From Pseudomonadota bacterium (lineage in GTDB: Bacteria > Desulfobacterota > Desulfobacteria > Desulfobacterales > Desulfobacteraceae), in assembly GCA_018816605.1 (NCBI GenBank), contig JAHIVS010000621.1, forward strand, positions 1-29,033: a stretch of 29,033 nt of DNA, read 5' to 3'. This document shows positions 1 to 29,033 of the stretch, piece by piece. Under the pieces are notes generated by a model. The model was given only the letters and a program-made list of their open reading frames with translations. It was not told the origin of the DNA and searched no databases. The translations under genes and the position numbers were made by a program. The first letter of the stretch is position 1. Each line of letters starts with the position of its first letter.

Positions 1-954
1 GCCCATATGATCCGGTCCATGGAAACCTTTAAGGCCCTTTTGGCGCAAAATCTTTCCCCGGAAGAGCTTGACGCCCGCATTAAAAAAGAATTCTGGGTGT
101 ACGCGAGTGTGGGAAATGCCCAGGGAAAGGTTTTGTTCACCGGCTATTATGAGCCTACCTACAAGGGCAGCCTTGAGCCGGACGATACCTATGTTTACCC
201 GGTTTATTCCAAGCCCCAGGATCTTCTGCAGGTTGATCTTTCCCTTTTTTCCGATAAATACAAAGGCCATAAACGCCTGACGGCCCGGGTCAACCCCGAA
301 AGCCGGCAGGTGGTTCCCTATTATTCCCGGCAAGAGATCAACAACATTTCTGATTTCAAAATTTTGGCCCCGCCGGTTGCCTGGCTGGAAAATCGGGTGG
401 ACCGGTTTTTTCTTGAAATCCAGGGATCGGGAAGGGTGGCCCTTAAACAGGGAGGAGAACTTCGGGTGCACTATGCCGGCAGCAACGGCAAGGCCTATCG
501 GTCCGTGGGCCGGTATCTCATCGACAAGAAGGAAATTGCCAAGGAAAATATGTCCATGCAGGCCATCCGGGAATGGCTGGAAAATAACCCGGAAAGAATG
601 GATGAGGTGCTCCACCACAACCAAAGTTTTGTCTTTTTCAAAGCCGGTGAAGGGGGCCCCTTTGGCAGTATCAATGTGGCGGTAACCCCTTTGCGGTCCA
701 TTGCCACGGACCAAAAACTATTTCCCAACGGCGGCCTGTGCTTTGCCCAGGCCGCCCTGCCCGATCCCCATTCCCTTGCGCCATTGTCCCAATGGAAACA
801 GGCCGCTTTGTTTGTTTTGAACCAGGATGCGGGCGGTGCCATAAAGGGACCTGCCCGGGCAGACCTTTTTTGCGGCAACGGATCCTATGCTGAGTTTGCG
901 GCAGGTCATATGAATGTCTACGGGCAATTGTATTTTCTGGTCTTAAAACCCTGA
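1..954 (+). CDS. mltA: Membrane-bound lytic murein transglycosylase A, 5'-truncated by the window
   Basis: This is a lytic transglycosylase of the MltA family, which cleaves the MurNAc-GlcNAc bond of peptidoglycan to give 1,6-anhydro ends, normally as an outer-membrane lipoprotein facing the periplasm. The frame is open to the window edge (two codons lie before the first ATG at 7), and no lipoprotein signal or lipobox is visible, so the true start lies upstream. The visible part holds the MltA barrel domain (FTGYYEP near residue 45; FFLEIQGSGRV near 134). It ends with the C-terminal 3D domain, whose motif NQDAGGAIKGPARADLF carries the conserved acidic residues of the active site, followed by AGHMNVYGQLYFLV. 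The stop is at 952-954, with 86 bases to the next gene. Family assignment is confident; only the N-terminus is missing. Confidence 0.93.
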   Translation, partial: AHMIRSMETFKALLAQNLSPEELDARIKKEFWVYASVGNAQGKVLFTGYYEPTYKGSLEPDDTYVYPVYSKPQDLLQVDLSLFSDKYKGHKRLTARVNPESRQVVPYYSRQEINNISDFKILAPPVAWLENRVDRFFLEIQGSGRVALKQGGELRVHYAGSNGKAYRSVGRYLIDKKEIAKENMSMQAIREWLENNPERMDEVLHHNQSFVFFKAGEGGPFGSINVAVTPLRSIATDQKLFPNGGLCFAQAALPDPHSLAPLSQWKQAALFVLNQDAGGAIKGPARADLFCGNGSYAEFAAGHMNVYGQLYFLVLKP

Positions 955-1040
955 TTTTCAAGGGGGAGGGCTTTTCCAGGCTTTGCAAAGAAAAACAGTT
1001 TGTGGTAGGGTAAATTCCAATCTTCCATAAAGGGAGGAAA

Positions 1041-3614
1041 ATGGATTCAGCAGACACATATTCACTTGAGCAAAACCTTCGCCTTCTTGACCTGGCCCTG
1101 GACTGCCTGTTTATTTATCCATCTGAAAGGGAAAAAATACGGGCGCTTCTGGAAGAAAAATCCACCGAACCCCCGGGCATGAATCTGGCGGATATTTTCA
1201 AGCAGGAGAGCCTTGTTTCGGATGAAAAAATGCAATACCTGCTTGCCCTTGACCAACATTTGCAGACCCAGTGTATGGATCAGCAATTCGGGCAGCTGGC
1301 CGTTGCCAATAAGCTTGTCTCCCAGGAGGCGGTTGCCCAAGCCCTTCATTACCAGAGCGCCCATTTCAAAAAAACCGGCATCACCCTGAAAATCGGGGAG
1401 ATTCTGGTTGATAATAAACGCATCACCCATGGGGATCTGTTTTCAATTTTACTGACCCAAAATCGGATTAAAGATGAACACCTTCTGGATGCCTTGAATC
1501 ACATGGGCCAGACCCAGGCCCAGAAGGATGCCGTCAATGGGAGGTTCGGGGCACTTGCCATTAAAAATAAAGTGGCGACAATCGAGCAGGTAGCGGCTGC
1601 CATGGAAATTCAAAGGAATGAAAGACGCACACAGGCAGGCGACCGGTTCATCGGCCAGATTCTTCAGGAAACAGCCCATCTGTCTGAAGGGGATATCCTG
1701 CAGGTTCTTTTAGAGCAGAAACAGCTTGAAAAAAGGAGACTTGACCTTGAAAATGCCCTGTATACAGTTCAGTCTGAAATAAAGATTTCCAAGAAACTGA
1801 ACCTGTTTTTCGAATACGGGGTCTCCAAAGATGGCCTTGAGGCTTTTGTAAGAAAAAGAATGGAACCCACGGAAGCAGTTCCTGTCTACGAGGTTCTGAT
1901 TTGGCTTAGAAGGGGGGGGATCCGGTTTGGTATTGTCAGTGATGCTCTTCTGGAAGACTTTATCCGGGAAGCAAAAATAAATTCTCAAATAATTGTTGCA
2001 AAGGGGTTTCCGCCAAAGCCGTGTACCCATGAGGCCCTTGAGTTTTATTTTGAAAATCAAGCGGTTCCTATCCCCCGGGAATCGTCTGCTGGGGAACCGG
2101 ATCAATCAGAGTTTCCAGGAAAGGAGGGTGAAAGCCAGGAAACACTATTGGACAAGGAACGCCCCCAGAATTCGGAATCCCTGGCACCGGTGCCGGATAT
2201 GCCTTTTCCCGGAGAAACAAAAGGAGGCAAACCGCTTTGCATAAGAAAAAACAGCCTTTTGGCAAAAATCAGTCCGGGAAAGGAAGGAAGGCCGGGGAAA
2301 AATGTTTTCGGCTATCCCATCCAACCGGACAGACCCTCTGTATGTGGGGTCGCCGCCGGAAGCGGGGTGATTAAAAAAGGCCCTGTTTTTATTGCCCGGA
2401 TAGACGGCCGCCCTGTCCTTAAAAACAATACCACCCTCATGGTTGAGCCGGCTGCCGGGAGGATTGAAATTAAAACCATCACCGGCGTCATCAACAATGA
2501 CACCAAAGAGGTTTATGAATCCGTATCCGTTCAACTCACCGGTACCCTGGCGCCTGGGGCCGTCCTAAGGTGTCATTCCCTGAGACTCCACGGATCTCTT
2601 TTGGGATGGGCGATCTGTGAACGAGACATTGAGGTGAAAGGGGATATCGGTACAGAAAAAACAAAGGATAAAGGGACAGATCACCGGACAGGCATTCTCT
2701 GCGGCGGATCTGTTAAAGCCTCCAAGCGGATTGTCAATTCGTCCATCCAGACGGCAGGCGAACTTTTGGCATTGAATTCAATGGTTGTGGGATCAGAAGT
2801 CATAGCCTTCAAGGGTATGGTGATCGGGGACGCACTCAAGGGTGAAGTCGGACCGTCCATCCTTCAGTTCGGCCTTAAACCCAATGATAAAATTCTTGCC
2901 GCGGATCGTACGCTGGGGAAAAAAAAAGAGGCATTGTCCATTCTAAAAAAAGAAGCCGATATCGCCGATTTAACAGAAAAATACAAAAAAGAGCGCAAAG
3001 AACACGTGACCCGGCAAACCGAACAAGCCATATTGAAAAATATCGTTCAAATTATTGAAACCCCGGATCTTTATCAGCATGAGAGTCTTGACGATAAGCT
3101 CCGGTACCTATACCGCCTGCCGGAATTTTCCTCCGTCAAAGCCCGCTATTTAAAATTTCCGCAAACGGAAACAGGTTTGGCGTTTCTCAATCAAACACTT
3201 GCAGCCATGGGGAAAATGTCCCTTGAAAACGGGTTAAAAGCAATTCGAGAGAAAATTGATCCAGAACCGGCGGATGAAACACCTGGAACCGTTACCTATG
3301 GACATGAGATCCATTTTAAAGCCCGCCTTGCTGCCTTTGAGCGGGAGATTTCAGAAAAATCAGAAGAAATAAAGCGGCTGGAAAATGAGATCAAAGCGCT
3401 TGAAGCGTTAAGGACAAGGCTTGGATCACCCCATGCCGCCGCTCTTTTCTTGTCAAAGGCGGAAATAAGAATAAAAAACAAGTGCGAAGCGGGAACCATT
3501 ATCAAAGGCAAACTTGCCCGGCTTGTGGTGGAAAACACTTTATACAATGTTAAATTCAGAGAGGTGCCGGTCCCCAAAACCAATAGGGCTTCCATTTCCA
3601 TTGAAAGGTATTAG
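1041..3614 (+). CDS. fapA: FapA/DUF342 family protein with repeated N-terminal helical domain
   Basis: 857 residues. The central part matches the FapA (DUF342) family: the signature KISPGKEGRPGKNVFGYPI near residue 415 is followed by a beta-rich region with valine/glycine-spaced strands (about 440-620), as in polymer-forming beta-solenoids. The C-terminal quarter (about 620-800) is charged and predicted coiled coil, ending in a short beta domain. The first 240 residues are unusual. They hold at least three similar helical units of the type FGQLAVANKLVSQEAVAQAL and FGALAIKNKVATIEQVAAAM, which resemble MshEN/GspE N-terminal repeats, a fold that can bind c-di-GMP in other proteins. A good site (GGGAGGAAA) lies just before ATG 1041. 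FapA proteins have been linked to flagellar assembly and cell-surface functions, but the biochemical role is not settled. No flagellar gene is adjacent. Confidence 0.85.
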   Translation: MDSADTYSLEQNLRLLDLALDCLFIYPSEREKIRALLEEKSTEPPGMNLADIFKQESLVSDEKMQYLLALDQHLQTQCMDQQFGQLAVANKLVSQEAVAQALHYQSAHFKKTGITLKIGEILVDNKRITHGDLFSILLTQNRIKDEHLLDALNHMGQTQAQKDAVNGRFGALAIKNKVATIEQVAAAMEIQRNERRTQAGDRFIGQILQETAHLSEGDILQVLLEQKQLEKRRLDLENALYTVQSEIKISKKLNLFFEYGVSKDGLEAFVRKRMEPTEAVPVYEVLIWLRRGGIRFGIVSDALLEDFIREAKINSQIIVAKGFPPKPCTHEALEFYFENQAVPIPRESSAGEPDQSEFPGKEGESQETLLDKERPQNSESLAPVPDMPFPGETKGGKPLCIRKNSLLAKISPGKEGRPGKNVFGYPIQPDRPSVCGVAAGSGVIKKGPVFIARIDGRPVLKNNTTLMVEPAAGRIEIKTITGVINNDTKEVYESVSVQLTGTLAPGAVLRCHSLRLHGSLLGWAICERDIEVKGDIGTEKTKDKGTDHRTGILCGGSVKASKRIVNSSIQTAGELLALNSMVVGSEVIAFKGMVIGDALKGEVGPSILQFGLKPNDKILAADRTLGKKKEALSILKKEADIADLTEKYKKERKEHVTRQTEQAILKNIVQIIETPDLYQHESLDDKLRYLYRLPEFSSVKARYLKFPQTETGLAFLNQTLAAMGKMSLENGLKAIREKIDPEPADETPGTVTYGHEIHFKARLAAFEREISEKSEEIKRLENEIKALEALRTRLGSPHAAALFLSKAEIRIKNKCEAGTIIKGKLARLVVENTLYNVKFREVPVPKTNRASISIERY

Positions 3615-3678
3615 GGGAGTTGCGGATAATTTCAAGCAGTCTTATGCGGCCTTAATGGCCAGTGGATGAGGATGGCAG

Positions 3679-5262
3679 ATGAAATCAACACAGACCCATG
3701 ATTTTGATTATATTGTTATCGGTTCCGGTTTTGGCGGCAGTGTCTCTGCCTTGCGGCTTTCGGAGAAAGGATACCGGGTTGCCGTGATTGAAAAGGGCAA
3801 AGAGTGGAAGACCCAGGATTTCCCCAAAACAAACTGGAATATTAAAAAATATTTATGGATACCCCAAATCGGCTGCTACGGATATCAAATGCTGACGCTG
3901 TTCAAGCATGTCATGATCGTCCATGGCAGCGGCGTGGGAGGCGGAAGCCTGGTCTATGCAAATCAGCTGCTGGTTCCTCCGGAGGAGGTGTTTAAAAGCC
4001 GGGACTGGTGCATCGAAAACCCACTGGAAACCCTTACGCCCCATTATGAAACCGCCAAAAAAATGCTGGGTGCAAATGAGAGTCCCCATGTGGGCAAAGC
4101 AGATCTGCTGCTGCAACAGGTCGGCATGGAGATGACCGGCACGGATACCTTCCATAAAAACGATGTGGGCATCTTTTTCGGCACGCCTGAAGAAACGGTT
4201 CCGGATCCCTATTTTGACGGCAAGGGGCCGGACCGGACCGGGTGCACTTTTTGCGGCGCCTGTATGATCGGCTGTCCTGTGGGGGCAAAAAATACCCTGG
4301 ATAAAAATTATCTGTTTCTAGCCAGGGGCCGGGGGGCAAAAATTATTCCGGAAACACTGGTGACCGGCGTAAGAAAGGTGATCGACGGATATGAGGTGAT
4401 AACAACAAACATGACGGGGTTCTTGAAAAAACAAAGGATATTCCGGGTAAAAGGTGTTGTCTTTTCAGGCGGTGTCCTGGGAACCGTCAAATTGTTGAGC
4501 CAGTGTAAAGACAAGGGACTTCTCCCCCTTATTTCCGAAGGACTGGGCAATTTTGTAAGGACCAATTCCGAAGCGTTGATCGGTGTCAAATCCAATGATA
4601 AAACCTGCGACTGGAATGACCAGATTGCCATCACTTCAGGTATCTACCCGGACAAGAGCACCCACATTGAAATTGTCCGCTATAACAAGGGGTCGGACGT
4701 GCTGTTGAATCTTTTAACCATCATGTCCGGCGGAGGGGGAAATGTTCCCCGGGTGATCCGGTTTCTGGGCAATGTTGTACGGCATCCCCTGCAATTTTTA
4801 AAATTGTTATGGCCCCTGGGGAAAGCGGCCTCCATATCGGTACTTCTGGTGATGCAGACCGATAAAAATCATCTCAAGCTGGGGTATAAACCCAGGTGGT
4901 GGCGTCTGGGGGGCAAGTCCATCAATTCCGAGATTCCCCAAGGATTTGAAAGATCCCCCAGCTATATCCCGGTTGCCAATGAAACCGCCAGGCGCCTGGC
5001 CAAAAAGATGGCCGGAATTGCCTTGAGTTCCTTTCCTGAAGTCCTCTTGAACATGTCCACCACGGCCCACATCCTGGGCGGATGCTGCATGGGCACGTCT
5101 GCCCTGGAGGGTGTTGTTTCGGACAAGGGAGAGGTGTTTAACTATCCCGGTCTTTATGTTGCGGACGGATCAGTGGTGTCTGCCAATCTCGGGGTAAACC
5201 CGAGTCTGACCATTACCGCATTGTCCGAGCATATCATGTCAAACATTCCGTCCAAAGAATAA
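3679..5262 (+). CDS. GMC-family FAD oxidoreductase (cholesterol-oxidase-like)
   Basis: 527 residues. The N-terminus has a dinucleotide-binding fold with GSGFGG at residues 15-20, followed by an acidic strand end (VAVIEKG) that binds FAD ribose. The segment HGSGVGGGSLVYANQL is the typical GMC FAD-contact loop. The C-terminal half carries HILGGCCMGTSA and GLYVADGSVV...NPSLTITALSEH, the conserved GMC C-terminal region. Residues 189-199 hold C-x2-C-x2-C-x3-C followed by Pro, a pattern like a [4Fe-4S] ferredoxin site, seen in the cholesterol-oxidase-like branch of the family. The substrate is likely an alcohol or sterol-like hydroxyl, but the sequence does not say which. It starts 64 bases after fapA and may share its transcript. 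No signal peptide is visible, so it is probably cytoplasmic. Confidence 0.88.
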   Translation: MKSTQTHDFDYIVIGSGFGGSVSALRLSEKGYRVAVIEKGKEWKTQDFPKTNWNIKKYLWIPQIGCYGYQMLTLFKHVMIVHGSGVGGGSLVYANQLLVPPEEVFKSRDWCIENPLETLTPHYETAKKMLGANESPHVGKADLLLQQVGMEMTGTDTFHKNDVGIFFGTPEETVPDPYFDGKGPDRTGCTFCGACMIGCPVGAKNTLDKNYLFLARGRGAKIIPETLVTGVRKVIDGYEVITTNMTGFLKKQRIFRVKGVVFSGGVLGTVKLLSQCKDKGLLPLISEGLGNFVRTNSEALIGVKSNDKTCDWNDQIAITSGIYPDKSTHIEIVRYNKGSDVLLNLLTIMSGGGGNVPRVIRFLGNVVRHPLQFLKLLWPLGKAASISVLLVMQTDKNHLKLGYKPRWWRLGGKSINSEIPQGFERSPSYIPVANETARRLAKKMAGIALSSFPEVLLNMSTTAHILGGCCMGTSALEGVVSDKGEVFNYPGLYVADGSVVSANLGVNPSLTITALSEHIMSNIPSKE

Positions 5263-5596
5263 AATTTGTAAAAAAAGATCCGTGCGGCCCATGATTCTGC
5301 ATTTTTTTTATTTGGGACTGCCTGATCGACAGGGCCGCTTGAAAATATGGGTTGCCAATGGCTTTTTAATACAATTTTAACCCAACCGGTTTATGTTGCA
5401 TCTGTGATTTTGTATTGCCGGGCACCCAGAAAAAAAAGTATACCGCTCATCAAAAGTTTGGGAGACAAATTTTTTATCCTTTGATATAAGATCTGGCTGA
5501 CACATGTTTGCATGATCCGGAACGGGTAAAAAAATATGGCAATCCCCAAATTGGCGGGATCAATCAGTTTATACTACTTGGGAGATGAACCCTAGG
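5263..5596. other. Non-coding gap between the GMC oxidoreductase and cheW
   Basis: About 330 bases without a supported gene. It is AT-rich with short homopolymer runs. A 7-base inverted repeat (GCGGCCC at 5284-5290 and GGGCCGC at 5332-5338) flanks a 41-base loop containing a T-run, and could be part of a terminator for the upstream gene. I found no convincing sigma-70, sigma-54 or sigma-28 promoter for cheW. Confidence 0.4.
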
Positions 5597-6109
5597 ATGT
5601 CAGAATCTGTTGGGACAATAGACCCACCCACCAAGCGCGTTGCCAATAGAACCGGCAAGTACCTGATCTTTACCCTTGGCAAGGAAGAATACGGCATCGG
5701 TATCCTCCAGGTGAAGGAAATCATCGGAATGCTGCCCATCACTTCAGTTCCGCGCACTTGTCCCTTCGTAAAAGGCGTGATCAATCTTCGCGGGAAAGTG
5801 ATTCCGGTGGTTGACCTCAGATTGAAATTTTCCATGGCCCCGATTCCCTATTCGGACCGCACCTGCATTATTGTTGTGGAGCCCCCCTCTGAATCAGGAA
5901 GTCAGCTGACAGGTATTATTGTGGATGCTGTTTCCGAGGTGGTGGCTGTGCAAGAAGAGGAAACGGAAGCGGCACCGTCCTTTGGGGCATCCCTTGATAC
6001 AAATTATATTCTCGGGATTGCAAAGGTGGGAGAGGGTTTAAAAATTTTGTTGGATATGGAGCGTGGGCTCCTGGCGGATATGGGTGCAGTCCCAAAGGAT
6101 TTTTCATGA
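5597..6109 (+). CDS. cheW: CheW chemotaxis coupling protein
   Basis: CheW couples chemoreceptors to the CheA kinase at the cytoplasmic face of the membrane. The product is 170 residues from the ATG at 5597. I prefer this start because the GGAG at 5581-5584 touches the alternative ATG at 5585 but lies 12 bases from 5597. Family hallmarks are visible: YLIFTLGKEEYGIGILQVKEI, then VPRTCPFVKGVINLRGKVIPVVDLRLKF, then TGIIVDAVSEVVAV, and the final beta-strand ILGIAKVGEGLKILLDMERGL. The N-terminal 20 residues are a short disordered lead. The gene lies 57 bases upstream of a chemoreceptor in the same direction, so the pair likely forms a receptor-coupler unit working with a CheA encoded elsewhere. Confidence 0.95.
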   Translation: MSESVGTIDPPTKRVANRTGKYLIFTLGKEEYGIGILQVKEIIGMLPITSVPRTCPFVKGVINLRGKVIPVVDLRLKFSMAPIPYSDRTCIIVVEPPSESGSQLTGIIVDAVSEVVAVQEEETEAAPSFGASLDTNYILGIAKVGEGLKILLDMERGLLADMGAVPKDFS

Positions 6110-6166
6110 TTTTTGAAAGAGCCCCCATTTGTAGACTATTGCCATAATTTAAAAGGAAATCCGTAA

Positions 6167-8047
6167 ATGAAATTCAGTCTTAAAAATAAATTTCTCATTC
6201 CAACCATAACGGCGACCATCCTGTGCTTGGGTGTTATGTCCGTTTTTTCATTTGTTAAATCCAAAGATGCTTTGGAAAAATCCATTATCCGTCAGGTGGA
6301 ATACATATCAGCGTCAATTTCAAAACAGGTTGGCAATTGGATCGATGAACGGAAAAGCGATCTGGCCAATTTCAGTCAGGAGCGGATATTGATAGAAGCT
6401 GCGGATCCGGCACTCCTTGATGAAACAAGACAAAAACAGGCGACCGCCCGTCTGGGAAAAATAAAGAAAAGCAATGATTTTTTCGAATTTATTGCAATGG
6501 CCAATCCCAAAGGAGAAATTGTTTTATCGTCGGATAGCGAGCATATCGGGTCAATGAATGTATCGGATCGAAACTATTTTAAGGAATCTGTTTCAGGCAA
6601 TATTTTTGTTTCCGAGGTTATCAAAAGCAAAGCCTCCGGCAATCCGGTTTTCTGCATTTCAGCACCGGTTGGAAAAGACAATGACATCCTAGGCGTGCTC
6701 TTGGCGGTCATTGATCTTAATTATTTTGCAAAGGCCTTTGTTGATTCTGAAAAAGTAGGAGAAACCGGCTACGCATACATAATGAACAATACGGGTGTTA
6801 TCCTGGCCTACCCGGACAAATCAAAAATTTTATCTCTGGATATAAGCCAATTCGATTTTGGCCGGCAGATGCTGGAACAGAAAAACGGGGTTATTCACTA
6901 CCAGTTTAAGGAAGTCGATAAGGTGGTTGCTTTTTCCCAGGAAAAAAATATGGAGTGGATTATTGCCTCCACAGCCAATCGGTCGGAGGTGTTTGCACCC
7001 ATAAATCAGATCCGCAATGCAAATATGATAATCGGTATGGTGTGCGTTGCGATCATTGCAGCCATCATCTTTCTGATCACACGGTCCATTATTGCCCCGA
7101 TCAATCGCATTATAAATGGAATGGAAGAAGGGGCAAACCAGGTGGCTGCCGCTTCAGGGCAGGTATCTTCCTCGAGTCAGTCCCTTGCAGAGGGAGCGTC
7201 ACAGCAGGCAGCATCCATCGAAGAAACTTCCTCTTCAATGGAAGAAATGTCCTCCATGACCAAACAGACGGCCGAGAATTCAAGCACGGCGGACAGGCTG
7301 ATGAAAGACACCAAACAGGTGGTTGCGGTTGCAACAAAGTCAATGGATGAACTGACACTTTCCATGGGAAATATTTCCAAGGCAAGCCGGGAAACTTCCA
7401 AGATTATAAAAACCATTGATGAGATTGCATTCCAGACAAATCTTCTGGCCCTGAATGCTGCGGTTGAGGCTGCCCGGGCAGGGGAGGCCGGTGCCGGTTT
7501 TGCCGTTGTTGCCGATGAGGTCAGGAATCTTGCCATGCGGGCTGCAGATGCGGCCAAAAGTACATCGGAGTTGATTGAAGGCACGGTGAAAAAGGTCAGC
7601 CAAGGGTCAAAGCTGGTTTCAATGACCAGCGATGCCTTTGGCGAGGTCGCCAAAAACACCGACAGTGTCGGGGATCTGATCGCTGAAATTTCAGGGGCAT
7701 CCAGAGAGCAGTCCAATGGAATCGAACAGGTAAACAATGCCATTTCCGAGATGGACAAGGTGGTCCAGCAAAATGCCGCCAATGCAGAAGAATCCGCATC
7801 TGCCTCGGAAGAGATGAATGCCCAGGCAGAACAGCTCCAGACGTTTGTCGGACAGCTTGTCCGTCTTGTTACCGGTAAAGAAAAACAGGAGGCCACAAGC
7901 AGCATGGGCAGAAGTTCTCTCTCCAGGACCGCTCCTTATCCTTCAACGCCATCTGGTTTTGATAAGAGAAGAATGCTCGCCCGTGCGTCAAAAGAGATCC
8001 GTCCGGACCTGGTCATTCCCTTTGACGATGACTTTAAGGACTTCTAG
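6167..8047 (+). CDS. Methyl-accepting chemotaxis protein with periplasmic dCache-type sensor
   Basis: 626 residues. A first membrane segment lies at about residues 11-30 ([20 protein letters not shown]) and a second at about 284-305 ([19 protein letters not shown]). The roughly 250 residues between them look like a double Cache ligand-binding domain ([48 protein letters not shown]). A short HAMP region follows, then a long coiled-coil signalling domain with the invariant hairpin tip [20 protein letters not shown] followed by [13 protein letters not shown]. Glu/Gln/Ala-rich stretches on both sides of the tip ([24 protein letters not shown]) are probable methylation regions. The protein ends in an acidic-aromatic tail ([10 protein letters not shown]). 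The ligand is unknown; dCache receptors often sense amino or carboxylic acids. It is likely cotranscribed with cheW. Confidence 0.93.
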
Positions 8048-8057
8048 CCCGTTAACG

Positions 8058-8114
8058 CCCGGACCGGTCCTCAGTGTGTCCGGGGAGTTTGATTCCAAAA
8101 ACCAGGCTTTGGAA
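8058..8114. terminator. Two adjacent hairpins between convergent genes
   Basis: Just after the chemoreceptor stop there are two perfect inverted repeats. CCCGGAC (8058-8064) pairs with GTCCGGG (8078-8084), and TTCCAAA (8093-8099) pairs with TTTGGAA (8108-8114). Neither has a strong T-run. Their place between convergent transcription units suggests a termination region. The remaining bases to 8283 show nothing else. Confidence 0.3.
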
Positions 8115-8283
8115 ATTAAGCCAAATTCCCAGGAGAGAAATTTTGATCAACGGGATGTCCCAGAGGCCATATTGACAGGTGTGGATCACTTGAGAAAACG
8201 GAAAAGGCCAGAGGGGATCTGACGCCCTGAACCCGGCTGAGAAATTCCATGGCAGCAGCGTTGAAAATATCTGGCGGGTGAAG

Positions 8284-9315
8284 CTATCGCCATTCAATAT
8301 CCTGGGACCGGAACAGGAGGATGACGTGTCTTCCTGGCAAAAGGCTTAAGGCCGCAGCCTGGTCCTGGGAAAAGCGTATATCCAGGGAAAAATCCCCGGC
8401 CTTAAGGCGGATCATGATCCGGCCATCGCTTTTTTCCATGAGCATGGCCGTGATTTGTGCTGTGATCTGGTTATCGTATCCGTTTGTCTTATCCCGTTTA
8501 AGGCAGATATGAATTTTTCCCTTTTGGATCACCGCGATTCCCCGGGTCCTGTTCCCCATGGGCAGGCGGATGTGTTCGTCTGCCCCGCCGTTGTCCAGCC
8601 ATTTTACCGGGGCATCTTTTTGTGACAGGTCATAGGGCGGCGGAATGATATTTTCCGTGCCCGTTGAAAAAATTTTGCCATTGGCAATGGAGATCCGTGT
8701 ATCCGTACATTCGGTCAGCCATGGCAGATCATGGCTTGCAATCACCAGGGTGCACCCCCAGTCTTCCCTGGCAGCCAGGGAGGCTTTCCGGATCTGTTCT
8801 GCGCTTTGGGTGTCCACATTGGCCACGGGCTCGTCCAGAAGCAGCACATCGGGTTTCAGGATGAGGCGGGCAGCCATGGCCACCCGCTGGGCTTCTCCGC
8901 CGGAAAGCGCATGCCATTGACGGTGGGCAAAATCCCCGTGGTCCAGCCCCACGCTTTCAAGGGCATTGCAGATTCTTTTTTCAAGGTTTGAAAGATCTTT
9001 CCGGATTTTCAGGCCATAGGCAATATTATCAAAGACCGACCGTCTTAACAGGTAGGGTTTCTGGGTAAGCAGGGTGACCCGGGAGCGGACCCGGGGGGAC
9101 AGGGGGGTTTCTTTGCGTCCGTTGAAACACACATCTCCTCTGGTTGGTTTCAGGGCAAAGGCCATAATTTTCAGCAAGGTGGATTTCCCACTGCCGTTGG
9201 GGCCGGTCAGGCCTGTAATGGATCCCCGGGAAATCTGCAGTTTGTCAATATCCAGAACGCATTTATCCATGTAGCAGTGCTGGATATGGTTTAATTGATA
9301 GGAGATCTGTTTCAT
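8284..9315 (-). CDS. tupC: Tungstate ABC transporter, ATP-binding protein
   Basis: This is the ATPase of a tungstate/molybdate-type importer. Of 343 residues, the first 220 or so form the nucleotide-binding domain: Walker A GPNGSGKST at 38-46, Q-loop in TLLTQKPYLLRRSVFDNIAYGL, signature LSGGEAQRVAMAARLI, Walker B VLLLDEP and switch His in VIASHD. The remaining 110 residues (from about AVIQKGKIHICLKR) form an extra C-terminal domain of beta character, like the TOBE/MOP-type regulatory domains of oxyanion transporters. Many TupC proteins lack or shorten this domain, so it may serve for feedback by the imported anion. The start overlaps the tupB stop by 4 bases (ATGA), indicating translational coupling. 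It is the last gene of tupABC. Confidence 0.9.
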   Translation of the reverse strand: MKQISYQLNHIQHCYMDKCVLDIDKLQISRGSITGLTGPNGSGKSTLLKIMAFALKPTRGDVCFNGRKETPLSPRVRSRVTLLTQKPYLLRRSVFDNIAYGLKIRKDLSNLEKRICNALESVGLDHGDFAHRQWHALSGGEAQRVAMAARLILKPDVLLLDEPVANVDTQSAEQIRKASLAAREDWGCTLVIASHDLPWLTECTDTRISIANGKIFSTGTENIIPPPYDLSQKDAPVKWLDNGGADEHIRLPMGNRTRGIAVIQKGKIHICLKRDKTNGYDNQITAQITAMLMEKSDGRIMIRLKAGDFSLDIRFSQDQAAALSLLPGRHVILLFRSQDIEWR

Positions 9316-9998
9316 TTTTTTCTCAAAAAAGAGAGGGAAATATTTACGGCAAAGGCAATACCAATGAGGACAATGCCCAAAGCAATGCCGTCGGCAAACA
9401 GTCCCTTGTTGGTTTCAAGGGCAATGGCCGTGGTAATGGTTCTGGTGTGATATTTGATGTTCCCCCCCACCATCATGGAGATTCCCACTTCCGTCAGTAC
9501 CCGGCCATAGGCCGTAACCGCTGCTGCCAGCAGCCCGAACCGGACCTCCCACAGACAGGTGGCAATGATGTTTTTTTTGCCTGCTCCCAGGGAAACCAGG
9601 GTCAGCTTGAGTTCCGGGTCAATATTTTCCACAATGGAGGCGGTGATGGCCGTGATAATCGGGAAGGCAAGAATGGTCTGGCCGATGGCAATGCCGGTGA
9701 GGGTAAACAACAGCCCGAACTGGCCCAAAGGACCCTGGCTTGAGATAAAGGCATAGACCAGAAGGCCGACAGAAACCGTGGGAAGGGCCAGGAGGGTGTC
9801 CAGAACAGTTCGAAGGGGTCTTTTCCATCTGAAATCAAAGTATCCCAGAAGGAAACCGCAGGGCAGACCTGCTCCAAGGCTGATCAGCATGGAGCAGGTG
9901 GAGGCCTTGAGTGTTGCAGAAATGGCTGTCCAGGTTGACGGGTCAAAGTGTATCAGCAGCTCAATGGCCCGGATAAAGCCTGCGACGATAAAATCCAT
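9312..9998 (-). CDS. tupB: Tungstate ABC transporter, permease
   Basis: The inner-membrane channel subunit of the tungstate importer, 228 residues, the usual TupB length. About five or six hydrophobic segments are visible (for example MLISLGAGLPCGFLLGYF, LLALPTVSVGLLVYAFI, GIALGIVLIGIAFAVNISL). The EAA-type loop that contacts the ATPase is in LVSLGAGKKNIIATCLWEVR, and TEVGISMMVGGNIK is typical of the TupB group. It starts 12 bases after the tupA stop and overlaps tupC by 4 bases, so the three genes are one transcription unit. It forms a homodimer in this class of importer (family knowledge). Confidence 0.92.
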   Translation of the reverse strand: MDFIVAGFIRAIELLIHFDPSTWTAISATLKASTCSMLISLGAGLPCGFLLGYFDFRWKRPLRTVLDTLLALPTVSVGLLVYAFISSQGPLGQFGLLFTLTGIAIGQTILAFPIITAITASIVENIDPELKLTLVSLGAGKKNIIATCLWEVRFGLLAAAVTAYGRVLTEVGISMMVGGNIKYHTRTITTAIALETNKGLFADGIALGIVLIGIAFAVNISLSFLRKK

Positions 9999-10010
9999 AA
10001 AAACCTTGTG

Positions 10011-10841
10011 CTAGCGGGCATTGGGAATAAATAATTTTTGACCCAGCAGCCTGAAATCACCGATGCGTTTCTGGCCGGCTTCCGATGCCATCCAGTCGGA
10101 AAATTGAATGGCAAGATCTATTTTTGCCTTGGGACAATTGTCCGGGTTCAGGGTCACCACGCTATACGGGTTCAAGAGGATTTCATCCCCCTCCACCAAA
10201 ACCTTCAAGGGCGCATTGCCGCCTTTGGTGTCCTGGTATTTGATATAGGTGCCCCGGTCTGTCATGGTATAACCGGATCGCTCCTGGGCCACATTGATGG
10301 TGGCCAGCATGCCCTGGCCGGTCTGGATATACCAGGCCTCTTGGTCCGGCAAAGCAATTGCGGCATCCTTCCACAGCTGCTGCTCCTTTTTGTGGGTGCC
10401 CGAATCATCCCCCCGGCTCATGAAGGAGGCCGGCAGGTTTTTGATGGCGGCAAGGGCATCTGGAATGCTTTTCCCCTTTATGCCGGCAGGATCTGATTCC
10501 GGTCCGATGATCACAAAATCATTGTACATGATTTCCCGCCGGTCTTTGCCATATCCTTTTTCAATAAAGGCTTTTTCAGCTGCAGGGGCATGGACCAGCA
10601 GCACATCCACGTCACAGTTTTCACCCAGTTTCAATGCCTTGCCTGTTCCTGTGGCAGTCCATTTGAGGGTGATGCCGGTTTCTTTTTCAAAATGGGGGAT
10701 CAGGTACTCGAGAAGACCTGTGTTGTCGGTGCTGGTCGTTGTGGCCATCATCAGGCTTTTTTCACTTGCCGGGGAGATGGGTGTCCAGGCCAGCAGGACT
10801 GCCATGGCCAGAAAAACGGATATTACTTTTTTGGGGCGCAT
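10011..10841 (-). CDS. tupA: Tungstate-binding periplasmic protein
   Basis: 276 residues with a clear signal peptide (MRPKKVISVFLAMAVLLAW, probable cleavage after the Ser-Pro-Ala near residue 25). The mature protein begins with the TupA hallmark ATTTSTDNTGLLEYL, whose Ser/Thr residues are implicated in oxyanion binding in this family. Further family features are GTGKALKLGENCDVDVLLVH, NDFVIIGPESDPAG and SRGDDSGTHKKEQ. TupA proteins generally bind tungstate with far higher affinity than molybdate, which separates them from ModA and WtpA. The sequence fits TupA rather than ModA because of the TTTSTDNTGLL and DDSGTHKKE blocks. Ribosome site TAGGAG precedes the ATG. Tungsten supply is relevant because a tungsten-dependent BamB is encoded in the same window. 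Confidence 0.93.
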   Translation of the reverse strand: MRPKKVISVFLAMAVLLAWTPISPASEKSLMMATTTSTDNTGLLEYLIPHFEKETGITLKWTATGTGKALKLGENCDVDVLLVHAPAAEKAFIEKGYGKDRREIMYNDFVIIGPESDPAGIKGKSIPDALAAIKNLPASFMSRGDDSGTHKKEQQLWKDAAIALPDQEAWYIQTGQGMLATINVAQERSGYTMTDRGTYIKYQDTKGGNAPLKVLVEGDEILLNPYSVVTLNPDNCPKAKIDLAIQFSDWMASEAGQKRIGDFRLLGQKLFIPNAR

Positions 10842-10885
10842 TTGGAAAGATCTCCTATAGGATTTGGGTCGATTCTATGGGGGAT

Positions 10886-10914
10886 GGGATATGCTAATTT
10901 TGGAGCTCTGTCAA
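10886..10914 (-). promoter_or_regulatory. Probable sigma-70 promoter of tupABC
   Basis: On the minus strand, TTGACA (10909-10914) is followed after 17 bases by TATCCC (10886-10891). The -35 box is perfect and the -10 box is weak. The distance to the tupA start is about 45 bases, too short for a Moco/Tuco-type riboswitch. I could not identify a ModE-like or TunR-like operator with confidence. Confidence 0.45.
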
Positions 10915-10979
10915 GAAAAAGCAGGTATCCGCCATTCTGAACGGGAAATAGTAACCAATGCCTACCAATAATGACAGAT

Positions 10980-11228
10980 TTATCTGTCTTTTAGAAAAAG
11001 GCCATGGTATTCCTCTTCGGAAATATGTTTTTTCAAATGCCCGTTGACAAACAAATAGATCTCTTCAAGTTCTTTGTCTGAAAGTCTGGGAACCAAGGTT
11101 TCCATAAACCGGTCTTCTGAAAATTTCTGCAGGTAAAACATGATGGTTTCCTCATCGGTTTTCCGGTCCATGCCAAAGGCACCCAGTCCCTTGTATTCAT
11201 GGATAAAATTGTGTGTTTCATTTTTCAT
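10980..11228 (-). CDS. Small conserved-looking cytoplasmic protein, function unknown
   Basis: 82 residues, not recognised as a named family. It is soluble and charged, with no signal peptide or membrane segment and no cysteine. The second half is predicted helical (ETIMFYLQKFSEDRFMETLV; LSDKELEEIYLFVNGHLKKH). The gene starts 56 bases after the small cysteine-rich gene on the same strand, so the two are likely cotranscribed, and it ends 66 bases before the tupA promoter region. No strong Shine-Dalgarno sequence is seen directly ahead of ATG 11228. An in-frame alternative start could exist, but the next internal Met lies at residue 20. Coding character (codon pattern and amphipathic helices) makes it a probable gene. 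Confidence 0.6.
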   Translation of the reverse strand: MKNETHNFIHEYKGLGAFGMDRKTDEETIMFYLQKFSEDRFMETLVPRLSDKELEEIYLFVNGHLKKHISEEEYHGLFLKDR

Positions 11229-11284
11229 AATTTTTTTGGCCCTTAGTTTTCGGAAAATGGTTATGGTGTGTCCTGTCTGTCATG

Positions 11285-11485
11285 TCATGATTTTGCATAA
11301 AGAGGTGGGGATTCAAAATCCGGGGCCGTCCCTTTTTCCGTGATAAAATGGATGGCGCAGGCGGATCTGTGTTTGCAGTATAACTTGGGATCCTTGCAGC
11401 GCAGGCATTCCCTGCATTGATATATGTCATATTTTGCACATCGGTAACTGGTTTCCCGTGAAGGATGCTTTTTGCATTTGCCCAT
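11285..11485 (-). CDS. Small cysteine/histidine-rich probable zinc-binding protein
   Basis: 66 residues. The first 47 hold an ordered set of likely metal ligands: C4, H7, C16, C24, C27, C30, C37, H39 and C43, with spacing such as YQCRECLRCKDPKLYC. This is suited to one or two Zn sites, loosely like B-box or other treble-clef fingers. I recall similar short proteins in Desulfobacterota but cannot name a function. A good ribosome site (AGGAG, 6 bases before the ATG on the minus strand) supports the start at 11485. It is the first gene of a two-gene unit with the 82-residue protein downstream. Confidence 0.7.
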   Translation of the reverse strand: MGKCKKHPSRETSYRCAKYDIYQCRECLRCKDPKLYCKHRSACAIHFITEKGTAPDFESPPLYAKS

Positions 11486-11840
11486 GTTGTCTCCTGTGGG
11501 GTCTGTAAGTTATGGTTCAATATTGGGCGGCTTTTTAGTTTTGTCAATATTTCCGGCAGGGCCTGTCCTCTAAATTTGATGGGAACTCTTTACGACGGTG
11601 CCGGCTATGTCCGCCGCACAAAAAAAATATTTTTTTGGAACAGGCGTGCTGAAACAATCCGGCGGGGTATTGAAAATCACCAGGCTGGAAAAAAGGTTTG
11701 CGCGTGCATTAAAAAAAAGACCGCCGGAAAGGGGTTCCCCCGGAACCTTGAATTGGTGGTTTACAAGAAAAGATAAATTCTTTATACTTTCGGGAACTGC
11801 GAAATTTCCTCTAAAAGTATTCATTTAAACGGGAGTCTCC
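11486..11840. other. Intergenic region between a divergent pair
   Basis: About 355 bases between the cysteine-rich gene (-) and the HPt gene (+). Frames in this stretch have low-complexity Lys/Arg-rich translations and no ribosome site, so I call no gene. It holds the promoter at 11760-11788 and a short palindrome, GGTTCC-CCC-GGAACC at 11733-11747, just upstream of that promoter, which could be an operator. Confidence 0.4.
11760..11788 (+). promoter_or_regulatory. Sigma-70 promoter of the HPt/PP2C/ATPase module
   Basis: TTTACA (11760-11765), a spacer of 17 bases and TATACT (11783-11788) form a good housekeeping promoter. It lies 53 bases ahead of the HPt start codon and 12 bases downstream of the GGTTCC/GGAACC palindrome. 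Confidence 0.6.
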
Positions 11841-12149
11841 ATGGATTATAAATACCTTGCATCCAAGATTGGCATTGATGAAGAAGAGTTTATGGAGCTG
11901 GCCGAACTTTTTATTACCACCACCCTGTCGGACCTGGACAAAATCAAACAAGGTGTTTCCAAAAATCGTCCGGTGGATGCGGCTACAGCCGCCCATTCCA
12001 TTAAAGGTGCTGCCGGGAACATGGGGTTTGATGCCATCTTTGTCCTTGCAAAAAAAATGGAGCTTGAGGCAAAAGCAGGCTGTCTTGATAATTTCGATGC
12101 CCATATCAAGGATCTTGAAACCCAGGTAAAGGCGATTACAACCAAATGA
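11841..12149 (+). CDS. HPt-domain phosphotransfer protein
   Basis: 102 residues, made up of a single histidine-phosphotransfer four-helix domain. The phosphorylatable histidine is H52 in AAHSIKGAAGNMGF, the canonical HPt motif (H-x-x-K-G-x-x-x-x-x-G). No kinase or other domain is attached. It starts the module with RBS GGGAG (11831-11835) and is followed after 24 bases by a receiver-phosphatase gene whose receiver domain is its most likely partner. It would take a phosphoryl group from an unlinked hybrid kinase and pass it to Asp57 of the neighbour. The family call is clear; the partner is inferred from adjacency. Confidence 0.9.
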   Translation: MDYKYLASKIGIDEEEFMELAELFITTTLSDLDKIKQGVSKNRPVDAATAAHSIKGAAGNMGFDAIFVLAKKMELEAKAGCLDNFDAHIKDLETQVKAITTK

Positions 12150-12173
12150 CATCAGTTTAACAGAGGCATAAAA

Positions 12174-13295
12174 ATGGGAGCCAAACAGCCCTACACGGTT
12201 CTGGCAGTGGATGATCACCCCCTGAACTTAAAACTCATTGAAAAAGCATTGTCCAAGGAAGGATATCAGATATTCAGTGCAGACAACGGCCCTGACGCCA
12301 GAGCCATTGCCCTGGAAAAACTGCCTGATTTGATATTGCTGGATATTGAAATGCCCGGGGAGAACGGGTTTGATGTGATCCAAAAACTCAAGGAAGATGC
12401 TGCCACCAATGCCATTCCTGTGATCTTTCTGACCGGTGTCAGTGAGGTGGATGCCAAATTGAGAGGGTTTGAACTGGGGGCGGTTGACTATATTACAAAG
12501 CCCTTTCATCCTCTGGAGGTTTTGGCCCGGGTAAGGATTCATCTTAAATTGTCCATTGCCACCAATTCCTTGATCCAGGACCAGGCGGCAAAGCTCCGGC
12601 AGGTGACCAAGGCCCAGGTGGCCATGCTGCCCTTGCCGGAAGAAAATCCCCATGCCAGGTTCGGGGTCTATTACAAGGCGCTCCAGGAGGCGGGGGGTGA
12701 TTTTTACGACATCCTAAATATCTCAGACAATATTACCGGCTATTTTGTGGCAGACTCTTCGGGGCATGATATTGAAACCAGCTATATGACGGCATCGGTC
12801 AAAGCCCTGCTGGCCCAGAATTGCACCCCTGTGTATTCACCTGCCGAAAGCATGAAAATGATCAATGACGTGCTGGTGGAGATTCTGACCCAGGGCAAAT
12901 ACCTGACCGCCTGTTATATGCACATCAACAGGACCACCCTGAAACTGACCATTATCAATGCCGGCCACCCGCCCGTGGTCTGCCTTCCGGTTAAAGGGGA
13001 GCCCTTTCTGATTAAATCGGACGGAGATGTTCTGGGCATTTTTCCCGATGCTGCCTTTGGTATGACCCATATGGGTGTATCCAGAGGGGACCGGTTTTTT
13101 ATCTATTCGGACGGGCTTGTGGAATCGGCAGAGGATAAAATCACCTGGGCCACGGGGGCTGACAGTCTGTTGCCGGTTTATTCAAGCCTGCGGAATGTCT
13201 CGTATGCTGAGGCCCCCATGGAAATGATCAGCCAATTGTTCGGCAATAACTGCTGCCCCGAGGATGACATTGTTCTCATCTGTGTCGAGGTATAG
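12174..13295 (+). CDS. Response regulator with C-terminal PP2C (SpoIIE/RsbU-type) phosphatase
   Basis: 373 residues in two domains. Residues 7-125 are a receiver: acidic pocket D13-D14, phospho-acceptor D57 in LILLDIEMPGENG, Thr in FLTGV and Lys in ITKPF. Residues about 150-373 are a SpoIIE-type PP2C serine phosphatase, with metal-binding aspartates in GGDFYDI and FVADSSGHD, then NAGHPP and FFIYSDGLVES near the end. Proteins of this build dephosphorylate an anti-sigma-factor antagonist (STAS protein), releasing partner-switch control when the receiver is phosphorylated. The gene is followed after 4 bases by an RsbW-like ATPase, the expected opposing kinase. The STAS protein that both would act on is not in the window. 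Confidence 0.93.
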   Translation: MGAKQPYTVLAVDDHPLNLKLIEKALSKEGYQIFSADNGPDARAIALEKLPDLILLDIEMPGENGFDVIQKLKEDAATNAIPVIFLTGVSEVDAKLRGFELGAVDYITKPFHPLEVLARVRIHLKLSIATNSLIQDQAAKLRQVTKAQVAMLPLPEENPHARFGVYYKALQEAGGDFYDILNISDNITGYFVADSSGHDIETSYMTASVKALLAQNCTPVYSPAESMKMINDVLVEILTQGKYLTACYMHINRTTLKLTIINAGHPPVVCLPVKGEPFLIKSDGDVLGIFPDAAFGMTHMGVSRGDRFFIYSDGLVESAEDKITWATGADSLLPVYSSLRNVSYAEAPMEMISQLFGNNCCPEDDIVLICVEV

Positions 13296-13299
13296 GCAA

Positions 13300-13743
13300 A
13301 TGGAAAAAGAGACGGACATTTTTGAGGCGGTAGAATCCAATGACACCCTTCACATCCGGTTCTCTTCATTTATGGAATACATAGACGAGGCGTGCAGGGC
13401 TGTGACAAGGATGATAGAGTCCAAACAGCCCCAAGTGGTTCCCCATTTGTTTTCCATTAACCTTGTCCTGAGGGAAGGCTTGACCAATGCGGTTCGCCAC
13501 GGCAATAAAAACGATACAGATAAGATTGTGGACGTTCATCTTACCATTGACAAGGAAAAATCTATTTTCCTCACCATAACAGACCAGGGAGAGGGATTTG
13601 ACTGGAAAACCCAGCAGAGAGCAGCGTTGCCAGAGGATCAGGATCATGGCCGGGGAATCCATATCATGGAAACCTATTTTACCCGGTATTCCTATAATCC
13701 CAGAGGCAATATTTTATATCTGGAAAAAGAAATATCCGCTTAA
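13300..13743 (+). CDS. RsbW-like ATP-binding anti-sigma / serine kinase
   Basis: 147 residues from ATG 13300. An upstream in-frame ATG at 13264 would overlap the phosphatase gene by 32 bases and has no ribosome site, so I prefer 13300. The fold is the GHKL HATPase_c type: N-box LREGLTNAVRHGN, G1 box DQGEGFDW and G2-like GRGIHIMETYF. RsbW/SpoIIAB-type proteins bind and inhibit a sigma factor or other effector and phosphorylate a STAS antagonist on serine. Together with the preceding receiver-PP2C protein it makes a kinase/phosphatase pair. The target (sigma factor or other output) cannot be read from the sequence. Confidence 0.88.
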   Translation: MEKETDIFEAVESNDTLHIRFSSFMEYIDEACRAVTRMIESKQPQVVPHLFSINLVLREGLTNAVRHGNKNDTDKIVDVHLTIDKEKSIFLTITDQGEGFDWKTQQRAALPEDQDHGRGIHIMETYFTRYSYNPRGNILYLEKEISA

Positions 13744-13825
13744 ATTTAATCCGGCCATAATACAAATCTAACAGGATTCTAGTCAAGAACGGCTACAACC
13801 AATTGAAAACACCATTGGGTTTGAT

Positions 13826-13874
13826 GAACCAGGCGTATGATCCGCCTTGGGAGTTTTTCAGCAAAGCCTGGTTC
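13826..13874 (+). repeat. Inverted repeat between the partner-switch genes and phoU
   Basis: GAACCAGGC (13826-13834) and GCCTGGTTC (13866-13874) are perfect 9-base arms around a 31-base loop, followed by TGAAAATTTTT. It could be a weak terminator of the upstream module or a regulatory structure in the phoU leader. No Pho-box repeat was recognised. Confidence 0.4.
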
Positions 13875-13910
13875 TGAAAATTTTTGGATTACCAATTTGC
13901 GGGGGAAATA

Positions 13911-14558
13911 ATGACAAGCCATCTTGATCGGGCAATGCTTCGGATTAAAAAAGAGATTCTTTCTCTGGGAGCCATGGTGGAGGAACGGTTTAAACGGTCG
14001 GTGAGGGCGGTTCAGGCAGAGGATCTGGAGCTGGCGCAGTTTATCATTGATACGGATTATAAAGTGGATGAACGGGAAATAGAGATAGAAGAGGAATGTC
14101 TAAAGATCCTTGCCTTGTATCAGCCTGTTGCTGCGGATTTGCGCCTGATTGTGGTCGTGATCAAGATCAACAATGACCTGGAACGGATTGCCGATTATGC
14201 CGTTAATATTGCCAGGCGGTACAAAATTTCTTCTTATAATTCCAGCAAGTTCAAATACGACTACACGGCCATGGGAGACCTTGCGGCAAAAATGTTGAAG
14301 CTGAGCCTGGATGCCCTGGTCCGAATGGATGTGGACATGGCCTATCGGGTGCGGGAAATGGATGCAAAGGTCAATGTCATGCGAAATGATGCCTATGAGA
14401 TCATGAAAACCGATATTCAAAAACACCCGGAAATGGTGGAGGAAATCATCAATATGTATTTGATTTCACGACACATAGAGCGGGTCGGGGACCATACCAC
14501 CAACATTGCAGAAGAGGTGATTTATCTGATCGAAGGAGAAATCATCCGTCATACCTAA
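13911..14558 (+). CDS. phoU: Phosphate signalling complex regulator PhoU
   Basis: 215 residues from the ATG at 13911, which has a GGGGG ribosome site 6 bases ahead. An upstream TTG at 13884 is less likely. It consists of two PhoU three-helix repeats. The first carries DYKVDEREIEIEEECLKILAL and ADLRLIVVVIKINNDLERIADYAVNIA; the second carries MDAKVNVMRNDAYEIM and ISRHIERVGDHTTNIAEEVIYL. The E/D-R-x-x-D metal-binding motifs occur in both halves. PhoU links Pst transporter status to the PhoR kinase and silences it when phosphate is plentiful. It is followed by phoB and phoR; the pst transporter genes that usually neighbour it are not in the window. Confidence 0.95.
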   Translation: MTSHLDRAMLRIKKEILSLGAMVEERFKRSVRAVQAEDLELAQFIIDTDYKVDEREIEIEEECLKILALYQPVAADLRLIVVVIKINNDLERIADYAVNIARRYKISSYNSSKFKYDYTAMGDLAAKMLKLSLDALVRMDVDMAYRVREMDAKVNVMRNDAYEIMKTDIQKHPEMVEEIINMYLISRHIERVGDHTTNIAEEVIYLIEGEIIRHT

Positions 14559-14623
14559 AACCCCTGGTTTGGGGTGCGTCGACACCTGTTCCGGGGAAAA
14601 ATCATACAATACGGGAAAATAGA

Positions 14624-15316
14624 ATGTCCAGGGAAACCATACTGATTGTAGAGGATGAAGAAGATATCATTGAACTGATAAAATACAATCTCAAAAACGA
14701 GGGCTATACCATTCTCACCGCCATGACCGGTGAGGCCGCCATTAAGACCGCCAAACACTCCCGGCCGGATCTAATTGTTCTGGATCTCATGCTGCCGGGA
14801 ATTGACGGGCTTGAAGTGACGCGGTATTTAAAAAAAAATGACGATACCATGGATATCCCCATTGTCATGGTTACGGCCAAGGGGGAAGAATCCGATGTCG
14901 TGACAGGCCTGGAACTTGGGGCCAATGATTATCTGTCCAAGCCCTTTAGTCCCAGGGAGCTTATCGCAAGAATCCGGGCCATTTTAAGGAGACGGCAGAA
15001 GGCAATTCCCGGAGAACCTCCCCGTATCAAGCAGGAAGGGGACATGATGATTGACCGGGGCAAGCATGTGGTGACCATCGAAAACCAGGTTATCGACCTG
15101 ACCCTGTCCGAGTTTGATCTGCTCTCTTTCCTGGCAGACAAAAAAGGATGGGTTTTCACCCGGGGGCAGATTGTGGATGCCATCCATGGCGAGAATTATG
15201 CGGTAACAGAAAGAAGCATTGATGTGATCATTGTGGGTTTGCGCAAAAAATTAAAACACTATTCCTCCCATATTGAAACCGTAAGAGGGGTTGGGTATCG
15301 GTTTAAAGAATCTTAA
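14624..15316 (+). CDS. phoB: Phosphate regulon response regulator PhoB
   Basis: 230 residues with an N-terminal receiver and a C-terminal OmpR/PhoB winged helix. The receiver has the acidic pocket E10-D11-E12, phospho-acceptor D54 in LIVLDLMLPGIDG, switch Thr in VMVTAKGEE and Lys in YLSKPFSPREL. The DNA-binding domain shows LTLSEFDLLSFLADKKGWVF and the recognition-helix region ERSIDVIIVGLRKKL with the closing IETVRGVGYRF. Within this group, position between phoU and phoR supports PhoB over other OmpR-type regulators. It starts 65 bases after phoU and ends 19 bases before phoR. Target genes (pho boxes) were not seen in the window. Confidence 0.93.
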   Translation: MSRETILIVEDEEDIIELIKYNLKNEGYTILTAMTGEAAIKTAKHSRPDLIVLDLMLPGIDGLEVTRYLKKNDDTMDIPIVMVTAKGEESDVVTGLELGANDYLSKPFSPRELIARIRAILRRRQKAIPGEPPRIKQEGDMMIDRGKHVVTIENQVIDLTLSEFDLLSFLADKKGWVFTRGQIVDAIHGENYAVTERSIDVIIVGLRKKLKHYSSHIETVRGVGYRFKES

Positions 15317-15335
15317 TTGAAAGTCTGTTTGAAGT

Positions 15336-17123
15336 ATGATTAAAAAACGAAAGCTCATCTGGCAGATATTCCCTTCTTTTCTGGTCATCATCCTTTTGTC
15401 ACTTACCGTGGTGACCTGGTATTCCACCCGGCATTTCAAGGATTTTTTCCTTGCGAATTCGGAAAAAGAATTGACCATCCAGGCAAAACTGCTCCAAAAC
15501 AAGTTCGCCCAATTCCTTGGGGGGGAAAGGGAGCAGATCCCGGAGATTGATAAGCTGTGCAAAAAAATCGGAGAAACCATCCAGACCAGGGTTACCATTA
15601 TCCTGCCTTCGGGTGCGGTGGTGGGGGATTCCTTCGGCCGGGTTGAGACCATGGAAAATCACCTGGCCCGCCCTGAAATACAGGAAGCCCTTAAGGGGAA
15701 CAAGGGAATCTCGGTACGCTACAGCGCAACCCTGGATCAGAACATGATGTATATTGCCCTGCCCGTGATCCCGGAGAACCGGAAAAATCAGGTGATTGCC
15801 GTGGTCAGGACGGCGGTTTCCATATCCGACATTGACAACAAAATTATTGCGGTGCGGAATAATATCCTGGTGACCCTTATCCTTACCCTTATTGCCGCTG
15901 CCATTGCCAGTTTCTATGTGGCAAGACAGATAACCCAACCCATGGAGGAAATGAAAAACGGGGCCATTGCGTTTGCCAAGGGGAATCTGGACAATCGGCT
16001 GGCTGTCCCGGACACGGAAGAATTATCGCAATTGGCAAGGGCCATGAACACAATGGCCATAAATCTGGATGAAAAAATTCTGGACTTCAAGAACCGGAGC
16101 CTGGAGCTTGAGGCGGTCCATGCCAGCATGCAGGAAGGGGTGATCGCCATTGACAACCATGAGCAGATTATTACCATCAATGCGGCGGCGGCCAGAATTT
16201 TTGATTTTCCCGCTCACACCCTTAAGAAAAAAAATATTCTGGAGGTGGCCAGAAATTATAAGCTCCAGACCTTTATCCAGAGGGCATTGTCCACCCATGA
16301 GCCGGTCGAGGATGATATTTTAATTGAGCGGGACGAGGCCTATCTGCTGAATATCCACTCAACGGCCCTTTACGATGCCCAGGAAAAACGAATGGGGACC
16401 TTGATTATCTTCCATGACATTACCCGTATCCGTCGTCTTGAGCGGATGCACAAGGATTTTGCCGCCAACGTTTCCCATGAATTACAAACGCCCTTAACCA
16501 CCATCAAGGGGTTTATTGAAACCCTCCAGCAGATGCTGGAGGCCGGGGAAACCCAGAATCTGGAAGCGTTTTTAAAGATCATCGAAAAAAATGTCAACCG
16601 GATGGTGGCCCTGATCGATGACCTTCTGGCCCTGTCCCGTCTGGAAAGACTGGAAGGAACCGCCATTGCCTTTGAATCCCATCACCTGTCACCGCTTATC
16701 GAGGGAGCCGTTCATATCTGTCAGCCCCTGGCAGACACAAAAAACATCCAGATCACCCTTGATTGTCCTGAAACCATCACGGCCATGATAGACCCCATTC
16801 TAATGGAGCAGGCCCTTATCAATCTGGTGGACAATGCCCTTAAGTATAACCCGGACAAGACAAAGGTTGGCATTCATGTTTTTTCCCGGAAGGGGGGGGT
16901 GGTCATTGAGGTCCGGGATTCCGGAACCGGTATTGACAAGGAACATCTGCCCAAGATATTTAACCGGTTTTACCGGGTGGACAGGGGCAGAAGCCGCAAT
17001 GAAGGGGGGACGGGCCTGGGCCTTGCCATTGTCAAGCATATTGTCCAGTACCACAATGGTAAAATCGAAGTGGAAAGCCAAAGGGGCAGGGGCACCGGGT
17101 TTAAAATCAGTATTCCAGCCTGA
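15336..17123 (+). CDS. phoR: Phosphate regulon sensor kinase PhoR
   Basis: 595 residues. A membrane segment near residues 8-28 is followed by a roughly 140-residue extracytoplasmic sensor and a second segment (ILVTLILTLIAAAIASFYVA, about 175-194). Then come a HAMP region (ARQITQPMEEMKNGAIAFA) and a PAS domain (about 250-360; MQEGVIAIDNHEQIITINAA). The HisKA domain has phospho-acceptor H381 in NVSHELQTPLTTIKGF. The catalytic domain has N-box LVDNALKYN, DSGTGID and GGTGLGLAIVKHIV. The long extracytoplasmic part is the common PhoR layout of Gram-positive and delta-type bacteria, unlike the short E. coli form. It autophosphorylates and passes phosphate to PhoB Asp54. It closes the phoU-phoB-phoR unit. 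Confidence 0.93.
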   Translation: MIKKRKLIWQIFPSFLVIILLSLTVVTWYSTRHFKDFFLANSEKELTIQAKLLQNKFAQFLGGEREQIPEIDKLCKKIGETIQTRVTIILPSGAVVGDSFGRVETMENHLARPEIQEALKGNKGISVRYSATLDQNMMYIALPVIPENRKNQVIAVVRTAVSISDIDNKIIAVRNNILVTLILTLIAAAIASFYVARQITQPMEEMKNGAIAFAKGNLDNRLAVPDTEELSQLARAMNTMAINLDEKILDFKNRSLELEAVHASMQEGVIAIDNHEQIITINAAAARIFDFPAHTLKKKNILEVARNYKLQTFIQRALSTHEPVEDDILIERDEAYLLNIHSTALYDAQEKRMGTLIIFHDITRIRRLERMHKDFAANVSHELQTPLTTIKGFIETLQQMLEAGETQNLEAFLKIIEKNVNRMVALIDDLLALSRLERLEGTAIAFESHHLSPLIEGAVHICQPLADTKNIQITLDCPETITAMIDPILMEQALINLVDNALKYNPDKTKVGIHVFSRKGGVVIEVRDSGTGIDKEHLPKIFNRFYRVDRGRSRNEGGTGLGLAIVKHIVQYHNGKIEVESQRGRGTGFKISIPA

Positions 17124-17157
17124 CGGCTGACAGCCTCACTTGCCTGCCAGAAAGACA

Positions 17158-17191
17158 CCGGGCAGTTTCCCGTAAAAACAGATCTGCCCGG
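17158..17191. terminator. Hairpin between convergent phoR and amidohydrolase genes
   Basis: CCGGGCAG (17158-17165) and CTGCCCGG (17184-17191) form a perfect 8-base GC-rich stem with an 18-base loop, followed by an AT-rich tract with four T. It sits between convergent genes and could serve both strands. A smaller CAGCC/GGCTG stem straddles the phoR stop (17116-17129). The rest of the 262-base gap shows nothing recognisable. Confidence 0.5.
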
Positions 17192-17385
17192 GAAAATTCT
17201 CTTTTGGCAAGATCAAAGAACTTGCGACAAAGGGCCTATGGTTTAGATCAACCATACGTGTTTCCATTCCATCCCCTGCAGACCAGATCGCGCAGAAACA
17301 CATCACCAGACCCCAAAGGCGAGAGCCGCCCACTAAAGACATCTGCCTGCTCCAAAGACCATGATCAATGCCAGTGCCTGAACCT

Positions 17386-18225
17386 TTATTCCAAAAGGGC
17401 AAGGGCATTTGTTCCCAATACCTGTTCTTTCTGGGCCGATGTCATGGCAGACTTGTCCATGTCGGCAAAGTAGCGGTCCGGTGTAAGCAGGGGAAAATCC
17501 GTGCCAAACAGCACCTTGTCAATGACACCGGCCCGCACGGCCATGTCATAGATTTGAGGATCATAGAGAAAAACAGAGGCAGCCGTATCATACCAGATGT
17601 TTTTCAGATGTTCTTTCACCTGTTTTTTCATGACGTGGTAGAAGAAAATACTGCCCCCCCAGTGGGCCAGGATGATCCGGTTATCGGGAAATGCCCGTGC
17701 AAGGGTATGGATCTGTTCCAGGGTCACCGGTGTCTTGCCGGGATAGGGATGACCCACGGGTTCATTGGTGTGGATCAGGCAGGGACGGTTGCCCCAGGAT
17801 AACAGGGCTGCCATGACAGGTTCCAGAAGCCTTATGGCGGTTTCATCAATGCCGGAAAGGTAAAAGGCCAGCTCTCCCACGCCGGAAAGTCCTGCGTCCA
17901 TACAGCGGACGGCTTCGTCTGCCGCGCCCTCCCAGGCCAGGTCAAAACAGGCAAGTCCTTTTATCCTGTCCGGATACCTCTGGACAGCCTCAAGAATTGC
18001 ATCATTGTTTTTCCGGGCATACTCCGGGTTTCTCCAGGGAAATCCGCAGACCACGGAAATATCCACCCCATGGAGATCCATGGAGACCATCAGTTCGGAA
18101 AGTGTGGAAATTTTTGCATTGGGTGCGTTATAGAGCAGCTTGAACTCAGGCTCCTTGTCAAAAAAACAAGATCTGTCGGTTCTGACCGCTTCGGGAAAAA
18201 GATGGGTGTGGAAATCGATTATCAT
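17386..18225 (-). CDS. Amidohydrolase-superfamily metal-dependent hydrolase (PF04909 type)
   Basis: 279 residues from the ATG at 18225. It has a GAGG site about 10 bases upstream and is preferred over the TTG nine bases earlier, where the site would be too close. It is a TIM-barrel enzyme with metal ligands in the N-terminal H-x-H of MIIDFHTHLFPE, a mid-chain His in CLIHTNEPVG, IILAHWGGSIFF and the late Asp in VLFGTDFPLLTPDRYF. This is the signature of the amidohydrolase_2 group, which contains decarboxylases and lactone or ring hydrolases such as the ACMSD and 2-pyrone-4,6-dicarboxylate types. The substrate cannot be told from sequence. It is transcribed divergently from the tetrapyrrole operon and has no partner on its own strand. 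Confidence 0.85.
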   Translation of the reverse strand: MIIDFHTHLFPEAVRTDRSCFFDKEPEFKLLYNAPNAKISTLSELMVSMDLHGVDISVVCGFPWRNPEYARKNNDAILEAVQRYPDRIKGLACFDLAWEGAADEAVRCMDAGLSGVGELAFYLSGIDETAIRLLEPVMAALLSWGNRPCLIHTNEPVGHPYPGKTPVTLEQIHTLARAFPDNRIILAHWGGSIFFYHVMKKQVKEHLKNIWYDTAASVFLYDPQIYDMAVRAGVIDKVLFGTDFPLLTPDRYFADMDKSAMTSAQKEQVLGTNALALLE

Positions 18226-18259
18226 GGCAGTCAATCCTCAATCTGGGGTGATAAAGATA

Positions 18260-18288
18260 TTGAAAAAATATGACCGGCACTATATACT
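18260..18288 (+). promoter_or_regulatory. Sigma-70 promoter of the tetrapyrrole operon
   Basis: TTGAAA (18260-18265), a spacer of 17 bases and TATACT (18283-18288) lie in the 109-base gap between the divergent amidohydrolase gene and the precorrin-2 dehydrogenase gene. The start codon at 18335 is 47 bases downstream of the -10 box. This is a good match and the only evident promoter for the three-gene unit. Confidence 0.6.
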
Positions 18289-18334
18289 AAATCTTTTATT
18301 TAAACAAGGTAAGTGCGCAAGGGATGCGGTCAAA

Positions 18335-19000
18335 ATGAAATATTACCCCGTTTTTCTGGATGTAAAGGACCGTGACTGTCTGGTGGTGGGAGGGGGGGAG
18401 GTCGGTACCCGCAAAGCCCTGGGCCTTTCCCGGTCGGGCGCCCGGGTGCGGGTGATCAGCAAAACATTTTCCCAAAAACTTGAAGCCGGAAAAAAAAGCG
18501 CCGGCATCTGTCTGGAGTGCAAATCCTATGATCCATCGGATCTGGACACTGTTTTTTTGGTTTTTGCCGCCACGGACAATGGCAGTCTGAACAGGCGGAT
18601 CCAGGCAGACGCCAAGGCCCGGAATCTCCTGTGCAATATTGCCGATGACCCGGACAGGTCGGATTTCATTCTTCCTTCGGTTGTGGACAGGGGGGATCTT
18701 TTGTGTGCCGTTTCCACATCCGGGGCAAGTCCGGCCCTGGCCAAACACATCCGCAAAGATCTTGAGCAGAGGTTCGGGCCGGAGTACGAAGACTTTCTGG
18801 TGCTCATGGGCAATATCCGGAAAAAACTGCTGGAAGCGGGGCATGACCCTGCCGCACATAAGAAAATATTTACCGCCCTGGTTGAAAAAAATCTGCCGGC
18901 CCTGATCGCTGCCCGGGACGAAGCCCGGATAGACAAGGTTCTCGTTGAACTGCTCGGGCCCGGGGTTGATTATAAACGCCTTGGACCACAGGAGAAATAA
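18335..19000 (+). CDS. sirC: Precorrin-2 dehydrogenase (siroheme synthase N-terminal type)
   Basis: 221 residues from the ATG at 18335, the usual length for stand-alone SirC/Met8p-like proteins. The frame is open further upstream, but this start gives the family's N-terminus (YYPVFLDVKDRDCLVVGGG). The NAD-binding loop GGGEVG is at residues 19-24, VFAATDNGSLNRRI and CNIADDPDRSDFILPSVVDRG follow, and FAVS-type AVSTSGASPALAKHIRKDLE lies near residue 135. It oxidises precorrin-2 to sirohydrochlorin and may chelate iron to give siroheme, the cofactor of dissimilatory sulfite reductase. It touches the next gene (stop and start adjacent) and is in one operon with hemX-like and hemA genes, so early tetrapyrrole steps are cotranscribed. 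Confidence 0.92.
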   Translation: MKYYPVFLDVKDRDCLVVGGGEVGTRKALGLSRSGARVRVISKTFSQKLEAGKKSAGICLECKSYDPSDLDTVFLVFAATDNGSLNRRIQADAKARNLLCNIADDPDRSDFILPSVVDRGDLLCAVSTSGASPALAKHIRKDLEQRFGPEYEDFLVLMGNIRKKLLEAGHDPAAHKKIFTALVEKNLPALIAARDEARIDKVLVELLGPGVDYKRLGPQEK

Positions 19001-19834
19001 ATGGACTTACAGCCAGCCAGTATCATGCTGCACCTTGCCACGCTATTGTATTTTTTCAGTATGGCAGGATATGTGTTTTTTTTGTTTGATCAACGGGACA
19101 GGATTCAAAAAGTGTCTTTATTCCTGGTGTCCACGGGTGTTGGGATTCATCTTCTCAGCGTGGCTGCAACCGGGATCGCGGCCAGGGAGCTGCCGGTCCA
19201 GAATATGGTACAGAGCCTTTCCCTGGCAGCCCTTTCCCTTGGCGGTATGTTTTTGTATTTTCAGTATAAATTTAACCTTAAAATTCTGGGTGTTTTTGCC
19301 GCCACCCTCTTGTCGGTAATGATGCTTTCGGTCATGGTGCTTCCGGATACCCCCGTGGCCTCCAATGAGACGCTGAGGGGATTCTGGTTTATCGCCCATA
19401 TTGCCCTGGTCTTTACGGGAGATGCAGCCCTGGGGCTTGCCTGTGGAGCCGGAATCTTGTATCTGCTCCAGGAAAAAGGGATACGATCCAAAAGCCCGGG
19501 GTTTTTTTATAAACGGCTGCCCTCTTTGGATTTTCTGGACAATGTCAGTTATACCTGTATTACCACAGGCTTTGTCCTTTTGACCTTTGGCCTGATCACC
19601 GGATTCATATATGCCAAAGCCATATGGGGACGGTTCTGGAGCTGGGACTTCAAAGAGGTGTTTTCCATTTGCACATGGCTTATGTATGCGGCCCTGCTGC
19701 ATTTCCGGTTCCATTCCGGCTGGCGGGGCCGGAAATCGGCCATCATGACAATTATCGGATTTATGATTATTATTTTTACCTTTCTGGGAGTTAATATTTT
19801 TCTGGGCGGGCATCACCAGAATTTTACCAAATAG
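19001..19834 (+). CDS. HemX/CcsA-like cytochrome c assembly membrane protein
   Basis: 277 residues and about eight membrane segments (for example IMLHLATLLYFFSMAGYVFFL; LGVFAATLLSVMMLSVMVL; IMTIIGFMIIIFTFLGV). The tryptophan-rich motif WGRFWSWDFKE near residue 208 is the WWD-type haem-handling signature of the CcsA/HemX family, and it is followed by a segment with histidine (LMYAALLHFRFHSGW). In many bacteria a gene of this type sits directly before hemA, as here, and is called HemX. In CcsA it delivers haem for cytochrome c maturation. The chain here is short, as in HemX, rather than full CcsA. RBS GGAG (18991-18994) lies inside the end of the previous gene. Confidence 0.88.
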   Translation: MDLQPASIMLHLATLLYFFSMAGYVFFLFDQRDRIQKVSLFLVSTGVGIHLLSVAATGIAARELPVQNMVQSLSLAALSLGGMFLYFQYKFNLKILGVFAATLLSVMMLSVMVLPDTPVASNETLRGFWFIAHIALVFTGDAALGLACGAGILYLLQEKGIRSKSPGFFYKRLPSLDFLDNVSYTCITTGFVLLTFGLITGFIYAKAIWGRFWSWDFKEVFSICTWLMYAALLHFRFHSGWRGRKSAIMTIIGFMIIIFTFLGVNIFLGGHHQNFTK

Positions 19835-19844
19835 TGAAAGAACC

Positions 19845-21122
19845 ATGTCAAATATTTTTTTAATTGGTGCAAATCATAAAACAGCGCCTGTGGAACTTCG
19901 GGAAAAATTGTCTTTCACAAGTGATGAGACCCTCGGGGCCCTTGGGTATCTGAAGGAGGATCCCCATATCAAGGAAGCCCTTGTGTTTTCAACCTGTAAC
20001 CGGACGGAAATTTTGTACATCCCCAAAACCGGTGACCAGATTGAGGAGATCATACACTTTATTTCCCGGCATAAGCGGATCGCTGTTTCTGAGTTCCGGA
20101 AAGCGCTGTACATCCACGGGGGAGAGGCGGCCATCCGGCACATGTTCCGGGTATCCGCCAGTCTGGATTCCATGGTGGTGGGCGAACCCCAGATTCTGGG
20201 TCAGATCAAAAAAGCCTATAAGACCGCAGTGGAAGAAGGCGCCTGCGGTGTGCTGCTCAACCGGATGATGCACAAATCCTTTTCCGTTGCCAAGCGGGTC
20301 AGAAAAGAGACCGGCATCGGGGACAATGCGGTTTCCATCTCCTATGCCGCCATAGAGCTTGCCAATAAAATTTTTGGTGATTTGTCGGATATCCGGGTGA
20401 TGCTGCTGGGGGCCGGTGAAATGGCGGAACTTGCGGTTGAGCATTTGATATCCCACAAGGTTAAAGAGATTGTGGTGGCCAATCGGACCTTTAAAAATGC
20501 CCTTGCCCTTGCCCAGAAATTCAAGGGCCGGGCGGTCCAGTTTGAGGAGAGGGAAGCCGTGCTTTCCGATGTGGACATTATCATCAGCTCAACCGGTGCC
20601 ACGGAGTATGTCCTTACCCAGGACCAGGTAAAGCGGGCCATGAAAAAAAGGCAGCATAAAACCATCTTTTTCATTGATATCGCCGTGCCAAGGGATATTG
20701 ATCCCAAAATCAACCGGGTGTCCAACGCCTATGTGTATGATATTGATGACCTAAGAAGCATAGTTGAAACCAATATCGCCCAGCGGGAGCAGGAGACCGT
20801 CAAGGCCGGGCGGTTTGTGGAAGAAGCCGTGGTAAGCTTTCAAAAATGGATGGACAGCCTTGCCATTGTTCCCACCATCAAGGCCATTAACGACAAGATG
20901 ACCGGAATCGTTGAAATGGAATTCAACAAGACCATTTCTTCCCTGGGCCATTTGTCGCCTGAGGAGATTGAGGCGGTCCGGCGCATGACCCAGGCCATTG
21001 CAACTCGGGCCATCCATGATCCCATCCGGTTTCTGAGAAACACAGGGGACCACAGGGACGACTCCCTGTATCTGAATGTGACCCGGCAATTGTTCGACCT
21101 GGATATTCCGGAAAAAGAATAG
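19845..21122 (+). CDS. hemA: Glutamyl-tRNA reductase
   Basis: 425 residues, full family length. It makes glutamate-1-semialdehyde from glutamyl-tRNA with NADPH, the first committed step of C5-type tetrapyrrole synthesis. The catalytic cysteine is C51 in FSTCNRTEIL, with the N-terminal GANHKTAPVELREKL and the substrate-recognition block RVSASLDSMVVGEPQILGQIKKAY. The NADPH domain shows MLLGAGEMAELAVEHL, ANRTFKNALALA and FFIDIAVPRDIDP. The C-terminal dimerisation helix ends in DDSLYLNVTRQLFDL. It starts 10 bases after the HemX-like gene with only a weak ribosome site. A GGCCAT/ATGGCC inverted repeat overlaps its stop (21122-21150). The next steps (hemB, hemC, hemL) are not in the window. Confidence 0.97.
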   Translation: MSNIFLIGANHKTAPVELREKLSFTSDETLGALGYLKEDPHIKEALVFSTCNRTEILYIPKTGDQIEEIIHFISRHKRIAVSEFRKALYIHGGEAAIRHMFRVSASLDSMVVGEPQILGQIKKAYKTAVEEGACGVLLNRMMHKSFSVAKRVRKETGIGDNAVSISYAAIELANKIFGDLSDIRVMLLGAGEMAELAVEHLISHKVKEIVVANRTFKNALALAQKFKGRAVQFEEREAVLSDVDIIISSTGATEYVLTQDQVKRAMKKRQHKTIFFIDIAVPRDIDPKINRVSNAYVYDIDDLRSIVETNIAQREQETVKAGRFVEEAVVSFQKWMDSLAIVPTIKAINDKMTGIVEMEFNKTISSLGHLSPEEIEAVRRMTQAIATRAIHDPIRFLRNTGDHRDDSLYLNVTRQLFDLDIPEKE

Positions 21123-21528
21123 GCCATGGCTTCCCCACAGCTCAATGGCCCTATTGCAGCGGTATCCTGGGAAATGGCCCGCGAAAATGTGATTAAATGG
21201 GGGTAGCGGGTGCAATCTGTTAAAAATATCCCTGAGAAGGAAACCATTGATCTCTTAAACAAACACAAAGGGCCGGATGAAAACACTTCAGCATCCAAAT
21301 TCAGATACCCGTTCGTATGTTTAATTTCCAACCATCACCAGAATGCCCCCGCCTCTTCTCCCGTTAATTGAAGATAAAAAATCCGATTTTTGTCTGATTT
21401 GAGGACGCCTGCCACAAAAAAATAATATTAAATTCTTGACGTGTAGCTGTAATATAACTATAAAATGTCCAAGTAATAGCTGGAATGTACCCCTGGATAG
21501 CTATTTTGTAAACAGGAGTCTCAACATC
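21123..21528. other. Leader region between hemA and the benzoyl-CoA operon
   Basis: About 400 bases. It holds a weak hairpin over the hemA stop, an AT-only stem (AAAAAT-CCG-ATTTTT) in 21376-21396 and an A/T-rich tract directly before the -35 box at 21436. The tract resembles an UP element. The promoter is listed separately. Confidence 0.45.
21433..21464 (+). promoter_or_regulatory. Promoter with operator-like repeats, benzoyl-CoA operon
   Basis: TTGACG (21436-21441), a spacer of exactly 17 bases and TATAAA (21459-21464) form a near-consensus sigma-70 promoter behind an A/T-rich tract. Inside the spacer are GTAGCT (21443-21448) and ATAACT (21454-21459), two RTARYT repeats 11 bp apart. The block 21433-21459 is 20/27 identical to 27618-27644 ahead of bamB. 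Placement between -35 and -10 suits a repressor site. It lies 65 bases upstream of the DUF2080-like start codon. Confidence 0.75.
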
Positions 21529-21708
21529 ATGGCGAGCGAGGATGAAAAAACGGATAGGGCTGAAGAGCGTGATCCGCCCAGCAAGGTGAAGTTTGAAATC
21601 TATGGTGAAGAATTGATCGAAAAAACGGTCAAATCCAGCGGGAACAGCGGCAGGGTTTATCTTCCGCCTGAATGGATCGGGACCAAAGTAAAAGTGGTGA
21701 AATGCTAG
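21529..21708 (+). CDS. DUF2080-like / AbrB-type small protein
   Basis: 59 residues from the ATG at 21529, with AGGAG at 21514-21518. The reading frame runs further upstream, but that part would start inside the promoter. The C-terminal half reads EKTVKSSGNSGRVYLPPEWIGTKVKVVKC. It resembles DUF2080, a short family known mostly from archaea and annotated there as transposon-associated, whose core (SGNSGRVY-P-WIGKKVKV) looks like a swapped-hairpin AbrB/SpoVT DNA-binding half. The first 20 residues are acidic and probably unordered. It is the first gene of the benzoyl-CoA operon, 24 bases before bcrC. A DNA-binding role on the repeats in the adjacent promoter is a guess; a structural or RNA-related role is equally open. 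Confidence 0.75.
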   Translation: MASEDEKTDRAEERDPPSKVKFEIYGEELIEKTVKSSGNSGRVYLPPEWIGTKVKVVKC

Positions 21709-21732
21709 CGCAAAAGATGGGATGAGGGGGGT

Positions 21733-22902
21733 ATGGCACTATCGCAATTTCATAAATGGTATGCGGGCAGGCACGAATACCAGAAAGACTGGAAAAAAAG
21801 AACCCATCAAAAAATAGTCGGGTATTTTTGTACCTACACCCCGGAAGAAATATTTTACGCATTTGAGGTTCTGCCGGTTCGAATTCTGGGGTCCCATGAA
21901 CTGGAAGATCTTACAGAACCCCATATTTTTCCGATGTTCTGCCCCTTTTGCCGTGATATCCTTGCCCAGGGACTTTCGGGAAAATACGATTATCTGGACG
22001 GTATTGCCTTTGGCCAGTCCTGTCTTCATTTACAGCAGGCCTTTACCTCCTGGGAGATCCACCAAAACCCTGGGTGGAGCCATTATCTGCCCATGCCGAA
22101 CCATGTCCAGAGCCCAAGGGCAATTCCATTTCTCAAACAAGAGTATGGGCTGCTGATCAGAAAGCTTGAGCTGCTGACCGGCAGGACGATTACCGATGCC
22201 GACCTTGAAAGGGGAATTTGTATTATGAATGAGGTCCGGCAGACCATGAAACAGATCTATGCACTCAGAAAACACAAGAATCCGCCCATAACCGGTGCCC
22301 AGAGCATGGTTATGATCTGTTCCGCTTTCTTTACAGATGCCCGGGAATGGCTGCCGGCGGCAAAAAAAGCCATCGCAGAACTTGAGGAAAGACCCCCTGA
22401 AACAGGCCTCTTTGAAAGGGATACGGGGAAAAGGCTGCTTCTCGTGGGCAGTGAAAATGATGACATGGCGTTTATCGAGATGGTAGAGAATCTGGGGGAG
22501 ACAGGAGCTGTGGGGGCCACCATTGTTGTTGAAGAGCATTGCGCCACCACCCGCTATTTCTGGGATGAGGCACAAGAAGGCACCCCGGATCCCTTAACCG
22601 CCATTGCACAAAGGTATTGTACCAGGACACCCTGTCCGTCCAAAGACTGGCCCCAAAGAAGGCGGGTGGAAAAGATTGTCGAACTGGCCAGGGCGTTTAA
22701 GTGTGACGGTGCCCTTGTGATCCGGCAAAAATTTTGTGATACCCATGAAGCGGATATGCCATTTGTCAAAAAAGCGCTTGAAGAGGCCGGGATTCCCACC
22801 TATTTCCTGGAATTTGATGTGGTTACGCCGGTGGGAGCCTTCTCAATCCGTGTGGAGGAATTTCTTGAGACCCTGGAAACAGAATATGATTTTTTTGATT
22901 AA
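21733..22902 (+). CDS. bcrC: Class I benzoyl-CoA reductase-like subunit, BcrC/BadD/BzdN type
   Basis: 389 residues (about 44 kDa), matching the gamma subunit of ATP-dependent benzoyl-CoA reductases and the wider 2-hydroxyacyl-CoA dehydratase family (HgdB-like fold). Visible family features are GYFCTYTPEEIFYAFEVLPVR near residue 30 with C33, the MFCPFCRD pair C70/C73, GIAFGQSCLHLQQAF, and a late VIRQKFCDTHEADMPFV block. Some of these cysteines should hold a [4Fe-4S] cluster at the interface with BcrB. The AGGGGGG run one base before the ATG is an unusually close ribosome site. The normal operon order in Thauera is bcrC-bcrB-bcrA-bcrD. Here bcrB follows after 38 bases but the ATPases do not. 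The enzyme may act on benzoyl-CoA or on a related aryl- or acyl-CoA. Confidence 0.82.
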   Translation: MALSQFHKWYAGRHEYQKDWKKRTHQKIVGYFCTYTPEEIFYAFEVLPVRILGSHELEDLTEPHIFPMFCPFCRDILAQGLSGKYDYLDGIAFGQSCLHLQQAFTSWEIHQNPGWSHYLPMPNHVQSPRAIPFLKQEYGLLIRKLELLTGRTITDADLERGICIMNEVRQTMKQIYALRKHKNPPITGAQSMVMICSAFFTDAREWLPAAKKAIAELEERPPETGLFERDTGKRLLLVGSENDDMAFIEMVENLGETGAVGATIVVEEHCATTRYFWDEAQEGTPDPLTAIAQRYCTRTPCPSKDWPQRRRVEKIVELARAFKCDGALVIRQKFCDTHEADMPFVKKALEEAGIPTYFLEFDVVTPVGAFSIRVEEFLETLETEYDFFD

Positions 22903-22940
22903 CGGGCCGTCCGGGTTCCGGCCGCAACCTTGGGAGCAAA

Positions 22941-24245
22941 ATGGGAAGATACCCCACAGAACCGCTTAAATGCTGGAAAAAGGCAAAGGAACTGCGCAAT
23001 AGGTTCTATCAGAATTATGCCCGGGCCGGGGAAAAAGGCGGCCTTAGATGGATGGGAAGCGCCTGGGCATTTGACGCGGTTCCTTCGGGGCTGGGGGAGG
23101 ATGTCTTTTGTATTTCCGGAGAATCCTATGGCGCCGCCTGTGCCTTTGACAGACCCCTGTCAAAAAAATTTCTGGAGGCGGCCCGGAACTTTGGGTTTTC
23201 CCGGGATCTTTGCGCCCACATGAGAAATTACTGGGGATCCCTTCTGGCAGATGAATCCGCCTTTGGCGGAAAATTTGTCAAACCTGATTTTGGATGGAGC
23301 CAGCATATCTGCTGTTCCCATGCAAAATGGTATCAAAATGCAGCCCAGATGAAAGGAGGGGTGCCCATTTTTGTGGTGGATGTCGGCGTGGGCGCCTATC
23401 CCCCCTTTGAGCCCAAGATGTATCCCCACAGAATAAAATATGTGGCCGATCAGCTGCTGGACGGAATTGAGTGGCTTACGGCAACAACGGGAAGAAAATT
23501 TGATGATGAACGCTTTATCAATGCTGCCTGGAATGATCTGCGCTCCACCCATAAGTGGGCACAGATCTGCATGCTCAACCGCGCAAAGCCCGCGCCTCTG
23601 GATGAAAAATTTCTCTATTCCTTTTATGTGTTCGGAACATTACAAAAATCAAATTCCGAGTTTGCCGATTTCTATGATGAACTTTATGACGAAGTAAAAG
23701 ACCGGGTGGACAGAGGCATTGCAGCCGTTCACAATGAGCGGTTCCGGGTGATGTCGGATATCGGATCTCCCTGGGGGTTTTCCGACATTTACAAACGCAT
23801 GGCAGACCAGGGTGTTGTTTCCATCGGATCTCTCTATACATTTGGCCTTGAAGGAATGTGGCTTTATGATGCCCAAACCCATGACCTTCGTCCGAGACCC
23901 TTGCCGGACAGAAAACCCGGGACCCGGGAAGAATGCTGCACCCTGCTGGCCGACTGGCATTTGTCCAAACCCATGTACCAGCATTTTTACCACCCGGACA
24001 ACAAAACCCGGATGATGGATGCCATTGCCCGGCGGTGGGATACAGACGGAATTGTTCTTCATTATAACCGGGGATGCCGGGGGCTTTGTATGGGGATTGC
24101 CGAAACCCGTCTGGCCCTCATTGAACGCGGTCATCGTGTGGTGGCCTACGAAGGGAATATGGGCGATGAGAATGAATTTGATCAAGCAGCTACCCGAAAA
24201 CGTCTGGATATTTTTATGGAAGGTCTGGGCTGTAAAATAAATTAA
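22941..24245 (+). CDS. bcrB: Class I benzoyl-CoA reductase-like subunit, BcrB/BadE/BzdO type
   Basis: 434 residues (about 49 kDa), the size of the beta subunit of class I benzoyl-CoA reductases. Cysteines are placed as in the family: VFCISGESYGAACAF, RDLCAHMRNYWGSLL, WSQHICCSHAKWYQ and YNRGCRGLCMGIAETR. The last two regions are candidates for Fe-S ligands and the substrate pocket. The segment GVPIFVVDVGVGAYPPFEP and the helix-rich middle also fit the family. RBS GGGAG lies at 22932-22936. It pairs with the preceding BcrC-like chain, as BcrB and BcrC form the substrate-reducing module. No BcrA/BcrD activator (ASKHA ATPase with DxG motif) follows; had begins 26 bases later. Confidence 0.82.
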   Translation: MGRYPTEPLKCWKKAKELRNRFYQNYARAGEKGGLRWMGSAWAFDAVPSGLGEDVFCISGESYGAACAFDRPLSKKFLEAARNFGFSRDLCAHMRNYWGSLLADESAFGGKFVKPDFGWSQHICCSHAKWYQNAAQMKGGVPIFVVDVGVGAYPPFEPKMYPHRIKYVADQLLDGIEWLTATTGRKFDDERFINAAWNDLRSTHKWAQICMLNRAKPAPLDEKFLYSFYVFGTLQKSNSEFADFYDELYDEVKDRVDRGIAAVHNERFRVMSDIGSPWGFSDIYKRMADQGVVSIGSLYTFGLEGMWLYDAQTHDLRPRPLPDRKPGTREECCTLLADWHLSKPMYQHFYHPDNKTRMMDAIARRWDTDGIVLHYNRGCRGLCMGIAETRLALIERGHRVVAYEGNMGDENEFDQAATRKRLDIFMEGLGCKIN

Positions 24246-24271
24246 GGAAAGATAATGGAAAGGAGAAAAAA

Positions 24272-25384
24272 ATGACACAAGTACCGGATAAAATATGGAC
24301 CTGGCAAATGGTAACTCCCTTTAGCAAAGACAGGGAAACCGGCGTTGTCACCCCTGGTCGGTTGGAAAAAACCCAGATAGAGGTTCCCGAGCTCAAACCC
24401 GGAGAGGTTTTGGTGAAAGTTGCCGGATGCGGTATCTGCCACACGGACCTTGGATACTTTTATTATGGCGTGCCCACGGTGAACAAGCCTCCCCTGACAC
24501 TGGGCCATGAAATTTCCGGAACCATTGTGGCCGCCGCCGGTGATGTTGAATCCTGGATGGGAAAAGAGGTGATCATTCCTGCGGTTATGCCGTGCAGGAA
24601 ATGCCATCTGTGTAAAACCGGCAGGGGAAACCGCTGCCTTGATCAGAAAATGCCGGGGAACAGCATGGGGATTTATGGAGGATTTTCCAGTCATATCCCG
24701 GTTCCGGCCATTGATTTGTGCGAGGTAAAGAACAGAGGGGATCTTCCCCTGGAAAAACTGGCGGTTGTGGCCGATGCGGCAACGACTCCGTTCCAGGCGG
24801 CCAAAAGGGCGGATATTCAGGTGGGGGATAACACCATTGTCATTGGCGTCGGCGGGGTGGGGCAATACATGGTTCAGATTCTGAAAGCCCTGGGAGCCAA
24901 CTCTGTGGTTGCCATTGATATCAACCAGGATCGCCTGGATACCATGCTGAAAAACGGGGCTGATTTTTCTGTCAATTCCATGGGCAAAACCCCCAAGGAA
25001 ATTGCAGGAGAACTCAAAGCCTTTAGAAAAGAAAAGGGACTTGCTTCCACCGGCTGGAAGATTTTTGAAGTTTCGGGAACCAAACCCGGCCAGGAACTGG
25101 GGCTTGCATTGTTGAGCTTTACCGGAAAAATGGTGGTGGTGGGATTTGGTCCCCACAAGGTAGAATATTCCATTTCAAGGCTCATGGCCTTTGATGCCGA
25201 ATTGATCGGCACCTGGGGATGTCTGCCGGAATACTATCCATCGGTGCTGGGCATGATCACCGGCAAAAAGATCAATTTTGAGGAATTTGTCCAAACCCGG
25301 CCCATGGGGACCATTAAAGAAAGCTTTGATGAAGCCCACAAGCAGTCGCCGGATCAGAGAATCGTACTGGTACCTGATTTTTAG
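24272..25384 (+). CDS. had: 6-hydroxycyclohex-1-ene-1-carbonyl-CoA dehydrogenase (zinc ADH family)
   Basis: 370 residues. It oxidises the 6-hydroxy group of 6-hydroxycyclohex-1-ene-1-carbonyl-CoA to the 6-oxo compound with NAD+, the step before ring opening in the benzoyl-CoA pathway. Catalytic zinc ligands are C56 (CGICHTDLG) and H79-E80 (GHE). The structural zinc loop is C108, C111, C114 and C122 (PCRKCHLCKTGRGNRC). The cofactor fold shows VIGVGGVGQYMVQIL and VAIDINQDRL with the acidic residue that prefers NAD. The assignment over general alcohol dehydrogenases rests on position between bcrB and oah and on the characteristic N-terminus IWTWQMV. It corresponds to Geobacter BamQ. RBS GGAG precedes the ATG. 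Confidence 0.9.
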   Translation: MTQVPDKIWTWQMVTPFSKDRETGVVTPGRLEKTQIEVPELKPGEVLVKVAGCGICHTDLGYFYYGVPTVNKPPLTLGHEISGTIVAAAGDVESWMGKEVIIPAVMPCRKCHLCKTGRGNRCLDQKMPGNSMGIYGGFSSHIPVPAIDLCEVKNRGDLPLEKLAVVADAATTPFQAAKRADIQVGDNTIVIGVGGVGQYMVQILKALGANSVVAIDINQDRLDTMLKNGADFSVNSMGKTPKEIAGELKAFRKEKGLASTGWKIFEVSGTKPGQELGLALLSFTGKMVVVGFGPHKVEYSISRLMAFDAELIGTWGCLPEYYPSVLGMITGKKINFEEFVQTRPMGTIKESFDEAHKQSPDQRIVLVPDF

Positions 25385-25454
25385 TATCTCAATTTTCGGA
25401 CCTGACCCATGTAAATTCTATCAACGAATACACTTATAGATAAGGAGATGACCC

Positions 25455-26204
25455 ATGAAATTAGAAGGGAAAAAAGCCATTGTTACCGGTGGGAGCCGGG
25501 GAATCGGAAAAGCCATTGCCCTGATGTATGCCAAAGAGGGGGCAGATGTTCTGGTAAACTACCATTCCAATGATGCCGCAGCCAAAGAAACCTGTGCCGA
25601 GATCCAAGCCCTTGGCCGCAAAGCCGTTGCGGTTGCGGCCGATGTTGCAAACTATGCCAGTGCCCAGAATATGGTGGATGAATGTGTGAAACAGCTAGGC
25701 GGCGTTGATATTGTCGTCAACAATGCCGGTGTTTCCAAACCCTCCATGCTGCTCAAGATGACCGAACAAGACTGGGATGCTATCATTGATATCCATTTGA
25801 AGGCCGCTTTTAACACCACACAGGCAGCCGGCCGGTATATGAAAGAGAAAAATTATGGCAAGATCATCAATGTGATCTCAACTGCAGGCATTTTCGGCAC
25901 CGTCGGCCAGATCAACTATGCCTCTGCAAAGGCCGGGATCATCGGGTTCACAAAATCAGCCTCCCGGGAGTTGGGCAGGTACAATATCAATGTAAATGTC
26001 ATCTGCCCGGGCATTACAAAAACAGAAATGACAGGCAAGCTTCAGACCGATGAAAAGCTTCGTAAAATTTATGAGGGTAGAATTCAGCTGGGCCGGTTTG
26101 CGGAACCCGAAGAGATTGCCCCTGCTTTTGTATTCCTGGCTTCAGATGATGCAAGCTATATTACCGGTCAGGTTCTGGGTGTGGACGGCGGCTATATCGG
26201 TTAG
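25455..26204 (+). CDS. SDR-family oxidoreductase (FabG-like)
   Basis: 249 residues with the classical short-chain dehydrogenase layout: cofactor loop TGGSRGIG (residues 11-18), NNAG in VDIVVNNAGVSKP, catalytic triad S142, Y155 and K159 (NYASAKAG) and the C-terminal ITGQVLGVDGGY. The RBS AAGGAG (25442-25447) is strong. The sequence is FabG-like, reducing or oxidising a 3-oxo/3-hydroxy acyl thioester. Inside a benzoyl-CoA operon it probably acts on a CoA thioester, for example 3-hydroxypimelyl-CoA after ring opening, or on a substituted-ring intermediate, but the sequence cannot tell which. The gene lies 70 bases after had and 117 bases before oah. Confidence 0.9.
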   Translation: MKLEGKKAIVTGGSRGIGKAIALMYAKEGADVLVNYHSNDAAAKETCAEIQALGRKAVAVAADVANYASAQNMVDECVKQLGGVDIVVNNAGVSKPSMLLKMTEQDWDAIIDIHLKAAFNTTQAAGRYMKEKNYGKIINVISTAGIFGTVGQINYASAKAGIIGFTKSASRELGRYNINVNVICPGITKTEMTGKLQTDEKLRKIYEGRIQLGRFAEPEEIAPAFVFLASDDASYITGQVLGVDGGYIG

Positions 26205-26321
26205 CCGGTTATGGGGTCAGGGGCAGTCATTCCTGCCGGATAACAAGATGTTGACGGCATGCAAAACTGCCCGGCCCCTTGGTAAAACAATAAAAGTTTT
26301 AATATTATAAGGAGAGCGAAG

Positions 26322-27458
26322 ATGAGTCTTGAGTGGATGCCGAGAGAGAACGAAGTTAAGGATCATTCCCTGCATAGAAACCCCCACTGGGGAACCCAAG
26401 CACCCTGTGTGATGTATGAAAAAAAGCCGCTGACAGATCCGAACGGCAAGGTTACTGAAAAATTGTTTGTTGCCTGGATCACCCTGAACAACCCCAGACA
26501 ATTCAACTCCTATACCACGGACATGGTAAAGGGTGTGATTGCCGGTTTTGAAAATGCGTCCCTGGACAGAAGTGTTGTGGCGGTTGTTTTTACAGGTACC
26601 GGCCCCTATGCATTCTGTACCGGTGGAAACACCAGAGAGTATTCGGAATTCTATTCAAAAAGATGTGATGAGTACGGCCAGTACATGGAGCTTTTCAACC
26701 ATATGGTGGATTCCATTCTTGCCTGTAAAAAACCGGTTGTCTGCCGGGTGAACGGCATGCGGGTGGCCGGAGGCCAGGAAATAGGGCTTGCCTGTGACAT
26801 AGCGGTTTCTTCCGACCTTGCCATTTTCGGCCAGGCAGGACCCAAGCACGGGTCTGCCCCTGCCGGCGGTTCATCGGATTTTCTCCCCTGGTTCCTGACA
26901 GCGGAAGATGCCATGTGGAACTGTGTCTCCTGTGAAACATGGTCTTCCTATAAGATGAAGGCAAAGGGCATGATTTCCAAGGTGGTCCCGGTTCTTAAAA
27001 TTAACGGAGAATGGGTGAGGAATCCCGCCGTTATTACGGACAAATATGTGGAAGATGGAGAGATTGTCTATGGTGAGTACAAATCCGGACAGGCACTCCA
27101 GGACGGCCGTGACCTCATAAAAAAATACCAGGCAGATGCCGATTTTGAATTGCTGGACAAAGAGGTCAACAATGTGATCTGGAAATTTGCAAATCTCTTC
27201 CCCGGTTGTTTGATCAAATCCATTGACGGTATCCGTCAGAAAAAGAAATTTTTCTGGGATACCATGAAAAACGACCACCGGCATTGGCTGGCCGCCAATA
27301 TGGGCGGAGAAGCCTTCCTGGGCTTTGGCGCCTTTAATACCAAGAAAATAACGGGTAAGGATACCATTGACTTCATTAAATTCCGTCAGAATGTGGCCGA
27401 TTCACAGCTATGGAATGATGAGATGTTTGCCAGCGTTATGGGCAAGCCCCAAGAGTAG
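26322..27458 (+). CDS. oah: 6-oxocyclohex-1-ene-1-carbonyl-CoA hydrolase, ring-opening (BamA)
   Basis: 378 residues in the crotonase superfamily. The enzyme adds two waters to 6-oxocyclohex-1-ene-1-carbonyl-CoA and opens the ring to 3-hydroxypimelyl-CoA. The N-terminal MSLEWMPRENEVKDHSLHRN and the oxyanion-hole region GPYAFCTGGNTREYSEFY are typical of BamA rather than ordinary enoyl-CoA hydratases. So are VNGMRVAGGQEIGLACDIAV and FGQAGPKHGSAPAGGSSDF, and the roughly 100-residue C-terminal extension is also a BamA trait. This gene is the usual marker for anaerobic aromatic degradation. RBS AAGGAG is at 26309-26314. It ends the first unit, followed 33 bases later by a strong terminator. Confidence 0.96.
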   Translation: MSLEWMPRENEVKDHSLHRNPHWGTQAPCVMYEKKPLTDPNGKVTEKLFVAWITLNNPRQFNSYTTDMVKGVIAGFENASLDRSVVAVVFTGTGPYAFCTGGNTREYSEFYSKRCDEYGQYMELFNHMVDSILACKKPVVCRVNGMRVAGGQEIGLACDIAVSSDLAIFGQAGPKHGSAPAGGSSDFLPWFLTAEDAMWNCVSCETWSSYKMKAKGMISKVVPVLKINGEWVRNPAVITDKYVEDGEIVYGEYKSGQALQDGRDLIKKYQADADFELLDKEVNNVIWKFANLFPGCLIKSIDGIRQKKKFFWDTMKNDHRHWLAANMGGEAFLGFGAFNTKKITGKDTIDFIKFRQNVADSQLWNDEMFASVMGKPQE

Positions 27459-27490
27459 GGTCAGTGGAATAATGGATATATAGGTTGGAG

Positions 27491-27540
27491 AATTTATGGT
27501 TCAGGTCCTTGTTTTCGGGTGCTGAACCATAAATTTTTTT
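27491..27540 (+). terminator. Strong intrinsic terminator after oah
   Basis: Arms AATTTATGGTTCAG (27491-27504) and CTGAACCATAAATT (27522-27535) are perfectly complementary over 14 bases with a 17-base loop, followed by a T-run to 27540. A second small hairpin, TGCCGG/CCGGCA (27541-27546 and 27556-27561), comes right after. This separates oah from bamB transcriptionally. Confidence 0.85.
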
Positions 27541-27617
27541 TGCCGGTGTTACCTGCCGGCATGATCCCGGTTGCACTGCCTGTCGGCGCGGGGCAATGGA
27601 TTTTTTTTAATCATTTT

Positions 27618-27650
27618 TTCTTGACACGTAGTTATTATGTAGCTTATATA
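27618..27650 (+). promoter_or_regulatory. Promoter with the same operator-like repeats, bamB
   Basis: TTGACA (27621-27626) is followed after 18 bases by TATATA (27645-27650), which runs into TATAAT at 27649-27654. The spacer holds GTAGTT (27628-27633) and GTAGCT (27639-27644), again 11 bp apart. A T-rich tract precedes it. The block matches the promoter at 21433-21459 in 20 of 27 positions. It lies 92 bases ahead of the bamB start codon. Confidence 0.72.
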
Positions 27651-27741
27651 TAATCACATTGTACCACGGAGCATGGATGTTTTTGTATCGCCAAGGGTCT
27701 TTTTGTGATTCGGTATTAAAGGCATATGGAAGGGGAAAAAA

Positions 27742-29033
27742 ATGAGGTATGCAGAGACAGGGTTTAACCTGGAAATTGATTTAACCCGGGGAAACATTGA
27801 GAAGGTAGCAACGGATCCAAGGGAGACCGAGCTTTACCTGGGCGGGCTGGGAACAAATGCAAAGATATTATGGGACAGGGTTCCCCCTGAAGCGGGTGCC
27901 TTTTCACCCGAGAACCTGTTGATTTTCAGTGCCGGTCTTTTGTGCGGCACACCGGCTGTCGGCTGTAACCGCACCATTGTGACCACCATTTCTCCCCAGA
28001 CCCAGCTGATGGCGTTTTCCATGATGGGCGGATTTTTTGCACCCGAGCTCAAGTATGCGGGGCTTGACAAGGTGGTTCTCCGGGGCAAGTCCCCAAAACT
28101 GGTATATATATGGATACACAACGATAAGGTGGAATTGCGGGATGCCTCCCATTTAAAGGGCAAAGGCGCCCTTGAAGCGGCTGAAATGATTCGAAAAGAG
28201 TTAAAAGAACCCAAGGCCCAGGTGGCTGCCATTGGCAAGGCGGGTGAAAACAGGGTTTTCTATGCGTCCATCGAACAGGGCCGGTCCTCCGCCTCCCGGG
28301 GCGGCATAGGGGCCGTCATGGGGGACAAAGGGGTCAAGGCCATTGTTGTTCGCGGTACAAAGGATGTCAATATTGCCAAACCCATGGAATATATGGAATT
28401 GTGCAATGAGGTCATGGCATATATACAATTTCGCAATGAGAACCCGATTCCGGGCGTCATGCCCATCCTGGCAGGCCTTGGGTCTCCCCAGGAGATGAAA
28501 GTCCATGATGAAAAATGGCATACTGAAAATTTCAATTGGGGAAATTCCAGGGTAAGGAGAAAAGATTTCTGGACCGAAGAGGTTGCAAGGGACTGGCTGG
28601 TGACAATGGAAAAGGCAAGGACCCGCCTGATCTCCTGTTACAATTGTCCCATGACCTGCGGGGCCACCATTTCCATGCCGGGCCTGCCCACCTACATGAT
28701 GAAATGCTTTACAAAACTGACCTATACCATGGGCGCTTTTTCAGACCTGGATTTTGGACTCAGAATTGCCCAGAAAGCCACGGAATACGGATTGGACGGA
28801 TTCTCCGCCCCCCAGGTAATGGCCTTTGCCCTTGAACTGCTTGAAGCTAAAATTCTGTCACCCGAGGATTTTCCCGGAATGCCCGAAGACAATGAAGGCC
28901 GGTTTTATTATCTGCTGAACATGATTGTGAACCGGGAAGGCATCGGGGATGTGCTGGCAGAAGGGACCTACTGGGCAGCCGAAAAAATCGGCAAGGGTGC
29001 ACAGGCCTATGCCCATAACAATATCAAGAAGCA
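27742..29033 (+). CDS. bamB: Class II benzoyl-CoA reductase active-site subunit BamB (3'-truncated by the window)
   Basis: 430 codons are visible and the frame is still open at the window end; the full protein is about 650 residues. It belongs to the aldehyde:ferredoxin oxidoreductase family, whose members bind a tungsten bis-pyranopterin and one [4Fe-4S] cluster. Visible features are the N-terminal MRYAETGFNLEIDLTRGNIE, TPAVGCNRTIVTTISPQTQ, the pterin-contact block SASRGGIGAVMGDKGVKAIV and the cluster motif CYNCPMTC (C-x2-C-x3-C); the fourth cysteine lies outside the window. The match with what I recall of Geobacter BamB (HDEKWHTENFNWGN; CFTKLTYTMG; LDGFSAPQVMAFA) is far closer than to general AORs. 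BamB reduces benzoyl-CoA to the 1,5-dienoyl-CoA without ATP, within the BamBCDEFGHI complex. RBS AAGGGG precedes the ATG. Confidence 0.95.
   Translation, partial: MRYAETGFNLEIDLTRGNIEKVATDPRETELYLGGLGTNAKILWDRVPPEAGAFSPENLLIFSAGLLCGTPAVGCNRTIVTTISPQTQLMAFSMMGGFFAPELKYAGLDKVVLRGKSPKLVYIWIHNDKVELRDASHLKGKGALEAAEMIRKELKEPKAQVAAIGKAGENRVFYASIEQGRSSASRGGIGAVMGDKGVKAIVVRGTKDVNIAKPMEYMELCNEVMAYIQFRNENPIPGVMPILAGLGSPQEMKVHDEKWHTENFNWGNSRVRRKDFWTEEVARDWLVTMEKARTRLISCYNCPMTCGATISMPGLPTYMMKCFTKLTYTMGAFSDLDFGLRIAQKATEYGLDGFSAPQVMAFALELLEAKILSPEDFPGMPEDNEGRFYYLLNMIVNREGIGDVLAEGTYWAAEKIGKGAQAYAHNNIKK

Follow-up and report, generated by a model that had tools for sequence, protein, structure and literature searches.

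In a sulfate reducer related to Desulfobacula, a class II benzoyl-CoA operon has as its leading structural genes, behind a small ORF, those for BzdNO, the catalytic dimer of a class I benzoyl-CoA reductase. The two reductase classes are regarded as alternative routes of dearomatization, the former paid for with ATP and the latter relying on electron bifurcation. The unusual feature is that one operon serves both classes and that no BzdP/BzdQ was found in it or in two related draft genomes; the active-site modules of both classes occur side by side, without the ATP module. The pair's electron source becomes a testable question, given that searches turned up no dedicated ATPase, that active-site residues are altered and that selection persists.

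The DNA that we analyzed (‘the window’) comprises 29,033 nucleotides, positions 1–29,033 of the forward strand of contig JAHIVS010000621.1 (Pseudomonadota bacterium, Desulfobacteraceae; assembly GCA_018816605.1). A preliminary description had proposed that it holds a class I catalytic pair inside a class II locus without the ATPase subunits, and the results below support that proposal. The best reading, which we hold tentatively and at somewhat less than even confidence, is that the pair may be a functional, diverging derivative of class I that receives its electrons in trans from a different ASKHA activator. Comparisons were made chiefly with Desulfobacula sp. S2_67 (genome G001, locus L001), its congener G008 (locus L078) and G011 (locus L136), a member of the same genome family as S2_67.

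Gene order and class II genes

Read on the + strand from 21733, the order is bzdN-bzdO-had-SDR-oah-bamB (bamB partial), with successive intergenic gaps of 38, 26, 70, 117 and 283 bases (Table 1). The stop of a small DUF2080 ORF, which also has a weak MazE/AbrB-like match, lies 24 bases ahead of the bzdN start. Gene spacing and the common promoter-like block suggest that bzdN, bzdO, had, SDR and oah are cotranscribed. The separate promoter previously proposed for bamB was not recovered, a crude scan of the 283-base oah–bamB gap giving no + strand promoter-like site. The SDR product is 93–95% identical to those of G008 and G007, and congeners without bzdNO likewise have the SDR gene in their class II operon.

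Table 1. Features of the class II operon and its leader in the window
Feature	Position	Strand	Basis and remarks
Promoter/operator-like block	21433..21481	+	Conserved, at operon head; putative function
Small ORF, 59 aa, DUF2080	21529..21708	+	PF09853 26.1 bits (cut-off 21.5)
bzdN-type gene, double-cubane subunit, 389 aa	21733..22902	+	TIGR03190 400 bits; PDB 8s02_B
bzdO-type gene, catalytic [4Fe-4S] subunit, 434 aa	22941..24245	+	TIGR03191 545 bits; PDB 8s02_A
had	24272..25384	+	TIGR03201 486 bits, above cut-off
SDR-family dehydrogenase gene	25455..26204	+	PF13561
oah	26322..27458	+	TIGR03200 545 bits, above cut-off
bamB, class II benzoyl-CoA reductase W subunit	27742..29033	+	AFOR domains; incomplete, window ends inside gene

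The class II succession of bamB followed by bamC-I is drawn from S2_67 and G008, the window itself showing only the incomplete bamB. The bamB product of S2_67 matches Geobacter BamB (PDB 4z3w) with 1302 bits, and past bamB its contig carries further bam and electron-transfer flavoprotein genes; BamD, E, F and H are supported by domains, while the names BamC, G and I follow from position alone (BamC being without a family match). The class II genes of this operon encode HdrA-, FlpD- and NuoF-like proteins, and the stretch of G008 examined holds homologues of S2_67 bamB-H. BamB shares an operon with bzdNO but belongs to a separate protein family and is a tungsten enzyme.

The two chains are of the Bzd type

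Both chains of the class I catalytic pair are present at 21733–22902 and 22941–24245, but the earlier labels BcrC and BcrB have to be replaced by BzdN and BzdO, an assignment based on HMM scores and on a tree confined to Bzd-type chains. The second chain scores 545 bits against TIGR03191 (bzdO), above the cut-off of 448.6; the first scores 400 bits against TIGR03190 (bzdN), below the equivalog cut-off of 453.8, with subunit N as its best-matching model. TIGR02260 and TIGR02263 gave only 33 and 79 bits, and a Bcr-type assignment is ruled out by these HMM scores. The nearest solved structure for both chains is the BzdNO dimer of Aromatoleum sp. CIB (PDB 8s02; BzdO 518 bits, BzdN 392 bits), with homology across the full length of each. 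An AlphaFold model of the window BzdO (mean pLDDT 80.6; TM ∼0.9 to 8s02), which is ligand-free and bears on the fold only, is consistent with that match.

Placement among the 2-hydroxyacyl-CoA dehydratases unrelated to aryl-CoA, which would have contradicted the preliminary description, is ruled out by scores, structure match and residues: the pair lies inside the Bzd family, the Bzd models and 8s02 are far ahead, and a HadB-type dehydratase model reaches 92 bits against 545 bits for the bzdO model. Dehydratases with an HgdC-type activator (PDB 3o3m) do belong to the same superfamily, and are a candidate source of an activator.

No BzdP/BzdQ found in the window and two related drafts

Since the chains are Bzd-type, the bcrCBAD order of Thauera, against which the absence of BcrA/BcrD had been judged, is the wrong yardstick. 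The absence itself stands: had starts 26 bases after bzdO, where ATPase subunits would be expected. Tblastn searches of the window with four ASKHA types returned noise only (best E 0.84), and the contigs of S2_67 and G008, which continue the locus, carry no BzdP/BzdQ-type ATPase and, past the point where the window ends, no bcrA/bcrD-like genes.

A genome-wide ASKHA search, suggested in the preliminary description, was run on the draft genomes of S2_67 and G008 and gave no BzdP/BzdQ orthologue, so that the negative result covers the window and these two drafts, for which completeness is not stated. Above the PF01869 cut-off, S2_67 has two small and one large ASKHA proteins and G008 three small and two large. 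In a tree of 15 small ASKHA proteins from the genus with 18 BzdP and 18 BzdQ sequences, BzdP (support 99) and BzdQ (support 100) each formed a clade, and none of the 15 fell within either (many inner branches were weak); the small proteins of S2_67 and G008 grouped with HgdC-, YjiL- or C98-type proteins of their congeners. With the bzdQ model, neither genome scored above 190 bits, against a cut-off of 380.

The ASKHA genes of S2_67 adjoin a 2-hydroxyacyl-CoA dehydratase-like pair and a BzdN-like single protein, which we take to be a double-cubane protein. Each of the six genus genomes searched has a dehydratase-type locus with an HgdC-type activator. Coevolution of that activator with bzdNO was not seen in its end branches, which measure 0.079 and 0.081 in S2_67 and G008 versus 0.064–0.079 in four congeners without bzdNO.

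Distribution of bzdNO and co-occurrence of the two classes

Among 43 loci found in the species-genome collection, the complete order of the window recurs, within the available flanking DNA, only in S2_67, where the genes are 93% (bzdN), 96% (bzdO), 98% (had), 98% (SDR), 96% (oah) and 97% (bamB) identical to those of the window. G008 has the same gene order, with lower identity (bzdO 77%, bzdN 74%) and an extra gene, presumably nitroreductase-like, between oah and bamB. These are the two of six genomes in the genus of S2_67 with bzdO above cut-off. Across the 86 genomes of the family, three have a bzdO match of E 1e-60 or better, the third being G011, which carries bzdNOPQ. Two congeners, G007 and G009, have had-SDR-oah-bam without bzdNO; the remaining two, G010 and G006, are also without bzdNO, the bam contig of G010 starting within bamB and G006 yielding no bamB.

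In the sample of the order, bzdO scored above cut-off in 15 of 389 genomes, at 16 loci, and an ASKHA gene pair adjoins bzdO at 13 of them. The three exceptions are S2_67, G008 and one locus of G146. The orphan locus of G146 coexists with P/Q-type pairs elsewhere in its genome; none were found in S2_67 or G008.

The two classes are usually split between facultative and obligate anaerobes, according to the part of PMC5109826 consulted, and the preliminary description called them normally alternatives. Within single genomes this holds less well, as a bamB of at least 60% identity accompanies bzdO in 5 of the 15 genomes of the order in which bzdO is above cut-off, and strain NaphS2 has genes of both classes (PMC2988823, as excerpted). 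The common operon, on the other hand, is indeed unusual. NaphS2 is likewise a sulfate reducer with class I-like (NcrABCD/bzdNOPQ-like) and class II genes, but in the same excerpts its bzdNOPQ homologues are kept together, in a cluster separate from bam (PMC2988823). Genes for bzdNOPQ are also reported in Chloroflexi (PMC5736913, in the passages available). We found no description of the present arrangement in the portions of the open-access literature covered, among them the accessible parts of PMC3794298, PMC5594585, PMC13416013 and PMC13328260; the Desulfobacula toluolica Tol2 genome paper lies outside this coverage.

Phylogeny and operon history

A BzdO plus BzdN tree (52 rows, SH-aLRT supports only), built after removal of short chains and of L037, a second entry for locus L153, joins the window, S2_67 and G008 in one clade (100). 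This orphan clade is sister to G011 (99) inside a nine-locus group, the remaining members of which are PQ-linked; paths from the node in common with G011 measure 0.09 to G011, 0.23 to G008, 0.30 to S2_67 and 0.34 to the window. The G011 operon differs in its ATPase pair after bzdO, and no bamB was found in its 1.9 Mb genome. In a tree of had, SDR, oah and bamB, the window pairs with S2_67 (99/98) and G008 with G007 (95/97), and G009 falls outside.

The window, G008, G007 and G009 carry an identical 18-base core (21436–21453) at the head of the operon, with bzdNO present or absent; the contig of S2_67 begins within the leader and lies outside this comparison. Allowing up to three mismatches, the core has one match in the window, with 0.01 expected. 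We infer that bzdNO may have entered the class II operon once (or that bzdPQ were lost there once) within the genus of S2_67. For G007 the simplest account would be that bzdNO were lost afterwards, because G008 is its partner in the four-gene tree. The DUF2080 ORF precedes bzdN in the window, S2_67, G008 and G011, stands directly ahead of had in G007 and is listed ahead of had in L207; it is no proof of a scar, because it also precedes bamB in G386 (L210).

Retained and altered active-site residues

In the sections of PMC11971306 consulted, the BzdO cluster is ligated by Cys95, Cys128 and Cys380, with Glu65 and His131 located at a bound water. The ring is surrounded by Trp46, Leu302, Leu383 and Tyr97; Tyr97, Tyr298 and Gln274 hydrogen-bond the thioester oxygen; and Glu381 and Gly382 touch the cluster. 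The window BzdO (8s02 numbering throughout) keeps the three cluster cysteines, Glu65, His131, Trp46, Leu302 and Tyr298. The window BzdN keeps the family-conserved cysteines 36, 73, 76, 100, 263, 293 and 327, presumably including the six cysteine ligands of the [8Fe-9S] cluster, together with Arg53, Arg267, Arg290 and His330.

Departures from 8s02, besides the missing BzdP/BzdQ and the class II setting, include Tyr97His, Gln274Gly and Glu381Arg in BzdO of the window and S2_67. The carbonyl-binding trio Tyr97/Tyr298/Gln274 has thus become His/Tyr/Gly, with two of three residues lost, and position 381 is a neighbor of the catalytic [4Fe-4S] cluster. Among 61 BzdO rows, His97, Gly274 and Arg381 are each confined to these two sequences. 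Position 124 is Ser in the window, S2_67, G008 and G011, and the other named positions checked are unchanged. G008 retains Tyr97, Tyr298, Gln274 and Glu381; because it keeps the ancestral residues, the absence of PQ can be separated from the pocket changes, and comparing the altered carbonyl-binding residues with those kept in G008 offers a direct route to a test.

Evolutionary rate and constraint

The ratio of bzdNO to had-oah distance is 1.97 for window–S2_67, 3.10 for window–G008 and 3.47 for S2_67–G008, against a median of 0.75 (0.47–1.43) for 36 pairs of nine PQ-linked Pseudomonadota loci. PQ-linked pairs can also lie far above that median: nine pairs with the PQ-linked locus L154, kept out of it, gave 1.79–1.94. 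Between the window and S2_67, dN/dS is 0.144 for bzdN and 0.096 for bzdO (had 0.032, SDR 0.028, oah 0.064, bamB 0.066), and 6 of the 46 differences in the two chains fall at sites invariant in PQ-linked relatives, where 14.4 were expected (avoidance p 0.017 for BzdO and 0.078 for BzdN). Both frames are intact in all three genomes. The orphan pair is fast-changing yet under purifying selection (dN/dS 0.10–0.14). Neutral decay as the sole explanation is disfavored by dN/dS and by the site-wise constraint.

At 22 of the 159 BzdO columns and 15 of the 108 BzdN columns that are invariant among PQ-linked sequences, one or more of the three orphans differ. The stretch 269–291 of BzdO has 6 of its 13 invariant columns changed, versus 10 of 146 elsewhere (p 4.5e-4, descriptive because the stretch was chosen post hoc).

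Proposed mechanism and alternatives

In the reading that we favor, the dimer would still work as an enzyme, the BzdN double-cubane cluster taking up low-potential electrons and handing them to the BzdO [4Fe-4S]-OH2 cluster. These electrons would come from an ATP-dependent step by a non-cognate ASKHA activator encoded elsewhere in the genome, most likely the HgdC-type one next to the 2-hydroxyacyl-CoA dehydratase-like pair. In its favor are the failure to find BzdP/BzdQ orthologues in S2_67 and G008, the retained cluster residues, the low dN/dS, the sparing of invariant sites, the pocket changes common to the window and S2_67 and the promoter-like core. According to PMC11971306 (the same sections), activators of class I need ATP, and a BZD-type dimer is predicted to hold on to its activator only briefly; such transient binding makes supply in trans, and sharing of an activator, conceivable. 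The product step would be reduction of an aryl-CoA ring, with the substrate in the window lineage probably substituted and plain benzoyl-CoA left to the class II enzyme. A distant activator or a different substrate, as first suggested, may apply. A working pair would imply that a class I catalytic dimer is separable from its dedicated ATPase. Against activation in trans, the HgdC-type genes of S2_67 and G008 evolve no faster than those of congeners. The pair also appears dispensable, since it is absent from four of the six genus genomes and was most simply lost in G007. Its speed ratio of 2.0–3.5, against the median of 0.75, also fits fading constraint.

Fading constraint would be expected of a relic left where class II replaced class I, the ATPase genes being lost first and the catalytic pair, now near-idle, following. 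The compared operons would then line up as steps in the replacement of class I by class II, from bzdNOPQ in G011 through bzdNO in the window, S2_67 and G008 to neither in G007 and G009, where the promoter-like core is kept; the probable loss in G007, the fast evolution of bzdNO and the loss of substrate-binding residues in the window and S2_67 all point the same way. The intact frames, the low dN/dS, the recent differences that avoid family-invariant sites and the retained cluster cysteines argue against it, and we regard a relic as unlikely, although deserving of serious weight.

Somewhat less probable is that in the window lineage the pair has become a new double-cubane enzyme, descended from class I benzoyl-CoA reductase, that dropped its ATPase for good and would reduce, or reductively de-substitute, an aryl-CoA other than benzoyl-CoA, with electrons supplied by a common activator or by the class II proteins of the same operon.

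We are more doubtful still of an ATP-independent enzyme that would have ferredoxin or the Bam complex of class II as its electron-exchange partner and either oxidize dienoyl-CoA or reduce an easier ring. BzdNO without its ATPase converts dienoyl-CoA to benzoyl-CoA with viologens, but BzdNO alone gave no benzoyl-CoA reduction with Ti(III)-citrate or dithionite (both PMC11971306, in the sections consulted). The operon shared with genes for HdrA-, FlpD- and NuoF-like proteins and the altered residue next to the catalytic cluster would suit such an enzyme; however, dienoyl-CoA oxidation would reverse the class II reaction, the neighbors of bzdNO with a family match (hemA and had) are not electron carriers, and G008 is also without PQ although its pocket is unaltered.

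That this is an ordinary class I reductase with bzdPQ missed elsewhere in the genome is improbable: the genomes are drafts, the window is one whole contig of 29033 bases and G146 offers a precedent for an orphan locus coexisting with PQ pairs, but neither of two separate assemblies yielded a BzdP/Q-clade protein, and the pocket changes and evolutionary speed set the pair apart from its PQ-linked relatives.

Class I clusters with ATPase genes or class II components

The cluster at locus L154 (genome G386) is a counterpart of that in the window, but with ATPase genes: bzdP and bzdQ come first, followed by further genes and then by bzdN, bzdO, had and oah, while an SDR gene 71% identical to that of the window lies one gene beyond oah. 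At L146 (G249:C138), bzdNOPQ is followed by bamG-like (40%), bamH-like (64%) and bamI-like (41%) genes, and a class I enzyme thus adjoins an NADH-linked module of class II type. Second bamB-like genes, 62–63% identical to the Desulfobacula sp. S2_67 copy, are present at L201 (G008:C74) and L202 (G007:C163), each with one TAA within the matched stretch.

Other orphan bzdN- and bzdO-like genes

A different type of orphan bzdN/bzdO-like pair was found at L151 (G249:C77), L152 (G159:C224) and L153 (G005:C170); its neighbour, inspected at L153 alone, resembles an aminotransferase gene. No ASKHA gene was found on these contigs; all three genomes carry bzdNOPQ elsewhere. Residue changes in this type (PDB 8s02 numbering) are Cys76Ser and Arg290Lys in BzdN and Trp46Glu, His131Gln and Leu302Val in BzdO. 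At L147 (G146:C71), methylmalonyl-CoA mutase-like and B12-binding genes separate bzdN from bzdO, enoyl-CoA hydratase-like genes are also present, and no ASKHA gene was found on the contig.

Seven loci (L023, L026–L031) contain a bzdO-like gene (53–55% identical), with no bzdN scoring >90 bits in the available surrounding DNA (for L028, ∼1 kb upstream only). An SDR gene lies close by on the other strand in six of them, and the genome containing L027 also carries a full bzdNOPQ set (L018).

Accessory genes

Both class I and class II benzoyl-CoA reductase genes occur together with an ORF for a small DUF2080 protein, which weakly matches MazE/AbrB-like proteins and is possibly a regulator. The ABC transporter of the window is a possible tungstate importer, a role that would fit the tungsten enzyme BamB.

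Positions of accessory genes
Feature	Locus	Position	Remark
ABC transporter	window	8284–10841	ATPase, permease, PBP_like_2 binding protein
DUF2080 ORF	window	21529–21708	
DUF2080 ORF	L001	97–264	
DUF2080 ORF	L078	16807–16980	
DUF2080 ORF	L207	10497–10673	
DUF2080 ORF	L136	12163–12285	
DUF2080 ORF	L210	8900–9028	
DUF2080 ORF	L002, L141, L150		opposite strand, past bzdPQ
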